Source: a virus
Strand: one strand, 5' to 3'
DNA length: 64,000 nucleotides
Virus record (IMG/VR): IMGVR_UViG_3300032675_000001
Span: 296,684-360,683 of that record
The notes beneath the pieces are model-generated. The model worked only from the letters and a program-made list of their open reading frames with translations, searched no databases and was not told the origin of the DNA. Both the position numbers and the translations under genes were made by a program. Positions 1-64,000 of this stretch are shown here, one piece after another. Each line of letters begins with the position of its first letter. Within the stretch, counting starts at the first letter, position 1.

Positions 1-268
1 CATGACCAGTCAACGAACGGTCAATCAATCTGGAAAGCAAGTCGGAAAGTTCTTCCCATGGATTTTCAGCATTGATAATACCAGCAGATTCCGGAATCTG
101 CTTGATGCCGAAAGTAAGAAATGGATTATAGCAAGTGCGGATTCCATAAAGAAAACGCTGGGAAATTTCATTTCCAAGAATAGCGGCTTCATGCGCCTGC
201 CTGATCACATCTTCCTTGTGAAGGCGCGAATCGCTTTCATTCAGTTTCTTGAGCCAAGATGCAGACAC
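1..268 (-). CDS. ATP-dependent DNA ligase, N-terminal part (cut by window edge)
   Basis: Eighty-nine codons are visible, starting at a GTG with AAGGAG eight bases upstream; the rest lies left of the window. Aligned by eye to T4 gp30, the same N-terminal helical pattern appears: LKKLNE near the start, FLYGIRTCYNPFLTFGIKQIP around residues 42-62, and a closing R-x-LTG at the point where gp30 has RKLTG. The nucleotidyl lysine motif is not in the window. It would seal nicks in replication with the polymerase, clamp and RNase H encoded here. Ligase is inferred from the N-domain alone; another protein sharing that helical domain is possible. Confidence 0.6.
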   Translation of the reverse strand, partial: MSASWLKKLNESDSRLHKEDVIRQAHEAAILGNEISQRFLYGIRTCYNPFLTFGIKQIPESAGIINAENPWEELSDLLSRLIDRSLTGH

Positions 269-291
269 GTAAAATCTCCTTAATATGCTTC

Positions 292-320
292 ACTATATAT
301 CAAAAAGATGTGCTTGTCAA
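292..320 (-). promoter_or_regulatory. Sigma70-type early promoter for the ligase-like gene
   Basis: TTGACA (315-320), a 17-bp spacer and TATAGT (292-297) on the minus strand, just upstream of the GTG start. It overlaps the last codons of the preceding small gene. Confidence 0.75.
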
Positions 321-526
321 TCTTGTTTGAGCAGCATCCATGTATATTCCTGTTCGGATATCCAAAAATCATCCGGCCAAGTTACGTCAGGGTAATCTCT
401 TAAGCGATATCCCCATTTAAACCACAGGGACTTTCCACTGCGTCCACACTTTCTTGGGAATAGAGAGAAATGCCGATCCCATTGCTGTTTGGGTTTATAA
501 ATATCATCACCAGAATAGAATGCCAT
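317..526 (-). CDS. Small Trp/Tyr-rich phage protein, 69 aa
   Basis: The ATG at 526 overlaps the stop of the gene before it (TAATG) and has a GAGGTGG ribosome site. The protein is rich in Trp, Tyr and basic residues, with a WISEQEYTWMLLK stretch near the C-terminus. No family recognised. It is the last member of the tandem array of small genes at 0.3-2.3 kb but lacks the array's usual C-terminal F-x-LRWS ending. Confidence 0.65.
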   Translation of the reverse strand: MAFYSGDDIYKPKQQWDRHFSLFPRKCGRSGKSLWFKWGYRLRDYPDVTWPDDFWISEQEYTWMLLKQD

Positions 527-762
527 TACGACCACCTCAATAAAAATATCACAGCATCTTGTTCGGTGAAGAAACTGATTTCTTGCCAATCACAAATGCC
601 ATGGGAACCTCTTTTTGACAAATAAGACCTTGGATACTCTTGCTGCCACCGCGCCATAATGTCCTGAACAGTACTCATTGTCTTAAACTTATTGATTAAG
701 TTAAGCATTGCGTTCTGCGCTGCGCCTGCCTTCGCCATATTTACGTTAAGTGTGTAACTCAT
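526..762 (-). CDS. Small array protein ending in FLLRWS, 78 aa
   Basis: Start chosen at ATG 762, which overlaps the previous stop (ATGA), rather than the upstream TTG. The C-terminus EQDAVIFLLRWS matches the array motif (acidic, Ala, aromatic, Leu-Arg-Trp). The last codons AGG TGG also form the Shine-Dalgarno of the next gene. Function unknown; probably an early accessory protein. Confidence 0.65.
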   Translation of the reverse strand: MSYTLNVNMAKAGAAQNAMLNLINKFKTMSTVQDIMARWQQEYPRSYLSKRGSHGICDWQEISFFTEQDAVIFLLRWS

Positions 763-968
763 GACCAACTCAGGGTGACAAAGGTAGCAAGAGGATTCTC
801 GGTGTCATAGATTTCAACATATCCACCGAAATGCCCATTATTTACAGATTCAGAACGTGTTGTACAGCCGTTCTGCCACGTATTAGGACCCGAAGGACCA
901 AGTGATCTAGTCATAAGGTCGCTAATCTCTTTATACATCATTTTCGTATCTTTAAAATACAGTCTCAT
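759..968 (-). CDS. Small array protein ending in VTLSWS, 69 aa
   Basis: ATG at 968 has a strong GAGGTGG site five bases upstream. The C-terminus ends in TLSWS, a degenerate form of the array motif, and its final AGT TGG TCA TGA couples to the next start. The middle contains a Gly/Asn/Ser-rich segment. Function unknown. Confidence 0.6.
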   Translation of the reverse strand: MRLYFKDTKMMYKEISDLMTRSLGPSGPNTWQNGCTTRSESVNNGHFGGYVEIYDTENPLATFVTLSWS

Positions 969-983
969 GACCACCTCAAAAAA

Positions 984-1190
984 CTATGAATGTAGCAGTG
1001 TTAAATATACCCAAGCTTTATCTGCTTCCTTAAAGGTACTATATGTTTTTGTAAAAAGCAAGGGAGAAGATATGATGTATGAAGTTGCAGCAGCATTCCA
1101 TTGGAACTTGGCCCCGCGTCCTCTACGCCGTTTAACCCTCTTCATCATAGTAAGTTTAGGATTGGACCTAATTACAGTTATCTTTTCCAT
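984..1190 (-). CDS. Small basic array protein, 68 aa
   Basis: ATG at 1190 overlaps the preceding stop (TAATG) and follows AGGTGG. The N-terminal half is very basic (KRVKRRRGRG around residue 17), so nucleic-acid binding is possible. The C-terminus (EADKAWVYLTLLHS) resembles the array ending but lacks LRWS. It is the one member whose stop does not overlap the next gene; 15 bases intervene, and there the Shine-Dalgarno is non-coding. Confidence 0.55.
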   Translation of the reverse strand: MEKITVIRSNPKLTMMKRVKRRRGRGAKFQWNAAATSYIISSPLLFTKTYSTFKEADKAWVYLTLLHS

Positions 1191-1399
1191 TACGACCACC
1201 TCAACGCAAACCAAACAGCGTCCTCATCATCCACAAATTGCACAAACTTACCCTTCCAGCTTGGTCCGGGATAAAATCTATCCTTACAGTTTGGCCAACA
1301 CCAGTCTATTACTTCTTTCCTATCATGATGATTAAAATGCACATCGTGAAGTATTGGAACCTGAAGACCAAACTGTCCAATTGTTTTACAGGTAATCAT
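1190..1399 (-). CDS. Small array protein ending in FALRWS, 69 aa
   Basis: ATG at 1399 with GAGGTGG upstream. The C-terminal stretch DDEDAVWFALRWS is the clearest copy of the motif shared by the array. Trp and Asp/His-rich middle. Function unknown. Confidence 0.65.
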   Translation of the reverse strand: MITCKTIGQFGLQVPILHDVHFNHHDRKEVIDWCWPNCKDRFYPGPSWKGKFVQFVDDEDAVWFALRWS

Positions 1400-1605
1400 G
1401 TCCACCTCAACAGAAACCAAGCCAAATCACGATAGTTAATGAAACGAATGGAGAACAACCCATCGTCCCAAATGAACATATTGTTCTGTCTACACCACTT
1501 CTTAGCAGCATTTAGTGTATCTTGAACTTCTGACCAACGTTCCTCACCGAGATTATATTTCAGTTCTAGCCTATAAGGCTTACTATGTTCATGAACCCAT
1601 TTCAT
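1396..1605 (-). CDS. Small array protein ending in FLLRWT, 69 aa
   Basis: ATG at 1605 (ATGA overlap with the previous gene, GAGGTGG site). C-terminus YRDLAWFLLRWT; the final codons AGG TGG ACA TGA carry the next gene's ribosome site and start. Function unknown. Confidence 0.65.
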   Translation of the reverse strand: MKWVHEHSKPYRLELKYNLGEERWSEVQDTLNAAKKWCRQNNMFIWDDGLFSIRFINYRDLAWFLLRWT

Positions 1606-1832
1606 GACCACCTCAAAACAAATAAAGTCATCTTGGATTCATCAGTAATATCAAGAAACCATCTGCGGGCTTTGCTGTCCCAATAAAGACGCCAACCAGT
1701 TCCACAACTGTCACACCAAAGTTCACCTGCATCAGCCGAAATGAGTGGTCCAACATTGTCATTTAACCATTCGTCAATGACACGAGACGGCATATCGGTG
1801 ATTACTGGGTAACTTGAAACATCTAAGATCAT
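1602..1832 (-). CDS. Small array protein ending in FVLRWS, 76 aa
   Basis: ATG at 1832 overlaps the upstream stop. The middle carries LWCDSCGTGWRLYWD, a C-x2-C pair that could bind metal, though only two Cys are present. C-terminus MTLFVLRWS as in its neighbours. Confidence 0.65.
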   Translation of the reverse strand: MILDVSSYPVITDMPSRVIDEWLNDNVGPLISADAGELWCDSCGTGWRLYWDSKARRWFLDITDESKMTLFVLRWS

Positions 1833-2065
1833 GACCACATCATCCTAAAAAGCAATGCAACATTTTCGTCAGGTACTTCCACCCAACCATAAGTTTTTGA
1901 AGGAACCTCACAGTTATATCGCTCAGCCCATTCAAGAATCTCTTCTTTATTAGCAGCATAAAACTTTTCGTCAACCCAAAAAAAGGTTTTAACTGAAGGT
2001 TGGTAGGTGAAGCGAACACCCTGTTCCTTCAGTGTCCAGAGGCTCAGTGTCCAGAGGCAAGTCAT
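1829..2065 (-). CDS. Small array protein with duplicated N-terminus, 78 aa
   Basis: ATG at 2065 overlaps the preceding TGA. The first residues read LWTLS twice because of a perfect 15-bp tandem duplication. C-terminus DENVALLFRMMWS is a variant of the array motif. Function unknown. Confidence 0.6.
   Translation of the reverse strand: MTCLWTLSLWTLKEQGVRFTYQPSVKTFFWVDEKFYAANKEEILEWAERYNCEVPSKTYGWVEVPDENVALLFRMMWS
2029..2058. repeat. Perfect 15-bp tandem duplication
   Basis: The unit TCAGTGTCCAGAGGC occurs twice head to tail inside the N-terminal codons of the 78-aa gene. It adds five residues in frame, so it looks like a recent slippage event. Confidence 0.9.
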
Positions 2066-2268
2066 AGATACTTCAACGAAAAGGCTACATACCTTTTCTC
2101 ATCAATGATTTCAAACTGACGGTTTGCCCAGTCTACAAGACACAGACCAGCAGCAGGAACAATAACTTTGTTGATATACATATTACTGATACCAATACTT
2201 TTCCATTCATACCCGTTGTCAAACAACCATTTCATCAGATTGTTAAATGCCCACTCTGACATGTACAT
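2062..2268 (-). CDS. Small array protein ending in FSLKYL, 68 aa
   Basis: Two in-frame ATGs (2268 and two codons later) are possible. The C-terminus YVAFSLKYL matches the ending of the 77-aa protein at 15 kb (LWFKLKYL) and is related to the LRWS endings. First member of the array in transcription order. Function unknown. Confidence 0.6.
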   Translation of the reverse strand: MYMSEWAFNNLMKWLFDNGYEWKSIGISNMYINKVIVPAAGLCLVDWANRQFEIIDEKRYVAFSLKYL

Positions 2269-2271
2269 GAG

Positions 2272-2463
2272 TCACCGCTGACGAAGCTTTTCGGTATCAC
2301 GGATGAACGAATGTGCCCAAAAGAAAAACAGTAAGAGATTCAACGCAATAGACCAGAAATGTGGGTGATTGTAATTATATGCGAGACTACTACTTGTAAT
2401 CAACAGGAACACGGCGTCCCAGATTACACACAGCCATGCGAAAAACTTTTGCCTATTAGTCAT
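2272..2463 (-). CDS. Small membrane protein, 63 aa
   Basis: Two hydrophobic segments (about residues 8-27 and 37-51) separated by a polar turn with NYNHPHF, and a charged C-terminus. Predicted two-span inner-membrane protein. Role unknown; early membrane-modifying functions are typical for such genes, but nothing specific is seen. Confidence 0.6.
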   Translation of the reverse strand: MTNRQKFFAWLCVIWDAVFLLITSSSLAYNYNHPHFWSIALNLLLFFFWAHSFIRDTEKLRQR

Positions 2464-2466
2464 TTT

Positions 2467-2694
2467 CTAATCTTTCAGTATAGTAAAGAGATCACCATAC
2501 TCGTATTCTAACACAACGCTATCCCTAAGTCTATAGTAGATTCGTCTGCGGTAGATTTTTTTGAGCCAAGTATATTTGTTCTCAACTTTAACGGGGAACC
2601 AAGCAAAATGATTTGCCCATTCGCCGCACGTCCTTTCACCAAATCCCCCATTACAAAAGTCTTTGATGATTGCTTCCCGTGCCCCGAAGATCAC
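2467..2694 (-). CDS. Small hypothetical protein, 75 aa, GTG start
   Basis: GTG at 2694 preceded by GGAG eight bases away. Basic middle (KKIYRRRIYYRLR). No family recognised. It follows the 52-aa membrane protein with almost no gap. Confidence 0.5.
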   Translation of the reverse strand: MIFGAREAIIKDFCNGGFGERTCGEWANHFAWFPVKVENKYTWLKKIYRRRIYYRLRDSVVLEYEYGDLFTILKD

Positions 2695-2697
2695 CGA

Positions 2698-2856
2698 TTA
2701 GTCTCCGCAAATCTGCTTAATCTCAGTCGCACTGCGATTGGATTGGGCATACGATTGCAGACAATCACTCTTGACATGTTCGGTATATCCGAGCGAACCA
2801 AACATTACCAAGAAGATGACCGCAATCGCAATCGCATACCATTTGAAATCGTCCAT
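2698..2856 (-). CDS. Small single-span membrane protein, 52 aa
   Basis: ATG at 2856 is one base past the stop of the larger upstream gene. One hydrophobic segment (about residues 7-23), then a soluble tail with two Cys (about residues 32 and 50) that would face the periplasm and could form a disulfide. Function unknown. Confidence 0.55.
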   Translation of the reverse strand: MDDFKWYAIAIAVIFLVMFGSLGYTEHVKSDCLQSYAQSNRSATEIKQICGD

Positions 2857-2857
2857 T

Positions 2858-3505
2858 TTAAATCACCCTTACATAGTAAAGTTGAGTGGAATCTTCGCGG
2901 TGAGCCTTGACCTTACCCTCAATGTTCATGGTAGTGCCAGTGGCGACAAGACGCTTGAATCTGAAAAACACCGACTCGTTATCGGGAGTGATTCCAGTGA
3001 TGAAAAACGTGTCCCATGGTTGAGAATGGTTACAGCGAAGTACTTCAATCTCCAGTTGCACCTTGTCGCCAACTTGACCAATGTGACCATTAGCATCACG
3101 CAGCCGACGATTGATTGCAGCCTTTTTTTCATTGCGAAGATAGCAAGAAGGAAGCGAAGAAATAAACCCGACTTCAAACAGACCAACATCTTCGCTGTTG
3201 GCATATGCCATAGCTTTAGATTCAAACTCAGAGAGAACGCCGCCCTGCAAAATCTTGAAAGTAAGAGCCTGAAAATGACGAATGACATGCTCAGCCATTT
3301 CACAATCTTCATCACGGATGTCAAACTTTCCGTCGATAAAGTCGCGAGTCAGATACTTATTGGCAATACGCTTCTGATCACCATGTTCGTCATATTCACC
3401 CTGCTTGAGATATTCACCATTCACGCGGTGAGCAGCACATGCTGCATCAAACACTTTACGAGTGTTGAAGCGAATGGAAGCACCCGAAACACGAGAATAA
3501 GCCAT
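2858..3505 (-). CDS. Conserved-looking phage protein, 215 aa, possible OB-type C-domain
   Basis: First gene behind a consensus promoter, so expected early and strong. The N-terminal half is charged and helical. The C-terminal third (about residues 145-215) has alternating strands and ends with IEGKVKAHREDSTQLYYVRV, which resembles small nucleic-acid-binding or OB-like domains seen in phage proteins. That resemblance is only by pattern; no catalytic motif is visible. Confidence 0.65.
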   Translation of the reverse strand: MAYSRVSGASIRFNTRKVFDAACAAHRVNGEYLKQGEYDEHGDQKRIANKYLTRDFIDGKFDIRDEDCEMAEHVIRHFQALTFKILQGGVLSEFESKAMAYANSEDVGLFEVGFISSLPSCYLRNEKKAAINRRLRDANGHIGQVGDKVQLEIEVLRCNHSQPWDTFFITGITPDNESVFFRFKRLVATGTTMNIEGKVKAHREDSTQLYYVRVI

Positions 3506-3536
3506 TTTGAAATCCTTTGTTAGAATCTATGGGTGG

Positions 3537-3565
3537 TATATAGACTAACACAAAACCTATGTCAA
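3537..3565 (-). promoter_or_regulatory. Sigma70-type early promoter
   Basis: TTGACA (3560-3565), 17-bp spacer, TATATA (3537-3542). Drives the 215-aa gene and probably the small genes below it. Confidence 0.8.
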
Positions 3566-3571
3566 CAGCTT

Positions 3572-4513
3572 TTATTCGGAGCCGTAACAATTATTTACTC
3601 CGGGTTCTCCGCCAATCAAGTCACCCAATGTCTGATTCCACTTTATGATACTGTCAGTATCATGAAACCTAGACCTCAACTCTTTTCTAACTTTTCTAAA
3701 ATCAAACCAGTCTTCTCTGCCAGTAATAGTAGTTTCCCAGCCAAAACTTTTGTGACGAAGTTCAAGGTTTCCGAATCCCATGTTTTCTAACATTCTTTTT
3801 TTGAGATATCGTATTTTTAAATTATCCCCATCAATATTATCTGGGTCCTCTTCATGAACTTTTATATGCTCTTTAATGAAGAAGATGTTGGATTCAAGGC
3901 TATGGCTTAGCATATTGCCTATGCCAGAAATGCCATTTTCTTGCATGAAAATGTCATAGAAGCAATATTCATGCCGAAGGGGGCTGTAAACTTTCCTACC
4001 TATATTAAGCTGTGGCCAAGTATAATCTCCGCCAATAACTGGACATGAAACACATTGTCCCAACAACCACATATGGGCAGCAACATGCGGCATGGTCAAT
4101 TTATAGGGTTCCATGTATTTTATGTGATCGCCGTTTCCAAAGAAGCTTTCTACATCTAAATCTATCAAAACATGCTTGATTTGGTTTTCTCTGCAAAACT
4201 TTTCTGCATAGTATAGATCATGCGTATTAAAGGGACTTTGTTTATATATAAGCCTCAGTGTCATTGCAACTACTGGGATTTTATTTTGTAAACATGATAT
4301 CAGTGAACATTCACTATCCAATCCTCCGCTGTATAAGATTTCTGCTGGAACATTTTTTCCATAAAAATGTTCAGCCATTGCGGATTGAACGGAATCAAAA
4401 TTTGAAATTTCGGTATCTGAAATTTCAGTAGTAAAGATGTTACGTTCAGGGCCGAACTCCATCGTATGTTTACGGTAGTTGTTCAGCCCTGAATGCCAAG
4501 TTTTTGCAGTCAT
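3572..4513 (-). CDS. PP-loop ATP pyrophosphatase-like protein, 313 aa
   Basis: The signature SGGLDSE (about residues 60-66) is the PP-loop used by asparagine synthetase, QueC, tRNA thiolases and NAD synthetase relatives to adenylate a substrate. A second conserved-looking region has GQCVSCPVIGGDYTWP, with two Cys near a glycine turn. Start taken at ATG 4513 rather than the TTG one codon upstream. No glutaminase domain is attached, so it would use another nitrogen donor or act on a different substrate. Substrate unknown: 7-deazaguanine synthesis, amidation and tRNA modification are all possible, and no other queuosine gene is in the window. Confidence 0.7.
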   Translation of the reverse strand: MTAKTWHSGLNNYRKHTMEFGPERNIFTTEISDTEISNFDSVQSAMAEHFYGKNVPAEILYSGGLDSECSLISCLQNKIPVVAMTLRLIYKQSPFNTHDLYYAEKFCRENQIKHVLIDLDVESFFGNGDHIKYMEPYKLTMPHVAAHMWLLGQCVSCPVIGGDYTWPQLNIGRKVYSPLRHEYCFYDIFMQENGISGIGNMLSHSLESNIFFIKEHIKVHEEDPDNIDGDNLKIRYLKKRMLENMGFGNLELRHKSFGWETTITGREDWFDFRKVRKELRSRFHDTDSIIKWNQTLGDLIGGEPGVNNCYGSE

Positions 4514-4520
4514 CAAGTAT

Positions 4521-4820
4521 TTAACTGTTTTTGACGAGGTTCTTTACAATATCGTATTCTTCTGCTGCCTTTTTGAGAGCAGGATATTCTTCTTCAAGAG
4601 TTTTGCGATCAGTTTTCTTGTGTACTCGCTGGATTTCGCCATCTACAACTTCAAGCGAATAATCATAACCATTGAGACGATTAAGACAACGTTGGTAGCT
4701 GTTGGCTTGCGCTTTGTACATAGCAGCAAGAATTGGACTCTTTTCCTTTTCCTCGACTTTAGCCATTTCTCGCAGAAGTTCGATTTCTGCCTTCATTGCA
4801 TCTTCAATAGTGTAAGGCAT
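4521..4820 (-). CDS. Coiled-coil small protein, 99 aa
   Basis: Starts at ATG 4820 with GAGGTAATC upstream. Almost wholly charged and helical (Glu/Lys/Ala-rich), with heptad-like spacing in residues 10-60. No family recognised. Confidence 0.6.
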   Translation of the reverse strand: MPYTIEDAMKAEIELLREMAKVEEKEKSPILAAMYKAQANSYQRCLNRLNGYDYSLEVVDGEIQRVHKKTDRKTLEEEYPALKKAAEEYDIVKNLVKNS

Positions 4821-4822
4821 GA

Positions 4823-5197
4823 TTACCTCATCTTCTTCAAACGACTAAACACGCCTTCACTGACTTCAAATTTGTCTTCGGTGTGGACACGAATATAATG
4901 TTCTTTCCATTGGGGATCAATACCTGAGCCGTCAACACGATAGTAGTTTGCTGGGCTGCAATTCATTTGTTTAGCCAACACCATCAACCAGTCATCACGA
5001 TCAACACGACCGACAATGCGATATTTGTTGCTGATGCAGATATACCCCTTTTCATGAAGCTGTGTAGCTTCACCCTTCTCTAGAAACTCTACAAGTTCAG
5101 GTGCAGGGTGCATCGCTGGACAATCTTTATCGCCATACTTGCAGGAGCCTTCGTAGTCACCCATGTTACAGTGAGCCATATGAACAGCGTAGGTCAT
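4823..5197 (-). CDS. Small protein with Cys/His-rich N-terminus, 124 aa
   Basis: ATG overlaps the preceding stop (TAATG) and has GAGGAC upstream. The first 30 residues contain H-x3-C, then C-x5-C and a His, a plausible zinc site. The rest contains GRVDRDDWLMVLAKQMN. Function unknown. Confidence 0.6.
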   Translation of the reverse strand: MTYAVHMAHCNMGDYEGSCKYGDKDCPAMHPAPELVEFLEKGEATQLHEKGYICISNKYRIVGRVDRDDWLMVLAKQMNCSPANYYRVDGSGIDPQWKEHYIRVHTEDKFEVSEGVFSRLKKMR

Positions 5198-5601
5198 TAT
5201 TGTCCTCTCAACTTAGAGTTCAAGTAGTTTTTATACCAATCCTGCGTAGTTTGATACAGCAGTTGACGGCAATCATCATCCATTGTGTTTCTGTCGCCGG
5301 GACTCGCATCTTTTCCCAACTGAACATTAAGTCCATAGTCACCGTTTCCGACCCAAATGCTTACATCATCGCCGTGATTCATGTGGTAGTTATCAGTGCT
5401 CCAAGAAGTCGGATCAGTACGAATAGAGTAGACCACAGCACTTACAGCAGGATCATTGCACTTATCAATGTGAGTAGGAGCATCCTTTGCAATAGGATGA
5501 TGTGCGAATGGATTGGGAACGTATGCACAGCATAGAGCAACCACGAGCATTCCGCCTGCAAGGGAAAAAAATACTTTTTGGCGAGAAAAAATATTATCCA
5601 T
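5197..5601 (-). CDS. Membrane-anchored or exported small protein, 134 aa
   Basis: A hydrophobic stretch (about residues 10-27) follows a short basic N-terminus, giving a signal anchor or signal peptide. The remainder is polar with several Cys, consistent with a periplasmic domain. Coupled to both neighbours by TAATG overlaps. Function unknown. Confidence 0.6.
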   Translation of the reverse strand: MDNIFSRQKVFFSLAGGMLVVALCCAYVPNPFAHHPIAKDAPTHIDKCNDPAVSAVVYSIRTDPTSWSTDNYHMNHGDDVSIWVGNGDYGLNVQLGKDASPGDRNTMDDDCRQLLYQTTQDWYKNYLNSKLRGQ

Positions 5602-5807
5602 TATTTGCGACTTTCCAGAATAGTATCACGCACCCATTCACGATCAATACTATCATAAATGGGAAGTTCACCAGAAGCAGAATATTTCCGATCCAGCTTG
5701 CGAGTAGCATCAACTACTTCGGTATAGGTAGCATCTACATCCCTATAGATGCCAGTCTTACCGTTGTAAAATTCAAGAACATAGTTGATAAAATCTTCGC
5801 GGTCCAT
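5601..5807 (-). CDS. Small conserved-looking phage protein, 68 aa
   Basis: Start chosen at ATG 5807 (AAGGAT eight bases upstream); the longer frame upstream is not supported. The sequence FINYVLEFYNGKTGIYR followed by FDSIDREWVRD-like residues resembles a small protein family I associate with T4-like phages. No function known. Confidence 0.65.
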   Translation of the reverse strand: MDREDFINYVLEFYNGKTGIYRDVDATYTEVVDATRKLDRKYSASGELPIYDSIDREWVRDTILESRK

Positions 5808-5808
5808 A

Positions 5809-5958
5809 TTACCAATCCTTCTTGGGGTGCTTATCCTTGCGCTTATAGCGCAGTTTGGATTCAACCGTTTTCGGCTTGAAGGGAGTGCCATGGGCATAAA
5901 GCTCCAGCGCACGAATCTTCGGGCGACATGCTTCAACCTTAATAACTTCTTTCTTCAT
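5809..5958 (-). CDS. Small basic phage protein, 49 aa
   Basis: ATG 5958 with AAGGAGAAG upstream, directly behind a consensus promoter. Lys/Arg-rich (KLRYKRKDKHPKK tail), with GTPFKPKTVESK in the middle. Likely early; nucleic-acid or host-protein binding is possible, function unknown. Confidence 0.65.
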   Translation of the reverse strand: MKKEVIKVEACRPKIRALELYAHGTPFKPKTVESKLRYKRKDKHPKKDW

Positions 5959-5982
5959 GGCACTTCTCCTTTCTGTGCATTG

Positions 5983-6011
5983 CTTATACATGTGTTGATA
6001 TAGACTGTCAA
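5983..6011 (-). promoter_or_regulatory. Sigma70-type early promoter
   Basis: TTGACA (6006-6011), 17 bp, TATAAG (5983-5988). It begins at the end of the terminator of the preceding gene, so it restarts transcription. Confidence 0.8.
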
Positions 6012-6045
6012 CAAAAAAGTGCCAGAAGTTTCCTTCGGACACTTT
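6012..6045 (-). terminator. Rho-independent terminator
   Basis: Minus-strand hairpin of 13 positions (12 paired) with a GAAA tetraloop (arms 6033-6045 and 6016-6028) followed by a T-run. Ends the 92-aa gene transcript. Confidence 0.8.
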
Positions 6046-6069
6046 GCCGTTCTGGACGGTCCTGAGAAC

Positions 6070-6348
6070 TTACTTTTTTGGGGGATTACTGTTTACAAAG
6101 TCATACATTTTTTGAGCAGTTTCAAGGACCTTTTCAAGTCCGGGAAACTCTGGTGCGTTGACAGTAGTAACAAGTTGACCTGTTTTCTCATCGCGCTTTT
6201 GAGAAAGCTCCCAGCCCAAAAACTTTGCTTGATATTCAGCCTGAACTAAATCTTTAGCCATGTTTAGAATATCAGAACGAATCTCATAGCCATTCTTGGA
6301 TTGGTTGATTTTAAAATCTGGAAGTCCCGGAATTTTTTTATCACTCAC
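6070..6348 (-). CDS. Small phage protein, 92 aa, GTG start
   Basis: GTG at 6348 preceded by AAGGAT. The body is amphipathic helical (LNMAKDLVQAEYQAKFLGWELS). No family recognised. It is the last gene before the terminator at 6.03 kb. Confidence 0.6.
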   Translation of the reverse strand: MSDKKIPGLPDFKINQSKNGYEIRSDILNMAKDLVQAEYQAKFLGWELSQKRDEKTGQLVTTVNAPEFPGLEKVLETAQKMYDFVNSNPPKK

Positions 6349-6353
6349 TCTTG

Positions 6354-6413
6354 TTATCCTTCAATCTTTGGTTTGGAAAGGTATTCCCACTCATCTTGGG
6401 TATATGGCCACAT
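6354..6413 (-). CDS. Putative 19-aa peptide
   Basis: ATG at 6413 with GGAGAT spaced correctly, ending just before the 92-aa gene. The peptide is acidic and aromatic (WPYTQDEWEYLSKPK). Possibly a genuine tiny protein or a leader coupling translation; evidence is the ribosome site only. Confidence 0.35.
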   Translation of the reverse strand: MWPYTQDEWEYLSKPKIEG

Positions 6414-6423
6414 GACTATCTCC

Positions 6424-6549
6424 TTAGATTGCAAGGAGACCGTACAGTGCAAATAAGCATAGTCCCAAAATAGTAAAGTTGCCAACTTGTGCTAGTCTAC
6501 TAATGTTCTTGTTTGATAGAAAATTCATAGGGGTTACATATCTGTTCAT
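6424..6549 (-). CDS. Small membrane protein, 41 aa
   Basis: ATG 6549 overlaps the stop of the upstream gene (ATGA) with a GGAAAAT site. A single hydrophobic helix (about residues 22-41) forms the C-terminus. Below usual annotation size but well supported by the start context. Confidence 0.5.
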   Translation of the reverse strand: MNRYVTPMNFLSNKNISRLAQVGNFTILGLCLFALYGLLAI

Positions 6550-6821
6550 TTTATTTTCCTTTTGTGTGTAAGTGCGGAATCCACTGATTCCTTTGTTGAC
6601 TTAATCGCATCATTTAAAAACGATTTATTTGACACAATGCCGTATAGGTCATGTGCAGTCTTAAACGAAACGTCAACTGCCTTCTTGGTATATTCGGTTT
6701 GTGTTTCTACGAAATGGTTTAAAGTTTTCGCCAGTTCTTCGTGTTTTACAAAAGTATCAACTGCGATCTTTTTTGATGACTGAAATGCATCAATGGCTGT
6801 ATCGATAAGCATCTTAAACAT
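6546..6821 (-). CDS. Phasin-like helical protein, 91 aa
   Basis: Start at ATG 6821 (AAGGAAATAACT upstream). Amphipathic helices without Cys and the pattern of FVETQTEYTKKAVDVSF resemble phasin-type proteins that coat polyhydroxyalkanoate granules or bind membranes. The similarity is weak and by eye. Host granule or membrane association is possible. Confidence 0.5.
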   Translation of the reverse strand: MFKMLIDTAIDAFQSSKKIAVDTFVKHEELAKTLNHFVETQTEYTKKAVDVSFKTAHDLYGIVSNKSFLNDAIKSTKESVDSALTHKRKIK

Positions 6822-6907
6822 AGTTATTTCCTTTTCTGTGTGTGTTGTGTGTTGTAGACCGAAATCTACGTGGCTATTTAGTCTTTGCTGCAATGCAAAA
6901 ACTTATA

Positions 6908-7309
6908 TTACTTACGAGATTCCAGATATTCTGTAAGTGTCCCGTAAAGTGTCATCATCATTGCGATCTTATGATCGTATATTCTGATGTATGGACCTTT
7001 GCGATCCTTCTCCCTATATACACCCAAATAGTATGGGCAGTCAAGCTTTTTGGTCACTTCCTTAATAAAGGCATCCCATTCTGCTCTATCAAACTTTCCT
7101 ATAGGAAACTCATAATGAGCAATCTTGGCAAGCTGAAATGCCTTCATTCCTTCTTCTGTCAAACGAAGGCCAGAACCACCCCTGCCAGTCACCCACCAGC
7201 GAAATAATAGCTTGTCTACCGTAAGTTCTTTCCAAACGTTTTCTTCAACATCTGGAACTTCTGAGAGAACCGTTTCTGTTATTTCTTTCTTTGTTTTAGG
7301 ATAGGTCAT
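6908..7309 (-). CDS. Conserved-looking phage protein, 133 aa
   Basis: Contains RWWVTGRGGSGLRLTEEG near the middle and ends with PYIRIYD...MTLYGTLTEYL, a pattern I have seen in T4-like marine phages; function unknown. The N-terminal part overlaps the end of the upstream gene by 14 bases. Confidence 0.65.
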   Translation of the reverse strand: MTYPKTKKEITETVLSEVPDVEENVWKELTVDKLLFRWWVTGRGGSGLRLTEEGMKAFQLAKIAHYEFPIGKFDRAEWDAFIKEVTKKLDCPYYLGVYREKDRKGPYIRIYDHKIAMMMTLYGTLTEYLESRK

Positions 7310-7595
7310 CAGGGTAAACTGTGCGCCCCGAGTTCATAAAGACCACCGTGAACTTGTCAGTTTTGAACTGTGCGTTCAGTTTGCGGCATAAGTTACGAGC
7401 ATGACCCGGATTAGAAAAACTGGTTTTCTTGTATTTGGGTGCAGCATCATTGGTTAGATAGTGTGATGACTTCAGATTGATAGGTTGATCATCATAGAAA
7501 ACTGCCCAAATACCTGCAGCTTCTACGATTTGATCACACTTATATGTTTTTTTGTCTACATATTCTAATAGTACGTTTGGTTGGGTTCTACTCAT
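7296..7595 (-). CDS. Hypothetical phage protein, 99 aa
   Basis: ATGA overlap with the upstream gene fixes the start. The sequence has ARNLCRKLNAQFKT followed by a V-rich strand, a small alpha/beta pattern. No family recognised. Confidence 0.6.
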   Translation of the reverse strand: MSRTQPNVLLEYVDKKTYKCDQIVEAAGIWAVFYDDQPINLKSSHYLTNDAAPKYKKTSFSNPGHARNLCRKLNAQFKTDKFTVVFMNSGRTVYPDDLS

Positions 7596-7801
7596 TTAAA
7601 AGAGCCGCCTTTAATCTCTATTTGTATTACATCATTTGATTTATCATTCGTCTTGGCGCTACTCAACTCATACAAATCTGATAGTAACTTTGAAATCTCA
7701 TCACGTAATCCACGTGCTTCTGTGACAGGCAAAACAATGTCTTTTGATTGTTTTGACTCCATCAAAGTCATTTTATCAATGAATCGCTTAATATGAATCA
7801 T
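7592..7801 (-). CDS. Small hypothetical protein, 69 aa
   Basis: ATG at 7801 overlaps the stop of the 151-aa gene. Charged and helical. The sequence GATAAATAC lies 3 bases upstream, but it also encodes the upstream C-terminus, so its role as a late promoter is doubtful. Confidence 0.55.
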   Translation of the reverse strand: MIHIKRFIDKMTLMESKQSKDIVLPVTEARGLRDEISKLLSDLYELSSAKTNDKSNDVIQIEIKGGSFK

Positions 7802-8256
7802 CAGGTATTTATCGCATTCTGTGCTTCGGTTTCAGTTTTATAGGGACCGGAATATTCATATCGTTGAATGAAGATATACTTAGGACAGAAAACTGCCTGT
7901 TTCACTCCATTCTGGTCCATAGCAAACCATCCAGCCGCATGAAGACATTTGCTTTTCTTTGTAGTTGTGAACAGATGAAGTCCACGCTTAACATCAAAGA
8001 TGGAGTTATAAATCTTTGCAGGAGTTGGGTATTGTGGATATGGCATTGCCACTTTAGTGTTATTAGACTTAAGTGGCTCAAAACGAATGTGAGTCTTTTT
8101 CTTCAACTCATTTGCATTATCAAACTGGAGGAAATTGCCGTTAAGCTGCACACCATAACCGGAATTGTTGGCTTCAATGTTGCCAACCTTCTTCTCGCCA
8201 TCAGTGACAATCCAGAATTGATTCTTGATGATTGGTTTTGCAATAAGTTCGGTCAT
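7801..8256 (-). CDS. Hypothetical phage protein, 151 aa
   Basis: Two-part protein: an N-terminal beta-rich region (residues 1-60) and a C-terminal region with CLHAAGWFAMDQNG and a Tyr-rich end. TAATG coupling to the gene above. No function recognised. Confidence 0.6.
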   Translation of the reverse strand: MTELIAKPIIKNQFWIVTDGEKKVGNIEANNSGYGVQLNGNFLQFDNANELKKKTHIRFEPLKSNNTKVAMPYPQYPTPAKIYNSIFDVKRGLHLFTTTKKSKCLHAAGWFAMDQNGVKQAVFCPKYIFIQRYEYSGPYKTETEAQNAINT

Positions 8257-8393
8257 TATTGTTCCTTATTCTTTTTATTTGACTTGTACTTAGTGTAGAG
8301 ATATGCCCAAAAGAAAGTCCCGCAAAGAAAGCCAACTGCAAATGAGCCTAATACCCACTCAACAATGCTGCCGAAAGAAATCATAGTAATCAT
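8256..8393 (-). CDS. Small membrane protein, 45 aa
   Basis: Start chosen at ATG 8393 because it forms an ATGA overlap with the upstream stop, as at neighbouring junctions; a longer start at 8411 is possible. One long hydrophobic segment (about residues 8-33) and a Lys/Asn-rich tail that should stay cytoplasmic. Confidence 0.5.
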   Translation of the reverse strand: MITMISFGSIVEWVLGSFAVGFLCGTFFWAYLYTKYKSNKKNKEQ

Positions 8394-8608
8394 TGCACTA
8401 AAGTATCCCATACTAGTTCTGCATCCCTGACAACTGCCAGAGGAGAAACCCATCCATTGATAATCGCTTTATTCAGAAGTTCTTTATACTCGGAAGGGCA
8501 TTTATTTGAAATTTCAACACCTGCTCTGGTAGCCATTATACCCCCATCCTTAACCAAAAAGTTAGGATCACCGGGACGAATGGTTCTCAATGAAGTTTTG
8601 TAGCTCAT
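8390..8608 (-). CDS. Small conserved-looking phage protein, 72 aa
   Basis: ATGA overlap with the upstream gene. Motifs RAGVEISNKCP and NGWVSPLAVVRDAELVW match a small family I associate with aquatic T4-like phages. Function unknown. Confidence 0.6.
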   Translation of the reverse strand: MSYKTSLRTIRPGDPNFLVKDGGIMATRAGVEISNKCPSEYKELLNKAIINGWVSPLAVVRDAELVWDTLVQ

Positions 8609-9012
8609 TTGTGCATAACCTCTGCGCTGAGCATGATGAACAGGAACTCTTTTTCTTCCTCTTCATTGAGGACTCTTATACCAGTGCCAGCGCGATTCTT
8701 GGTGTACTCAAATGAGCCATCAGAATTCTGACGAACAACTGTGGTGGCTTCATATATCACGCTCATACCGGGCTTTTTAGGATATCTGTACCACTGTAGC
8801 TGACCCGATTCATTATACATTTCTACGTAATGCGGCTGCCAAACATGCTCCCAGTACAGGTGTGTATCAGATTCCATGTCCATCCAAACAGACTTACTTT
8901 TCTTCCTGTTCGTAGCTATATTGACTTCCATTCCCGGACGAAAACCTCTGTTTACGCTTTGGAAATCTTTCAACCAGTCAGACATTTTAACCCAATTAGT
9001 CATGGTATTCAT
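8605..9012 (-). CDS. Hypothetical phage protein, 135 aa
   Basis: Start set at ATG 9012, four bases after GGGGAG; ATG 9003 is an alternative. Aromatic, beta-rich protein (HLYWEHVWQPHYVEMYN) with an acidic C-terminal segment. Not recognised. Confidence 0.55.
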   Translation of the reverse strand: MNTMTNWVKMSDWLKDFQSVNRGFRPGMEVNIATNRKKSKSVWMDMESDTHLYWEHVWQPHYVEMYNESGQLQWYRYPKKPGMSVIYEATTVVRQNSDGSFEYTKNRAGTGIRVLNEEEEKEFLFIMLSAEVMHK

Positions 9013-9202
9013 TAATCTCCCCACGATTCCATGCTTCAACTGCCAGATTGGAACCCTCTCTGTACTCTCCGAAAATGAAACCATCTGTGTGCCTATCACA
9101 GTACTCACACACTACCATAGTATCACTGTCATCTGCATAGTTAGGCTCACACAAAATGGGAGTTTTGCTACAAACACATTTATTGAGTTCATAATCACCC
9201 AT
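8996..9202 (-). CDS. Lar-like zinc-ribbon protein, 68 aa
   Basis: Start at ATG 9202, next to the RNase H stop. Two Cys pairs (C-x-C near residue 9, C-x2-C near residue 35) and the ending AVEAWNRGE recall restriction-alleviation protein Lar and related phage zinc ribbons, where a zinc knuckle precedes an EAWN motif. If correct it could inhibit host restriction. Similarity is by pattern only; it may be a generic zinc ribbon. Confidence 0.45.
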   Translation of the reverse strand: MGDYELNKCVCSKTPILCEPNYADDSDTMVVCEYCDRHTDGFIFGEYREGSNLAVEAWNRGEINEYHD

Positions 9203-10196
9203 GAAGCACACCCTTATACGGGGAGTTCAGCCACTTTGCATATGCATCCGCCGATTCCGAAATGCGGTTGAGTTCATACTTACCACAGAACTTCATCAGG
9301 TGAATACCAACCTGAGGAGTTGTGATCAAACGAACATCACTGCGAATAACAGCGTCCACTGCATTCTTGATTTCTTCCGGCTGTGCGTTAAGATCAATCA
9401 GAGTGCGATTGCGTTCATAATCATCACGAACACGATGCTCTACTCCGTTGTGATCTGTCCACTTTTGCAGCATCAGATTATTCCAATGGAATCCCTGCTT
9501 GTTACGATCATTATATGCTTCTTTGATGCCCACAGAATTCTTGGAACCCTTTTCGCGAACACCGGGATAGGCACTGAACACATTATCGGTAGCATCGCCA
9601 CGAATGCACTTCTTGAACAGAAGGTATTCAGGGTCTTCAAGCAACTTGTGTTCCTTGGTTTTCTTGTCCTTTACCGGGCGATCACGGTCATCATAATACC
9701 CGTCCAGCTTGATCAACTGACCAGCAACACCGTTATATTGGTGAACATTTTCACTGATCAACTGCACAAAGTCAGTGTCGGAGGAAATGATAAAGTGATT
9801 ATCATTGGGATGAAGCCGAATAAACCGTGCGATCAAATCGTCTGCTTCTGCGTTTTCACAACGAAGAACAGAAGCATTGGTCTTTTCACGAAGAAAAGTT
9901 ACAAACTGATCATAGGTTTCCCAGAACATTTTGTTTTCTTCAATCTCTTTCTGAGATACCGTTGCTTCATCAATGGCACGGTTGGCCTTGTATGGCTTGT
10001 AGAAATCCTTACGCCATGAATGCCCCTCAAGGCAGAACACGACATGATCAATGCCAAATTTACGTACCATCTGGTTCACAGATGACAGCGTAAGATGCAT
10101 TGCCATACCAATCTTTTCCCATGTGTCTTGACTCTTTGAGGCAACATGACGTGCACGGAAAAAGGTGTTGGCTGTGTCAATCAGTGCGTAGTTCAT
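9195..10196 (-). CDS. rnh: RNase H / 5'-3' exonuclease (T4 Rnh family, FEN nuclease)
   Basis: Removes RNA primers and flaps from lagging-strand DNA. The FEN/PIN metal-binding acids are visible in order: the Asp of ALIDTAN near the start, EAEADDLIARF around residue 116, SSDTDFVQL around residue 140, and RGDATDNVF around residue 195 before the helix-hairpin-helix-like segment. The basic arch region WRKDFYKPYKANR is present. Length 333 aa is close to T4 Rnh (about 305). It follows a perfect early promoter, as expected for replication. Confidence 0.88.
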   Translation of the reverse strand: MNYALIDTANTFFRARHVASKSQDTWEKIGMAMHLTLSSVNQMVRKFGIDHVVFCLEGHSWRKDFYKPYKANRAIDEATVSQKEIEENKMFWETYDQFVTFLREKTNASVLRCENAEADDLIARFIRLHPNDNHFIISSDTDFVQLISENVHQYNGVAGQLIKLDGYYDDRDRPVKDKKTKEHKLLEDPEYLLFKKCIRGDATDNVFSAYPGVREKGSKNSVGIKEAYNDRNKQGFHWNNLMLQKWTDHNGVEHRVRDDYERNRTLIDLNAQPEEIKNAVDAVIRSDVRLITTPQVGIHLMKFCGKYELNRISESADAYAKWLNSPYKGVLHG

Positions 10197-10221
10197 ATGA
10201 ATCCTTTGCTAATATCCGGAC

Positions 10222-10250
10222 ATTATACACATAATATGCGTATATGTCAA
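10222..10250 (-). promoter_or_regulatory. Consensus sigma70 promoter for RNase H
   Basis: TTGACA (10245-10250), exactly 17 bp, TATAAT (10222-10227): the best consensus promoter seen in the window. Confidence 0.9.
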
Positions 10251-10259
10251 GCATCAATA

Positions 10260-11009
10260 TCAACTTTCTTCAAACAAGTCATTATCAAGGACAGAAGGAG
10301 GGAAAATCCTTGCCTTTGCGATATCAAAGTACTTTTCTTCCTTTTCTATTCCGATAAAGCTTCTCCCGAGATTCTTGCAAGCAACACCGGTTGTTCCGGA
10401 ACCCATCGTGTTGTCCAAGACAACATCGTTGGGGTTGCTATAAGTGTTGATCAGGTATTCCATCAGTTGAACAGGTTTTTGTGTGGGGTGAAAGCCTTTT
10501 TCCTGTTTAAACCTTAGGACAGTTTTTGGGTAGCGAGTACCATCTGGGTTGTCACGGTGAACTGAGTTGGCACTGCCGTAAACTTCACCAATCTTAGCTT
10601 TGTCACTACTAAACCCTCTGTATGGAGTTCCCTGTGTCATTTGTGGATTGTACACCGTTTTCTGGCGACAAAAAACTACGATATTCTCATGTGACTTTAG
10701 GGGCATAGACTTAGCACACATAGGATTTGTTCCTTGAGGCTTTTCCCAAATCCATTCATACTTGAAGTGCTTGAGGTTGGAAGCGATCAATGTAGTGGTA
10801 AATGGCTGTGCAGCAGTAAAGACCATTGCAGCAGATTTCTTACATACACGATAATATTCGTCCCATAGTTGATCAAGGGGTAAAATACTATCCCACTTAC
10901 AGGCAGTAGTTCCATATGGAAGATCAACAAGTAGCAAATCAACCGAATCTTCGTCTAACGTCTTTAATATATCTAGACAATCACCATGTCTTAGATCAAA
11001 TGTTACCAT
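10260..11009 (-). CDS. DNA methyltransferase, beta-class amino-MTase
   Basis: Transfers a methyl group from S-adenosylmethionine to an amino group of A or C. Motif IV DLPYG is near residue 29 and motif I, VLDNTMGSGTTG, near residue 197, so the catalytic motif precedes the SAM motif, as in beta-class enzymes. Between them lies a recognition segment with SHENIVVF. HPTQKP, typical of this class, is near residue 174. Its start lies inside the last codons of the nuclease gene upstream, so the two form a unit. It may protect phage DNA from its partner nuclease, from host enzymes, or both. Confidence 0.85.
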   Translation of the reverse strand: MVTFDLRHGDCLDILKTLDEDSVDLLLVDLPYGTTACKWDSILPLDQLWDEYYRVCKKSAAMVFTAAQPFTTTLIASNLKHFKYEWIWEKPQGTNPMCAKSMPLKSHENIVVFCRQKTVYNPQMTQGTPYRGFSSDKAKIGEVYGSANSVHRDNPDGTRYPKTVLRFKQEKGFHPTQKPVQLMEYLINTYSNPNDVVLDNTMGSGTTGVACKNLGRSFIGIEKEEKYFDIAKARIFPPSVLDNDLFEES

Positions 11010-11554
11010 GTGGAAATATCTCTAGCCAGCCCAGAGTTTAAGAACTGATTGAACTTGTTGACTCCATTGAGCATGTAGTCATCATTACCACCGTCCTTGC
11101 CACCCTGCTGAACACTAAAGTAGTTTTTAATTTCACCGGTTGAATGTGCCTGAACAAAATCTGCCTTATCCATCCACACCACATGTGACTTGCTGATGTC
11201 TGGATTAATGCCAGCAAAAATGATACGATCCCAGTCTTTGGATACTGCAATGTGATTGAAGATAAAGCTGTTCTCGTCGCATTCGCCAGTTTTGCTGTTT
11301 GTCAGCGCGGCAGAAAACTTAATTTCCGTTTTGTATCCCTGAACAACTCGGTCATGACTTGCGTTAAATGGCTTCTCAACCGTCAAGTTATAGTCGGTAG
11401 CCAACATATCAGAAATAACATACTCTCCGAAGGAGCCTTTTTGCTTGTTTCCCATAGCCTTGTACCCTTCCATAAGTGTACCTTTCCATGGATCATTTAC
11501 GGCTTTTGCTAATACTGCTTGCGCACCGGGCCGTGCTAGTGCATTTTCAATCAT
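11003..11554 (-). CDS. Putative restriction endonuclease, PD-(D/E)XK type, 183 aa
   Basis: A helix with GSFGEYVISDML is followed by HDRVVQGYKTEIKFS: an Asp, ten residues, then E-x-K, the catalytic pattern of the PD-(D/E)XK nucleases. A strand with DWDRIIFAGINPD follows, as in many type II enzymes of this fold. The gene directly precedes and overlaps a DNA methyltransferase, the usual arrangement of a type II restriction-modification pair. Nuclease activity is inferred; it could also be a methylation-directed nuclease aimed at host or rival DNA. Confidence 0.65.
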   Translation of the reverse strand: MIENALARPGAQAVLAKAVNDPWKGTLMEGYKAMGNKQKGSFGEYVISDMLATDYNLTVEKPFNASHDRVVQGYKTEIKFSAALTNSKTGECDENSFIFNHIAVSKDWDRIIFAGINPDISKSHVVWMDKADFVQAHSTGEIKNYFSVQQGGKDGGNDDYMLNGVNKFNQFLNSGLARDISTW

Positions 11555-11578
11555 TAAATCTGTATTCCTTGTTAGAGT

Positions 11579-12031
11579 TTAACTTACTTCGGTGAATCCA
11601 TCGCCCAAATCCTTCTGGCGAATGATGCGAACATCATCACGTTTTTCAGGATCAGCGATTTCTTGTTCATATACCTCAAGCGCAATGTTTCGGCATACAG
11701 TCTGAAACCAACGATCAACGATCATCTGGTCTGTATCTTTTTTGTTGTATTTGTAGCCTTGCTTGATCAAGTTGATTACAAACTTGTCATTCCAATCAAG
11801 TTCAAACGAACCATTGTTGATGTCAGCCGGATCAAGGTCTACATTTAAAATAGCTACATAAGGCTCACCCCTAGAAGTCGCATATTCTTTGGGTGTTAAC
11901 TCTGGCTTAGTCTCTTTAGTTTTCCGAGGTGCCTTCACTTTAGGCATCGGCGGCTGTAGTTCCTTCTCAGGAAGCACAGATGCTGATGCATCGTCTTCCA
12001 TGGTTAACCATTTCTTAATTTTATCAAACAT
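11579..12031 (-). CDS. Conserved-looking T4-type phage protein, 150 aa
   Basis: Start at ATG 12031 (GGGAGAT upstream), not the longer frame. The N-terminus is a charged linker rich in Pro/Lys; the folded part (residues 58-150) contains GEPYVAILNVDLDP, GSFELDWND and VDRWFQTVCRNIALE, resembling hypothetical proteins of cyanophage and pelagiphage relatives. Function unknown. Confidence 0.7.
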   Translation of the reverse strand: MFDKIKKWLTMEDDASASVLPEKELQPPMPKVKAPRKTKETKPELTPKEYATSRGEPYVAILNVDLDPADINNGSFELDWNDKFVINLIKQGYKYNKKDTDQMIVDRWFQTVCRNIALEVYEQEIADPEKRDDVRIIRQKDLGDGFTEVS

Positions 12032-12035
12032 ATTT

Positions 12036-12671
12036 TTATCTCCCGATAGTATATATCTGTCTTTTATCACCGTGTTCATAAACACCACAGTCATATTCTC
12101 CACAATCATTGCAGTATTCCCGATGAATAACTTCACCTTCAATCCACTGAGGGGGAACACGGTTGGTCCACCGAAGCAAATCGGTCTTACCGTGATTGTA
12201 GTAGTTACGGTAATTGGTGATAGGGTCCAGACTGATGATATATTCTTGTGCCATGCAAGATGGCATTTTAGTCAGTCCACTTTGCTTGATATTCTTGGGG
12301 GCACCCTTCAGTATGGTCCCCAGCTTATCAATAGTGAGATGAATACGAGAATAACGATGGGTATACTCACGACCAAGAGCAAGTAGATGAGAATAAAGCC
12401 AATCGTAATTTGCGCTAGACTCACGGACCCATGCTGCGGACGGATGATTAACATGAGTAGCAGAATAGATAATAGTATCAATAGCATCGGGGAGTTTCCA
12501 AACTTTCTTTTTGCGACCTGAGTCCGTTTTACCGACTTCTTCCACACCATCAAGAACGCGATGTGCAGTAGACAACAGTTGGGCGGTTTCAAGAATCATC
12601 TTGACTACATGGCGATCAACCATGTTACGAGCGGCAACTTCTGGATCATAATCAACATAGAAGATATTCAT
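12036..12671 (-). CDS. Conserved-looking phage protein with HVVKM motif, 211 aa
   Basis: Starts MNIFYVDYDP and carries DRHVVKMILETAQLLSTAHR (about residues 18-38), NHPSAAWVRES and NYRNYYNHGK. I recall this pattern in many T4-like and cyanophage genomes without a proven function. Several conserved His and Lys residues suggest an enzyme, but no class can be named. Confidence 0.7.
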   Translation of the reverse strand: MNIFYVDYDPEVAARNMVDRHVVKMILETAQLLSTAHRVLDGVEEVGKTDSGRKKKVWKLPDAIDTIIYSATHVNHPSAAWVRESSANYDWLYSHLLALGREYTHRYSRIHLTIDKLGTILKGAPKNIKQSGLTKMPSCMAQEYIISLDPITNYRNYYNHGKTDLLRWTNRVPPQWIEGEVIHREYCNDCGEYDCGVYEHGDKRQIYTIGR

Positions 12672-12681
12672 GATACTATAC

Positions 12682-12828
12682 TCACTTGTCTTTCTTGGTG
12701 GATTTATAGTACTTCCACGCCATGATAGACAAAGGAATCAACGATCCCAATGGAAGAATGATGCTAACACCGATCACGGCAGGATGAAGTGCCGATCCAA
12801 GTTTGCTACTTTTCTTTTTCAGTGTCAC
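12682..12828 (-). CDS. Small membrane protein, 48 aa, GTG start
   Basis: GTG 12828 with AAGGAAG upstream; the start lies inside the previous 36-aa gene in another frame. One hydrophobic segment (about residues 17-36) is flanked by Lys-rich ends. The pair of tiny overlapping membrane genes recalls spanin-type nesting, but there is no lipobox. Confidence 0.45.
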   Translation of the reverse strand: MTLKKKSSKLGSALHPAVIGVSIILPLGSLIPLSIMAWKYYKSTKKDK

Positions 12829-12916
12829 TTATAACTTCCTTATATTTACGTGCCAGCAATACGTGCAACACTGCACACACTACGAAAACACAGGCGCATA
12901 GTATGATGTCATTCAT
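12806..12916 (-). CDS. Small membrane protein, 36 aa
   Basis: ATG 12916 follows a promoter by about ten bases. A Cys/Val-rich hydrophobic helix (residues 4-22) then a charged tail. Weak ribosome site, so confidence is limited. Confidence 0.4.
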   Translation of the reverse strand: MNDIILCACVFVVCAVLHVLLARKYKEVISDTEKEK

Positions 12917-12925
12917 AATATAATC

Positions 12926-12955
12926 ACTCTACACCAATATGACCACCGATGTCAA
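12926..12955 (-). promoter_or_regulatory. Sigma70-type promoter
   Basis: TTGACA (12950-12955), 18 bp, TAGAGT (12926-12931), upstream of the two small membrane genes and the HVVKM gene. Confidence 0.65.
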
Positions 12956-12978
12956 GACATATCATTCGTTTAGGTTTG

Positions 12979-13143
12979 TTAACCATTCCAATGATGTATT
13001 GCGTTTGCGATGATAAAGAAGTTAGTTACAAAGGCTTGAAGGACCAAGACTGTGCGAACCCAAGCAACCTTGTCGGATTCTTTATCACAGTCACTGGCCT
13101 TTTCGCCAAGCGCCTTAAACCAAATACGCTTAAATGTAGTCAT
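12979..13143 (-). CDS. Small membrane protein, 54 aa
   Basis: Start at ATG 13143, inside the end of the AIG2-like gene. The ending DKVAWVRTVLVLQAFVTNFFIIANAIHHW combines a polar Asp-Lys turn with a membrane helix; similar small proteins occur in aquatic phages. Function unknown. Confidence 0.55.
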   Translation of the reverse strand: MTTFKRIWFKALGEKASDCDKESDKVAWVRTVLVLQAFVTNFFIIANAIHHWNG

Positions 13144-13561
13144 ATTCTCTTTTAAATCCCTCTGCGGTATAGATTTGTTCAACATCAAGACCATGTGCTT
13201 TATATCCTTCTTCCAGCATTTCTTGATAGTACATGTTAGGAGAAGAATAATGTACATATTCTCCAGTCATCTGATATACCATGGCCTCATGTTCTTTACC
13301 GTTCACTGTAACAGTGACATATTTCTTTCCGTAAAAGGAAGGGTAGCCTTCAAGGATGTCAAGTTCTTCCTCACATTCTGGAGTAATGTCCCACAACACA
13401 CATTGCGCAACGTCACCATAGCTGACTTCAACATCAGCTACTCCACGAAACACAAGACGGTGGTCCACAAGATCATACCTACCAATACTGACTGCATTAG
13501 GGCATCTCTGTGACATTTGATATATGTTGGTATTCATTCCATAAGCAAGCATTAAAGTCAA
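13130..13561 (-). CDS. AIG2/GGCT-like gamma-glutamyl cyclotransferase-fold protein
   Basis: This fold releases 5-oxoproline from gamma-glutamyl amides. The substrate-loop motif LAYGMNTN (usual form Y-G-S-N) is at the N-terminus and the catalytic Glu sits in LDILEGYPSFY (about residue 73). Length 143 aa is normal for a single domain. The TTG start has a well-spaced AGGAG; ATG 13552 is the alternative. Two more domains of this fold are fused in the large protein at 38.9-40.4 kb, so the phage carries three. Confidence 0.75.
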   Translation of the reverse strand: MTLMLAYGMNTNIYQMSQRCPNAVSIGRYDLVDHRLVFRGVADVEVSYGDVAQCVLWDITPECEEELDILEGYPSFYGKKYVTVTVNGKEHEAMVYQMTGEYVHYSSPNMYYQEMLEEGYKAHGLDVEQIYTAEGFKREYDYI

Positions 13562-13587
13562 CTATAATCTCCTATTGCTAAAAAGTT

Positions 13588-13617
13588 AATATATACTAAT
13601 TTAGAGTTAGCTGTCAA
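13588..13617 (-). promoter_or_regulatory. Sigma70-type promoter for the AIG2-like gene
   Basis: TTGACA (13612-13617) with TATATT or TATATA (13588-13595) at 16-18 bp. It is divergent from the GIY-YIG gene on the plus strand. Confidence 0.65.
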
Positions 13618-13624
13618 GAAAAAA

Positions 13625-13632
13625 GATAAATA
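13625..13632 (+). promoter_or_regulatory. T4-type late promoter for the GIY-YIG endonuclease
   Basis: GATAAATA on the plus strand, about 60 bases before the start codon, matching the late consensus found elsewhere in the window. Confidence 0.6.
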
Positions 13633-13637
13633 AAAAT

Positions 13638-13688
13638 GTAGTTCGCGGAATTGGCGTTCCCAACTACTCTAATACTGCAACGGAGTAT
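13638..13688 (+). promoter_or_regulatory. Structured leader of the GIY-YIG gene
   Basis: Two stems can form: GTAGTT (13638-13643) with AACTAC (13662-13667), and ATACT (13672-13676) with AGTAT (13684-13688). The second buries part of the GGAG ribosome site. T4 homing-endonuclease genes are known to be restrained in this way. Confidence 0.5.
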
Positions 13689-13693
13689 CAGTA

Positions 13694-14293
13694 ATGACTA
13701 TTTATTATGTATATTCTTATCTAAGAAAAGATGGAAGTCCATATTACATCGGCAAAGGCAAAGGCGGAAGAGCATACGACCACAATCATGTAGTTCCTCT
13801 ACCTAAAGATCGTAATAGGATAGTTTTCTTAGAAAGAAATCTAACCAATGTCGGTGCGTTAGCACTGGAACGAAGGTACATACGATGGTATGGACGAAAA
13901 GATTTAGGAACCGGTATATTACGCAATCGTACTGATGGCGGAGACGGATTCTACTCTCTAGTGAGAACTGATAAGCACAAAAAGAATATATCCACTTCAC
14001 TCACTGGCATAAAGCGAGTTCCTTTATCTGAACAACGAAAAGCACACTTAAGTAAAGTACTGACTGGTGTTTCAAAGCCAGCTTCAAGCCGCCCCGGAGA
14101 ACTCAATCCGTTTTATGGAGCGAAACATTCTGAAAAGACCTTACTCATTCAGAGAGAAGCAAAAATAGGCGAAAAGAACGGAATGTTTGGAAGAAAACAA
14201 AAACGTATAGTGTGTCCACACTGCGAAAAAGATACCTCAGTGAATGTTTATGCTGCGTACCACGGAGATAAATGCCGAAAAAAAGCTATTTAA
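13694..14293 (+). CDS. GIY-YIG homing endonuclease with NUMOD3 and zinc finger
   Basis: The GIY-YIG core appears as [11 protein letters not shown]...[12 protein letters not shown] at residues 4-28 with the catalytic Arg region following. NUMOD3-like DNA-binding repeats ([22 protein letters not shown]) lie around residues 135-175, and a C-terminal CPHC...H...C zinc finger ends the protein. One of only two plus-strand genes, it sits between two minus-strand genes with no intron visible, so it is a free-standing mobile endonuclease. Its finger matches that of the HNH protein at 45.1 kb. Confidence 0.88.
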
Positions 14294-14501
14294 ACTTTCT
14301 TACTATTATCACCCCATATCTTAGAGAGGTTGTTTCACAGCCGATTCGCTTCAATGCAGCTTCGGCAAGATTAATCATTCTTATGCTATTTCCGCAGATT
14401 ATTGTTAATGGGAAACTGTCCTGATTCATAAGAACGAAGTTTTCCACCATCATATCTACGTCTTGATGTTTAACACCGTGAAGGTCAAGTTCATGTGACA
14501 T
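14286..14501 (-). CDS. Smr-domain-like protein, 71 aa
   Basis: Begins with [18 protein letters not shown], the LDLHG motif of small MutS-related domains, followed by IICGNSIRM in place of the usual T/H-G-x-G motif. Smr domains nick or bind branched nucleic acid or cleave RNA. A minimal stand-alone domain. Its 3' end overlaps the GIY-YIG gene's end, convergent. Confidence 0.7.
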
Positions 14502-14789
14502 TCACATTTCCTCTACTACTGGCTCATCACCCAGTCCATAAGTCACTCTGTATTCCTTTCCGTTGTGGTTATAGAAATACGTATGAGTTCGTTGATTGTT
14601 AGAATCCCCGTAATGTCCTATTAGCTTAAGAACTGTGAGCATGTGCTTTGCTTCGTCACCTTCAAGTTCTCGCGTTTCATGACCATGAATCTGACGTAGC
14701 CATTCACGTAGCTTTTCCGGAGGCCATTTCATTCTTTCTTCGGTCTGTTTACGAATAACTTCAATGATGCGCCTATTTCTTTCGCTCAT
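14502..14789 (-). CDS. Hypothetical protein, 95 aa
   Basis: Charged N-terminal helix (RRIIEVIRKQTEERMKWPPEKLREWLRQ) and a beta-type C-terminus. The start lies inside the end of the membrane gene above. No family recognised. Confidence 0.6.
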   Translation of the reverse strand: MSERNRRIIEVIRKQTEERMKWPPEKLREWLRQIHGHETRELEGDEAKHMLTVLKLIGHYGDSNNQRTHTYFYNHNGKEYRVTYGLGDEPVVEEM

Positions 14790-15051
14790 TATTATTCCTT
14801 ACATAATACATTGCCATGACTAACCAGATAGTAGTCATTCCAGCAAGAGTGGCACCTGCAAACAATGAGAACCATTGATGCAGATGCCAGTAGAAATATA
14901 CGTTCCAGAATCCCCAAACAGCCCAAAAGAAGCTTGAAGGCCAAAATGTTCCCTTTACTGTTTTGTGCTTCCGAAGCGTAAAGATATTGATAGTTGCCGC
15001 TACCGCACCAAACGCTTCAAAGCTGCCATTGATTAAATCTGGTATGTTCAT
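14773..15051 (-). CDS. Four-helix membrane protein, 92 aa
   Basis: Three to four hydrophobic segments; the pattern NGSFEAFGAVAATINIFTLRK, KGTFWPSSFFWAVWGFWN and a Tyr-Trp motif matches small transporter-like membrane proteins seen in many phages. Function unknown. ATGA overlap with the gene above. Confidence 0.65.
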   Translation of the reverse strand: MNIPDLINGSFEAFGAVAATINIFTLRKHKTVKGTFWPSSFFWAVWGFWNVYFYWHLHQWFSLFAGATLAGMTTIWLVMAMYYVRNNNERKK

Positions 15052-15281
15052 AAGTACTTCAATTTAAACCACAATTCATCTGCTTCTGCACGGAATTTCA
15101 AGCGATACTTGAAACACATTGAGACGGGATCGTATGCTTCTTCTAAGCCGTAATTGCCCGGAAAATGCTTCTGCGTTTCATTCAATACATACTGATACCG
15201 GTGAACTTCCTCGGCCTCAGTCAACCAGTTAACAGGACCGAGCTTATTCAGAAGTTCCTCAGGAGTCACGATAAATTCCAC
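15048..15281 (-). CDS. Small protein ending in WFKLKYL, 77 aa
   Basis: GTG start at 15281 chosen because the longer frame overlaps the reductase gene. The C-terminal EADELWFKLKYL is the same signature as the tandem array at 0.3-2.3 kb, so this is a distant member of that family placed elsewhere. Confidence 0.55.
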   Translation of the reverse strand: MEFIVTPEELLNKLGPVNWLTEAEEVHRYQYVLNETQKHFPGNYGLEEAYDPVSMCFKYRLKFRAEADELWFKLKYL

Positions 15282-15289
15282 AATTATTT

Positions 15290-16360
15290 TTATGTAAATA
15301 CGCGATTGAACTGATTGTTGACACGAATGAATGTGGTGCATTTACTTAAGTGCTTAAGCTCGGCGGCACCGGTATAAGTACACGCGCTTCTTAGTCCGCC
15401 AAGAATGTCACGAATAGTATTTTCAACTGGTCCCTTGTATGGAATCTCTACAGTTCTGCCTTCGCTGCTACGATAGTCAGCAACTCCGCCATGATGTTTG
15501 TTCATGGCAGTTTCACTGCTCATCCCATAGAACTGCACACGGCGTTCACCCGTCAAGATAATATCAGCCTCATCACTATAATATCCAGTAGGCTTCCAAC
15601 GAGTAAACTGTGTGCCACCACCTTCATCATGACCGGCAAGCATTCCACCGAGCATTACGAAATCAGCACCTGCACCAAATGCCTTTGCTACATCGCCAGG
15701 ACAAGTACAACCGCCATCAGCAATAATATGACCTCCAAGACCGTGTGCTGCGTCTGCGCACTCGATAATTGCGGAAAGTTGTGGATAACCCACGCCAGTC
15801 TGGATACGAGTAGTACACACAGAACCGGGTCCAATACCCACCTTAATAATATCAGCGCCACGTAAAATTAACTCCTGAGTCATATCTGCGGTAACAACAT
15901 TGCCAGCAATGATAGTTTTATTGGGGTATAGTCCCCTAACCTTGGCAACAAAATCACCAAAATGTTCACTATACCCATTGGCAACATCAATACAGATAAA
16001 TTCAAACGGATACAGGGTCATCAAATCTTGAAGTTTTTGATAATCTGCATCACTTGTTCCTGTACTTACCGCAACATTACTAAAGTTGATATTCCCATCA
16101 TAAAGTTCAAAACCAGCAACATTGTAGCTTTTAACCAAGCAGGTAAACAAAGAGTTCTTGTTTAACTCTTCTGCCATAGCAAGGGTTCCAACCCCATCCA
16201 TGTTTGCCGCCATAATGGCAATCCCCCGCCATTCGGCACCGCTATGTTTGAACTTAAAATTTCGTTCTAAATTGACTTCCTTGCGACTAGAAAGAGTTGA
16301 CCGCTTTGGACGAATCAACACATCACTAAAGTCAAGAAGAATCTCATTTTCAATACGCAT
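15290..16360 (-). CDS. guaC: GMP reductase
   Basis: Converts GMP to IMP with NADPH, releasing ammonia. The TIM barrel of the IMPDH/GMPR family is seen through its landmarks: [11 protein letters not shown] with the catalytic Cys (about residue 180), DGG and GGMLAG phosphate-binding glycines, and the flap [20 protein letters not shown]. The ending [23 protein letters not shown] is typical of GMP reductase rather than IMP dehydrogenase, and no CBS domains are inserted. Length 356 aa fits. In a phage it would rebalance purine pools made by host RNA and DNA breakdown. It is coupled (TAATG) to a 28-aa gene. Confidence 0.88.
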
Positions 16361-16446
16361 TAGTAACCCATTCTAAACTCATTACATTTAACACATCTCT
16401 GTGGTGTTGGATAAAGACCCCTATCAAGGAGGATATTTTTAACCAT
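16360..16446 (-). CDS. 28-aa CxxC peptide coupled to guaC
   Basis: ATG 16446 lies in the end of the previous gene, and the stop overlaps the guaC start (TAATG). The peptide contains [14 protein letters not shown], a single C-x2-C, so a half zinc site that could dimerise. Likely expressed because its frame is framed by overlaps at both ends; function unknown. Confidence 0.5.
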
Positions 16447-16675
16447 GCGTTTTGGCAGCTTCTTGTTCCCTCCAACGGGTATAATCAATCTCCCACTGGT
16501 TTTTCACTGCCTTGCCAGCGATAAATTTTTGGAACTGCCGATAGATGTAACTCTTGCTGCTGTAGAGTTCAGCCTCGTCAAAACGATAGCCGTACATGCT
16601 ACAAAAATCACGATACTTATCAAGATCGTCAAAGATTTGATTGATGTTCGTGTTTGGCTTAGTATTCTTAGACAT
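16439..16675 (-). CDS. Small conserved-looking phage protein, 78 aa
   Basis: AAGGAT site before ATG. Contains YRDFCSMYGYRFDEAELY and KNQWEIDYTRWRE, a helical pattern I associate with small T4-like phage proteins. Function unknown. Confidence 0.65.
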   Translation of the reverse strand: MSKNTKPNTNINQIFDDLDKYRDFCSMYGYRFDEAELYSSKSYIYRQFQKFIAGKAVKNQWEIDYTRWREQEAAKTHG

Positions 16676-16684
16676 TTATAATCC

Positions 16685-17071
16685 TTAGATTTTTAGGTTG
16701 TTTAAAGGTTGGGTTGTGTTGTAGGAAATCGTTACACCGTTACTTTCACTTTCGGATGCAGTGATAACGATGTCACGATTTGGGTAGCGAGTTGCAATAT
16801 ATTCATATAGCTCATCGCAGAGTTCTTCGCATGATTTATATGCCACACGAATAGCAGTATCATCAAAGAGGTTATTTAACCATCTTTTGTATGAATCTAT
16901 TTCAATCTCTTCGTCAGATTTGTCAAGCTCAAGCTGTATTCTGAAATCTATAATACGAGGATTGATACCAACACGAGGAGTGCTGATTTCAACCCACATA
17001 TTACGTTTCGCTTTGCTCTTTATCCTGTTGCGCGCATCTTGGAGAGCGGCACTTCGTTGTTCATCTATCAT
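16685..17071 (-). CDS. Hypothetical phage protein, 128 aa
   Basis: The predicted promoter ends about ten bases before ATG 17071, so the leader would be very short; GTG 17080 is an alternative. Helical with paired acidic residues, and a beta-rich C-terminal part. Not recognised. Confidence 0.6.
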   Translation of the reverse strand: MIDEQRSAALQDARNRIKSKAKRNMWVEISTPRVGINPRIIDFRIQLELDKSDEEIEIDSYKRWLNNLFDDTAIRVAYKSCEELCDELYEYIATRYPNRDIVITASESESNGVTISYNTTQPLNNLKI

Positions 17072-17080
17072 AATGTTCAC

Positions 17081-17109
17081 ACTATACCATGATGTTTAGG
17101 ATTAATCAA
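17081..17109 (-). promoter_or_regulatory. Sigma70-type promoter with near-leaderless start
   Basis: TTGATT (17104-17109), 17 bp, TATAGT (17081-17086). The expected transcription start falls within a few bases of the ATG at 17071. Confidence 0.6.
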
Positions 17110-17118
17110 CCGTTTTGG

Positions 17119-17493
17119 TCAACCAACTTTGACTTCATCCTTGATCAGAGCCTTAATGACACTGATTTGAGCCTTCTTCTCGTTGATTTGATCTAACAAA
17201 TCCTTGATGGCAGGACTAGTTTTAGCAAGTGCCTCAAGTTCATACTCTTCGTCACGCTTTTTCCTTGCCCATTCAAGAATGTTTTCAGCATCAGTGCTAA
17301 GACCAATACTTACATGACCGAGGTTCATATCTATCCACTGTTGACCATCGTTTACCTGAATGTTTTGCGTTGCGCTATTGAACCTCATATCACCAAGTCC
17401 AAGCGCACCAGAATAACTATTAAGATAGGTAGTGGGAGGAAAACCTCCATTAACCACAATATGTCGGTTACTTCCGCTGATACTTTTAAACAT
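17119..17493 (-). CDS. Phage protein downstream of the clamp, 124 aa
   Basis: ATG 17493 overlaps the clamp stop (TGATG). The N-terminal part is Gly/Asn-rich with strands (GALGLGDMRFNSATQNIQV), like a small beta-prism or virion fragment, and the C-terminal third is a charged coiled coil. Function unknown; co-translated with the sliding clamp. Confidence 0.65.
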   Translation of the reverse strand: MFKSISGSNRHIVVNGGFPPTTYLNSYSGALGLGDMRFNSATQNIQVNDGQQWIDMNLGHVSIGLSTDAENILEWARKKRDEEYELEALAKTSPAIKDLLDQINEKKAQISVIKALIKDEVKVG

Positions 17494-18215
17494 CACTTCA
17501 CCGCTGGTAATAGATAACGCCACACTGAAAGACCACTGTCTACAGTGATTTCAATAACTCCCGCATCAGCAATGCGAACAACTTTGTCACCCGGCAAGTC
17601 CATGATTGCGAGGAAAACCTTCACTGGCCAGTTCCATGGCTTCGCAATCTTGCCGCTCACAGTTGATTGGAATACGAAGTTTCCGGAGTGTGTGGAAGGA
17701 TCACCAAAGTAAATCTTCAAGTCACCGTTTTCAGTCTTGGTCTTGAAATAAGCTTCTTCGCTGTTAGCCTGCGCCTGCTTTTTCAAACGCTGAATGTTGG
17801 CAACTAGCGGCTCAAACTCAACATCCCAAGAAGTTCCCTTAAAGGCTACATTCTTAACCTTTTCCTCAACAATCCCTTTTCCCATCAAACGATAATCGTT
17901 AACGAAGTCGCCAGTCTTGGTCTCAAAGTGAATAGCAGCAGGTGCAGTTGGATCAGATGAAGTCCCACGGGTGACATTGATGGTAGCATTATCATCATAG
18001 TCATCAAAGTTTACGATAGTCTTCAGCTTTGTCAAGTTTGGCATACCAAAAGTGCCAACAAAGTCTGCGAGAGGAGTCTTGAAGTTACCATAAACGATAA
18101 CGGTTCGGTCTTCCGAAGATGCAGTAATCTGAGTATCACTATCTGTTCCAGATACCTTCACAAGATCAACGAAACTGTGGGTATGCTGAATGATATCAAG
18201 CAAATAATCTTTCAT
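17493..18215 (-). CDS. 45: DNA polymerase sliding clamp (gp45)
   Basis: Trimeric ring that holds the polymerase on DNA and, in T4, also activates late transcription. The N-terminal HTHSFVDLVKVSGT, the middle VNFDDYDDNATI, the KPWNWPVKVFLAIMDLPG segment and a C-terminal strand fit T4 gp45; 240 aa against about 228 in T4. Placed directly downstream of the polymerase gene. The late promoters in this window make its late-transcription role relevant. Confidence 0.85.
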   Translation of the reverse strand: MKDYLLDIIQHTHSFVDLVKVSGTDSDTQITASSEDRTVIVYGNFKTPLADFVGTFGMPNLTKLKTIVNFDDYDDNATINVTRGTSSDPTAPAAIHFETKTGDFVNDYRLMGKGIVEEKVKNVAFKGTSWDVEFEPLVANIQRLKKQAQANSEEAYFKTKTENGDLKIYFGDPSTHSGNFVFQSTVSGKIAKPWNWPVKVFLAIMDLPGDKVVRIADAGVIEITVDSGLSVWRYLLPAVK

Positions 18216-18239
18216 TGTGTTTCCTTTTTATAGAATAAT

Positions 18240-18266
18240 ATTATACGAATGGAGGGTATAAGTCAA
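18240..18266 (-). promoter_or_regulatory. Promoter for the sliding clamp
   Basis: TTGACT (18261-18266) and a perfect TATAAT (18240-18245), but with a short 15-bp spacer. AAAGGAAAC precedes the ATG. Confidence 0.55.
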
Positions 18267-18274
18267 TGTTTTTG

Positions 18275-21028
18275 TTAACCAAAACTGAAAAGATCATTGA
18301 ACGTGCTATTGGTGTCCGTATCTAAACGAAGGTCCCATTTTAAAACGCCAAGAAGGTTTTCAACCTTTTCGTCAACCAGCTTGCGTTCCATATCCTTATC
18401 ATCAAACGGAAGGTCAAGGAACCATTGTGGAAGCCTCAACTCATCAGTTGGATAAGCGATAGATGTAAAACCAAGAGGATTGGTCTTAAGAGAACACACT
18501 ACCACTTTCATACCATCAACGATCTTCTGGCTATAGTTGTCCCCATGCATCTTGCGTAAATAGTTGTAGTTTATGGCTGCTCTAGCGTGACCAACTCCAC
18601 ACTTGCCAGTTTTTTCAAACTCAATCGTATGATTGGTCAAGTTATTGACTGATTTTGGATTTCCTTTAGTCCAACTATCTTGTTCCGATAAGTGATTCTT
18701 GAAATCCTTGATTTTTTCAATAACTTCATCACGCTGCTTACCTTGCTGGATAACCATACAAAGGACATCCATCAGAAACTCTTGAATATACTTTGGTGTG
18801 TCAGAACGCTTCAATGCAACGCCCATGGCCTTTACCTTACCATATCCAATGTTTACGCCCTTCTTTTTGGCTTCTTCTGGATCAGTGATCAGATCATAGC
18901 GATCACCTTCCATGTCAAAGATATTGATGGCATAAATCTTCTTAGTGATGAAAATAGCACGATCACCGATCAACTCGCGACCAGCCTTAATGACTGAACC
19001 GTTCTTGCGTGGACAGTGAAATACGCGTTCCATGAATGCAGGGAAACTATCATTAGTCTGCTCTGCGATGTTGTCATAGAGTGCAACACAAGTATCCTTA
19101 TTCCATTCTACCTCACCCCTATCAATCTGATCCTTTAGCATAGGGTATGCAGTGAAGTAGCAAGAGTCAGTATCGCCATATACGATTGAACTACCTTCAT
19201 GGGTGTAGTTACCCTCAATGAGTTCATTGATCTTACTCATCATGTGGCGAGTAATCTGTCGACCAGATAAAGTAACTGACTGACCAATACGTTTATCGTA
19301 GAAACGGCAGTGTTCATTCAAAAGTGCGCCATATGCAGAGTTGAGTAGAATCTTACGAACAAGCTGTCGCTTATCATAATACTCAAATAACACCATATCA
19401 CCAGAAGATTTTGCTTCTTTGGCTTGCTTCTGAGTTGCCTTACGTTCTGAATACCAACGAGAAAGCAGACCCGGAATGACACCTTCTTTCTCATATGTAA
19501 AGATGGTGCCATTTGCTGAAAGAATGTAGGGGTTATTGCTATCAAAAACCATCTTCCAGATTTCGGCAGCAGACATTTCTACTGATCGTCCATCTTCATA
19601 ATCAACAATCAGCATGGTGCCACGCTCTTGATTCATAATAGCCGTATATTCAAGCGAGCCAAAGAGACCATCCCAAAGTAGTGCAGCAGTTATGCCCTTA
19701 TCTTCACCCTTTTTAGTCTTTTTCTTTTTCTTGGAAATGGCAATGCTCTTTTCCTTCATATAATGATCGGTAAGAGTTTGACGAACCTGAGCAACGATTG
19801 TCTCTGGAGACATGTTTAGTGCACGAATGTCTGATGGATACAGTGAGTTGATGTCAACTGCGCCAACATATTCATGCATACCTACCTGAGGATTGGCAAC
19901 GAATGCACCTGCAGCCTGCGTAGTGTCATTGGTTTCCTGTTCTCGTGTTTTATCAGGAATGATGAATCCACGCTCATGTGCTTCATTGACAACAGCCATC
20001 TCAATCATGGCCACAGAACCCATTGCAGTAGGTAGCAGCACGGTATTTTCGTGAGCCAGAGCGTTTGCAAGATCAAGAAACTTCGTCTTACGGTGAATCT
20101 TCACCATAAGCATAGTATCCTGTCGGTTATATTCAATGAACTTCTTAAAGTCTTGGTTATACAGTTGGTCTAATGAACCCTCATACTGAGTCTTGCGTTC
20201 ATTTACTTCCATTTCGCCAATAGAATCAAGTGAATAACTGTGGCGAGATTCATAGTTATACTTCTTGTATAACTGCAAATAGTCCATGTGAATACGACCA
20301 ACCAAGTCATAGGTGGACTCTTCCTTACCAAAGCGTTCATATGTTCTTACCTTAGGAAGTTGCCCAAGAAGACAGAACTTTCGTGTGTCATCCTTGGACA
20401 TAATACGAGTCACACGATTCACACAGTATGGAATATCGTATCCCTCTGAGTTCCATCCAGTGAGAACATCGGCATCTTCAATCAGTTCAAAGAATGTCTC
20501 AAACATTTCAATCTCAGAACGAAAAAGAAACGTATTGGGAAAATCATTGACCAACTCTTGCGCCGTCTCATCGGACATATGCTTCGGTGGGATGGCAAGT
20601 GTAATCAGTTGATCCAACCAATCCAAATACAACGAAATAGCTGTAACTGGATTGAATGGATCATCCGTTGGACTAAAACCTCTTTCGGGGTCAAAGTCCA
20701 CTTCAATATCGAAGAAGCATGTATGGAGTTTTGGAGGCTCTACGTTAAGGTAGTTGTCCGCCAAGCAGCGGAACACAACGTTGACATCGCTTTCAAACAA
20801 CTTCTTATTGCTGTGAATGCGTTTTTCTTTCTGAAACTCAGTACGTTTACGTGTTGAGAATCTGGAAAGAGAATCACCGAAGATAGAACGATACTTGCCC
20901 TTGTGGTCAGGATAATAGAGAACATAGTTTGTTGGATATTCTCTATATACCCGATTGCCCTCAGGAGTTCTTTCTACAACGTGAATGCGATCATCTTTTA
21001 TTGACAATACGGCATCAACGTAGCTCAT
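18275..21028 (-). CDS. 43: Family-B DNA polymerase (gp43)
   Basis: Replicative polymerase with proofreading. The exonuclease motifs are in order: FFDIEVD (about residue 107), NSEGYDIPYC (about 195) and YNRQDTMLM (about 302). The polymerase motifs follow: DINSLYPSD (A, about 395), KILLNSAYG (B, about 560) and YGDTDSCY (C, about 622). Length 917 aa, near T4 gp43 (898). The frame is intact. The HNH gene upstream ends in an ATGA overlap with this start, so its translation is probably coupled to that mobile gene. Confidence 0.95.
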   Translation of the reverse strand: MSYVDAVLSIKDDRIHVVERTPEGNRVYREYPTNYVLYYPDHKGKYRSIFGDSLSRFSTRKRTEFQKEKRIHSNKKLFESDVNVVFRCLADNYLNVEPPKLHTCFFDIEVDFDPERGFSPTDDPFNPVTAISLYLDWLDQLITLAIPPKHMSDETAQELVNDFPNTFLFRSEIEMFETFFELIEDADVLTGWNSEGYDIPYCVNRVTRIMSKDDTRKFCLLGQLPKVRTYERFGKEESTYDLVGRIHMDYLQLYKKYNYESRHSYSLDSIGEMEVNERKTQYEGSLDQLYNQDFKKFIEYNRQDTMLMVKIHRKTKFLDLANALAHENTVLLPTAMGSVAMIEMAVVNEAHERGFIIPDKTREQETNDTTQAAGAFVANPQVGMHEYVGAVDINSLYPSDIRALNMSPETIVAQVRQTLTDHYMKEKSIAISKKKKKTKKGEDKGITAALLWDGLFGSLEYTAIMNQERGTMLIVDYEDGRSVEMSAAEIWKMVFDSNNPYILSANGTIFTYEKEGVIPGLLSRWYSERKATQKQAKEAKSSGDMVLFEYYDKRQLVRKILLNSAYGALLNEHCRFYDKRIGQSVTLSGRQITRHMMSKINELIEGNYTHEGSSIVYGDTDSCYFTAYPMLKDQIDRGEVEWNKDTCVALYDNIAEQTNDSFPAFMERVFHCPRKNGSVIKAGRELIGDRAIFITKKIYAINIFDMEGDRYDLITDPEEAKKKGVNIGYGKVKAMGVALKRSDTPKYIQEFLMDVLCMVIQQGKQRDEVIEKIKDFKNHLSEQDSWTKGNPKSVNNLTNHTIEFEKTGKCGVGHARAAINYNYLRKMHGDNYSQKIVDGMKVVVCSLKTNPLGFTSIAYPTDELRLPQWFLDLPFDDKDMERKLVDEKVENLLGVLKWDLRLDTDTNSTFNDLFSFG

Positions 21029-21654
21029 TTTTTACTCTTACAATTATGGCCATGCCAGCGAATATAGTTACTATTTCCTTTTCCGATTTTACCACAGTAC
21101 TCACATTCCCATTCCTGATTTTTATATTGTTTAGGTTGTTTACTTGCGGTGCAGTTCTGACCGTGCCAGCGTTTTAGATTAGCAATATCAGATTCTATAC
21201 CACAGTTAAAGCAAGTTGCTCTTTTTCGGTTAAGAGCAGCTTTTCTGTTTTTAGCTCTGGTCTCCAGTGATCTTTTCTTTCCCGTTTGTATTTCAGACAT
21301 TTTTTTGGCAATACGTGGGTTTCGCATTGGGTTTTTGTCTCCGAGAAGATCAGGGCGTGGCCCTCCCTTCAGAAAATGGTGACTCCCATCAGCTATACGC
21401 CGTAAAGCATGATTTTTACTCAGCAGAGATATCTCTCCCGGTGTTTTTCCCATTCTTAGTGCTAAAAGAATACATGCGGCCCAATCACCTTGGCGATGAT
21501 GTATGTCATAATGTTCCTGTATCGAAATACACATGAGATTGCTAATTTTGTTGTTTAATTTGTTTCCATCTATATGATGAATATCATATGATCTACCATC
21601 TTTATCTTTTGGTATTGGACCATAATAAGATTCCCATAACTTTCTGTAGTTCAT
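21025..21654 (-). CDS. HNH homing endonuclease with zinc fingers
   Basis: The HNH core is DIHHIDGNKLNNKISNLMCIS (about residues 24-44), followed by a NUMOD-like segment GDKNPMRNPRIAKKMSE and two C-terminal C-x2-C...H-x4-C fingers (RWHGQNC, RWHGHNC). It stands immediately before the polymerase gene with an ATGA overlap, having apparently inserted without breaking an ORF. A late promoter and a possible ribosome-site-blocking inverted repeat precede it. Confidence 0.88.
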   Translation of the reverse strand: MNYRKLWESYYGPIPKDKDGRSYDIHHIDGNKLNNKISNLMCISIQEHYDIHHRQGDWAACILLALRMGKTPGEISLLSKNHALRRIADGSHHFLKGGPRPDLLGDKNPMRNPRIAKKMSEIQTGKKRSLETRAKNRKAALNRKRATCFNCGIESDIANLKRWHGQNCTASKQPKQYKNQEWECEYCGKIGKGNSNYIRWHGHNCKSKK

Positions 21655-21656
21655 GA

Positions 21657-21753
21657 GAATACTCCGATTAGTAAGTGTAGTGTTGGGCTATCTGTGAATC
21701 GGCACAGAAAGGTAGCTACTGCTGTTCGCACAAAGATATTTATCAGAGTATTC
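21657..21753 (-). promoter_or_regulatory. Leader with late promoter and anti-Shine-Dalgarno arm
   Basis: GATAAATATC (21735-21744) is a late-type promoter. The ribosome site GGAGTATTC (21657-21665) has an exact 8-base complement, GAATACTC, at 21746-21753, upstream of that promoter. Only read-through transcripts would contain both arms. The region holds no gene or recognisable tRNA. Confidence 0.5.
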
Positions 21754-21759
21754 ACCGTA

Positions 21760-22014
21760 TCAGGTTTTACCCACCGTGGCTAGTATTGTATTTAGTTCCT
21801 CATTTTCCTCGTTCGTTTCATTCAAACGAGACTTATAAGCAATCTTGATAGCCTTCTTGAGGATGGATGGCTTGATTTCAAGTTCTTCTGCAATCGCCTT
21901 AACAGTGTCGTTAAGACCTTCATTGAGAGTTTCAACTTCCTGTAAAACGTTGATTCCCTCGTTGACGAGTTGAGTCAGTTTGAGCTTTGCTTCTGCATTA
22001 AAGTTACGTGACAT
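21760..22014 (-). CDS. DsbA-like double-strand DNA-binding protein
   Basis: 84 aa. The segment LNEGLNDTVKAIAEELEIKPSILKKAIKIAYK and the acidic tail NEENEELNTIL resemble T4 DsbA, a small helical protein binding near late promoters. It has a strong early promoter of its own. Identity is by pattern and size; a generic helix-turn-helix regulator is the alternative. Confidence 0.6.
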   Translation of the reverse strand: MSRNFNAEAKLKLTQLVNEGINVLQEVETLNEGLNDTVKAIAEELEIKPSILKKAIKIAYKSRLNETNEENEELNTILATVGKT

Positions 22015-22037
22015 ATTATCTCCTTGTTAGTCTAGTT

Positions 22038-22065
22038 ATTATAGCAGACTGCGTAGAAAAGTAAA
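22038..22065 (-). promoter_or_regulatory. Sigma70-type early promoter
   Basis: TTTACT (22060-22065), 16 bp, TATAAT (22038-22043), preceded by an A/T-rich GACCAAAAAC element also seen before the next two genes. Confidence 0.8.
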
Positions 22066-22074
22066 GGTTTTTGG

Positions 22075-22761
22075 TCAATCCATTTGATTAATTAGATTTT
22101 CAAGATCATTTAAAAGATTAATAGGTAAGGTTTCGGTGTATCCATCTGAACACTCATTCTTGGTAACTGCGCCATTGACATATCCAAAATGAGATTTGAT
22201 CTTAGATTCCCACTCAAGTCCCTTTTCTCCAGTATCAAAATCTTTTATATAATGTACAGTATATGCCCCATTCTTGGTCCGGTGACTGGCTAGTCTCCTT
22301 TTTAGATTAGTTGTCACCCCAAATTTAATAAAAGTATCAAATAGCAATACATAACCAGTTGATGGTTTAGTTGGATTAAATCCCTGTCCATTGCAGTTTG
22401 GGCATGGTGATTTTCTTTTTATACGATTTGGAACCACTGACCATGTATATCCACATGTAAGGTGGGTATGTGATATTTTTGAGTGTGTGCCATTATATTC
22501 TTCATTGACGATAAAATCTGGATTATTTAAACTCAACTGTTCTACATATTCATCATGTGTTAATTTTTGATTTCTAGCACACTTTGGACAGCCTCTTCCT
22601 ATTTTAATTTTTTCTGGTTTGGCCATCCACGTATGTCCACATCTGAGACTGGTGTATGATATTTTTGTAGTATTATTGATGTAGTTTTCGTTAACTATCA
22701 ATTCAGGTCTGTGTATACGTAAAAATTCTACGTATTCTTCATGTGTCATTTTTTTTCTCAT
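22075..22761 (-). CDS. GIY-YIG-type endonuclease with two zinc-ribbon modules
   Basis: Two copies of a 55-60 residue module (HRPELIVNENYIN...TSLRCGHTW...GCPKC and NPDFIVNEEYNG...LTCGYTW...CPNC) with Cys pairs that should bind zinc, followed by a compact GIY-YIG-like domain from about residue 135 (GYVLLFDTFIKFGVTTNLKR, then EWESKIKSHFG). Such free-standing proteins are common mobile genes in large phages. It is a tandem paralogue of the next gene, which has only one module. Confidence 0.75.
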   Translation of the reverse strand: MRKKMTHEEYVEFLRIHRPELIVNENYINNTTKISYTSLRCGHTWMAKPEKIKIGRGCPKCARNQKLTHDEYVEQLSLNNPDFIVNEEYNGTHSKISHTHLTCGYTWSVVPNRIKRKSPCPNCNGQGFNPTKPSTGYVLLFDTFIKFGVTTNLKRRLASHRTKNGAYTVHYIKDFDTGEKGLEWESKIKSHFGYVNGAVTKNECSDGYTETLPINLLNDLENLINQMD

Positions 22762-22767
22762 ACCAAT

Positions 22768-22795
22768 ATGATATCAGATATCACGAAAAAGTAAA
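22768..22795 (-). promoter_or_regulatory. Promoter of the two-module endonuclease
   Basis: TTTACT (22790-22795), 16 bp, TATCAT (22768-22773); transcription would start close to the ATG. It is nearly the same sequence as the promoter of the neighbouring paralogue. Confidence 0.5.
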
Positions 22796-22804
22796 CAGTT
22801 TTGG

Positions 22805-23293
22805 TCAACATAGTTGTTCAAGTTCTTCAAGTAGGAAAAGGGGTAGTGTCTCGGTATATCCACAGGGGCACATCTCTTTGGAAACTGCACCTTGGGGATA
22901 TCCAAAATGATTTTTTATTCGTTTTTCCCACTCAATAGCATCTTTTCCGTTAGTGAATGTTTTTGTATAATGCACCGTGTGTTTTCCGTTCTTTGCTCGG
23001 TGATCTTTTAGTCTGTTCTTTAATATGTTAGTAATACCATATTTTAAGAATCCATCAAAAATCAGAATATAAACGGTTACTGGCTTAGTGGGATCAAACT
23101 TGCATATACGACACATGGGACAGCCTCTCCCAGATTTAATATTGGTTGGTCGCGCCAGCCATTCATGTCCACAAGTAAGGTGGGTGTGTGATATTTTTGT
23201 TGCGGCATTGATATATCTACCGTTAACTACAAACTCTGGTCTATGTGTGCGGAGATATGCTTCGTATTCTTCCTGAGTTACCGTTTTTGTCAT
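22805..23293 (-). CDS. GIY-YIG-type endonuclease with one zinc-ribbon module
   Basis: 162 aa paralogue of the preceding protein: one module (HRPEFVVNGRYIN...LTCGHEWLARP...GCPMC) and the same C-terminal nuclease domain (TVYILIFDGFLKYGITNILK, then EWEKRIKNHFGYPQGAV). Probably arose by tandem duplication with later loss or gain of one module. Confidence 0.75.
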   Translation of the reverse strand: MTKTVTQEEYEAYLRTHRPEFVVNGRYINAATKISHTHLTCGHEWLARPTNIKSGRGCPMCRICKFDPTKPVTVYILIFDGFLKYGITNILKNRLKDHRAKNGKHTVHYTKTFTNGKDAIEWEKRIKNHFGYPQGAVSKEMCPCGYTETLPLFLLEELEQLC

Positions 23294-23299
23294 ACCATA

Positions 23300-23327
23300 A
23301 TGGTATCACATATCACAAAAAAGTAAA
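23300..23327 (-). promoter_or_regulatory. Promoter of the one-module endonuclease
   Basis: TTTACT (23322-23327), 16 bp, TACCAT (23300-23305). The -10 lies in a small palindrome, ATACCATTATGGTAT, that runs into the start codon. Confidence 0.45.
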
Positions 23328-23340
23328 CACTTTCGGGCAA

Positions 23341-23928
23341 TCACTGGAAAATGTGATGATTCTTTTCGCCGTAAATCTTGATGTATTTACCAGCTAACAT
23401 ATCAGCCATAGCCTCAATAGGACTACCGGGATAGCTGGCACCGGGCTTGATCATACCGATTTCATCTTGACGAACATGGACCAGTTCATGAAAAACTGTG
23501 CGTAGTATGTCAACAAGATTTCTGTCCTTGGCATAAACCCATACTGAACCTTGTCCCTGAACATGCCCACCAGTGTGATGATTGTCTTGGGCATCTTGTG
23601 TATCATAGCTAAGTTGAATTTTTGGTAGATGTTGAATGTGAAGTCTTCTGCCAGCCCATTCAGCAAACTTTCTGACTTCTTCTCCAAGATCATCAGTTGG
23701 GTTTCCGCTAGTTTCGTCTAAATCTCTAACGTCTTCAATCCAATCGGCGGGAACTTTATGGTAAGTTCTTTTAAAAATATCATGAAGTGCTTCATCGGTA
23801 AGTCTATGCTTTTTTGCAATGCTGCGAATCAATCTATCAATGGTATCATAATCATGCTTCTCCAAAGAAGGTAGTTTCTTGGCTAGTTCATGTGCAGCCG
23901 CTGCATGGATGATGTCTTCTGTTAACAT
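23341..23928 (-). CDS. HELVH zinc metalloprotease-like protein, 195 aa
   Basis: The zinc-binding HExxH motif is seen as FHELVHVRQDEIG (about residue 155), followed by IEAMADMLAGKY, where a downstream Glu could be the third ligand. Start at ATG 23928 rather than the longer frame, because GATAAATAC lies four bases before it. Context: late gene beside the outer-membrane barrel and curli block. Could process virion or envelope proteins; substrate unknown. Confidence 0.65.
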   Translation of the reverse strand: MLTEDIIHAAAAHELAKKLPSLEKHDYDTIDRLIRSIAKKHRLTDEALHDIFKRTYHKVPADWIEDVRDLDETSGNPTDDLGEEVRKFAEWAGRRLHIQHLPKIQLSYDTQDAQDNHHTGGHVQGQGSVWVYAKDRNLVDILRTVFHELVHVRQDEIGMIKPGASYPGSPIEAMADMLAGKYIKIYGEKNHHIFQ

Positions 23929-23932
23929 GAAT

Positions 23933-23941
23933 GTATTTATC
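23933..23941 (-). promoter_or_regulatory. Late promoter abutting the metalloprotease start
   Basis: GATAAATAC with only ATTC between it and the ATG; no ribosome site fits in between. Confidence 0.6.
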
Positions 23942-23945
23942 CTAC

Positions 23946-23980
23946 TAAAAACAATAACGGCGGAGAAATTAATCCCCGCC
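23946..23980 (-). terminator. Terminator after the outer-membrane barrel gene
   Basis: GC-rich 8-bp stem (arms 23973-23980 and 23959-23966) with a short loop and a T-rich tail on the minus strand. Confidence 0.75.
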
Positions 23981-24004
23981 GCCATCATTTGACTGTGAAC
24001 GCTA

Positions 24005-24481
24005 TTAGAAGCGAACAGAAGTCGTAGCAACTACGCCGTTGTTCTTGACACCGCCAAGATCAGTATGAGCATACTGAACACCAACTGAGAATGGTCCTAC
24101 AACATTCAAATCAACGCCCCCAGTTGCACGAAGCCCCTGAAGATTGTGTGCATGAAGATCGCGTAGGTTATCATAACCAAGACCAGCATATACAAGAGTA
24201 TAACCAGTCACTTCATAACCAAGACGAGCGCCAACATTGACATCGCGACGATCAAACACGTTGTCAAGGCCAGTTTCCAAACCAGCAGTGATCGGACCAA
24301 CAACCTTGGTGTCGTAACCGAGTTCAACACCATAAGTGAAGTCACGATTTGACGGAATGTTTGAGATGTCCTGATAACCAACTTCACCAGTTACGCGAGG
24401 ACCAACAAAGCTATCTGCCATTGCTGGAGCGGCAGTTGCGGCGGATACAGCCAATAGTGCTGCTGTGATTAACTTCTTCAT
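24005..24481 (-). CDS. Outer-membrane beta-barrel protein, 158 aa
   Basis: A signal peptide (MKKLITAALLAVSAATAAPAMA) precedes about eight alternating amphipathic strands (GEVGYQDI, TYGVELGYDT, VNVGARLGYEV, VYAGLGYDNL, VGVQYAHTD) and a C-terminal Phe, the usual signal for barrel assembly. Likely an eight-stranded OmpA/OmpX-like barrel placed in the host outer membrane. It has its own host-type promoter and terminator, so it is expressed apart from the curli block beside it. A role in surface masking or superinfection exclusion is inference. Confidence 0.75.
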   Translation of the reverse strand: MKKLITAALLAVSAATAAPAMADSFVGPRVTGEVGYQDISNIPSNRDFTYGVELGYDTKVVGPITAGLETGLDNVFDRRDVNVGARLGYEVTGYTLVYAGLGYDNLRDLHAHNLQGLRATGGVDLNVVGPFSVGVQYAHTDLGGVKNNGVVATTSVRF

Positions 24482-24527
24482 ATTTTTCCTTTTTCTGTTT
24501 GAGGATTATTTCTCTAATCCAGTATCC

Positions 24528-24556
24528 TATATAGCATCAGATACATGAAATATCAA
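24528..24556 (-). promoter_or_regulatory. Sigma70-type promoter for the barrel gene
   Basis: TTGATA (24551-24556), 17 bp, TATATA (24528-24533). Confidence 0.75.
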
Positions 24557-24573
24557 GCATTTTGGTCCACAAG

Positions 24574-26631
24574 TTATTTTGATGTTGCCCTGTACACCCC
24601 ATCCCAATCTCTAGGTTTTGGTGGATTCTGTTGTATCTCTTTGATCCTATCTTGCATCATTAAGTAATAAGATTTCAGTACGCCGTTCCAGTTATTTTCC
24701 ATAGCCTGTGCAAAACCCAATGCTCTGTTCCAAGCACCCATTCTATATGCATCCATGAATCGTTGATGTGCTAGTTGCGCTTTTGCGTCCTTGTGCTCCA
24801 ACACCGTATAGATTCTGGAAGGTTCTGTTTTGCCCTTGACTGCGATAAGATCAAGTTCAACGACCTGATACTTGTCTTTCACGTATTCTGCGGTTTTGGG
24901 ACCAATAATGATTTTAACCCCGTAAGGCTTGCTTTGACCTTCCAGCCTACTTGCGAGATTAACGCCATCACCCAGACAAGTATAATCAAACCGCTGGTCG
25001 CTGCCCATATTGCCGACAACAACAGTATCAGTATTAATACCGAGACCCATTCCAAAAGCTGGTACGCCTTCTTTTTTGACTTCATTGTTAAATTCCTCCA
25101 ATGCTTTCAACATCTGAAACGCTGTTTTTACTGCATCCAATGCGTGTTTCTCATTGTTTACAGGTGCGTTCCAGAATGCCATTTGAGCATCACCTATATA
25201 CTTATCAAGCGTACCTTTGTTCTCAAGAATTGCTTTGGTCATCGCTGTCATGTAGCGATTCATAATCTTGGTCAATCCTTGAACGTCCTTGCCATAATGT
25301 TCTGAGATTGTAGTGAAACCACGAACATCCGTGAACATGATGGACAGTTCTTGCTCAGTGCCTCCTAGCTGTAATAGTTCTGGTTGACGCTGTAGTTGTG
25401 CAACAAGATCAGGACTCAAATAAGTTCCAAACTGCTTCTTGATCTGCTGCTTTTGTAGAAACTCATTGATGAATTTTACACTGTAAACATGCAAATAAAT
25501 AATGAGAGCAGACAAGAAGTTGAATGAAATATCAAACAATATCTTATTATGACTATATAGATATACAGGAGTATAAGCATATCCGATCAGTAATATTCCA
25601 ATCCAAACAATGGAATATCTTAGATTAGACAAGCCTATAACTGCTAGTGAAAGAAGCACAAATGCCAGAAGATCAACCAGCCCAACCCAATTCGGAATTG
25701 ACACAGAATCCTGATTTATCAGAGTCTGAAGAATGCTGGCCTGAACCTGATGGGGCATTTTGGCACCAGCCGGAGTCGCTACTGGGTTTGCGATCCCGCT
25801 CGCAGTCACACCGAGTAGAACGATCTTTCCATCGAGACGAGGAATATTCTCGCCTACTTCAAACGATGAGAATTCGGAATTCGGATTAATAAACACACGA
25901 CCATATTCATCTGTAGGAATTTTACCAAACTGTGGAACACGAACAGCCTCAACACCAGTCTCATTTATTTTCGCTTGATAGCTTGGATCACCAGCAGCGA
26001 CACGCAACAGTTCTAAGGCGAACGAAGGGTAGTATTCGCCATTTGAAGTCCCTAATAAAGGCATTCGGCGCACAACCCCATCCGTCTCGGGAAGAGTTGT
26101 TGTTATGCCGACACCTACAGCGGATTGTTGAAGAACTGGAATGTTATCAAGAACACAAGGATAGTTCGGAAGAAACTGAGTTGGTTTCCCGTCACCGATT
26201 ACAGCAACACCTGTGCGGCGAGTCTGACGATTATCCCTAGTGCAATCGGTTGAAAGTGTTTGGCTAAGCACTACAGGGTGATTTGCTAACGCATTTGCAA
26301 AGGCATCATCACCATTGAATCTATCTTTTTCCGGATAGAGAATGGTGCTTCCAACAAGACCAGCATGACCATTATCGTAAATGTCATTGATAATCTTGGC
26401 ATAAGTGTCTCTAGGGAATGGATATTGTCCGTATTTTTCTATTGCTTTCTCGCCAATATTTGCAATGACGATTTGATCAGAATGTACAGGCTTGCCTAGC
26501 ATAAGATAATCATAAAACTTAAGCTTCATCGCATCAACTAGATACGGATTGGAAAGCTTGACGATAAGAAGTAATGTTAAAGTGAAAAGAGCCATCCAAG
26601 GACTCAATAGGATTTTTCGTAGTTTTTTCAT
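24574..26631 (-). CDS. CHASE2-domain adenylate/guanylate cyclase, 685 aa
   Basis: A transmembrane receptor cyclase. After one N-terminal membrane helix (about residues 11-30) comes a periplasmic CHASE2 sensor (to about 300: FYDYLMLGKPVHSDQIVI, then FPRDTYAKII, and the end motif KIVLLGVTASG). Three membrane helices follow (about 315-385), then a class III cyclase domain (about 425-600). Catalytic residues are present: both metal Asp (MFTDVRGFT and YIGDAQMAF), the base-binding Lys (LDKYIGD), and YTCLGDGVNLASRLE with the transition-state Asn and Arg. Lys in the base pocket favours ATP. The frame is complete. It is the last gene of the curli block. A membrane cyclase is very unusual in a phage. 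Confidence 0.9.
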   Translation of the reverse strand: MKKLRKILLSPWMALFTLTLLLIVKLSNPYLVDAMKLKFYDYLMLGKPVHSDQIVIANIGEKAIEKYGQYPFPRDTYAKIINDIYDNGHAGLVGSTILYPEKDRFNGDDAFANALANHPVVLSQTLSTDCTRDNRQTRRTGVAVIGDGKPTQFLPNYPCVLDNIPVLQQSAVGVGITTTLPETDGVVRRMPLLGTSNGEYYPSFALELLRVAAGDPSYQAKINETGVEAVRVPQFGKIPTDEYGRVFINPNSEFSSFEVGENIPRLDGKIVLLGVTASGIANPVATPAGAKMPHQVQASILQTLINQDSVSIPNWVGLVDLLAFVLLSLAVIGLSNLRYSIVWIGILLIGYAYTPVYLYSHNKILFDISFNFLSALIIYLHVYSVKFINEFLQKQQIKKQFGTYLSPDLVAQLQRQPELLQLGGTEQELSIMFTDVRGFTTISEHYGKDVQGLTKIMNRYMTAMTKAILENKGTLDKYIGDAQMAFWNAPVNNEKHALDAVKTAFQMLKALEEFNNEVKKEGVPAFGMGLGINTDTVVVGNMGSDQRFDYTCLGDGVNLASRLEGQSKPYGVKIIIGPKTAEYVKDKYQVVELDLIAVKGKTEPSRIYTVLEHKDAKAQLAHQRFMDAYRMGAWNRALGFAQAMENNWNGVLKSYYLMMQDRIKEIQQNPPKPRDWDGVYRATSK

Positions 26632-26641
26632 GGCTCTATCC

Positions 26642-27835
26642 TTAATGTTTTACATATGAATATCCAGTGCAGGTTCCAGTAGTACAAGTAATGCTCATTG
26701 ATGCGCTATCAGTAGTAGTAGGATTATCCTGAACGACAGTTACTCCGATATTTGAACTATTTAGCGTAAGAGAAAACATTTTCTGTGCAGTGCCAGCTTG
26801 TGTGGCACTTACCGTATTTCCACTAGTTGGTATATTAAGTTCTAAGAAGTGATTGCCCGTTCCAGTCTGTGATGTGGTGATGTTATTACCTGTTCCTGTA
26901 ACGTTCTGAAATAGATTTTGTCCACCTGATTGAGTGTTGTTCAATATGTTTGAGTTGCCGTTAATGATAGCCTGCTCATAGTTGGAGTTTCCTGCCTGAT
27001 TTACTGTCATATTATTTCCAGTTCCAACAATATTAGCTTCAACTAGGTTATGATATCCATTCAATGTTTGACCACCTTGTGTCACGTTCAAGCTATTTGA
27101 TGCACCGTTAATAACCAATGCTGTGCCATTAGGACCTCTTACAGCATTGTAATCACCTGTTTGAGTAACAGTTACACTAGTGTTATCTCCACCGTATTGA
27201 TTGATGTAGACAGTGTTATAACCTATAGTTGAGGTTTGGTTTATATAGTTCTGCTCTATTGAACTGATAACAGCAGGAGGATAAGTGGGTGCAGGAGGTG
27301 CCGCAGATTGTCCTGCTGCTAATGGAGTAGTTGAGCCACTGCCTGCAAAAGTATTTGTTTGCGCAACAGTTGGGTTTAGAGTACCAGTAAAGCTGAATCC
27401 ATTTGAGTTAGGGAATCCATAGTCAGTGCTGAAGACTGTGCCATTTAGATTGGCATTGGTGAAGAAAAAGAAATGATGTCCTAGACTGTCTGTTCCCTCA
27501 ACATCCAGTTTACCCGGACCAAGATCAGCCGCAACGGAACCATTGCTATTATACACAATCATTTCCCAGGGATAGCTAGGATTGCCACTAGCGATAAATC
27601 CGATATATTGCGTTGACGATAAGTGATAAGGTGATCCTGTGTTCCAAGAAGTGCCTATGCCACTTAGGCTATAGATTTGACAAGTTGTGGTATACAAGCA
27701 AGCACTGACATTCCATTGCGTGTCACTGAACTGTGCAGCACCGAACTCCAGATTGGAAAAAGAGGTTGCCATAGCAGGAACAGTGAATAACCTTAAACAT
27801 AGAATGAAAAGTAGAATCTTATTAAAGGTTTTCAT
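26642..27835 (-). CDS. Secreted curlin-like repeat protein, 397 aa
   Basis: Signal peptide ending near PAMA. Residues about 25-190 form a non-repeat domain; then come repeats of roughly 20-24 residues rich in Asn, Gln, Gly and Thr, for example NTSVTVTQTGDYNAV, NSLNVTQGGQ, NNMTVNQAGNSN, NNITTSQTGTGNH. The spaced S/T-x-x-Q-x-G-x-x-N pattern is the amyloid repeat of CsgA/CsgB curlins. Likely substrate of the CsgG pore encoded two genes upstream. Its start overlaps the FecR gene stop. Confidence 0.75.
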   Translation of the reverse strand: MKTFNKILLFILCLRLFTVPAMATSFSNLEFGAAQFSDTQWNVSACLYTTTCQIYSLSGIGTSWNTGSPYHLSSTQYIGFIASGNPSYPWEMIVYNSNGSVAADLGPGKLDVEGTDSLGHHFFFFTNANLNGTVFSTDYGFPNSNGFSFTGTLNPTVAQTNTFAGSGSTTPLAAGQSAAPPAPTYPPAVISSIEQNYINQTSTIGYNTVYINQYGGDNTSVTVTQTGDYNAVRGPNGTALVINGASNSLNVTQGGQTLNGYHNLVEANIVGTGNNMTVNQAGNSNYEQAIINGNSNILNNTQSGGQNLFQNVTGTGNNITTSQTGTGNHFLELNIPTSGNTVSATQAGTAQKMFSLTLNSSNIGVTVVQDNPTTTDSASMSITCTTGTCTGYSYVKH

Positions 27836-28974
27836 TTGTTAGGTGCTCCATTCTGGACTATTGTTATTGTTCCTTGTGGTCTACCATCACCTTGATTAGT
27901 CCATTTTTGATTCATAAAGTTGTATGAATCTACCAGTCCATTTTGAGAAACCACTACCTGTACTTGTGTATTTAGCGGTAACCAAACAGTAGCAGCCTGC
28001 TCTTTGTCTTGAGAAAGTTCTGAATAAGCCCATCCTATTTGAACAAGTTTCTTGTTCAATACAGGAGAAACATTGGTGTGTATTGTTTGTTTTGGAAGAG
28101 TTGCATTGTTTTCCAAATAAACCTGTTCCAATTGATCTGGAGTAGCGGGCTTGGCAGCAATCAATACTGCAACTTCTTCAAATGGATCACCACCTGAGTC
28201 TGGGTCTTGGTTTGCATCAGCAGCCGCCTGTGAAGGGTTCAACGAAAGCTTCAATGCGTTTTTTGATATCTTGTTAAGACTATCACCAGAATCGGTAGTG
28301 GGTGCTGAAATCTGTAGTGTATTGTTTACCTGCTTCATTGTCATATTTACTTTGACCGGAGGAGCAGGTGGAGTGAAACTGTTTTCCACCATAGTTGCTT
28401 GGAAAGGTCTGGACAGAGTTACTACTCCAGCAGCAGTTAGAACCTCAATAGACCCGGTTGGGCATTCATCTGTTATCTTTGTGGGGTCCTTGTCATCATA
28501 ACAGCTAGGTAGTAGAATGACAGTTGTTTTGCCAGTTTCATCAACTGACATCAAAAAGTCTGTGCCACGAACACCAATCGTTGCAGTTGGAGTATGTATA
28601 TTAACACCACCGGGATTGCCATGTGCGATTTTACCAGATGCATATCGCACTGTACCTAATGCAACTTTAAGACCAAGCTTGCCTTTGTTTGAGTTTCCAC
28701 CATCATATACGAAGTCATCTATTACAAGCTTACTGTTTTCGGTGATATTAACCGTAGTGCTATCAATAAACGTGATCTTGAACTTACCTTGACTGTTGGT
28801 GGTGATCGTATCCATCTTTTCAATCCCGCTACCTTTAGCAGCAGGATGTATCGTATTTGATCTTTTGATTTGACCTCCGCCTCTAAAATCTGTTACCGAC
28901 CCGATTGATGCCATCGCAGGGGTCGATAATAGAAGTAATAGATTAATGGCCAGTCTTAATATTGAACGTGCCAT
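27832..28974 (-). CDS. Secreted FecR-domain protein, 380 aa
   Basis: Signal peptide ending STPAMA. The FecR-type domain spans about residues 25-170: IGSVTDFRGGGQIKR, GKFKITFIDSTTVNI, LKVALGTVRYASGK and TPTATIGVRGTDF, the last being the hallmark of exported FecR domains. The C-terminal part is Pro- and Lys-rich with a final strand segment. In bacteria such proteins often neighbour CHASE2 proteins and surface polymers; a periplasmic sensor or scaffold role is likely. Confidence 0.8.
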   Translation of the reverse strand: MARSILRLAINLLLLLSTPAMASIGSVTDFRGGGQIKRSNTIHPAAKGSGIEKMDTITTNSQGKFKITFIDSTTVNITENSKLVIDDFVYDGGNSNKGKLGLKVALGTVRYASGKIAHGNPGGVNIHTPTATIGVRGTDFLMSVDETGKTTVILLPSCYDDKDPTKITDECPTGSIEVLTAAGVVTLSRPFQATMVENSFTPPAPPVKVNMTMKQVNNTLQISAPTTDSGDSLNKISKNALKLSLNPSQAAADANQDPDSGGDPFEEVAVLIAAKPATPDQLEQVYLENNATLPKQTIHTNVSPVLNKKLVQIGWAYSELSQDKEQAATVWLPLNTQVQVVVSQNGLVDSYNFMNQKWTNQGDGRPQGTITIVQNGAPNK

Positions 28975-29749
28975 TGTTACCGGTACTCGTTATGTTGATT
29001 ACTGTTTCAGAAGCACCATACTGTTGAGTAGTAAGAGTGTTACCTGTTCCAGTAAAGCTGGCATATAGAGAGTGACCATATGTTCCACCGGCATCAGTTT
29101 GTGTCACGTTAGTAGTATTGTTGCTACCAGTGAACAATAATGTTTGTGACGAGTTAGGCGAGTTATCAGTTACAGTAAATGCGTTATTGTTGCCATTGGT
29201 GTTGATTGTTTGCGTAATATTTGCAGCAGACCCATGAAAATTCAATGAGTTGTTGTTACCATCAAATACAACATTAAGATTCAACTTATTACAGTTTGAA
29301 TCGCCCTGCTGTGTGCCACATGCAATGACAGCAGTATTATTATTACCAATCTGTTGAATAGTAGCAGTTGCGCCACTACCTGTTCCAGTAGAACCTACAA
29401 TACCCATTAGTAATGAGTTTGAATTGCCAGTTTGAATAACTGTAACAGTTTGATTGTCACCAGAAAGATAAATTGGATTTACCAAAGTACCTGTAATGTT
29501 AGATACACCTGTTTGTTGGATATTTACATTTACGTTATTACCTGACTGATCAATGTATACTTTATTTGTTGTTGCTACTGTGCCTGCTTCTGTTGCATTG
29601 GGTGAAGTTGCTACGATTGCAGGAGGATTTGGTGCAGTAGGAAGTACCGCAGTTGCTGGAGTGCCAGCATCAACTGATGCTGTTTGTGCAAACGCAGCAC
29701 TAGATACTAGCAACGAACCAAGAATTAATGCATATTTTATTATTTTCAT
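28943..29749 (-). CDS. Secreted curlin-like repeat protein, 268 aa
   Basis: Signal peptide ending SSAAFA. An Ala/Pro/Thr-rich linker is followed by repeats such as NNVNVNIQQTGVSN, NQTVTVIQTGNSN, ATATIQQIGNNN, NNTTNVTQTDAGG and NTLTTQQYGASE. The Q-x-G-x-x-N curlin pattern is clear. Directly follows csgG. By analogy with E. coli one of the two curlin-like proteins could nucleate (CsgB role) and the other polymerise (CsgA role); which is which cannot be told. Confidence 0.78.
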   Translation of the reverse strand: MKIIKYALILGSLLVSSAAFAQTASVDAGTPATAVLPTAPNPPAIVATSPNATEAGTVATTNKVYIDQSGNNVNVNIQQTGVSNITGTLVNPIYLSGDNQTVTVIQTGNSNSLLMGIVGSTGTGSGATATIQQIGNNNTAVIACGTQQGDSNCNKLNLNVVFDGNNNSLNFHGSAANITQTINTNGNNNAFTVTDNSPNSSQTLLFTGSNNTTNVTQTDAGGTYGHSLYASFTGTGNTLTTQQYGASETVINITSTGNNGTFNIKTGH

Positions 29750-29760
29750 CTTTGTAATCC

Positions 29761-30588
29761 TTACTTTGTTGTAGTTGTTTGTGCGGTTGCCTTAAAGTGC
29801 CAAAGCCCTTTCTTTTCGCCGCTCTTTATTAGTTCTGCTACACCGAGTTCAATGGCTGCTCTTATAGCATAACTTCCAGCTTCATTAGTCGTTTGTTGTC
29901 CATCAAGTTCAAATGCCTGTGTTCCCAAATCAAAGAGTTTAAACACTGTTATACCCTCTGAGGTAGACAAAACATTTTTATTGACAGTGACACTATCTAA
30001 TACTTCGCCGGTTTGTGTAGATACGAGTCGCATATTGATTACGACCATATCTTCACTGTATTGAGTATTCGGACCTATGCCTAGATAACGAACCCCATTA
30101 CCTCCTGTTTTAGTATCACTGTTATAATCAATGATACCACCTTCAATGATCAAGCCCGCTACCGTTAAAGGTGGCAGCGGTGTTGCTTTATCACCATATT
30201 CTTGTTCACGCATCTGACGAATAAGTTGACGTTCCTTTATGAGACTGTCAATACCCACACGTTCAACTGGTCTAAACCATTTGCCATTGTCAACATCTGA
30301 TAGAGTTTTAATAAGATATGCGTCAGCACCCTGAGTTACTGCGGTACTGAACGTGCTTAGAGTTGATGATGGCTTACGCTGTCCAGTCTTGTCAGTAAAT
30401 GCATATACTGCAACTGGAATCGGTGGACCTTCAGGATCAGGGATGCCCTTGAATACCTTTTCATTGGCAAACTTAGACACTACAGGCTTTGATCTAAGCA
30501 TTTCCGTGTCTTTGTTCAGTCTAGGGTGAATGCCTCCGATACAACCGGACAAAAGAAGCATTAATGGCAAAATCAATAGTTTTTTCAT
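29761..30588 (-). CDS. csgG: Curli secretion pore lipoprotein CsgG
   Basis: Lipoprotein signal with lipobox LLLSGC at residues 11-16. The alignment to E. coli CsgG holds by eye along the chain: VAVYAFTDKTGQRKP (VSVYNIQDETGQFKP), FSTAVTQGADAYLIKTL, WFRPVERVGIDSLIKERQLIR, LTVAGLIIEGGIIDYNSD, KTGGNGVRYLGIGPNTQY, MRLVSTQTGEVLDSV and ETGV-like IELGVAELI near the end. Length 275 aa against 277. It would form the outer-membrane export channel for the curlin-like proteins. Confidence 0.93.
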   Translation of the reverse strand: MKKLLILPLMLLLSGCIGGIHPRLNKDTEMLRSKPVVSKFANEKVFKGIPDPEGPPIPVAVYAFTDKTGQRKPSSTLSTFSTAVTQGADAYLIKTLSDVDNGKWFRPVERVGIDSLIKERQLIRQMREQEYGDKATPLPPLTVAGLIIEGGIIDYNSDTKTGGNGVRYLGIGPNTQYSEDMVVINMRLVSTQTGEVLDSVTVNKNVLSTSEGITVFKLFDLGTQAFELDGQQTTNEAGSYAIRAAIELGVAELIKSGEKKGLWHFKATAQTTTTK

Positions 30589-30599
30589 GTCAAGGCTCC

Positions 30600-31055
30600 T
30601 TAAAACGCAAATGTCGCAATAGGAACATTGACCACTGTTTGATTGCCTGAACTGTCAACTACCGTGAGTTGCACATTGGTGCCTGTTTTTAGGTAACTAA
30701 TGGTGTTTCCATCTAGATTAAATGTTCCTGCGTTGGATGATCCTCCGGCTTGGAACAAGTTGTTTGACAACTGTGTTGCAAGCTGTGCATACACTTGTGA
30801 AGTAAACAGAGAAATAAACTTAGCTAGAGGAGTGTTTGATGCAGCAGCGGCGGCGGCTGCTTGAGCAGATGCTAATGCATTTGCATTTGAGGCAGCATTA
30901 GAAGACTCTAACGACTGCACCGAAAGTACATGGTTAGACCAGTTGATGCCATTAAATGAAGGGTCTTTAAACTGCTGAATCAGTGGATCAGCATGTGCCG
31001 TTCCTGCAATACTAAGTGCTGTGATTAGAGAAAGTGCTTTTAATATTTTTCTCAT
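30600..31055 (-). CDS. csgF: Curli assembly factor CsgF
   Basis: Signal peptide, then IQQFKDPSFNGINWSNHVLS, matching the CsgF N-terminal plug (FQFRNPNFGG...), which binds inside the CsgG channel. A low-complexity Ala/Ser/Asn stretch follows, then the C-terminal strands NVQLTVVDSSGNQTVVNVP, matching LQLNVTDRKTGQTSTIQV. Length 151 aa against 138. It sits directly upstream of csgG with the same order as expected for a functional pair. No CsgE is seen. Confidence 0.88.
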   Translation of the reverse strand: MRKILKALSLITALSIAGTAHADPLIQQFKDPSFNGINWSNHVLSVQSLESSNAASNANALASAQAAAAAAASNTPLAKFISLFTSQVYAQLATQLSNNLFQAGGSSNAGTFNLDGNTISYLKTGTNVQLTVVDSSGNQTVVNVPIATFAF

Positions 31056-31072
31056 TATTTCTCTCCAAATAT

Positions 31073-31402
31073 TTAACTACTTCCGCCAGAAGCCTCTTGA
31101 TCTGCTTCTTTGTGATGTACACGAGGTTGATTGATAATCTTTTCGGCCTCAACACGCTCATGTTCAATGGTCTTTCCGCGCAAGTGTAATACCGTATTAA
31201 CTTTTTGATTAAGTCTGATCAAGTCATTGTCTAGCATTCTGATACGATCAATCAGCGCGATCAGAACAGTGTTTGCTTCGCTGAGAACCGGCTTGACTTC
31301 TTTTGTCGCCCATTCCCAAACGTAGAACACGAAATATCCCATGCCGCCAGCAGCAATGATGGGGAATCCATACTTGTTTACTAGTTCTGCTATTTCACCC
31401 AT
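31073..31402 (-). CDS. Small holin-like membrane protein, 109 aa
   Basis: One hydrophobic helix (about residues 11-29: FPIIAAGGMGYFVFYVW) is followed by an amphipathic coiled region (TVLIALIDRIRMLDNDLIRLNQKV). A paralogue of the next gene upstream, with the same GFPI-A-A-G-x-GYFVF core. Could be a holin-type or membrane-scaffold protein of the curli block. TAATG-type coupling links the pair. Confidence 0.6.
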   Translation of the reverse strand: MGEIAELVNKYGFPIIAAGGMGYFVFYVWEWATKEVKPVLSEANTVLIALIDRIRMLDNDLIRLNQKVNTVLHLRGKTIEHERVEAEKIINQPRVHHKEADQEASGGSS

Positions 31403-31686
31403 CAGTCGCGTCTCGCATCTGTCTTGCCATCAGCACGAGCGATTCGTTCAACATCTGGTCTTAAACCCAACGCATTTGAAACAACAGTGTCAATGCGAAT
31501 GACATCGTGATTCATAGTCTTAACACGATTGTCTAGTGCGGTGATGATACCAGCCATACCTTTTACGCTACCCGTGACACCAGCAAGAATAAACTTTAGG
31601 GTGAGGAACACAAAGTAACCAGCCCCTAATGCAGCCGCAATAGGAAATCCAACATCACCAATAACTTTAAAGATATCTGTACCCAT
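31402..31686 (-). CDS. Small holin-like membrane protein, 94 aa
   Basis: First gene of the curli block. Hydrophobic helix VGFPIAAALGAGYFVFLTLKFI then a helical tail with ALDNRVKTMNHDVIRIDTVV. Clearly related to the 109-aa neighbour. Function unproven. Confidence 0.6.
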   Translation of the reverse strand: MGTDIFKVIGDVGFPIAAALGAGYFVFLTLKFILAGVTGSVKGMAGIITALDNRVKTMNHDVIRIDTVVSNALGLRPDVERIARADGKTDARRD

Positions 31687-31702
31687 AAACCCTCATAACA
31701 GT

Positions 31703-31731
31703 AAAACCCCAGTGTTTTGTTTACACTGAGG
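31703..31731 (-). terminator. Terminator upstream of the curli block
   Basis: Minus-strand stem CCTCAGTGT/ACACTGGGG (8 of 9 paired) with an AAACAAA loop and a TTTT tail. It ends the 100-aa gene's transcript, so the curli block needs its own promoter. ACTAAATAATAG just upstream of the stem is a weak late-type match. Confidence 0.75.
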
Positions 31732-31769
31732 TGTTACTATTATTTAGTCATTTTGGGTATTTTTAAGTA

Positions 31770-32072
31770 TCAGTAGATACTGCGTGGCATCTTTTCTTTT
31801 TGGGCAAAGTTGATCAGCGCATCAGTAAAGTCCATGGCGCTCTTGCAAGCCTGATTTTGCATGGCTTCACGATCAATCGGCTTGAGACCATTGTAAACAT
31901 CAAAGAAGGCGTGAATGGTCCGAAGAGGAATCTTCACCTTGTCCCCATCTTGGAAAACGATGTCGCGATTTCCACCAACATCAATGCTCTTGCGAAGCTG
32001 CATCGGAAGAACGGGAATCTTGTCGTAGTCGGGATCATTGATCAGAGCGTCTTCGTAGAATGCCTTAGTCAT
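31770..32072 (-). CDS. Small hypothetical protein, 100 aa
   Basis: ATG 32072 with AAAGGTGACC upstream. Contains GGNRDIVFQDGDKVKIPLRTIHAFFDVY; a compact alpha/beta protein. It has its own promoter and terminator as a one-gene unit between the curli block and the head-protein block. Not recognised. Confidence 0.65.
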   Translation of the reverse strand: MTKAFYEDALINDPDYDKIPVLPMQLRKSIDVGGNRDIVFQDGDKVKIPLRTIHAFFDVYNGLKPIDREAMQNQACKSAMDFTDALINFAQKEKMPRSIY

Positions 32073-32101
32073 TGTGGTCACCTTTCGTTTGTGATGACAG
32101 T

Positions 32102-32130
32102 CTTCTAAGGCATGTAAATCAACGTGTCAA
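32102..32130 (-). promoter_or_regulatory. Sigma70-type promoter
   Basis: TTGACA (32125-32130), 17 bp, TAGAAG (32102-32107). Confidence 0.65.
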
Positions 32131-32133
32131 CAG

Positions 32134-33582
32134 TTATTTTTGAAAAAGTGAAAATAAATTCCCAGTGACATAGTTCTTATCTTGTCCAAACATACTATGT
32201 TGTAAATGCTTGATAATATCTGGGGTAAGGTGTCTTGCTCTCATTCCCCCACGAGGAAAAAGATGCACTTCTACTGGTTCATCGCCTTCAACCTTTTGAA
32301 TAGCCATCATGCGATTGCGCCCTTCATGACCACTGACTCTGGCATCTTTACTGAAGTCACCGTCTTCCCATTCTCGTGGAATATCTATGGTCAAAAAGGG
32401 TGAACCCAATGCTCCACCTTGTTCAATATGACCTGCAATGTGATCAACGCTTGTGGGATTGTTTAATCTGTGAGCAAGCTTTAAAAACATACTCGGTTTC
32501 ATCAAAACACGCAATCCCATGTAATCCACGTTAGCATTATATGGAACAGAACCAAGCCCGTTTTCGTTGTCTACTTTGTATTCATCAAGTTCTGATTCTT
32601 TTATGTCTTTTGGCATTGCATAAAAGATATGCTTACCTACAGCGGCAAGTTTTTTAGTTCCTTTTGCCCAATATGGATGAATATCTTTGGTGTGATAAAA
32701 GACTGCACCGTGTGTTGGGTCAGGAGCATGACCAGACATGATCTTCTTGGCAAGCTCATAGCTCTTGGCCCATAGCTTGTAATCAAGACCTTTGCCAGTG
32801 TTTTCAAGCTTCTTTAACCATGTATTGAAATCTTGACCACCGGGTGCTTTTCTGGACTTGATGATCTTATCAAGATGTTCCATTTCTTGTGCATATTTGT
32901 AGTTTGGATCGTTGTGGTTCCAGCAACTAAACTGACTTGGTTTTGTGGCAACACCAACAATACCTTGACCAAAACGTCTTGCGTGTGCCTTATCATTGGC
33001 GCGATTCTTAATGACATTACCGATTGCTAGCATACCATTTGCGCCTTGATCCCTTGCTTCTCCCCACATTGTGTGGGCAAGAATCTTAGTGGGGTCTTGG
33101 TGTACTGGTTGTGTTGCTGCTGGGAGATCAAAACGAACAACAGGATCAAACTGCTGCTGTTTATTGTGCATAGCCAATCCGCCTGCCGCCAAAGCCGCTG
33201 CGCCGCCTGCGGCTAGTGCACCCTTCTTAGCCCAATCGGGAAAAGCTTCATCAAGCGATTCATTCATACCTAAAGGAAGATTGGCAACATGCTGCAATGG
33301 AAGATTGACTAGTTTCAATGCACCACTCGCAAACTGTCTCCAGTAACCGGTATTATGAATATGCTGCATCATGTAATACAGATATCTTGCATCAAGAACA
33401 TCAGTAGCCGTTACCTTGATACCGATATTTTCTGGTGAATATTCCTTGGTTGGTGTGCCTACCGATTTGTCACTACCTTTGCGCTGAAGCCAGAAATCAG
33501 CATCAGGAAAGTTTGTCTTCACTGTTGCTAAATCTTTGAGCCTTACGCCAGCGGATTCTGTTATGAACTCTTTCGCTCTCAT
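32134..33582 (-). CDS. Capsid-targeted SleB-type cell-wall hydrolase fusion, 482 aa
   Basis: The ATG overlaps the previous stop (TAATG). The first residues, MRAKEFITESAG, fit a T4 capsid-targeting peptide with a gp21-like cleavage site (I-T-E before S-A). Next comes a domain with DADFWLQRKGSDKSVG and TDVLDARYLYYMM, resembling type I specificity-subunit-like phage domains, then an Ala-rich hydrophobic helix (about 130-150). The SleB/cell-wall hydrolase core is TMWGEARDQGANGMLAIGNVIKNRA (split here around residue 185), with the catalytic Glu of GEA. The C-terminal domain (from about 340) has GSPFLTIDIP and GHEGRNRMMAI, common in phage structural polyproteins. Likely injected with DNA. Confidence 0.7.
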   Translation of the reverse strand: MRAKEFITESAGVRLKDLATVKTNFPDADFWLQRKGSDKSVGTPTKEYSPENIGIKVTATDVLDARYLYYMMQHIHNTGYWRQFASGALKLVNLPLQHVANLPLGMNESLDEAFPDWAKKGALAAGGAAALAAGGLAMHNKQQQFDPVVRFDLPAATQPVHQDPTKILAHTMWGEARDQGANGMLAIGNVIKNRANDKAHARRFGQGIVGVATKPSQFSCWNHNDPNYKYAQEMEHLDKIIKSRKAPGGQDFNTWLKKLENTGKGLDYKLWAKSYELAKKIMSGHAPDPTHGAVFYHTKDIHPYWAKGTKKLAAVGKHIFYAMPKDIKESELDEYKVDNENGLGSVPYNANVDYMGLRVLMKPSMFLKLAHRLNNPTSVDHIAGHIEQGGALGSPFLTIDIPREWEDGDFSKDARVSGHEGRNRMMAIQKVEGDEPVEVHLFPRGGMRARHLTPDIIKHLQHSMFGQDKNYVTGNLFSLFQK

Positions 33583-35816
33583 TATCCAATCCGCTCTGCT
33601 CGTATATGTCGAGAATTCCAAGTTGGGTTTTCTCGTCTAGCGATATTTATTGCTTCTTCCGCACTTGAAGCAGTCACATTGGATATACCACTGGCGTCTC
33701 CTCTATGGACTCTCCATAACGCTGGTGCTGTTTCTGTATTTTCAGATGATGAAGTATTACCATTTTCTGCTTCTTCCCAGCGAGCATTAAATCGCATGAT
33801 CCAATTAATCTGAGCATCAGTTAGGTTTTCATAGTCTTGATCATGTGGGTCAACGTGAGGAAGACCTTGTTGATCGCACCATAGTTCATATTCACGAGTT
33901 AGTTGATCAATAGCTTGCGCTCTTGGTCCATCCTGTTGAGGAGCATATGCATTGACATCATCTGAAGGAGTAGGAGGTGTTTGGCGGCGACCGGGTTCGG
34001 CAACGTCAACAGAAATATTCTGTAGTGGCATAGTTCTCCACACGTGATTGCGAGCCGCCAGCCTATTATATGCCACTTCTGAATTGGGACCAGATGCGTA
34101 TGCAGGAGCAACTGAACCATCACGTGTCATAAATCTATATGTTGTTTCACCCTCGGCAGGCTCATCAAGAATGCCCTGTGGATCATTTTCACCAGATAGT
34201 ATCTTAGCTAGTTCATCGTTCGTTTTACGATTGTACTTCTTCTTTGCAAGAGCACCGGCAAGTTCTTCCTTATTAAGTTCACCGGCCATATATCTAGCAA
34301 ATAAACTCATTTCTGCCTTAGGGTCTTTTGGTTTAAGTAACTTATATAATCCCTTTAAGTATTCTTTACGATACTTCTGTGGATCACAAGCTGCATCAAG
34401 TGCTACGACAAATCTCAACACAGTATTTTCAATCTTACTAAAGTTAGAGTTTAACCAATCATTACCGGGACCACGAAACTCAACCCAGTTTTCTTTAGTA
34501 TTAATACTGGTGAACTTTCTGGTTGACCCATTATGAATAATCTTACTTGCTATTTCTTCCATATTACTGCGTAATTTTTCAAATAATCTTTCTGTTTCCT
34601 GTGGATTATCTTTTGCTTTATTTTTAATAATATCAAGTGCAGACTCACAGTAAGAGTTAGCTATACGACCAAACTGGTTAAGAACATACTGATCTCCGGA
34701 AAGAATAGCAAGCTTTACATAATCCAAGTTACTTTTACTATAGTTAGGAACACTTACGTTCATGTGTAAACCGCATGAACTATTAGTGTATGCACCAACG
34801 TCATCTGCCCATTCTTTAATCTTGGAGATATCATCAAACATTTCATCTACTGGCAGTGGAGGACTAATAAACTCTAATCCTGCCTCATCTGAACCATATG
34901 CTCTTAAACTAGAATCTGGTTCAATAGTATACCCATCAGATGTTCTGCGAGCACCGTGATATGATGAACTCCAGTTTACGCTGCGCCCGATGGCGTCTTC
35001 AAATCTGCTAGCGACTTCTTCAATGGATTCGCCGCCATTGTTGTTATATACTGGTTCAGGATCACTCCAGCGGGTCCATGCTAAATCATTATTACGGTTC
35101 ATTCGGTGATTATATACGTCATCCATATCATTGATACCGATGCTCTCTAGGAACTCTTCTTGATCAACCTCATCACGATCAAATCCGTATATGTATGGGC
35201 TATTTTCATCTGGGTCGGCTTCATCGTCTTCATCATAACTATAATAGTTTGGAATCATGTCGCCGTCTTTAAATGACTCGTATGCTTGATCGTAATAGTT
35301 GTAGCCAGCAGCATTGCCGGGTCTTTTCCATTCCTCATCGGCTACTTCTTCGTAATCTTCTTTAGTGGGAATACGATCACCCAATAGGTCTTCTGGTTTA
35401 TCTAGATAATCAGCAATATCTGATGGATCAGCATTTTTCTTAATCCAGTTTAAAAGATATTCCTTGCCTCTTTTTTCCCAATCTTTTTTGACATATGTTT
35501 CTAAATATTCATCAAACTTTTCTTCTAATACCCGTCTTAATTCGGCAATAGTGGATCGGGTATTGTGATCACGTTCATCAAAGAAATCAACAATGTCATC
35601 AATGCTTCTAGCAGGCTCATTTTCATCGTAACGTTCTGGGTCTTGGTAGTCTGGTTCATCATCCTCGGTGTTAACGTCAGGAACGATCATTTCAAACTCC
35701 ATACCAACCTTAGCATCAATCTGATTAGCCAGTTTTTTAAGGTTAGTAGGACTCATCTCCACTTCAAGGAGTTGTTGTTGTGCTTCGTATAGGTCAAGGA
35801 AATGTTTTGCTCTCAT
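33582..35816 (-). CDS. Capsid-targeted amidoligase-family protein A, 744 aa
   Basis: Start MRAKHFLDLYEAQQQLLEVE is nearly the same as in the next gene and fits a prohead-targeting peptide. The amidoligase (COOH-NH2 ligase, glutamine-synthetase-like) core is marked by KVGMEFEMIVPDV (metal Glu, about residue 40), GLEFISPPLP, CGLHMNVSVPNY and WVEFRGPGNDW with the phosphate-binding Arg. A long acidic insertion lies between the first motifs. The C-terminal 40 residues hold one Y/W-R-V...SAEEA-IA repeat. It may ligate amino groups to carboxylates on peptides or proteins; substrate unknown. Confidence 0.75.
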   Translation of the reverse strand: MRAKHFLDLYEAQQQLLEVEMSPTNLKKLANQIDAKVGMEFEMIVPDVNTEDDEPDYQDPERYDENEPARSIDDIVDFFDERDHNTRSTIAELRRVLEEKFDEYLETYVKKDWEKRGKEYLLNWIKKNADPSDIADYLDKPEDLLGDRIPTKEDYEEVADEEWKRPGNAAGYNYYDQAYESFKDGDMIPNYYSYDEDDEADPDENSPYIYGFDRDEVDQEEFLESIGINDMDDVYNHRMNRNNDLAWTRWSDPEPVYNNNGGESIEEVASRFEDAIGRSVNWSSSYHGARRTSDGYTIEPDSSLRAYGSDEAGLEFISPPLPVDEMFDDISKIKEWADDVGAYTNSSCGLHMNVSVPNYSKSNLDYVKLAILSGDQYVLNQFGRIANSYCESALDIIKNKAKDNPQETERLFEKLRSNMEEIASKIIHNGSTRKFTSINTKENWVEFRGPGNDWLNSNFSKIENTVLRFVVALDAACDPQKYRKEYLKGLYKLLKPKDPKAEMSLFARYMAGELNKEELAGALAKKKYNRKTNDELAKILSGENDPQGILDEPAEGETTYRFMTRDGSVAPAYASGPNSEVAYNRLAARNHVWRTMPLQNISVDVAEPGRRQTPPTPSDDVNAYAPQQDGPRAQAIDQLTREYELWCDQQGLPHVDPHDQDYENLTDAQINWIMRFNARWEEAENGNTSSSENTETAPALWRVHRGDASGISNVTASSAEEAINIARRENPTWNSRHIRAERIG

Positions 35817-35820
35817 TGAG

Positions 35821-35829
35821 GTATTTATC
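35821..35829 (-). promoter_or_regulatory. Late promoter abutting the amidoligase A start
   Basis: GATAAATAC with CTCA before the ATG at 35816; there is no room for a ribosome site. Confidence 0.6.
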
Positions 35830-35843
35830 AAACTTTAGGATTG

Positions 35844-38435
35844 TTATGATGAAACAGGACGAACCGCAAACACATCACGCGCCTGTGATGGTGTTAGCCC
35901 GTGGCTACCAAGATTTACATAATCACGCAATCTTACGATTGCATCATGCTCGCTTCTTGCCGGAAATACTGAACCTGGAACCGGCTGATTGGTTCTAGTG
36001 TCAATCAAATGATATGGTTTAGGTGCTTCTGCCAATCTTTGGTTCTGTCTTATAACATAACCTTCTGCATAACGTGGATCGAACTCCTGTCTAACCGCAG
36101 TTACAGACCCAGCAGGGAATTTTTCATAATCCAGTTTGGTAGCTATATCTGACGCTTCTTCTTCGGATTTAGCTACCACATAATCATACCCATTCATATT
36201 ATGAACACGATACATTTTAATGTCGGAAGGGTCAATGGGATTTGCGTCAATTTCTTCACGTTCTTTACGCTGACGAATCATGTCTTCTTGTGCTCTTTTG
36301 TATGCTTCAACACTGTTATCAGAAGGACTATCTTCATATACATGACATGCAATATTATTTTCACTAATGCTAGGTTCTATCTGCTTAGCAATAGCGGTTG
36401 CTTCATCAACACTTTTTGCAGCTATATAACCATTGAAGCGTTCTCTCCATATAACCGAGGCAAATTCTCTGACAATAAATATTTTTTCACGGCTTAGCCA
36501 CTTTTCAGCAAATGCAAGTTTTTCGTTTTGAAGATTCAATAAGTTTCTTGCATCCCTAAGTGATAACAATCTGTCCAGTTCAGAGACTCTAATATCGACC
36601 GCGCTAGATGGTATTTTTGCGAACGGAGATTCAATAGTTTTAACAATGTTCTCAGCCTCCTCTTCCGACTTAGCAAGAACAAGCATTACTTTACTATTAT
36701 ATTCTATCTTATATTCTTTAAGTTCACTATCAACATCAATATGATGTCTTTTAACGGTTACATACTGTACAGTATTTTTATTGAATATTTTTGGCTCATA
36801 TCCTTGTGCAGCCTTCAATGCCTCCGCACCATTATCTACTTGAGGAGTATTCTTGATGTAAACAGTGTGATGCTTTTCACCATCATCATAAATGACTTCC
36901 CAATCACCATCATCTACTTGATCATCATTAAGCCTAATAACACCATTTTTTGACAAACGATCTGCTTTTTTGAACATCAGTTCATCAGCATATCTTTGTT
37001 TAGTGATGTCACCAGCCATATATTTTGCAAACAAACTCGTTTGTTCACTTTTTTGAGTTGATGGAAGTGCTTTATACAATGCCTTCAAGTATTCTTTACG
37101 ATACTTTTGTGGATCACATGCGGCATCAAGTGCCACTACATATCTAAGCACGGTGTTTTTAAGTTTATCTATATTATCATCAAGCCAATTATTTCCAGGT
37201 GCGCGGATTTCAACCCATCCTGACTTAGTATTGACGCTTGTGTATTTGTCAGTGTTTCCGGAATGTAGGACCTTACTTGCTATTTCTTCCATTCCTGATC
37301 GTAGTTTCGTGAGTAATTGTTCTACCTTTTTTTGATCGGTTGCTCTATCTTTAATGATTTCAAGTGATGATTCTGCATAATACCATCCCGTTCTTCCGAA
37401 AATTTCAAGAACATGTTCATCACCAGACAATAATACAAGTTTTACCCAATCAAGTTTGTCGCGACTATAATTTGGCACGCTAATGTTTACGTGAAGACCA
37501 CAATCTGAATTGGTTTTGCAACCGTAATCTTTTGCCCATTCAATTATCTTGTCCATGTCATCAAACGTTTCCGTTATTCCCGGTGGTGGAGTTGGACTGA
37601 TCAATTCCAGCCCATCATATCCATCTATGGGATTTTTGTCACCGACACTAGAATCTCTTTCTAAAGAATATCCGTCTGGTCTTCTTGGAGCAGAGTGATA
37701 GCTTGTTCCAACATAAACTTTTTTTCCTAAAGCGGATGAAATTTCCTCACCAACTTCATCGATGGAAACATTCCCTTGAGTAGGATATGTCCAGTGTGGC
37801 CAAGTAATGTCTGCTCTTCTCAGATTACGAATAACATCCGACATGTTTCTGATACCAATGGAACGTAAAAAGTCTTGTTGACTTAAGTTAACATAATCAT
37901 ATCCATCCATAAACTCTTCACGGGCATCATCGTAATAAGAATCTTCCTCATCCCAAGACTTTTTTGCTGCTTCTTTATAGTCTTCTGGAGTTGGTTCATA
38001 TTCTTCTTCGTCGTTTACTTCTCTTTCCAAATATTCAGCAATGTCTTCATCTGATACGTTGTTTTTGATCCAGTAGTATAACTCTTGTTTACCATCGGAT
38101 GCCCAGATTTCAATTTTTTGTTCATCTGCCCATTCACGAAATCTTTCTTCAAGTTCTTCACGCAAGTCATTGATTTCACTTCTGCCATTATAATCACCAT
38201 CATGAAAGAAGTTACAAATGTCATCAATGTCATTTGCGCGTTCGTCGGCATCCCAATCTTCTTCCCGATCAGCATCCTCATCGTTTCCCTCTACATCAGG
38301 GACAAACATTTCATATTCAATGCCAACTTTAGCATCAACATTGCTAGCAAGCTTCTTTAGGTTTGAAGGAGACATTTCTACTTCAAATAGTTGTTGCTGT
38401 GCCTCATAAAGGTCAAGGAAGTGTTTTGCTCTCAC
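35844..38435 (-). CDS. Capsid-targeted amidoligase-family protein B, 863 aa
   Basis: Paralogue of protein A over residues 1-480: KVGIEYEMFVPDV, GLELISPTPP, CGLHVNISVPNY and WVEIRAPGNNW are all kept. The C-terminal 380 residues add four or five diverged units containing AKSEEEA-x-x-IA (VLAKSEEEAENIV, YIAAKSVDEATAIA, VVAKSEEEASDIA). GTG start, translation probably coupled to the Dps gene. The duplicated catalytic core with different tails suggests different substrates or positions inside the head. Confidence 0.75.
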   Translation of the reverse strand: MRAKHFLDLYEAQQQLFEVEMSPSNLKKLASNVDAKVGIEYEMFVPDVEGNDEDADREEDWDADERANDIDDICNFFHDGDYNGRSEINDLREELEERFREWADEQKIEIWASDGKQELYYWIKNNVSDEDIAEYLEREVNDEEEYEPTPEDYKEAAKKSWDEEDSYYDDAREEFMDGYDYVNLSQQDFLRSIGIRNMSDVIRNLRRADITWPHWTYPTQGNVSIDEVGEEISSALGKKVYVGTSYHSAPRRPDGYSLERDSSVGDKNPIDGYDGLELISPTPPPGITETFDDMDKIIEWAKDYGCKTNSDCGLHVNISVPNYSRDKLDWVKLVLLSGDEHVLEIFGRTGWYYAESSLEIIKDRATDQKKVEQLLTKLRSGMEEIASKVLHSGNTDKYTSVNTKSGWVEIRAPGNNWLDDNIDKLKNTVLRYVVALDAACDPQKYRKEYLKALYKALPSTQKSEQTSLFAKYMAGDITKQRYADELMFKKADRLSKNGVIRLNDDQVDDGDWEVIYDDGEKHHTVYIKNTPQVDNGAEALKAAQGYEPKIFNKNTVQYVTVKRHHIDVDSELKEYKIEYNSKVMLVLAKSEEEAENIVKTIESPFAKIPSSAVDIRVSELDRLLSLRDARNLLNLQNEKLAFAEKWLSREKIFIVREFASVIWRERFNGYIAAKSVDEATAIAKQIEPSISENNIACHVYEDSPSDNSVEAYKRAQEDMIRQRKEREEIDANPIDPSDIKMYRVHNMNGYDYVVAKSEEEASDIATKLDYEKFPAGSVTAVRQEFDPRYAEGYVIRQNQRLAEAPKPYHLIDTRTNQPVPGSVFPARSEHDAIVRLRDYVNLGSHGLTPSQARDVFAVRPVSS

Positions 38436-38438
38436 GTG

Positions 38439-38882
38439 TTATGCTCGCGAAGTTTTAAGAATTGAACGCAACATCCAGTTATGCTTACCATGAGCATCAA
38501 TGCGTTCTGCAATGAAGTTTGCAATACCTTGCTCATCCGCGTCTTCTGCAAGATGAAATGCTTCTTTCCACATTGCAAGTAATCTCTGATTATCTTCGTA
38601 GAGTTCTTGCATCATCAACTCTGCACGAGGAATCTTTATTTGGTCCTGTATCTGGCTTAACTCAGAAAAACGAACAAGGCTACCTGGAGCATATGAATCA
38701 AGTTGACGAATCATTTCGGCAGTACGATCAATAGAGTTATCATACACTTCTGAATATAGTTCATCAAGAAACTTGTGATATTGAGGGAAATCAGCGCCTT
38801 CAATATTCCAATGAAAGTTTTGCGTTTTGATTGAAAACGCATAAGATGTTGCTAATAGTGTTTTCAGTGCGTCAGCGAGCAT
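38439..38882 (-). CDS. dps: Dps/ferritin-like DNA-protection protein, 147 aa
   Basis: Four-helix ferritin-like fold: the N-terminal helix has SYAFSIKTQNFHWNIEGADFPQYHKFLDELY, with the His-Trp and the D-x3-E spacing of the Dps ferroxidase site, and the C-terminal helix has GKHNWMLRSIL. Length is typical. Dps binds DNA and oxidises Fe(II) with peroxide, protecting DNA. It sits in the late block between proteins with head-targeting peptides, but has no such peptide itself. Late promoter at 38.90 kb. Confidence 0.85.
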   Translation of the reverse strand: MLADALKTLLATSYAFSIKTQNFHWNIEGADFPQYHKFLDELYSEVYDNSIDRTAEMIRQLDSYAPGSLVRFSELSQIQDQIKIPRAELMMQELYEDNQRLLAMWKEAFHLAEDADEQGIANFIAERIDAHGKHNWMLRSILKTSRA

Positions 38883-38901
38883 TGATATAATCCTTATTGG
38901 A

Positions 38902-38910
38902 CTATTTATG
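38902..38910 (-). promoter_or_regulatory. Late promoter for the Dps gene
   Basis: CATAAATAG, 19 bases before the ATG, leaving space for the AAGGAT ribosome site. It lies in the C-terminal codons of the upstream gene. Confidence 0.55.
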
Positions 38911-40447
38911 CTTCCTCATTCACATCAACATACTTAATAGGCTTATGTGACATCGCTGCTGCCAATGCTCTGTGGTGTCCATCAATGATTCTATCACCTG
39001 CAAGCACTATTATTTGCTGGGAAAGATTAGGATTATTTTGATAATCAGATACTATAGCTTCCTGTTCAGGTTGCATTTTATAAAACAAATCTTCTAAATC
39101 ATCAACACCATATTGATTTGATAGTACCTGTTCCAACACAAATGGTTGAATGGTATGAACAGTAAATGGTATATCAAAGTCATTATCACCTACAAAGTTC
39201 CAAATCATTTCATCATGATCAGGATAAGCACCATCATAAATGTCTGATAGAGTTATAGTTTGGTTGCCTACACTTTCATATGTGCTGGCTAATGTTCTTC
39301 GCTGTCCACGACCATGATGCTTAGTATATTGATGTTCTTGCTCATATGTGGTTGGACCACCCACCATTGCTCCACCACTGTTACCTGCTGATCCACCACC
39401 TAACCCAGTGCTTACTGTTTCATTCTGGACATAGCTGTGCCCTCTACGTGCAGGGTCCCAATCACCATTATCATCGTCACTATCATCAACATCAAGATAG
39501 CTATTATTGCCCCATGTGTCATAATCCTGATCATCGTGATCATCTTGATAGCCATGGTGTTTATGATCATCAAGCATATCAAGTGCATCATATAGTTGAT
39601 GAAGCGGAACCCCAGCGTGAGAATATCCTATTTTGACCATTTGAATATATTGTCTTGATGGAACTGTTCCTTGCACCCGTCTAAGTGTATAAGGAGTCAT
39701 TACATAAACTTCTGCTACATATTTCTCGCCATCACAGTATACGGGATATGTTCTACGATCATATAGCTCTGGATACCCTTCAACCTGATCAAGTTGACTT
39801 ATAATACGTCTATCAACTTCCCATAAGCAGCCATAAACTTTACTACCGCTATGTGGTTCTACGTTTGCATATTGATACATTACATATTCAAAGTTGCGAA
39901 GTTCGGCAACTCCAATCAGATGAATACCTTCCATGTTATTTGGATCACACAGCATACCATAACTGAAATAGTATGTCGGAAGTCCCCCTGCCTCGTGTAG
40001 TTCTTGATTGCTAGAAACGTCTTTTGGTGCATTTTCTATCTGTTCAAGTGGAAGACCGTGTTCTGTATATCCTTCCTCACAACTTTCAACATACCATTCT
40101 GGTGTATCTGGTTTGTTTTTATGAGTAGGGTCCATGATATAAGTCATTGCTCTTACTGGACCATGTTCTGTGTCTATTTGGACTGGGACACGATTATATG
40201 CTTTATGCAATCCTTCATCATGATCCAACTCTTTTAGGTCTTTGGTATTGACTCTCCAAAGAATGCCGTAGCATTGTGTATCATCTTCATTTTCAAGATC
40301 AGCATAGTGACGGAATACAAGTTTAAAGTTCTTCAATACACCTTTGCCGAGCAGCTTGGCAGAAGGGCATCGTTCTTTCATGATATGAGTATTTGTGTTG
40401 TGACCATATGCAAAGTAGTTAATGGTTTCAACTTCATCTGCTCTCAC
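38906..40447 (-). CDS. Double AIG2/GGCT-like domain protein fused to ParB-like domain, 513 aa
   Basis: GTG start giving MRADEVETINYFAYGHNTN. Domain 1 (about 10-145) has FAYGHNTN and the catalytic Glu in LDHDEGLHKAY; domain 2 (about 160-300) has FSYGMLCDP and LDQVEGYPELY. A long Asp/His/Gly-rich linker follows. The C-terminal region (about 440-513) has a ParB/Srx-type motif, DRIIDGHHRALAAAMSH. It lies between amidoligase-family genes and a GNAT gene, all with MRA starts. Gamma-glutamyl cyclotransferase-type domains would remove or process gamma-glutamyl linkages that amidoligases make. Confidence 0.8.
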   Translation of the reverse strand: MRADEVETINYFAYGHNTNTHIMKERCPSAKLLGKGVLKNFKLVFRHYADLENEDDTQCYGILWRVNTKDLKELDHDEGLHKAYNRVPVQIDTEHGPVRAMTYIMDPTHKNKPDTPEWYVESCEEGYTEHGLPLEQIENAPKDVSSNQELHEAGGLPTYYFSYGMLCDPNNMEGIHLIGVAELRNFEYVMYQYANVEPHSGSKVYGCLWEVDRRIISQLDQVEGYPELYDRRTYPVYCDGEKYVAEVYVMTPYTLRRVQGTVPSRQYIQMVKIGYSHAGVPLHQLYDALDMLDDHKHHGYQDDHDDQDYDTWGNNSYLDVDDSDDDNGDWDPARRGHSYVQNETVSTGLGGGSAGNSGGAMVGGPTTYEQEHQYTKHHGRGQRRTLASTYESVGNQTITLSDIYDGAYPDHDEMIWNFVGDNDFDIPFTVHTIQPFVLEQVLSNQYGVDDLEDLFYKMQPEQEAIVSDYQNNPNLSQQIIVLAGDRIIDGHHRALAAAMSHKPIKYVDVNEEA

Positions 40448-40451
40448 GTGA

Positions 40452-40973
40452 TCAGCCCTTTGTCCACAATAACAAGTTATAGTTTCCACGACTGCTGGTC
40501 CAACTATCACCAGTCTTTTTGAAACCACCAAACTGCAGTAGTTTATTTATGGTAGTATTTTCTTCACGAGTAGTTGCGAATATTGGCGCATTAGTACTAC
40601 GAACAAGATTGCGGCACAAATATATGCCTACTCCTCTTGTACGATATTCTGATTTCACGAATGCATAACCGATTTCTAGGTTATAACGTCTTTCCAATTC
40701 TGGAACATTAGCTTCAATGAATACTTTGTGACGATAGACATTGATTGGATTTTTTAATGCAATAACGCCAACCGCCCTATCACCATCCATTGCATATGCA
40801 ATGCTCTCTGCATTTCTGAGATTCTTGTCTACAACGACCATATCAACTTCTGAACCTTCGGCAATCAACTGTGATAGTTGTGCCATTACATTGCGGCTAA
40901 TGTTACTCGCATTTCCGATATGATATTGAATAGTGGTTGTCTGATCTTCAAACAGGAACTCAAATGCTCTCAC
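40452..40973 (-). CDS. Capsid-targeted GNAT acetyltransferase, 173 aa
   Basis: GTG start. N-terminus MRAFEFLFEDQ is a short prohead-targeting type peptide. The acetyl-CoA motif is EIGYAFVKSEYRTRGVGIYL (about residues 97-116, R-x-x-G-x-G type), with LLQFGGFKKTGDSW near the C-terminus, typical of GNAT proteins. It may acetylate host or phage proteins or small molecules right after injection; the target is unknown. Confidence 0.75.
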   Translation of the reverse strand: MRAFEFLFEDQTTTIQYHIGNASNISRNVMAQLSQLIAEGSEVDMVVVDKNLRNAESIAYAMDGDRAVGVIALKNPINVYRHKVFIEANVPELERRYNLEIGYAFVKSEYRTRGVGIYLCRNLVRSTNAPIFATTREENTTINKLLQFGGFKKTGDSWTSSRGNYNLLLWTKG

Positions 40974-42018
40974 CAGTTATTCCTTTTAGAATAGCACTTT
41001 CCTTTTTCATATGAGTTCCAGCCATCTTTGGTTTGAACTTGCGATATGATTGGCCAGCATAACCGCCTTGACCCATACCGCCGCCATATGAAGTGTCTTC
41101 TTCAAGTTCTCCATCTGCTTGACTGCCATCACAGTCATAATCACAGTTAACATCTCCACAATAGTCGCACTCAATCCATCCTACACCATGTCTGTGTTCA
41201 TCGTCATGTTGTTTTGAGAATGCATCTTTGTATTTGTCGTATTCTGTTTTTTTCTTTTTAAACGGAACCACATCGCCTTCATCCAACTCGCCAGCAGGAT
41301 GGGCGCGATAAGAAGTTGCGTTGTCAAAACTATCAAACTCATTGAGTTTTCCAGCAGGCTTTATTTTTACTTGACGCCATCCACCTTCTTGATAACCGAC
41401 TGCTGGGTAATCTGGATTCTCACTGATGGCACCTCTAAATGATCTATCCTTTAGACCACCATAAGGATTCACTGCTGGGGTTTTTTCTGCTGCAAAACGC
41501 ATATCAGTGTCTTCACCGAAATAAAGATTCTTCATTTCTTCTTCGGCGGCTGCGATAGTGTTTAGTGTATTAGCAAGTTGCTTGACGTTGTATGCAGCAG
41601 CTTTGAATGAACCTTTACTAATGTCATTTGCTAATGCAGTGGCTTCACCATGTGCTTTCTTCTTTAATCGTGATAGACTCATTGTTCCGGCACCACCAAG
41701 AATAGCAACTTCTGGATCGTCCTTATCATGACCTACAATAACGCCTTCTTTTACAGGAACACAAATATCCTTGCCGTCTTTGGTTCCAGCATATCTTTTG
41801 CCTTTCCAGCAACGCTTGCCGTCTGCACCCTTTTTGGCTTCTGTCTCATGCATTTCCTGCTTGATTTCAATCTTTTTGTTAGGGAACTTTACTCGCAACC
41901 TGTCTGCATCTTTTCTTGCTTCGGCTTGGTTGGCATATTTGGTTGAAGGCTTTCCATCAATATAGATAACCGAAACACTTTCAGATTCGTCAATAAGCCC
42001 CTTGATGATTGAACTCAT
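40960..42018 (-). CDS. Putative internal head protein, 352 aa
   Basis: Starts MSSIIKGLIDESESV, again like a cleavable targeting peptide. The region KRCWKGKRYAGTKDGKDICVPVKE (split, about residue 70) has a C-W-K-G motif also seen in the nucleotidyltransferase at 44.4 kb. A helical middle part (ALANDISKGSFKAAAYNVKQ) and a Cys-rich cluster near residue 280 (CDYCGDVNCDYDCDG) follow. Probably virion-internal; function unknown. Confidence 0.6.
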   Translation of the reverse strand: MSSIIKGLIDESESVSVIYIDGKPSTKYANQAEARKDADRLRVKFPNKKIEIKQEMHETEAKKGADGKRCWKGKRYAGTKDGKDICVPVKEGVIVGHDKDDPEVAILGGAGTMSLSRLKKKAHGEATALANDISKGSFKAAAYNVKQLANTLNTIAAAEEEMKNLYFGEDTDMRFAAEKTPAVNPYGGLKDRSFRGAISENPDYPAVGYQEGGWRQVKIKPAGKLNEFDSFDNATSYRAHPAGELDEGDVVPFKKKKTEYDKYKDAFSKQHDDEHRHGVGWIECDYCGDVNCDYDCDGSQADGELEEDTSYGGGMGQGGYAGQSYRKFKPKMAGTHMKKESAILKGITGESI

Positions 42019-42019
42019 T

Positions 42020-42691
42020 TTACTTACCCTTTTTGTGGTTTCTGTTGTTTAAATATCCACGTTTGTTGGCAGTTGCCCAAGCAATATCAGTTGCCTTGTC
42101 TTTTGACTTTCCTGCTTCACGTTCTGACTTGGCAATGTGCTTTACCATGCGATCAACTTTGGCACCTTCAAACGCTACACCACCAGCGATAGTTCCACCA
42201 TTTGGAATAGATTCAAAAGGCTTACCCGCATCCTGTTGACTTGCAAGATACTGCATTGTAGATGACATCATAGCCTTGATGCCACCGATCTTTTCTGATA
42301 CCCATTCAGGGAACTGATCTTTGTCAGAAAGTCTCTTTTCTAGTTCTGATGCTAGACGAACAATAGTGCGAAGGCTGTTTTTAAGGGTTTCACCTTCGTG
42401 TTCAGCTTTATCTGGATCATGAGGAACAAAGCCCGTTCTAGTATTACGGCCTTGACCGGGAACTACGATAATGTCTTCTTCATCAAGATGTGCTTCTGAA
42501 ACTTTCTTGGACTCACTGATAGAGTTGGCATAAGGACCCTTCTTCTTAGCCTTGCCCTTCATAACTTTAGATGCAGGTTGAAGTCCAGGAACATCTACAG
42601 ATTCCTTGGTTCTCTTTTGTGTAGTCATTGGCATCGCAACTGTTGCAACTGATCCTGCACACGTAGATTCGAAGATATCACTAATTTTCAT
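42020..42691 (-). CDS. Putative internal head protein with FESTCAGSVA start, 223 aa
   Basis: MKISDIFESTCAGSVATV at the N-terminus is common in T4-like aquatic phages and fits a targeting peptide. The C-terminal segment KVDRMVKHIAKSEREAGKSK, then DIAWATANKRGYLNNRN, is a conserved-looking basic helical module. Late promoter and good AAGGAT site. Likely virion-associated. Confidence 0.65.
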   Translation of the reverse strand: MKISDIFESTCAGSVATVAMPMTTQKRTKESVDVPGLQPASKVMKGKAKKKGPYANSISESKKVSEAHLDEEDIIVVPGQGRNTRTGFVPHDPDKAEHEGETLKNSLRTIVRLASELEKRLSDKDQFPEWVSEKIGGIKAMMSSTMQYLASQQDAGKPFESIPNGGTIAGGVAFEGAKVDRMVKHIAKSEREAGKSKDKATDIAWATANKRGYLNNRNHKKGK

Positions 42692-42713
42692 TTATTAAAT
42701 CCTTGCTGATCTA

Positions 42714-42722
42714 GTATTTATC
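42714..42722 (-). promoter_or_regulatory. Late promoter
   Basis: GATAAATAC, 22 bases upstream of the FESTCAGSVA gene start, leaving room for an AAGGAT ribosome site. Confidence 0.7.
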
Positions 42723-42723
42723 A

Positions 42724-42757
42724 AAAACAAAAAAAGAGCCTCCATTTCTGGAGGCTC
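42724..42757 (-). terminator. Rho-independent terminator after the glycosyltransferase
   Basis: Perfect 9-bp stem GAGCCTCCA/TGGAGGCTC (arms 42736-42744 and 42749-42757), 4-base loop and a long T-run on the minus strand. Directly followed by the next late promoter. Confidence 0.9.
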
Positions 42758-42784
42758 AAGTTTGCGCTAACTTATATTAATCTA

Positions 42785-43759
42785 TTAGGCTGCTTTCTTG
42801 GCCTTAGCCTTAGTTGCCTTTACTGGGGTTGCGATTCCAGCGGCAGTCAATGCTGCGGCTGTGGCATCTTCTGGTGCCGGTGCTGCTGCAGCCTCTGCCG
42901 CTGCCCTCTGTTGCTGTGCTTCAACGAACATCGGTCCAACAGTGTTGAGCAAGTGTTCCTGATTTTCCATACAGAATACATACGAACCAGAGTGGCGAAG
43001 CAATACGCGCTTGTCAACCCAGATACGACCACCAAGATCGCGCCAGTTTTCACAGAAAGTCCAGTCTTCAGAATAGTAACGATTCTGACGAACTGCGGTG
43101 TCGAAGTAGGTCTTTAAGTACTGATCGTACTTTGGATCAAGACCAATGTCATTCTTATACTGCTTTACAGCAGGATGTGCATTGAGCTTTTCAAAGACAT
43201 GCTTCTTCATGAGAAGGAAGCCTGTACCAGCCTTTGAAACTTCCTGAAGTCCATCTGGACCTTCTTCGGCACCTTCAAACCCGTTAACAACCCACTTGAT
43301 GGGCATAGTCTTCATTGGGTACAAACCACCGATAACGTCAACGTCCCTGTTCAAGAGGACCAGCAAATGCCAAGGTTCCCAACCGATATCAGCGTCAACG
43401 AAGAACAAGTGTGTTGCATCGGGCATGTCTAAAAACTTAGCAGTAAGAGTGTTACGTGCTCTGCTGATAAGAGATTCGTTTACCATTGTCTCAAGAGTCC
43501 AGTCAATGCCCAACTGGCGAGCAGTATTTGCCCACTTGATGAATGACATAAAAGTTGATTCAGTCAACATGCCGCCGTAGCAAGGCATTGCGATATGAAC
43601 CTTAGTTGTGCGAAGGAAGTCAACGTTAACTTGAATCTGTCCTTCTTGTGGCTGCTGTTCCTGAGCAGCCTGTTCAGCAATTTCCTGTACCTTTTCGACT
43701 GGAACAGTGCGTTCTTCGCCATTAGGTGCAATATTCTTAGTAGTTGGTTTACGTGCCAT
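42785..43759 (-). CDS. GT-A-type glycosyltransferase, 324 aa
   Basis: The nucleotide-sugar domain starts around residue 50 (VHIAMPCYGGMLTES) and has the metal motif FVDADIGW (about 130), then GGLYPMK and AGTGFLLMKK. Late motif YYSEDWTFCENWRDLGGRIW. The C-terminal 50 residues are an Ala/Pro/Lys tail (TPVKATKAKAKKAA), histone-H1-like. Could glycosylate phage DNA, head proteins or host envelope; no hydroxymethyl-base synthesis gene is seen here. Confidence 0.75.
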   Translation of the reverse strand: MARKPTTKNIAPNGEERTVPVEKVQEIAEQAAQEQQPQEGQIQVNVDFLRTTKVHIAMPCYGGMLTESTFMSFIKWANTARQLGIDWTLETMVNESLISRARNTLTAKFLDMPDATHLFFVDADIGWEPWHLLVLLNRDVDVIGGLYPMKTMPIKWVVNGFEGAEEGPDGLQEVSKAGTGFLLMKKHVFEKLNAHPAVKQYKNDIGLDPKYDQYLKTYFDTAVRQNRYYSEDWTFCENWRDLGGRIWVDKRVLLRHSGSYVFCMENQEHLLNTVGPMFVEAQQQRAAAEAAAAPAPEDATAAALTAAGIATPVKATKAKAKKAA

Positions 43760-43817
43760 GTAGTCCTCTTCTTGTTGTAAACTATAAAGATATTTACATC
43801 GTGAAGAGGGGGTGAAA

Positions 43818-45134
43818 TTATTTTTCTTCTAAATAATCCACACTTTCATCTACTTTTTCAGGCTTTTGGGCAACTACTTTTGGTGCTTCCGGTTCTGGGG
43901 ATTTTTTGCTATCAACCTGGTCCTGTAGAGCATTGACACGCTTCATGAGCAGATTGATTTCTTTATCTTGACGCTTATCATCTTCTTCTGAGTGCATGAT
44001 ACTGCGCATCACGAAGCGAAGGAATGCCTGTTGCTTTGATGGCGCTGAAGGATAATGTGTTCTTGCAAACGCAGCAGTCTTGTGAAATTCTGGGTGAGTA
44101 TACAGTCTCTCAAACTCATCATCACTGACTATGTTTCCTTTGTCGTGCTTTTCTTCTGGAAGAAATCTAATCTCTGATCCATTGATCAAATAGAATCCAT
44201 CACCTAAAGATTCCATAACATCTTCGTTTTTTGGCTTCTTGTGGTGCTTCTTCATATTGATGGCAATAGCGGCCTGTTGAGCGGCATTTGCTGCTTCTTC
44301 CACGCTTTCATTCGGAACACAGTTAGGAACAGTTTTGCCATTCTTCTTTTTATTTCCAACTGGCTTGTAGCCTTTCCAGCATGGGTTGGTGTTTTTTAAT
44401 GTCTTCTTAGCCTCGCTAAGTAGTTCAAAAAACTTTGCCTTCTGTTCAAGTGTTGCTTCACTTAATAGTGGCTTTATCTTATTAACCAACTCTCTCACAC
44501 TTTCGGTGATTTGCAAGTTATTGTCAAATGTTTGCTTCATGTGCTGAGCCGCATCACCATACAAATCGGTGAGGATTCTTAACTTAGTTCTATCATTGGC
44601 ACCAGCATATGCTTTGCGAATAGCACTTGCATCACGCATAGTCTTGCCAGCAATTGGAAACTCTTGAACATCCGTAGTCATAACATAAGCATGACCAGTT
44701 CCCGGTGTTCCTTTAGTCATTGGTTGCAGATTCAGAGTTGCTTCCTTGGTGAATGGCTGCATATAACTTGGCTGACCATTCTTTGTTGGCTTGAATGAAA
44801 AGCGAGCGTCCTCATTCATGTCCTTTCCACTCACACCAAATACCAATGCAGTCTTGGTAGGGTCCATTCCCTTGCTTTGAAGGTGATTGGCATATTCCAT
44901 TGCGTTATATGGATTGCGGACAATCAAAATGTTCTTTGCAGGAATACCCAAAGTCTTAGCCATTCTCGCACGATCTTCTGCCAAAAATGGGCTATCAGGT
45001 TGTTCCTGTTTTGCTGAAATGGCAAGCAGTGTATTAGGCAAGCCAAACTTTTCAGCAAGCTGTTTGAAACTTGCTGCATGTCCCTTATGAAATGGGTGGA
45101 AACGCCCAGGCATCACTGCAATTATATTTTTCAT
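43818..45134 (-). CDS. Nucleotidyltransferase (HxGH family) fused to a phage structural-type tail, 438 aa
   Basis: The first 190 residues form a cytidylyl/adenylyltransferase fold: VMPGRFHPFHKGHAASF has the H-x-G-H site, DRARMAKTLGIP follows, and AIRKAY near residue 170 serves as the C-terminal phosphate motif. The rest is charged and includes NPCWKGYKPVGNKKKNG, the same C-W-K-G element as in the internal head protein at 41.8 kb. This points to either NMN/NaMN adenylyl transfer or a phospho-sugar or lipid head-group transfer; the product is unknown. Confidence 0.75.
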   Translation of the reverse strand: MKNIIAVMPGRFHPFHKGHAASFKQLAEKFGLPNTLLAISAKQEQPDSPFLAEDRARMAKTLGIPAKNILIVRNPYNAMEYANHLQSKGMDPTKTALVFGVSGKDMNEDARFSFKPTKNGQPSYMQPFTKEATLNLQPMTKGTPGTGHAYVMTTDVQEFPIAGKTMRDASAIRKAYAGANDRTKLRILTDLYGDAAQHMKQTFDNNLQITESVRELVNKIKPLLSEATLEQKAKFFELLSEAKKTLKNTNPCWKGYKPVGNKKKNGKTVPNCVPNESVEEAANAAQQAAIAINMKKHHKKPKNEDVMESLGDGFYLINGSEIRFLPEEKHDKGNIVSDDEFERLYTHPEFHKTAAFARTHYPSAPSKQQAFLRFVMRSIMHSEEDDKRQDKEINLLMKRVNALQDQVDSKKSPEPEAPKVVAQKPEKVDESVDYLEEK

Positions 45135-45865
45135 GGTTTATCCTTACATTTGTCGCCATGGAATCTTGCATACATATTATTGGCAAATGATCTTTCGCAA
45201 TACTGGCATGTTGTTCTATGTTTTCGTGATCTCTCTAGACATGCTTCTAAATGGCGTTCCGGAACGCCATTTCTGTGCATCGGATTAATATATCCTTCTG
45301 AATTTGTCAATTCTTTAATCTTTTTACTGATTTTATTTTTAGTAGAATCTGTTATTGTTTGTTTGGATCGTTTTTCTCGCATTAAGATTTTGGTACTGTC
45401 AGTGTGCGTTTTGTTACTCATTCCTGTTGTTTTGCCACGTTTATCGATTGCATCTTGATGCTTAGTTTTCACGACCGGATCATACATTGGGTTGTTCAGA
45501 GTCATTCTCTGAGACATTTCTTTTTTCGCCAGTTCCATGACATAGGAATATGTTCTGCTGTTGGTTTTGTATCTCTCTGATTGATGTTTATTTCCAGAAT
45601 ATGTCATTCGTCTAATAGCATATATCATTTTACTTTTTGCTTGACCAGACGTAATTTTTGTTAACAAGCGATGACATATGAAATGTTCCTTAGGTGTTAA
45701 CTGGACTAAATTTTCCTTAGAGTTAGACCCCCCTAGTGATTTTGGAATAATATGATGAATTTCTGAATATCTATCTGGTGCCAATGTTCTTTTCTTGGCA
45801 AAAGATATGACACTATAATATACTGCAGTATATTTGTTGTTCAGAAATTCATCAAACATTTTCAT
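45131..45865 (-). CDS. HNH homing endonuclease with NUMOD and zinc finger, 244 aa
   Basis: HNH core YSEIHHIIPKSLGGSNSKENLVQLT (split at residue 33) with an H-H pair and trailing His-Arg. NUMOD-type repeats (TLNNPMYDP, GYINPMHRNG) and a C-terminal C-x2-C...H-x4-C finger (CQYCERSF, RFHGDKC). Its stop overlaps the nucleotidyltransferase start by ATGA, as the other HNH gene does with the polymerase. Confidence 0.85.
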   Translation of the reverse strand: MKMFDEFLNNKYTAVYYSVISFAKKRTLAPDRYSEIHHIIPKSLGGSNSKENLVQLTPKEHFICHRLLTKITSGQAKSKMIYAIRRMTYSGNKHQSERYKTNSRTYSYVMELAKKEMSQRMTLNNPMYDPVVKTKHQDAIDKRGKTTGMSNKTHTDSTKILMREKRSKQTITDSTKNKISKKIKELTNSEGYINPMHRNGVPERHLEACLERSRKHRTTCQYCERSFANNMYARFHGDKCKDKP

Positions 45866-45876
45866 TTCATTCCCTC

Positions 45877-46263
45877 TTAATATGAAAGCTTGACGAAATT
45901 CACACCACCGCCTTGGAAATCTTCTATAACGGCTCTCATATACACAAAAGTGCCTTCAATGTTGGTATAGGTAGAAGCGTTTGATGCAAGCTGTGCTGCC
46001 GAGTTAGGAGTAGCATTGGCATTGGCATCAAGCTCATATACGCTAAACCAATCTGTTTCTTGTGGATTTGTAGCAAGAGTTGCTTCAATGATAATGTTAC
46101 CTGTGCAGTTTGTCAAGCTAAGATTTACGGTTTGTAAATCTTGATTGCTGAGGTAATATGAAGCGGCAGGCTGCGCATTACCTTCTACAGTGTATGGTGC
46201 GCCGTTGCCCGGATTTATGTAGGGAGTTTGTGGTAATAGGATCAGGGTAGTTGCTTGTGCCAT
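45877..46263 (-). CDS. Probable virion protein, 128 aa
   Basis: Almost wholly beta-type, Asn/Thr/Ala-rich, with no charge clusters (TNCTGNIIIEATLATNPQETDWF). This composition fits a small tail or head-decoration domain. Co-translated with the 54-aa gene through TAATG. No family named. Confidence 0.6.
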   Translation of the reverse strand: MAQATTLILLPQTPYINPGNGAPYTVEGNAQPAASYYLSNQDLQTVNLSLTNCTGNIIIEATLATNPQETDWFSVYELDANANATPNSAAQLASNASTYTNIEGTFVYMRAVIEDFQGGGVNFVKLSY

Positions 46264-46427
46264 TATGCCGTTTCCACTTCTACCAAGACCCCATCACCCA
46301 CGAGTTCTTGTGTTACTTGTTCTAATGCAGCGTATACTTCGTCAGTGAGGATGTCTGTTGCATCTTCGCTGTCTCTGACAAGCTTACTAAGCTTGATTAC
46401 GAGAACATTTTCAACTAACTTTGCCAT
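46263..46427 (-). CDS. Small acidic protein, 54 aa
   Basis: ATG 46427 with GGAGTATTTC upstream, behind a late promoter, and the stop overlaps the next gene. Val/Glu/Asp-rich helical peptide (KLVENVLVIKLSKLVRDSEDA). Likely a real late small protein, function unknown. Confidence 0.65.
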   Translation of the reverse strand: MAKLVENVLVIKLSKLVRDSEDATDILTDEVYAALEQVTQELVGDGVLVEVETA

Positions 46428-46448
46428 GAAATACTCCAATTATATGGA

Positions 46449-46457
46449 GTATTTATC
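46449..46457 (-). promoter_or_regulatory. Late promoter for the 54-aa and 128-aa genes
   Basis: GATAAATAC, 21 bases from the ATG with a GGAG site between. Confidence 0.75.
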
Positions 46458-47144
46458 TTAGTCTGGACGCTTTTCCAATTTGAAAGATTTACCAGTAATA
46501 TTAGGAAACAAAAGATGCATCATAGTCAACACTGATTCATTATTGTAATCAATTGTGCAGTTATCTCGCAACCAAATACGCTTGTATCCACTAGTAGACC
46601 TTAACCAGTTTTCAAGCGGAAGATTGCAATAAAGATCAGGAGTCCTTCTTACGTAGTCTAGAAGTTCTTCTCTAATCTCAAGTTCTACCCTCTTGTTCTT
46701 CAAATGCAATCTATACTTAAACTTTGGTTCTTTTGCAAAATACTTTACCCCAGCAGGCATGAGTTTAACTTCCGTGATTGTTGCAGCTTGGCTAATCTTT
46801 TTTACACCATCAAAAAGAGTAATGTCATTAGAAAAAAATGAAATGCTATCTCGTTCGTGTCGAGTTCCAGTATCAGGTTCGTTATTGAATTTCTTTTTGA
46901 ATGCTAGTATTTTTCCTAATTTTTTATACTCTGCTTCTGTCGGGTGAACAAATTCTGCTAACTGATACTTTTCCTTATTCAGTTCGTGAAACGTAGCATC
47001 ATATTCGATTCGTTCCCTTAATTCTTTTATGCTATTGCACCAGTACGCAAGATATAGAAACGGATGACTGATAGCAACTCTGTACTTATATTTGCTATAG
47101 TACAGAGTGCTACGTTGCTCAACCTTCAACTTCAATGATGCCAT
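46458..47144 (-). CDS. Hypothetical T4-like phage protein, 228 aa
   Basis: ATG 47144 lies in the last codons of the Clp gene. Basic protein with a long Lys/Arg-rich middle, a hydrophobic patch (HPFLYLAYWCNSIKE) and an aromatic C-terminus. Not recognised. Confidence 0.65.
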   Translation of the reverse strand: MASLKLKVEQRSTLYYSKYKYRVAISHPFLYLAYWCNSIKELRERIEYDATFHELNKEKYQLAEFVHPTEAEYKKLGKILAFKKKFNNEPDTGTRHERDSISFFSNDITLFDGVKKISQAATITEVKLMPAGVKYFAKEPKFKYRLHLKNKRVELEIREELLDYVRRTPDLYCNLPLENWLRSTSGYKRIWLRDNCTIDYNNESVLTMMHLLFPNITGKSFKLEKRPD

Positions 47145-49386
47145 CTTCGCCAACTCGTGCGGTTTGCTTTACGGTAACATCAAAGACAATCTGACCATCT
47201 TCCATGTTAGCCATGATGTTCGCATCCTTGATACGTTCAAAGAGAATCTTCTTTGAAAGCGGAACACGAATGAGTTCATCAATCTTACGACCAAGCGGAC
47301 GAGCACCCATCTTGGGATCATATCCCTTATCAGCAAGGTAATCAATCACAGGCTCACTCAGGTTAAGAGTGATATTGTGCTTTTCGTTGAGCGGCTTCTT
47401 CACATCTTCCAAGAACTTCACAACGATCTTCTTAATTGAAAGCGTATCCAACTTGTTGAACTTGCAGACAAGATCAAGACGATTACGGAACTCAGGCTTG
47501 AAGAACTGCTTCAGTGCCTTATCGTCTTCTCCGGTCTTTTCAAGATCACCAAAGCCGATATTGTTACGTTCATTGTCAGCCGAACCCAAGTTTGAAGTAA
47601 GAATGATGATCGTGTTCTTGCACGACACTTCCTTACCGTTGGAGCCAGTGATACGACCTTCATCAAGCATCTGCAAGAAGATGTTGAAAATATCAGGATG
47701 TGCCTTTTCAACTTCGTCAAACAGAAGAATAGAATGCGGGTTCTTGCTCAAGTCTGAAATCAAACGTCCACCTTGAACCTGTGAATCGCTGAAGCCAACA
47801 TAACCTGGGGGAGGACCGATCAAGCTGCTTACGCTGTGCTTCTCACTGTATTCCGACATGTCATACTTGTGAAGCGGCATATCCAAGTTCTTGGACAGCA
47901 ACTTTGCCAACTCTGTTTTACCAGTTCCCGTTGGACCCAAGAACAAGAAGCTCGCAATCGGCTTCTTTTCGTTACCGATCCCCGCAAACGAGACATATAC
48001 ACGCTCAAGAACATCGTTGACGGTCTTATCCTGACCATACAGCTTGTCCTTGACGTTTGCTTCAAGATTCTGAACACGATCCATGTTGTCTCCGCTAAGT
48101 TTATCAGCAGGTACACCAGTGAACTTTTCAACCTGTTCGTGAATCAACTTCTTAGTAATGATTGCTTCATCGTTGCCAAGAACCTTCTGCTTCGCACAAG
48201 CGGCATCAAGCAAGTCAATAGCCTTGTCAGGGTTCTTGCGATCATGAATATACCGGGCAGCACTATCAACAGCAGCTTCAACGGCTTCCTGAGTGATGTT
48301 CACATTATGGAAGTCATTCAATCGTGCAGACAGACCACTCAAAATGCGAATGGTAGAGTCGTGCGAAGGCTCGTCAATGCTGACGCGATAAAAACGGCGC
48401 ATCAAAGCACGGTCCTTCTCAAAAGACTCGTAAAACTCTTCCCACGTGGTAGAAGCAATGACCTTGAGAGTACCCTTAGTGATAGCAGGCTTGATCATGC
48501 TCGCAAAGTCAGGACCGCTGTTGCCAGCATTCCCTGCACCCTGCATAGTATGCGCTTCGTCAATGAAGAGAATCGCCTTCTTCTTGGCATTCAATGCTTC
48601 AAGAACGTTCTTGATCTTTTCCTCAAAGTCACCGCGATAACGCGAACCAGCCAGCAACGAACCAACTTCAAGCGAGTAAAGTTCATGGTCAAGCAAGAAG
48701 TCAGGAACTTCCTTGTTTACGATTGCCTGTGCAATACCTTCTGCGATTGCAGTCTTACCAACGCCCGGATCACCAACCATAAGCACGTTAGACTTGAAAC
48801 GCTTGGCGAGAACATTGACAATATCATCAATCTCAGTAGCACGACCGATCACCGGCTCAAGCTTTTCATCACGAGCAAGCTGAGTGAGATTGATAGTATA
48901 TTCTTCAAGGATTTCATCAGCCTGAGAATCACTGATGGTGCTGCTTGAAACTCCGCCCTTGTAGTTCTTTTCCCAATGACGAACAAAATCAGTCTTGGTG
49001 ATGCCGTACTTTAGCAAAAAGTAATGAGCATGTGAGTTGCCCTCACTTGCAATAGAAAGATACAGATCAATCGTGGTAACCTGACGGCGACCTGTAAAAA
49101 GAACCTGCGTAACTGAACGATTCATCACACGTTCAAGCGCATTAGTCTTGCGTGGATTGCAGTTTGGATCAGTGGATTCGATTGCATGAAGAGAGTTTAC
49201 ATATGCCTCAACTTCAGAAATCATAAGATCAGTGTCAACATTGAACTGATTCATGCACTTTTTGAACGGTGGGTGAGTGATCAGTGCCAGCAATAGATGC
49301 TCAATCGTGCAATACTGATGCTGACGAGTCTTTGCAGCCTCAACTGCGCGTTCAATAATATTTTCAATTTCAGGTGACGTTTGCAA
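47119..49386 (-). CDS. clpA: ClpA-like double-AAA unfoldase
   Basis: Clp N-domain (about residues 1-150: EIENIIERAVEAAK, TIEHLLLALI), then two AAA modules. D1: GDPGVGKTAIAEG and LFIDEAH; D2: GPTGTGKTELAKL and LLFDEVEKAHPD, with sensor LTSNLG. No ClpB-type coiled-coil insertion is present between modules, so it is ClpA-like. At the place where ClpA has its ClpP-binding IGL loop the phage protein has NNIGFGDLEKT, a ClpX-type IGF. It may therefore redirect host ClpP. 755 aa, complete. Confidence 0.9.
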   Translation of the reverse strand: MQTSPEIENIIERAVEAAKTRQHQYCTIEHLLLALITHPPFKKCMNQFNVDTDLMISEVEAYVNSLHAIESTDPNCNPRKTNALERVMNRSVTQVLFTGRRQVTTIDLYLSIASEGNSHAHYFLLKYGITKTDFVRHWEKNYKGGVSSSTISDSQADEILEEYTINLTQLARDEKLEPVIGRATEIDDIVNVLAKRFKSNVLMVGDPGVGKTAIAEGIAQAIVNKEVPDFLLDHELYSLEVGSLLAGSRYRGDFEEKIKNVLEALNAKKKAILFIDEAHTMQGAGNAGNSGPDFASMIKPAITKGTLKVIASTTWEEFYESFEKDRALMRRFYRVSIDEPSHDSTIRILSGLSARLNDFHNVNITQEAVEAAVDSAARYIHDRKNPDKAIDLLDAACAKQKVLGNDEAIITKKLIHEQVEKFTGVPADKLSGDNMDRVQNLEANVKDKLYGQDKTVNDVLERVYVSFAGIGNEKKPIASFLFLGPTGTGKTELAKLLSKNLDMPLHKYDMSEYSEKHSVSSLIGPPPGYVGFSDSQVQGGRLISDLSKNPHSILLFDEVEKAHPDIFNIFLQMLDEGRITGSNGKEVSCKNTIIILTSNLGSADNERNNIGFGDLEKTGEDDKALKQFFKPEFRNRLDLVCKFNKLDTLSIKKIVVKFLEDVKKPLNEKHNITLNLSEPVIDYLADKGYDPKMGARPLGRKIDELIRVPLSKKILFERIKDANIMANMEDGQIVFDVTVKQTARVGEDGIIEVEG

Positions 49387-49397
49387 TTTTAAATCCT

Positions 49398-50186
49398 TTA
49401 GGTAGTTTGGTTACGCTTGATACTTTCAATGACATCAATGCTTACATTATCAGGAATGAATGGTTTTAGCAAGAGAATTTGATCACCATATTGCCCATTT
49501 TGCATAGGCATACCGTAACCGGGCAGTCTAATTTGCTGATACGGTTGGGTTTTTTCATGAATTTTCACTTCAATTTTTTTTCCACCAATCGTGTCAACTT
49601 CTACCACAGTTCCGACGATAAGATCGAGAACTGAAATAGAAAGATTTGAGTAAAGATCGTATCCTTTACGATCAAAACGCAAATCTGGCATAACGATAAA
49701 CTCTACCAAGAGAGTTGCATCGTCAATGACACCTTCATAACGTATTTGGCTACCAGAGTCAACACCTTTTGGTACCTTGATGGTGATGAGTTTTGTTCCG
49801 TTAGGCGTATTGGCCTGTAGGAAGTGTTCTGCACCATTGTATGCGTCAATGAGTGAGACTGTCACTCTAGTTCTGTATGTAGGCTTTTGTGGCTGTCTCT
49901 GATGCATGTTTTGACCAAAAACCTGACTGAACAGACTATCAATATCAAAACCATTGACATTAAAGTTGAATCCACCCGGCATTCCGTTAAACTGTGGTTG
50001 CGGGTTATCATATTGTGACTTTTTAGCAGGGTCGCTTAATGTTTCGTATGCCGTGCTAATTTCTTGAAATTTTGCTAGATCACCACCCTTATCAGGATGA
50101 TGCTGCATTGCTAGTTTACGATATGCTTTTTTGATTTCTTCTGGGGAAGCATCTCGCGATACTCCCAGTGTGTTATAATGATCCAT
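49398..50186 (-). CDS. DnaJ/CbpA-like co-chaperone, 262 aa
   Basis: J-domain at residues 1-65 with HPD in [10 protein letters not shown]; a short G/F-like stretch ([14 protein letters not shown]); two beta-sheet substrate domains follow, with [16 protein letters not shown]. There is no zinc finger, so it is type II, CbpA-like. ATG 50186 preferred over ATG 50192 because of spacing from AGGAT. An inverted repeat surrounds the start. It would supply substrates to host DnaK and perhaps the phage Clp. Confidence 0.88.
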
Positions 50187-50211
50187 TTTCATATCCTAAC
50201 ACACTGGGAGT
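50161..50211 (-). promoter_or_regulatory. Perfect 15-bp inverted repeat around the dnaJ-like start
   Basis: Arms at 50161-50175 and 50197-50211 are exact complements, with a 21-bp centre that holds AGGAT's last bases and both candidate ATG codons. A possible promoter overlaps it: TTGACA (50216-50221), 17 bp, TAGGAT (50193-50198). It may work as a DNA operator or, in read-through RNA, as a hairpin. Confidence 0.8.
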
Positions 50212-50225
50212 TGAATGTCAATATA

Positions 50226-51218
50226 TTAGTGGAATCCACCAAGTCCTGAACTGCCCGGTAACCCACTGGCACCCGGCAAGCCGCCACTCATACCTAAGCC
50301 ACCTGACATGCCACTTGTGTTAGCCAATCCAGTTGGAGCAGGAGGTGCTGGCGGAGCGATTCCTACTGGTGCAGGAGTTGCTGTTGAATTAGTAGATACA
50401 CCCTGAATCTTTTCTTGAGTACGACCATATGCTGCAATACCAAGAACGGCACCCATCGCAACGTGGAACAATCCAGCGCCCTGTAAAGTAAGCGGTTGCC
50501 ACTGTACATTTACTGCGCCGTGAAAGATTGCCTGTACGATTGACCAAAGAATAGGAGCAATAACAAAGTCAAATACGCAAACGCCCATATACATCCAGCC
50601 CATAACTGGACGCCACTTTTTGTTGATCCAGTCTTCGTTGGTATTGGCTACTAGAACATCAGCACCTTGTGCAGCATTATTTCCTGCGCTGGTCATGTTC
50701 CCCTGAACGACTACGCCCATGCCCATCTGGCCACCCATTTGACCGCCCATGCCTCCAGACATACCGCCCATGCCCATGCCTCCAGACATACCGCCCATGC
50801 CCATGCCTCCAGACATACCGCCCATGCCCATGCCGCCCATACCACTGCCTTGCGTGACACCGACTCCCACGGACATCCCGCTGCCCATGCTGCTTCCGAA
50901 CCCACTACTAGATGGTGGATTTGTTTGATTGGCCGCTACATTCATTTGTTGCATGTGTTGCAACATATCCGGATCGTTAGTGAGTGATGCAACATGCTCA
51001 TCATTTTTACCAACGATTTGCATGTGCTCATCATTATCTTTTGTTGCTAATGCAGCAGGTTCGGATGATGGCTTAGGTGCGGTGTCTTCATCGTCATCTG
51101 GCTGACCATCATCGTCTCCGTCTGTTTGACTTGGCATCGGAGCACTCTGAGGTGGAACACCCTGAGTTGGGTCAGTTGTACCTGGAATTCCTTGTGTCGC
51201 GTCCTGTGTGTCATCCAT
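50226..51218 (-). CDS. Gly/Met-rich protein with holin-like membrane domain, 330 aa
   Basis: N-terminal 90 residues are acidic and Pro/Gln-rich; residues about 105-165 are a repeat of GGMSGGMGM units; residues about 190-275 hold WRPVMGWMYMGVCVFDFVIAP and LFHVAMGAVLGIAAYGRTQEK, two to three helices resembling 3TM holins of gene-transfer-agent type. A Gly/Ser/Leu tail follows. Could be a holin with a flexible oligomerising region; unproven. Confidence 0.6.
   Translation of the reverse strand: MDDTQDATQGIPGTTDPTQGVPPQSAPMPSQTDGDDDGQPDDDEDTAPKPSSEPAALATKDNDEHMQIVGKNDEHVASLTNDPDMLQHMQQMNVAANQTNPPSSSGFGSSMGSGMSVGVGVTQGSGMGGMGMGGMSGGMGMGGMSGGMGMGGMSGGMGGQMGGQMGMGVVVQGNMTSAGNNAAQGADVLVANTNEDWINKKWRPVMGWMYMGVCVFDFVIAPILWSIVQAIFHGAVNVQWQPLTLQGAGLFHVAMGAVLGIAAYGRTQEKIQGVSTNSTATPAPVGIAPPAPPAPTGLANTSGMSGGLGMSGGLPGASGLPGSSGLGGFH
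50751..50831. repeat. Three tandem copies of a 27-bp unit
   Basis: The unit starts GCCTCCAGACATACCGCCCA on the plus strand and repeats perfectly at 50751, 50778 and 50805, coding nine residues of Gly/Met/Ser each. Further degenerate units flank it. Prone to copy-number change. Confidence 0.9.
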
Positions 51219-51221
51219 AAA

Positions 51222-51764
51222 TTACATTCCTGCCATTGCTTTTAAGTTCTTGATGTATTCATCGTTATTGTGGCCCGCAGTTACCGGTTCAATCCCAGCA
51301 CGTTTGCGAACTTCATTTAATTCTTCGTCAGTTTCATGGGCTTCTTTGTACTCACCGGGATTCAGAATCATTTTACTTCCGATTATTTCAGGGTCTGCAT
51401 CATAACCTTCATTGTCAATCTCAACTGTCCAGTCTTTTAACTTATACCCAGTTAATGTTTGTAAATCAGATAATAGTCTGCAAATTCTTTCAGGTACTTT
51501 CGTTCTGCGTTCCATTTCAACGAATACCAGATATTTTCCCGGCTCGATTTCACCGTCACTAATACTTGCGTCTAATACAAAATCATATCCTCTCTCAAAC
51601 CAAGAGACTAAATCTTGACCGGCAAGTTCCGAATATACTGTAAAAGCAAGAGTTACTATAGCAGCATCGCTTCCCATTTTTGCAGCATATTCATCGACAG
51701 ATACCTTATCACCCATCTGCCCTTCCATGTCCATATAATCTAGGTTTTCGTTAAGAATAGCCAT
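51222..51764 (-). CDS. Conserved-looking T4-like phage protein, 180 aa
   Basis: Mixed alpha/beta protein (YLVFVEMERRTKVPERICRL, GYDADPEIIGSKMILNP). Translation coupled with the genes around it. Its position among virion genes suggests a structural or assembly role; no function known. Confidence 0.65.
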   Translation of the reverse strand: MAILNENLDYMDMEGQMGDKVSVDEYAAKMGSDAAIVTLAFTVYSELAGQDLVSWFERGYDFVLDASISDGEIEPGKYLVFVEMERRTKVPERICRLLSDLQTLTGYKLKDWTVEIDNEGYDADPEIIGSKMILNPGEYKEAHETDEELNEVRKRAGIEPVTAGHNNDEYIKNLKAMAGM

Positions 51765-51766
51765 AG

Positions 51767-52378
51767 TTAACCCTGTGGTGCAGCGGAAGGTGGCATTGCT
51801 GCTTGTTGAGCCATTGGTTGATTTTGGTCTTGCATTGTTTCTGCACCGTGTTCTTGACTGTCCATTTCATCAAGGTCTTCGTTGTATGCATCTTCAATGT
51901 CTGAAAGGTCAATAGTTTGATCAGCAAGATCAATTGATCCTTCTTTGATGTCATTCATGAGTTCAATTGGAATCTTGATTTCAACAAACCAAACTTTGCG
52001 TTTTTTCATTTTTGGATATCTGGTTCCCGGAACAAAATCTTCATAGTCTTGTACTTCTACAGGAACTTCAAGTTCTGACTTTCCAAATGTTACTTTGCAT
52101 CCAATCGCATCCAATCTCAGTGCGCCTCGTGGATCAGGCATCAACTTGTAAGGCCACATGAAAGTACATTTGCAAGAATATCTGCCGACAACTGGACCAT
52201 CTACAAGTTCACCAATGAGCCAATTTTTGTATGCGTACAGGTCTGCTTCGTCCAATACTCGCTCAAAGTCAAGTAAGGTGGACATGGAGCCATCGCTCAT
52301 GTAAACGTTCTTAATCGTATCAACAATGCTTACGAAGTTAACGTCATTAAAGAATTTATCTGCTGGTAAACTAGTCAT
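51767..52378 (-). CDS. Conserved-looking T4-like phage protein, 203 aa
   Basis: Beta-rich core with CKCTFMWPYKLMPDPRGALRL and KVWFVEIKIPIELM; an acidic linker and a Gln/Pro/Ala tail end it. The start is only four bases after a late promoter. Probably virion-associated, function unknown. Confidence 0.65.
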   Translation of the reverse strand: MTSLPADKFFNDVNFVSIVDTIKNVYMSDGSMSTLLDFERVLDEADLYAYKNWLIGELVDGPVVGRYSCKCTFMWPYKLMPDPRGALRLDAIGCKVTFGKSELEVPVEVQDYEDFVPGTRYPKMKKRKVWFVEIKIPIELMNDIKEGSIDLADQTIDLSDIEDAYNEDLDEMDSQEHGAETMQDQNQPMAQQAAMPPSAAPQG

Positions 52379-52382
52379 ACGA

Positions 52383-52391
52383 GTATTTATC
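52383..52391 (-). promoter_or_regulatory. Late promoter abutting the 203-aa gene
   Basis: GATAAATAC with only TCGT between it and the ATG. No ribosome site present. Confidence 0.65.
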
Positions 52392-52404
52392 TTTTTAGGA
52401 CTAT

Positions 52405-52450
52405 TGCAAGGAATTCGGTAGAATTCTTGCAGCGTAGATTAGTATTTATC
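52405..52450 (-). promoter_or_regulatory. Second late promoter and hairpin upstream of the 203-aa gene
   Basis: GATAAATAC at 52442-52450 is followed by an 11-bp hairpin with one bulged base (arms 52421-52431 and 52405-52416), then the promoter next to the gene. A longer leader from this promoter would fold before the start codon. Confidence 0.55.
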
Positions 52451-52479
52451 CCGTGAAACTATTTTACTGTTGCTGATAG

Positions 52480-52508
52480 TTTACACATTCTGAATATCTA
52501 AGTATCTA
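52480..52508 (+). promoter_or_regulatory. Promoter for phoH
   Basis: TTTACA (52480-52485), 17 bp, TATCTA (52503-52508) on the plus strand. Confidence 0.55.
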
Positions 52509-52559
52509 TGAGAGCAAGTTGTGCTTCTCAATAACGGTGTATCAGATTAGGAGAATCAT

Positions 52560-53339
52560 GTGACCAAACGCAAAACAAGCGCACTTAGACAGAAAGACAC
52601 CCGTTCTGGAAGAAGATATCAAGATAACGAAAGTAAGGCACATTACATGAAGGAATCAAAGACTATCGACTTCACCCAAGCCCAACCCAAAAGACAAACG
52701 AAACCAGTAGAGTTAGTGCCTCAGAGCATAAATCAGGAAAAATATATTATAGCATTGACAGACCCTGAAACAGACATCGTAGTGGTTAGTGGACCAGCGG
52801 GTACCGGCAAAACATACCTCGCTATGTTAGCAGCTATCAAAGCAATGAGACAAGGAGACTGTGATAAGATATTACTTACAAGACCAGCAGTTGCAGTTGA
52901 TGATGAAAGGCATGGGTTTCTACCCGGCGATTTGAATCAAAAAATGGAACCGTGGGTTAGACCTCTATTTGACGTATTAAGAGAGTTCTATAACACAAAA
53001 GAACTTGAATATATGGTTGAAGAACAAATTATCGAAATCGCTCCGCTCGCATTTTGCCGTGGACGTAACTTCAAGCACAGTTGGATCATTTTAGATGAAG
53101 CACAGAATGCTACACCTAGCCAGATGAAAATGCTAATGACTAGAATTGGTGAGGGCAGTAAGATAGTCATTACTGGAGATGTAGAACAGACTGATCGTAG
53201 AACACCTGAAAACGGCTTGTTAGACCTCACGCACAAGATTCAAAAGTACAATGTGCCCGGAATGAAGGCTTGTCAATTTGATACTAAAGATATTAGAAGA
53301 CATGAAATCATTGAACACATTTTGAATATGTATTCATAA
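52560..53339 (+). CDS. phoH: PhoH-family ATPase, 259 aa
   Basis: P-loop VVVSGPAGTGKTYLA (about residue 78) and Walker B WIILDEAQNA (about 178), with KILLTRPAV between. PhoH is frequent in aquatic phages; its role there is uncertain (RNA or phosphate-stress related). GTG start after AGGAGAATCAT; the ATG one base before would run straight into TGA. One of two genes on the plus strand. Confidence 0.9.
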   Translation: MTKRKTSALRQKDTRSGRRYQDNESKAHYMKESKTIDFTQAQPKRQTKPVELVPQSINQEKYIIALTDPETDIVVVSGPAGTGKTYLAMLAAIKAMRQGDCDKILLTRPAVAVDDERHGFLPGDLNQKMEPWVRPLFDVLREFYNTKELEYMVEEQIIEIAPLAFCRGRNFKHSWIILDEAQNATPSQMKMLMTRIGEGSKIVITGDVEQTDRRTPENGLLDLTHKIQKYNVPGMKACQFDTKDIRRHEIIEHILNMYS

Positions 53340-53343
53340 AGTT

Positions 53344-53363
53344 AACGGGGCGAAAGCCCCGTT
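53344..53363. terminator. Bidirectional terminator between convergent genes
   Basis: AACGGGGC-GAAA-GCCCCGTT, an 8-bp perfect stem with a GAAA tetraloop, placed between phoH (plus) and the 93-aa gene (minus). Confidence 0.8.
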
Positions 53364-53368
53364 AATAA

Positions 53369-53650
53369 TTACTTTCTGCCCTTTTTCTGTTCAGCCATAG
53401 TAATCGGTGCTTCCCGATCAAGTTGCCCAATCAGATTAGGATAAATTTTCAAATAATATTCACGCAGCTTTGCAAAGTCAGCGTCATGTTCCTTGCCTTC
53501 AATCACTGACTTGACAATAGTTTTCGTACCAAAGTCAACAATGACATTGGCATTCTCTTTGTCACGAGGAGTGACGTTTTTGGAGACAGAAACGATTTCA
53601 TCAATTCTGCCATTTGTCTTTCTTAAGAAACTTACTAAAAGATATCGCAT
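53369..53650 (-). CDS. Conserved-looking T4-type phage protein, 93 aa
   Basis: ATG 53650 after GGAGGAACATTA. Sequence MRYLLVSFLRKTNGRIDE, then VIVDFGTKTIVKSVI and DFAKLREYYLKIYPNLI, resembles a small T4-like protein near the clamp-loader genes. Function unknown. Confidence 0.65.
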   Translation of the reverse strand: MRYLLVSFLRKTNGRIDEIVSVSKNVTPRDKENANVIVDFGTKTIVKSVIEGKEHDADFAKLREYYLKIYPNLIGQLDREAPITMAEQKKGRK

Positions 53651-53928
53651 TAATGTTCCTCCCAACAGTTTTTTTCATAGTCCCAGTGACGCTTATCGTA
53701 AAAATTGATCATGAAAAAATGCCTAAACAGTTCAATTTCAAACATCAATCCTGCATGATCACGTCCATATGGTGAAAAGTCTAGTGACAAACCGATTAAA
53801 CTATTTCCACCTTGACTCATTTGGACTTCTAGATTCTTGTTCTTACTTAGCTTCCATGTCTTTTCAATATAATCTTTTTGTTTGATTTCTTTGAAAGGCC
53901 AGCTAAGATTGAACCCTAAACGGATCAT
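53650..53928 (-). CDS. Hypothetical phage protein, 92 aa
   Basis: Aromatic, beta-rich protein (GLMFEIELFRHFFMINFYDKRHWDYEKNCW) with an end that overlaps the next start. No family named. Confidence 0.6.
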   Translation of the reverse strand: MIRLGFNLSWPFKEIKQKDYIEKTWKLSKNKNLEVQMSQGGNSLIGLSLDFSPYGRDHAGLMFEIELFRHFFMINFYDKRHWDYEKNCWEEH

Positions 53929-53940
53929 GCTGTTAATACC

Positions 53941-54870
53941 TCATATAGTAGTTAATTCGCAAAGTGTTGCTGCCATACTGATTTCGGGAATACCAACGAG
54001 CGGCAGATTTGCTAGCCCATTACGAATAGTAATGATAGCAGCATCCTTTTTCTCGGTAGTGTTGCCCCATAGATCAAGATTGTCATACATCCATCGGTAA
54101 CAGTCTTCAATACGAGTAGGATACAGTGAAATGTATTGCAACAACTGCTGGCGACCTTCAAGAATCTTCCCAGACTTAAAAAGTTCTGTAGCAGCAACAA
54201 GAAGTTCATCTTCTCCACTACCGGTTGACTGCGGTTTGTTCAGTGTTCCACTCGTGGAGTTCTGTTGCAACTGATTAAGACACTTGCGTAGATCAGGATA
54301 TGAACTACGCACATATGTATCAAGATCATCCAAATCAAACTCAATCCCCTCATTGAGCAACACAGTGGCTGCACGAGTGGTGAAGTCAGTCATGTCTGGT
54401 TTAGCAATATGAAACTTGTAGCAGCGGCTTTCACGCAATGCCGCAATGATCTTATGCTCATAGTTGCAAGTAAGAATATAACGCACCGTGTCAGCATATG
54501 CTTCCATATCATTACGAAGTGCCGCCTGTGATGCCTGTGTCAAGTAGTCTGCTTCGTCTAGCAAAACTACCTTGAACTTACCGAATGGCATAGTCTGCAC
54601 GAAGCCATTGATCTTGTCGCGTAGGAAATCAATGCCGTTTTCTCTGGAAGCATTGATTTCAAGAACATCATATTCTTCTACGTCAAGTGCCTTAATAAGG
54701 ACTTTAGCGAGTGTAGTTTTGCCAGTGCCGGGATCACCAGATAGAAGCAGGTGTGGAATAGTTCCTTCTTGAATCCAATGTTCTACTTGCTTCTTCTGAT
54801 TCTCATTAACAAATACATATTCATCAATAGATACAGGTCTATACTTCTCAACCCAAAGTTGATTTTTCAT
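53941..54870 (-). CDS. 44: Clamp-loader ATPase subunit (gp44)
   Basis: RFC-type AAA: WVEKYRPVSIDEYV (box II) at the start, P-loop SGDPGTGKTTLAK (about 45), Walker B VLLDEADYLT (about 103) and the arginine-finger motif ESRCYKFHI (about 148). A helical collar domain follows. 309 aa against about 319 in T4. Loads the gp45 clamp. The small subunit gp62 is not recognised in the window. Confidence 0.92.
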   Translation of the reverse strand: MKNQLWVEKYRPVSIDEYVFVNENQKKQVEHWIQEGTIPHLLLSGDPGTGKTTLAKVLIKALDVEEYDVLEINASRENGIDFLRDKINGFVQTMPFGKFKVVLLDEADYLTQASQAALRNDMEAYADTVRYILTCNYEHKIIAALRESRCYKFHIAKPDMTDFTTRAATVLLNEGIEFDLDDLDTYVRSSYPDLRKCLNQLQQNSTSGTLNKPQSTGSGEDELLVAATELFKSGKILEGRQQLLQYISLYPTRIEDCYRWMYDNLDLWGNTTEKKDAAIITIRNGLANLPLVGIPEISMAATLCELTTI

Positions 54871-54897
54871 ATTTCACTTTCATTTGTTTGAGATTGT

Positions 54898-54926
54898 ATT
54901 CTATATGATTTTGGGGAAAATGTCAA
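54898..54926 (-). promoter_or_regulatory. Sigma70-type early promoter for gp44
   Basis: TTGACA (54921-54926), 17 bp, TAGAAT (54898-54903). Confidence 0.8.
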
Positions 54927-54993
54927 GAGTTTTGGGAAGTGGGGGCAGTTGCATAGCACTCCGCCAAAATGTTTATCCACTCCCCAAAAACCT

Positions 54994-55368
54994 TTAATAA
55001 TCTACACCTGTCATAGTGTAGTCTTCAACTTTTTCTTTACTTATTAACAAAATATCATTAGGGTCTACTTTACGGATGACTTTCTCGCCGTCTTCGTCTT
55101 CAATGGTTTGACCACGTGACCAGCGACCGTGTGCTATCATAATATAATCGCCTACTTCTATATCTTCTTTTGATTTAGGTCCTACTGCATATACCTGTGC
55201 CCAACGGGGACGGATACCTGCACTTTTCATATCGTCATCTAGCAAAATGAGTCCACCCCGACTTAGACGTTCTCTGAACTCCATTCCATGAACTAGGATA
55301 TGATCTCCTAATGCACGGAACTCACTTTTTTTAAATACTGATTTAGTTAAGTTACGTTTTTCAGCCAT
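54994..55368 (-). CDS. GroES-type co-chaperonin (gp31 role), 124 aa
   Basis: The GroES beta-barrel begins with FRALGDHILVHG (about 17-28); the mobile loop is RERLSRGGLILLDDD, where GGLIL would contact GroEL; then WAQVYAVGPKSKEDIEVGDYIMI and NDILLI at the end. T4 gp31 supplies the same role for folding the capsid protein. Somewhat longer than bacterial GroES (about 97). Confidence 0.82.
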   Translation of the reverse strand: MAEKRNLTKSVFKKSEFRALGDHILVHGMEFRERLSRGGLILLDDDMKSAGIRPRWAQVYAVGPKSKEDIEVGDYIMIAHGRWSRGQTIEDEDGEKVIRKVDPNDILLISKEKVEDYTMTGVDY

Positions 55369-55370
55369 TG

Positions 55371-55724
55371 TTATTTAGACTTTTTACTCGTAGTTGTGGC
55401 AGTTTGTTGCGCCTTGATTTGCTCAACTTCCGCCGAATCATCGTCATCAAAGCCAAGATCATCTGCAGTGAATTCTTCTTCCATCTGATCGGCAGCAGCA
55501 GGAGTTGCATTTTTTGCAACGTTATTGACTGCACGATTTGAAACAGTCTTCTGATATGCCTGTGATGCTCTTTGAGTTACGGGAACAATAATTTTTCCTT
55601 TTGCGTCAATCTGATCGCCTCTAGCGTTAACGCTCATGTTGCCCACTGCACGAGTGCGCTCATTTCTTGCTGCCAATGCAGCCATATCTAAGCTTTTTCC
55701 TTGTGCTGTTCTATATGATGCCAT
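55371..55724 (-). CDS. Conserved-looking late T4-like protein, 117 aa
   Basis: ATG after AAAGGAGATTTACA behind a late promoter. N-terminus YRTAQGKSLDMAALAARNERT and a NARGDQIDAKGKIIVP segment are typical of a small virion-region protein in aquatic T4-like phages. The tail is acidic then basic. Function unknown. Confidence 0.65.
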   Translation of the reverse strand: MASYRTAQGKSLDMAALAARNERTRAVGNMSVNARGDQIDAKGKIIVPVTQRASQAYQKTVSNRAVNNVAKNATPAAADQMEEEFTADDLGFDDDDSAEVEQIKAQQTATTTSKKSK

Positions 55725-55743
55725 TGTAAATCTCCTTTACCTT

Positions 55744-55752
55744 GTATTTATG
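55744..55752 (-). promoter_or_regulatory. Late promoter
   Basis: CATAAATAC with an AAGGAG-type ribosome site and 19-base leader before the 117-aa gene. Confidence 0.7.
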
Positions 55753-55765
55753 TTTTTGAAATTTG

Positions 55766-56272
55766 TTACTTCAAAAACTCATGTATGGAGAGGTCATAAT
55801 AGAGTGAGTTTATTTTGTGTATCCCGATTAGATATAGCACAAAACTACTGACACTGGAACCACGACCAACGCCCCATACGATGTTGTGCTTACGCATAGT
55901 GTCAACGAGATATTTAAGATACCTTAGGAGCATGAACATGTCGCGTTCTTGATAGAGCAAAAGTTCTTCCCCTGCTCTTTGTAATTCTGCTTCATCTGCA
56001 CATTGATCTAATACGAATTTTGCGATATCAAAGTCACGATATTCGTCAGGAATAAACCATCTGTTTCTTAGTTCTTCGTCAAACTCTTTAACAGTTTGTG
56101 AGCTTGGTTCATATTGTATTAGATGGGGAATTTTCTGCAAGTCTAGACCGACATCAAACTTAATCTGCTCTGCAACGAGAACATTCTTAAGTTCAATGTC
56201 GGGGTTGGTTAGATATAGATCACATAGGTCTTGCTCTGTGTATATCTGTTGACCAAACTTATCTGTAAGCAT
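55766..56272 (-). CDS. DnaE-palm-like fragment protein, 168 aa
   Basis: The C-terminal stretch IVWGVGRGSSVSSFVLYLIGIHKIN, then YYDLSIHEFL (about residues 130-166), matches the GRGSS palm region of bacterial DNA polymerase III alpha. No active-site aspartates follow because the protein ends there. The N-terminal part is helical and acidic. It is in frame and intact, and I recall similar short proteins in T4-like phages. It may bind DNA or act as a decoy; polymerisation is not possible from what is present. Confidence 0.7.
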   Translation of the reverse strand: MLTDKFGQQIYTEQDLCDLYLTNPDIELKNVLVAEQIKFDVGLDLQKIPHLIQYEPSSQTVKEFDEELRNRWFIPDEYRDFDIAKFVLDQCADEAELQRAGEELLLYQERDMFMLLRYLKYLVDTMRKHNIVWGVGRGSSVSSFVLYLIGIHKINSLYYDLSIHEFLK

Positions 56273-56274
56273 TC

Positions 56275-56556
56275 TTATACTATAACACGCTCTTCGTGAA
56301 TTGTCAAGCCATAAGCTTTTGCAATATGCATATGGTATTCAACTGCCTCTTCCCAATTGCGGTGACGAGCGATAACTTCGCTGTCTTCTTTGGTAAACAG
56401 ACAGCTTTCAAAATTATAATCTACAGGATGGTACAGCGTCCCATCAAGACACGACAGTTCCACAGTAGATAACCATTTCTGACTATCACGAAGGATATCA
56501 AACAGATCATCATTTTTACTGACGATTTGCCGCCTCTGTTGGATTTGGTAGGTCAT
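56275..56556 (-). CDS. Hypothetical phage protein, 93 aa
   Basis: Contains NWEEAVEYHMHIAKAYG, a helical segment, and a Cys pair near the middle. ATGA-coupled to the gene above. Not recognised. Confidence 0.6.
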   Translation of the reverse strand: MTYQIQQRRQIVSKNDDLFDILRDSQKWLSTVELSCLDGTLYHPVDYNFESCLFTKEDSEVIARHRNWEEAVEYHMHIAKAYGLTIHEERVIV

Positions 56557-56954
56557 GACACTTCTTTCATTCGTTCTTTAGTGGTTACCCAGAACACGAG
56601 TTCATCAACTCGTGTGCCATTGACCCACCATTCTTTGATGCCATCTTCCCGCTCAATAGCAGGACCATCTTCCCGATGCCGTTTGCCATTCAGATACCAG
56701 TAATTGTCGCCGTTTTCATATTCAACAGCAGGGCCATCCTCGCGATGGAGATGTCCATTCAGATACCACCAATTGGTGCCATCTATCATTACAATAGCAG
56801 GGCCATCCTCGCGGTGAAGTTTGTCATTCAGATACCAGTAATTGTCGCCGTTTTCATATTCAACAGCAGGGCCATCCTCGCGATGGAGATGTCCATTCAG
56901 ATACCACTTCTTGATCCCATGTTTTATTATTTTCATTGTGGGTTGTTCAGACAT
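56553..56954 (-). CDS. MORN/YwqK-like repeat protein, 133 aa
   Basis: Five repeats of the type WYLNG-x-LHREDGPAV with acidic and Asn-Gly turns (ENGDNYWYLNG), each about 23 residues. These resemble antitoxin YwqK/MORN-type beta repeats; in phages they occur in proteins of unknown role. ATG 56954 overlaps the stop above (TGATG). The repeats are nearly identical in DNA. Confidence 0.7.
   Translation of the reverse strand: MSEQPTMKIIKHGIKKWYLNGHLHREDGPAVEYENGDNYWYLNDKLHREDGPAIVMIDGTNWWYLNGHLHREDGPAVEYENGDNYWYLNGKRHREDGPAIEREDGIKEWWVNGTRVDELVFWVTTKERMKEVS
56685..56905. repeat. Tandem DNA repeats coding the LHREDGPAV units
   Basis: A segment of about 75 bp (starting near 56690) recurs near 56828 with very few differences, and shorter units recur between. 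This argues for recent in-gene duplication. Confidence 0.75.
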
Positions 56955-57352
56955 CACGCCACCTCCACAAGATAAGCCTTGATAGAGCCATACTTGAGGC
57001 CCAGTTCATGTTCGAGGATTTCCCAACCATAGAACTTGAGTTCGTCGGTGGTGATACCTTCTGCATCAGCGATGATGTAGATGGCATCTTCGGTGGTGGT
57101 CTGAATCACGATATCACGAACTTCAAACACGCGGGCAAGGAAGCGATTCCAGTTCTTCTCTTTCTGCACGATTTCTTCTTCAATGATCTGATCAAGGCGA
57201 ACAGAAAGGCTCTGCACCTCAGCGTCAAACTCTTCCACCGACGCAAACGTGTGACCACGAGGACGAAAGCCGTATACGTCCTTGTAGAGGTCCGAATAGA
57301 TAGAACCGTCATGCGAGTTGGTCAGGCGATCAATGTCAGAGAGAGTAAGCAT
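56954..57352 (-). CDS. Conserved-looking early phage protein, 132 aa
   Basis: ATG 57352 with AAGGAGATTTGAA. Sequence IYSDLYKDVYGFRPRGHTF near residue 20 is a motif I associate with many phage early proteins of unknown function. Strong early promoter upstream. Confidence 0.7.
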   Translation of the reverse strand: MLTLSDIDRLTNSHDGSIYSDLYKDVYGFRPRGHTFASVEEFDAEVQSLSVRLDQIIEEEIVQKEKNWNRFLARVFEVRDIVIQTTTEDAIYIIADAEGITTDELKFYGWEILEHELGLKYGSIKAYLVEVA

Positions 57353-57381
57353 TTCAAATCTCCTTGTGTTCCGATGAATCA

Positions 57382-57410
57382 CGTATAATCGGGAGAAATG
57401 CGTCTGTCAA
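57382..57410 (-). promoter_or_regulatory. Sigma70-type early promoter
   Basis: TTGACA (57405-57410), 17 bp, TATACG (57382-57387). Confidence 0.75.
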
Positions 57411-57419
57411 CAGCTATTT

Positions 57420-57971
57420 TTATTTTTTTGATTGCCACTGCAAATTTATATCAGACCATTTTACGTCACTGAAAAGCTTCACAACATTGTCGTTCTTGGG
57501 ACATTTCTTGTCATTGTCGCTTAAACAAATATTTGCACGGTTCCACCAATTTTTTCCATTAAACGTGCTTTCCGCGATTTCTGACACAATGCTGTATCTC
57601 ACACCTTCACTAAGTGATGAACCAAAAACCATGTCAGTGATCTTCATACGACCTTCCATGATGGCGTTTAGTTTTTGAAGCAGAATCATTCCTATGATCT
57701 GATCATATGGTTCTTCTGGAAGTTCACAAACTCTGATATTTGCAGACTTATATAGGTTGATCTGATCGGTAAGTTTGGAATCAACGAATACAGAACTCTG
57801 AATTACCTGATTAACATAATATATTAACCTCTCCATCGCTATGCTTTGTTCATAGGCGGATTCGGTTTCTATCAGTATGCTTAGCATCATGTCATACGTA
57901 TTGATGTGAAATTCATTCTCAAAGTGTATACCACACTGAAAATAGAAATCTTTCTCAATTCTTGTGTTCAT
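57420..57971 (-). CDS. Hypothetical T4-like phage protein, 183 aa
   Basis: Helical first half (MMLSILIETESAYEQSIAMERLIYYV), then FGSSLSEGVRYSIVSEIAE, and a Lys-rich end. It overlaps the start region with the next gene. Possibly an assembly factor in the tail region; unknown. Confidence 0.65.
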   Translation of the reverse strand: MNTRIEKDFYFQCGIHFENEFHINTYDMMLSILIETESAYEQSIAMERLIYYVNQVIQSSVFVDSKLTDQINLYKSANIRVCELPEEPYDQIIGMILLQKLNAIMEGRMKITDMVFGSSLSEGVRYSIVSEIAESTFNGKNWWNRANICLSDNDKKCPKNDNVVKLFSDVKWSDINLQWQSKK

Positions 57972-58206
57972 TGTCCGACTGTATCTTGATTTTAGAATTC
58001 AAATTTTGCTTTTCAAACAGTTCATCCATCTTTTTACGATGTTGATTTTTATAGGTTTCCATGGCCATTTGAATTTGATGCATGAGAGGCCCATTCTGTG
58101 TTTTATAAGCAAATGTCAACTTGGCTGTAAGCTTGGTGATTACTTCTTGAAGTTCTTCCAATGTTTTAGTCTCAAGTTCCTTTTTGTTAATGAACGGATG
58201 TTCCAT
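57955..58206 (-). CDS. Small coiled-coil T4-like protein, 83 aa
   Basis: Start at ATG 58206; the longer frame overlaps the virion gene. Wholly helical (LEELQEVITKLTAKLTFAYKTQN...IQMAMETYKNQHRKKMDELF). Similar small proteins lie in tail clusters of T4-like phages. Function unknown. Confidence 0.65.
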   Translation of the reverse strand: MEHPFINKKELETKTLEELQEVITKLTAKLTFAYKTQNGPLMHQIQMAMETYKNQHRKKMDELFEKQNLNSKIKIQSDNEHKN

Positions 58207-58210
58207 GGTA

Positions 58211-59239
58211 TTACCAAGTTTGCAATGGAATACGAGTCCAAATGTTGGAGCCGATATAATATGTAGCAGTTGCAGAGCCATTTGCAGTAGATAATGCGAA
58301 CACGCTTCCTGCGCTACCGCTTGAGCGAGTAGCACTTATTGTGATGTTTGGAGCCGCAGCATTGGACAGAACATAATAAACAGTGTTGGCAACCAAACCA
58401 CCAAATACGTTTCCAGTGAAAACGATTGGAGCATTATTTGCAAGATTGGTTGTGCTGCTTAATGTGATGAGATTTCCGGTAGCATATGTATTTGTTGCAG
58501 TCACTGCATAAGCAGTAGAGTTGTAACTTCCCGTGCAAACATAAATGTAGTTAGCATCAACTGCTACAGTGCCAGCAGTATCACCTTGTAGACCTGTTGG
58601 AGCAGGAGTGCGCTGCTGAACTTCTGTTGACTGGAATGGTCGGTTCAATGGCTCTACGAGAATGGTATTACCGCAGTCTAATGATGAAAACTTATATTCA
58701 AGCAGAGTTGTGTTTGCTGGTGCAGTTATCGTTGGATATCCGCCAACGTTAGCATAGTTTTCAAGAAGAGTAGTACCAAAGTTACTTCCAGTGTTGGAAA
58801 CACATGCTGTAGGCAACTGAATAGTTGCATTTGCAGTTGATACAGTCAAACGTAGAATGACATTGCTTTCAGTATTGGTAGGAGACCAGTTACCAAACTG
58901 AAGTATAGTATTTCCGGTAATCGCACCGTACTGAACATCAGCTTGATTTACGTTTACCAACACTGTTCCAGCCAATGAATTACCCAAGTTATATGATGTT
59001 GCCCTAAACCCACTGGTTGATGCATTGCTGATGAGAGTGTTTGCCATGTCATTGTTCAATGACGTATTATTCAATGCAGCTTTCACAACTACTTTGGTCT
59101 GTAAGTCAGTGATTTCTGTTGCCGCAGTGTTTAACTGTGCAGTAATCTGAGTGAAGTTATCTCTGAAACCCTGAGTGCTATTGTTCACTCCGGGAACAGG
59201 ATAATTGTTATTGATTCCGTTTGTATTGATCTGGCTCAT
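58211..59239 (-). CDS. Virion/tail protein with FTGNVFGG module, 342 aa
   Basis: N-terminus with VPGVNNSTQGFRDNFTQI is common in aquatic T4-like structural proteins. The central part is Asn/Thr-rich beta. Near residues 250-320 is a module ITLSSTTNLANNAPIVFTGNVFGG...YYVLS that also occurs in the 955-aa protein. Likely tail or baseplate decoration. Confidence 0.7.
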   Translation of the reverse strand: MSQINTNGINNNYPVPGVNNSTQGFRDNFTQITAQLNTAATEITDLQTKVVVKAALNNTSLNNDMANTLISNASTSGFRATSYNLGNSLAGTVLVNVNQADVQYGAITGNTILQFGNWSPTNTESNVILRLTVSTANATIQLPTACVSNTGSNFGTTLLENYANVGGYPTITAPANTTLLEYKFSSLDCGNTILVEPLNRPFQSTEVQQRTPAPTGLQGDTAGTVAVDANYIYVCTGSYNSTAYAVTATNTYATGNLITLSSTTNLANNAPIVFTGNVFGGLVANTVYYVLSNAAAPNITISATRSSGSAGSVFALSTANGSATATYYIGSNIWTRIPLQTW

Positions 59240-59257
59240 ATTTCTCTATTCCGTAAT

Positions 59258-59266
59258 GTATTTAGT
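59258..59266 (-). promoter_or_regulatory. Possible late promoter (variant)
   Basis: ACTAAATAC, 18 bases upstream of the 342-aa gene with GGAATAG between; one mismatch from the usual form. Confidence 0.45.
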
Positions 59267-59289
59267 TTTCTCAACATTGGTGTTAAAAT

Positions 59290-62157
59290 TCACTGATCTA
59301 GCTGAGTTTGGTTAGGTAAAATAGTTTCCTGTGGGAACAAGACATAAAAATCATCAGAATCAACTGGAGATGGCGTAGGTGTGGCACTTGGTAATCCTGT
59401 CCATGCAGGAGGATTGACATTGCTATCATAATTATATGTAGTGCTCTTATCCACGCTAAATCTATCAATCTTAAAATTGATCATGTTTAGGGTCTGCAGT
59501 TCACCTACTGGATTTAGCCAATTGTTTTGAATCTGGTATTGAATATACTGCGCATAGCTTCCAGTAGTTCCATTTGGCAATGTAGTAGTTCCCGGTAAAC
59601 AATAAGCTATCACCCATGCTGGTGTAAATCCAAGCGTTGATCCATCTTTTTGTTGACTCGACATCCAAGCAGGGAGAATACCTATGGCATTCTGATCACC
59701 AAGGTAATTTTCTACCTGTTGTCTCATGTTTGACAAAGAATTGGGATATAAATTTTGTGCATAACCAGGTGTCAAACTTGTGTAATAATCTTTAGGATCG
59801 GTCCATGCCACAAATGACATGCTTCCAGTTGCATTTGTAAGAGTGACTGGCGTTCCATCTTCTGACATGGAGATAGTGAACTGAGTTCCATTTAAAATGC
59901 TCAGTACATAATATGTGGTGTTAGTATTGACTCCACCAAATGGCGTCCCATTAAAGATTATGTAGTCATTGACATTCAATCCTTCAGTAGAATCGCAAGT
60001 TATCAAGTTAGTAGATGAAAATGTTTGAGTGATCGTCCCATCCATGGTGTTTGTACCACCAATATAGCTTGAGAAAATGTCAACTTCCGAGGAATACCAT
60101 GGTCCTAGATTCAACGTAATAGGAAACGGCCATCGCACTTCTTTAGAAACACTGGTTCCATATGGAATAACATTGTTTGTTTGTGAATCTGTACTATAAC
60201 TACTATAGTTTTGATTAACATTTGAAGGGTTTACCAAATTGTCAATGACACGACTATACACTACTTCATAGATAATATTTCCATTGGAATCTCTTGCTAC
60301 AGCAGTGTCAATTTCACCAAGAGTAATGTTTCTCCAATAGTGATTTTCAGTTACTGCCGCAATATATTGATCCATGTTACTGGCGTTTATCCCATATGCA
60401 TGTTCATAAATCACATCAGTTGCTACACCGAAGTTTGGATCGTCGCCGCGATATATCATTGATGGTGGAATAAGATTGGTGTTTGTCAACAATGAATTTA
60501 TGAGGTTTCTATCAGAAGTGCTTGGTGTGCATTTAATATACAACGTGTCCGCAGGATGTGCATATTCTTGATATACAGTCAGGGTGAATGTTTGCTGAGA
60601 GTTAATAACTGGATATAATGGTGAATATGCTTCTGCTGTGAACGTGAAGACAGATGATTCACCTTGAGCCAGAAATTGATCAGTTGGTTGATATGGTATA
60701 TCTCCTATAATATCTCCGCTTTCAAGTAGTATCAGATTGGGTGGCAAAGAACCTTCTACCAATCTATATGAAAGATCAACATCGGATGTTGCGGATATAT
60801 TTAGAATGCTTGCAGTTCCATTATTTACTTGACCAAGATCAGCATCAGTTAGCCAAATGATATTTCCATTAATTGAATTTGCGACATTCATGGAGAAGTT
60901 GAATGTTGCTGATGCTATATTTGTATTATTAGTTTTAACTACAGAAACACTAAAGATGAACTGACCTATGCTACCATCAGCAATTATTGGTGTTCCAGTT
61001 ATCCATCCAGTTGTAGGGTCTCCGACAAGTCCCAGTGGCAAGTTGGAATACAAGTAAGTGAGTTGATTTCCATCAAAGTCATGGCCCAAAATTTTAAAAG
61101 CCACGAAATCATTACTCGTAAACTGAGTGATGTAGGCATATTGTGATGGTGCATATGTGTTGCCGTTTGAGTCTGGCGGTAATACATAATATCCAAACTC
61201 CTGAGGATTGCTACTTAAATTAAACGTTTCCGGTCTAGTATTGAATATTGTTGGTATTCTAGAATTTGGACCTAAACCAAGCCCACCTTGACTTACTGGT
61301 GTGTTTTGATTTATTACAGTAATGCTATACGTAACAATGTCATTTCCGAGCGGACTAACAAGTTTAAGAATGAACGAATAAGTTTGTATCGTGGGTGCAC
61401 CTTGATCAACTGGTGACAGTGTGGATGTCATATAACCAACGCCATCAGACAATATTGCGTTTTGACCTCCTGCTGTATACGAAATTGTAAAAGTGCTTTG
61501 ATCAATCACCGATGAGATGTAATATATTTGCCCTGCTCCAACTCCACCAAATACGTTTCCAGTAAATATGACAGGTCTTCCAACAGAAAACCCAGAAGTA
61601 CTTAGACAAATTAATGTGTTATTTGAAACTGCTACTACTCCCGTAACAACAGACGGTAAAGTAACATCTATAACAGGCGGTTGAGCATAGCCCCTGATGA
61701 TTCCTGCTTCGTTTATTTCTAATCCCGGTGGCAAACTTCCTTCAACTACAGTGATTATTACTTCATTGGTAGATACTGGATTATTGTAGGCTACTGGCAG
61801 TTCCACCCAAGTACTGTCATTAGTTGTGTATATATTACCAGAAGGAGCAACAAATGATGGTGCAGAAGCTCCCGAGACTACAAGATTGAATGTTATATCT
61901 TTGATATTTTGAAGATTATCGGTTGCTCTTACAACAAATGGATACGTTGTATTAAACGAAACAATTGTTGGTGAACCTTTAATCAAGCCGGAAGAAGTCA
62001 TGACTAAGCCAGGAGGCAAACTACCACTTATGATCGCATACGATACAGTTACTGCAGGCAATACCGCAGAAGCAGACAACTGAATTGGTTGTATTGCAGT
62101 CAATGCCGGAACAACTCCGAGTGATCCTGCTGGTGTATTCCAAACTGGCTGTGCCAT
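59290..62157 (-). CDS. Large tail/baseplate protein with Ig-like repeats, 955 aa
   Basis: Several He_PIG-type Ig-like repeats: SGSLPPGLVMTSSGLIKGSP, EGSLPPGLEINEAGIIRG, SNLPLGLVGDPTTGWITGTP, EGSLPPNLILLESGDIIGD. Two FTGNVFGG-type modules are inserted (about residues 180-245 and 730-790). The C-terminal part has TWxxxP-type segments and no catalytic motif. Probably a baseplate- or fibre-associated adhesin-like protein. The frame is intact. Confidence 0.75.
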   Translation of the reverse strand: MAQPVWNTPAGSLGVVPALTAIQPIQLSASAVLPAVTVSYAIISGSLPPGLVMTSSGLIKGSPTIVSFNTTYPFVVRATDNLQNIKDITFNLVVSGASAPSFVAPSGNIYTTNDSTWVELPVAYNNPVSTNEVIITVVEGSLPPGLEINEAGIIRGYAQPPVIDVTLPSVVTGVVAVSNNTLICLSTSGFSVGRPVIFTGNVFGGVGAGQIYYISSVIDQSTFTISYTAGGQNAILSDGVGYMTSTLSPVDQGAPTIQTYSFILKLVSPLGNDIVTYSITVINQNTPVSQGGLGLGPNSRIPTIFNTRPETFNLSSNPQEFGYYVLPPDSNGNTYAPSQYAYITQFTSNDFVAFKILGHDFDGNQLTYLYSNLPLGLVGDPTTGWITGTPIIADGSIGQFIFSVSVVKTNNTNIASATFNFSMNVANSINGNIIWLTDADLGQVNNGTASILNISATSDVDLSYRLVEGSLPPNLILLESGDIIGDIPYQPTDQFLAQGESSVFTFTAEAYSPLYPVINSQQTFTLTVYQEYAHPADTLYIKCTPSTSDRNLINSLLTNTNLIPPSMIYRGDDPNFGVATDVIYEHAYGINASNMDQYIAAVTENHYWRNITLGEIDTAVARDSNGNIIYEVVYSRVIDNLVNPSNVNQNYSSYSTDSQTNNVIPYGTSVSKEVRWPFPITLNLGPWYSSEVDIFSSYIGGTNTMDGTITQTFSSTNLITCDSTEGLNVNDYIIFNGTPFGGVNTNTTYYVLSILNGTQFTISMSEDGTPVTLTNATGSMSFVAWTDPKDYYTSLTPGYAQNLYPNSLSNMRQQVENYLGDQNAIGILPAWMSSQQKDGSTLGFTPAWVIAYCLPGTTTLPNGTTGSYAQYIQYQIQNNWLNPVGELQTLNMINFKIDRFSVDKSTTYNYDSNVNPPAWTGLPSATPTPSPVDSDDFYVLFPQETILPNQTQLDQ

Positions 62158-62165
62158 ATTATTCC

Positions 62166-62792
62166 TTAACTATTATGAGTGATTGAACCAAGAGCAAGAA
62201 GATATAATCTCTTTCTATCTTCAATACCTATTGTACCACCATTAATGCGACGAGTTAACATTACGAAGTTGTCAGTATCACAATATGCATTAAGTTTATT
62301 TACATACCAGAACCAACCAGCAGAAGCTGTAGCTCCAGCAGCAGTTTCCATGTATGCAGCAGTATCTTCAACGGATTTGCCTATTGAGTTTGCAAAGCGA
62401 GTATAGTTGTCGCGACCTGTCAACTGGATAAGTCCACGACCATGAAACATCCATCCATCACCTGAAGCTTCATCACCATTGCCCATACGATTTGCATATA
62501 CGCGATTGGCGATCTTTTCTGGTTTACGCTCGTATTCCATAGCGAGGGACATTGATGGGAAATACTTGTGGAAGGTCTTCATCAATGAAGCAGCCTTGTA
62601 CTTCAAGTTTTCCTTGGTTGCGGTGAAACCTCCCGATTCGTGTGCAACCTGTGCAACAAATGCTGCCTCACGTTTTGGGTTTTCAAGCATGTCATAATGT
62701 TTAGCAACATCATTTAGTGGGTCTACGAACATTTGAAGTATTGCTTCATGAGTATGTGGACACATATGCTGTAGCAGTTCTAAAGTAATCAT
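62166..62792 (-). CDS. GH19-type endolysin (chitinase-fold muramidase), 208 aa
   Basis: Catalytic Glu in FVAQVAHESGGF (about residue 53) and the second acidic site region in MFHGRGLIQLTGRDNY (about 118), with RRINGGTIGIEDR near the C-terminus. This fold cleaves peptidoglycan at host lysis. No signal peptide, so it needs a holin; the holin-like genes at 31 and 50 kb are candidates. Confidence 0.88.
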   Translation of the reverse strand: MITLELLQHMCPHTHEAILQMFVDPLNDVAKHYDMLENPKREAAFVAQVAHESGGFTATKENLKYKAASLMKTFHKYFPSMSLAMEYERKPEKIANRVYANRMGNGDEASGDGWMFHGRGLIQLTGRDNYTRFANSIGKSVEDTAAYMETAAGATASAGWFWYVNKLNAYCDTDNFVMLTRRINGGTIGIEDRKRLYLLALGSITHNS

Positions 62793-62803
62793 AATCTTTC
62801 CTC

Positions 62804-62959
62804 TTATGGACGGCCTTGACCGCGATATTTTTTATAACTAGCACGCTTTCTTTTGTTCATAGTGCTAAACTTAATGGAACCGAGTCCAATAGTTGTCTTT
62901 CCCTTATGGTTATTAGAGAAACTAATCTTGCCTGGTGCATTAGATGTTACTTTAGCCAT
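62804..62959 (-). CDS. Small basic protein, 51 aa
   Basis: ATG 62959 with AAGGAATATAA upstream. Lys/Arg-rich with NAPGKISFSNNHKGKTTIGLG and a final KKYRGQGRP. Too short for a usual ORF cut-off but well spaced between two genes. Perhaps a virion or DNA-binding protein. Confidence 0.65.
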   Translation of the reverse strand: MAKVTSNAPGKISFSNNHKGKTTIGLGSIKFSTMNKRKRASYKKYRGQGRP

Positions 62960-62972
62960 TTATATTCCTTCC

Positions 62973-64000
62973 TTAGCTATAAGTTGCGCCAACCGTGTAC
63001 CACTGGGTTGTTGTTGGTGCGATGAATTGTAAAGTTGCACTGTTGCCCGGTTGCGTAAATGCAGCATTTGTAGTCAACAGATTAATTGCTGCGCCCGATG
63101 CTGGGTAAACCGCAAGAGAATTCGCAGAAGTGTTGGTGATAGTGATTACCATACCCGGTATTGCTGTAGGGAGAATAACTCCATTTCCTGTATTTACAGT
63201 GCTCACAATGTTCATTTCTTTGGTAATTGCTGTTGCGGTTCCTTGTGTAGAGCCAGCAGCAGTAATTCCAGTACTTACTGAACGAATGTGGTAATTTGTA
63301 GCAACAAAATTATTAGCAGATACGTTTCCGGATGCTGTTACTGATGAGAATGTTCCTGTTACGTTTGCAGCATTGATGCCAGTCAAGTTTGCTGCTGAAA
63401 GTCCTGATGAGAATGTGGCCGACCAAGTTCCAGAGGTTATATTACCTACAGTTACTAAATTGCTAGCAGTTGTAATATTTGGCTGAGAAGCCGTATACAC
63501 TGTTCCAGAAACAAGCGCATTTCCAACTTGTCCAGATACGTTAGCACCCGGAATAGATGTAAGACCAGAACCAGAGCCGTAGAATGCACCAGTATTGGAA
63601 ATTACATTCGGCGCTGTTATATTACCACTTGAACCGAGAGAAGTTAGTGTGCCAACAGAAGTTACATTTGGCTGCGATGCAGTTGTTAATGTGCCAGTCA
63701 ACAGTGATGCGCCAATTGTTCCGGAGTTGGCATAAATGTTTGCACTTGTAGTAATATTACCAGAAGACACGAGTCCAGTTAATGTACCAACTGATGTGAT
63801 ATTAGGTTGAGCATTTGTTGTTACTGTTCCAGCAGTGGTTGCAGTTCCGGCGCTCGTTGCGTAAGTTGCGTTTGCTACATTTCCAGTGACGTTTGCGCCT
63901 GTAATAGAGCTAAGTGCTGCACCATTACCGAAGTGATTTGCAGTGACATTAGCACCAGAAATGTTACCTGTTACTGCAAGTGAAGTCAAAGTGCCAACTG
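62973..64000 (-). CDS. Repeat-rich tail fibre protein, C-terminal part (cut by window edge)
   Basis: The frame runs open to the right edge, so the true start lies outside. At least four repeats of ASQPNITSVGTLTSLGSSGNIT type, about 45-50 residues each, are followed by a C-terminal domain with ITNTSANSLAVYPASGAAINL. Such Thr/Ser/Asn/Gly-rich repeats are typical fibre shafts in aquatic phages. Confidence 0.78.
   Translation of the reverse strand, partial: VGTLTSLAVTGNISGANVTANHFGNGAALSSITGANVTGNVANATYATSAGTATTAGTVTTNAQPNITSVGTLTGLVSSGNITTSANIYANSGTIGASLLTGTLTTASQPNVTSVGTLTSLGSSGNITAPNVISNTGAFYGSGSGLTSIPGANVSGQVGNALVSGTVYTASQPNITTASNLVTVGNITSGTWSATFSSGLSAANLTGINAANVTGTFSSVTASGNVSANNFVATNYHIRSVSTGITAAGSTQGTATAITKEMNIVSTVNTGNGVILPTAIPGMVITITNTSANSLAVYPASGAAINLLTTNAAFTQPGNSATLQFIAPTTTQWYTVGATYS

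Follow-up and report, generated by a model that had tools for sequence, protein, structure and literature searches.

A cassette of amidoligase and GGCT genes with predicted head-targeting leaders in a jumbo T4-like phage

Genes of the cassette and their assignments

The window, i.e. the whole stretch of 64,000 nucleotides analysed here, covered positions 296684-360683 of a 360,683-base virus record and thus the end of that record; its GC content was 41%. The source is a jumbo T4-like phage. A gp23-type major capsid protein and a gp21-type (gp21-family) prohead protease were encoded elsewhere in the record, outside the window, and the capsid protein shared 64-67% identity with its counterparts in PA5oct, Vibrio phage 2.275.O and GAP32-type jumbo phages. 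No DNA-level match was found among named phages for the 24-kb stretch around the cassette. A preliminary description had delimited a packaged module of amidoligases, GGCT-like domains and a GNAT to positions 33582-40973. The set reached further, as the leader-bearing hydrolase belonged to it, and a Dps-like gene lay inside (Table 1). Five cassette genes displayed dN/dS ratios of 0.12-0.24 against their orthologues in the related contig L025, which indicated purifying selection, with dS near saturation.

Table 1. Features of the cassette and its surroundings (window positions; a slash marks the predicted cleavage site)
Feature	Position	Strand	Remarks
Third GGCT, stand-alone, without leader	13130..13561	-	Pfam GGACT E 3e-7; PHROG 2520 E 2e-26
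Cell wall hydrolase (Hydrolase_2)	32134..33582	-	Leader MRAKEFITE/S; Pfam E 6e-18; one-base overlap with the end of amidoligase A
Amidoligase A	33582..35816	-	744 aa; start ATG 35816, upstream TTG 35831 possible; GS-fold core ~aa 30-460 plus C-terminal repeat region
Leader of amidoligase A	35784..35816	-	MRAKHFLDLYE/A; T4 CTS-like; predicted gp21-type L-x-E site
Amidoligase B	35844..38435	-	863 aa; GTG start; paralogue of A with extra C-terminal repeats
Leader of amidoligase B	38403..38435	-	MRAKHFLDLYE/A; genome-wide leader pattern count
Dps/ferritin-like protein, without leader	38439..38882	-	147 aa; Pfam Ferritin E 2e-21
GGCT-GGCT-(ParB-like?) protein	38906..40447	-	513 aa; likely start GTG 40447; Pfam GGACT E 3e-27, two stretches
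Constant C-terminal module, ParB-like by motif only	38909..39421	-	E[TS][VI]STG.GGGSAG..GG.MVGGPTTYEQE ... DGHHRALAA
GGCT domain 2	39572..39970	-	YFSYGML ... LDQVEGYPELYDR
GGCT domain 1	40028..40420	-	YFAYGHN ... LDHDEG; nearest to human GGCT
Putative GNAT	40452..40973	-	Leader MRAFEFLFE/D; Pfam Acetyltransf_1 E 0.006, below curated cut-off
Conserved cassette neighbour	40960..42018	-	CWKG..YAGTK..KD motif; syntenic in most relatives
Conserved neighbour with leader	42020..42691	-	MKISDIFE/S; leader count and synteny in relatives

The two amidoligases of the preliminary description were recovered as a pair of paralogues. Amidoligase A matched Pfam Amidoligase_2 (PF12224) with E 6e-10 (2e-10 for the core alone), scoring 39.8 bits against a curated cut-off of 22, and PHROG 2443 ('amidoligase enzyme', E 8e-6). 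Amidoligase B gave no Pfam match on its own sequence; it was assigned through its identity to A (50-52% over ~540 aa, with the same active-site residues) and through its L025 orthologue, which passed the Amidoligase_2 cut-off (E 1e-7). A search of the phage's own genome with PF12224 returned nothing despite the good hmmscan score of amidoligase A, so that this null result does not denote absence. Searching PDB sequences with the amidoligase profile gave no match, and no relatives were found in a search of plasmids.

Ten residues (D301, S303, E315, H351, N353, S355, K368, R384, R448 and G451) were invariant in 24 amidoligase relatives with identities down to ~22%, while G38, E40, E42 and E299 were nearly so. 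The loss of ATP- or metal-binding residues from both proteins had been named beforehand as an observation that would speak against the assignment; glutamine synthetase (GS)-like residues of this kind (GxExE, downstream acidic residues, H-x-N and an arginine) were kept in A and B as well as across the 24 relatives. Mapped onto GS by motif and not by superposition, they look as one would expect for the ATP/metal site of a GS fold. The AF2 model of amidoligase A (pLDDT 80) agreed with the proposed fold: 50 of the 50 PDB matches listed belonged to the glutamine synthetase family (best E 4e-3, prob 0.95, TM-scores low), including gamma-glutamylmethylamide and naphthylamine GS-type enzymes, which act on small amines, and phage amidoligases were retrieved from BFVD (top match E 1e-38). 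Both proteins are probably catalytically active. The C-terminal parts of amidoligase B (35844-36700) and of its equivalents in L021 and L029 resembled repeats of a ~70-aa unit (Y.V ... EA..IA..), whose number differed between the paralogues.

Among the GGCT domains, domain 1 matched human GGCT (PDB 2pn7) with E 1e-9, the YFAYG motif and the catalytic glutamate being aligned, and domain 2 was of the same type as the GGCT fused to an amidoligase in two relatives (L033 and L065). The third GGCT displayed its catalytic glutamate within LDILEGYPSFY. This residue was invariant in seven out of seven aligned phage GGCT sequences and present in all three domains of the window; profile match and catalytic residue thus both placed them in GGCT/AIG2 (PF06094), as had been proposed for the two domains sharing one gene and for the separate one at 13.1 kb. 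Peptidoglycan was rejected as a direct GGCT substrate, since the glutamate of the stem peptide has no free alpha-amine.

The remaining assignments of the preliminary description fared less well. That of a GNAT is plausible: the protein displayed an R-T-R-G-V-G motif of acetyl-CoA type (R-x-x-G-x-G) and was 75% identical to an orthologue in L025, the Pfam match falling below its cut-off and the AF2 model (pLDDT 37) being too poor for a fold search. The ParB-like domain was not upheld, as the C-terminal module had no profile support in Pfam, NCBIfam, PADLOC or PDB and showed the DGHHRA motif only. PADLOC gave weak matches only, the top one (E 1.5e-5) involving a helical stretch in amidoligase A, and a reading as defence system was rejected on these grounds.

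Leaders and head targeting

Short N-terminal leaders of T4 type were carried by both amidoligases, the putative GNAT, the cell wall hydrolase and the conserved neighbour gene at 42020-42691; their sequences included MRAKEFITE and MRAKHFLDLYEA. The LYEAQQ stretch of the amidoligase A leader was conserved in L021, L025, L028 and L029. Outside the window, leader-bearing genes encoded a superoxide dismutase, a nucleotidase, a kinase and a protein with weak similarity to a head protein family. The pattern M[KR]x(2-4)[FIL][ILF]x(0-3)E[ASDGTEN] with an L/I-x-E site occurred in 14 genes genome-wide, whereas 1000 shuffles of the N-termini averaged 0.74 and reached five at most; this excess is somewhat flattered, as these genes were already known when the pattern was drawn up. 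The T4 IPII/IPIII leader MKTYQEFIAE/A, taken from the T4 record, fitted the pattern independently (compare MRAKEFITE/S of the hydrolase). In T4, packaging requires no more of IPIII than its 10 N-terminal residues, and cleavage by gp21 takes place behind L/I-x-E (PMC9026906).

The capsid protein of the phage displayed the same type of cleavage site near its N-terminus (KKQLLAE/SSAG). Both elements of T4-type capsid targeting, a short N-terminal leader with an L/I-x-E site and a gp21 homologue, were hence found in this phage, and by analogy the leader-bearing proteins are likely to be packaged into its head. The leaders named in the preliminary description were confirmed on amidoligases A and B and on the putative GNAT but not on the GGCT protein, whose N-terminus from GTG 40447 (MRADEVETINYFAYG) comprised no full leader, only MRADEVET. 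Amidoligase and GGCT activities may therefore not travel together.

The leader type did not exceed background in CBB, PA5oct, Vibrio 2.275.O and Atu_ph07, as searched with the DNA pattern, so that published virion proteomes give no support. Upstream of leader genes, GATAAATA was found in four out of 11 cases, against 23 out of 442 other genes (P 0.0025); as one of several motifs tried, it is only suggestive as evidence for late promoters. The T4 late promoter consensus TATAAATA preceded none of the 11 leader genes and was not enriched.

Further leader-like N-termini occurred elsewhere in the genome. A protein kinase at 179673-180245 (outside the window; L009/L010) displayed the leader MRISELLTES; it was related to phrog_15752 (host transcription inhibitor kinase), weakly to Kinase-PolyVal, and a homologous kinase-like domain is joined to the ParB-like module in L045. 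An Fe/Mn superoxide dismutase (269540-270094) and a 5'-deoxyribonucleotidase (272521-273066), both within L014, started with MREYITLLEAK and MKILDLFEEA, respectively, and by these N-termini are possible further head cargo.

The cassette slot in related phages

The whole cassette was kept in order in L025 and two near-identical contigs. The Hydrolase_2 gene adjoined the amidoligase in L021, L025, L028 and L029, and the Dps-like gene was close to it in most relatives. In the hydrolase orthologue of L025 (L025:12646-14847), Hydrolase_2 was separated from the leader by a GNAT insertion (Pfam E 2e-4) together with a ParB-like DGNHRA stretch, an architecture that looks polyvalent.

Other parts of the slot varied. 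The constant C-terminal module ([TS][VI]STG linker and DGHHRA) was 54-91% identical in four relatives, behind different N-terminal domains. It followed two GGCT domains in the window and L025, leader and amidoligase in L032, leader and kinase-like domain in L045, another multi-part region in L029 and the leader alone in L051. The hydrolase domain likewise alternated between Hydrolase_2 and GH19. A glutamate directly before [TS][VI]STG, at the start of the module, was invariant in the protein of the window (38906-40447) and its relatives, and in L051 the cleavage glutamate of the leader stood exactly at this position. Insertion of N-terminal domains may have cost the module a leader of its own, or cleavage may still take place there.

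GGCT occurred in the slot of four out of 10 distinct amidoligase-bearing phages, the other six having an amidoligase without GGCT (window included in these counts). Among ~15 distinct phages with the slot, again with the window, GGCT was present in four, always with an amidoligase, and ~5 had neither; by counts alone this co-occurrence was not significant. Stronger evidence for a tie is provided by L033 and L065, in which amidoligase and GGCT formed one polypeptide (E 5e-7 and 2e-13 in L033, 6e-9 and 7e-13 in L065). The amidoligase was absent from the slot in L045, L062, L066 and L068. Leader-bearing proteins with an RWCTA-type domain (L045:8106-9395) recurred in the slot of these same four contigs. 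Taken as a whole, the slot is a swappable cargo locus in related phages, accommodating kinase, GH19 lysozyme, amidoligase or GGCT.

Interpretation and comparison with known systems

The pairing extended beyond these relatives. Amidoligase and GGCT genes were adjacent in Heliusvirales gut phages (Firmicutes phages) and are reported to be so in Arthrobacter cluster AL phages (PMC5513430); in LUZ24-like phages they are described near each other, within a gene cluster that also comprises GATase and ATP-grasp genes (PMC3890496). In Clostridium prophages they lie a few genes apart (PMC11318856). Adjacency or clustering in unrelated phages shows the pairing to be general and already visible in annotations. 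GATase_6 gave no match in the present genome, unlike in LUZ24-like phages; COOH-NH2_lig gave none either, nor did it in control genomes, so that its absence is not proven.

Several cassette enzymes bear a T4-type head-targeting tag, so the phage probably delivers amide chemistry into bacteria along with its DNA. Late in infection, the leader-bearing enzymes would be made and drawn into the prohead, where the gp21-type protease would trim their leaders after L/I-x-E, and they would enter the next host cell with the DNA. There, the hydrolase may help at the cell wall, and the amidoligases, on host ATP, would join a carboxylate to an amine on a host protein or a small molecule, the donor being most likely the gamma-carboxyl of glutamate. 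The GGCT domains, encoded in the same operon and synthesised anew or packaged in some other way, would remove or recycle gamma-glutamyl amides, releasing 5-oxoproline. Late expression, packaging, gp21 cleavage, the glutamate donor, the opposition on one bond and action in the host are all inferred. As a whole, a head-targeted cargo cassette whose virion-delivered amidoligases make gamma-glutamyl-type amides that GGCT removes or recycles is the reading we narrowly favour. That amidoligase and GGCT share a substrate is an even call, and a host protein is a rather doubtful candidate for the target. The most far-reaching version, a reversible system in which packaged amidoligases attach gamma-glutamyl-type tags to host proteins upon entry and the GGCT of the phage takes them off again, is slightly more doubtful still.

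The preliminary description had seen one fixed system that adds and removes tags. The functional tie between the two enzymes was borne out by the fusions in L033 and L065 and by the pairing in Heliusvirales, Arthrobacter and LUZ24-like phages; the fixed system was not, and a rotating slot of delivered effectors describes the locus better, GGCT being found in only four of the 10 amidoligase-bearing phages. Pushed further, such rotation could mean that there is no shared pathway at all: amidoligase, GGCT, kinase, GNAT and lysozymes would each act on the host independently, much like polyvalent proteins, and the first two would merely be useful cargo that occurs together. The exchange of domains before the constant module (GGCT pair, amidoligase, kinase-like or leader alone), the replacement of Hydrolase_2 by GH19 and the slots with amidoligase and without GGCT all fit this account, whereas two fusions of exactly amidoligase and GGCT, and their independent pairing in unrelated phages, speak against it; its probability is well below one half.

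Small-molecule chemistry is less probable. Here the amidoligase would glutamylate a diffusible amine, such as a polyamine or a metabolite with a toxic or defensive role, GGCT would reverse or complete the reaction and no protein would be tagged. GGCT and GGACT family members do act on small gamma-glutamyl amines, and the fold neighbours of amidoligase A include enzymes with such substrates; the head targeting and the large accessory repeats of the amidoligases point instead to a macromolecular or localised target, and few packaged copies would turn over little metabolite. Least probable by far is virion maturation, in which the enzymes would crosslink or modify head or internal proteins and not the host. 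Leaders would indeed concentrate them in the prohead, and the Dps-like and conserved neighbour genes lie alongside, but ATP supply within the head is limited and the cassette is variable, even lacking the amidoligase in L045, L062, L066 and L068, unlike essential head assembly genes.

Under the favoured reading of virion-delivered amide chemistry, two enzyme classes would join the effectors that phages may deliver. Amidoligase_2 enzymes are common among phages, and no established donor, acceptor or tested substrate was found for them in the literature consulted; leaders, GGCT fusions and rotating slot point to where and when to look for a product, namely in virions and during the earliest minutes of an infection. 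No description of a head-targeted, fused and rotating amidoligase-GGCT form was found in the same literature. The words amidoligase and cyclotransferase are absent from the main text of the polyvalent-protein survey (PMC5512222), and a jumbo-phage survey has amidoligases in its reference list only and does not mention cyclotransferases (PMC7824862). The cassette is real and coherent, and its novelty resides in the combination, not in the parts.

In fold class and in the key residues of their catalytic core, the amidoligases described here agree with glutamine synthetase or gamma-glutamylmethylamide synthetase, from which they differ by a large helical insert (aa ~70-240), C-terminal repeats and far distant sequences. 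The T4 internal proteins (IPI-III, Alt) share the leader M-[KR]-x-x-(x)-E-F-I-x-E-[AS], a gp21-type protease and the gp23 capsid; compared with these proteins and the ART of Alt, the cargo here is composed of amidoligase, GNAT, hydrolase, kinase and others, and its packaging is predicted. Polyvalent proteins (Iyer et al. 2017, PMC5512222) are likewise multi-domain, with lysozyme, kinase, GNAT and ParB-like domains, and are predicted to be delivered with DNA; they combine several disparate domains per polypeptide, whereas those of the window are simpler. The Heliusvirales, Arthrobacter AL and LUZ24-like pairs comprise the same two families, Amidoligase_2 (PF12224) and GGCT/AIG2, side by side or clustered. 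As far as the passages on these genes go, they are single small genes for which no leader is mentioned, whereas in the cassette of the window the set is duplicated, enlarged, fused in relatives and equipped with predicted head-targeting leaders.
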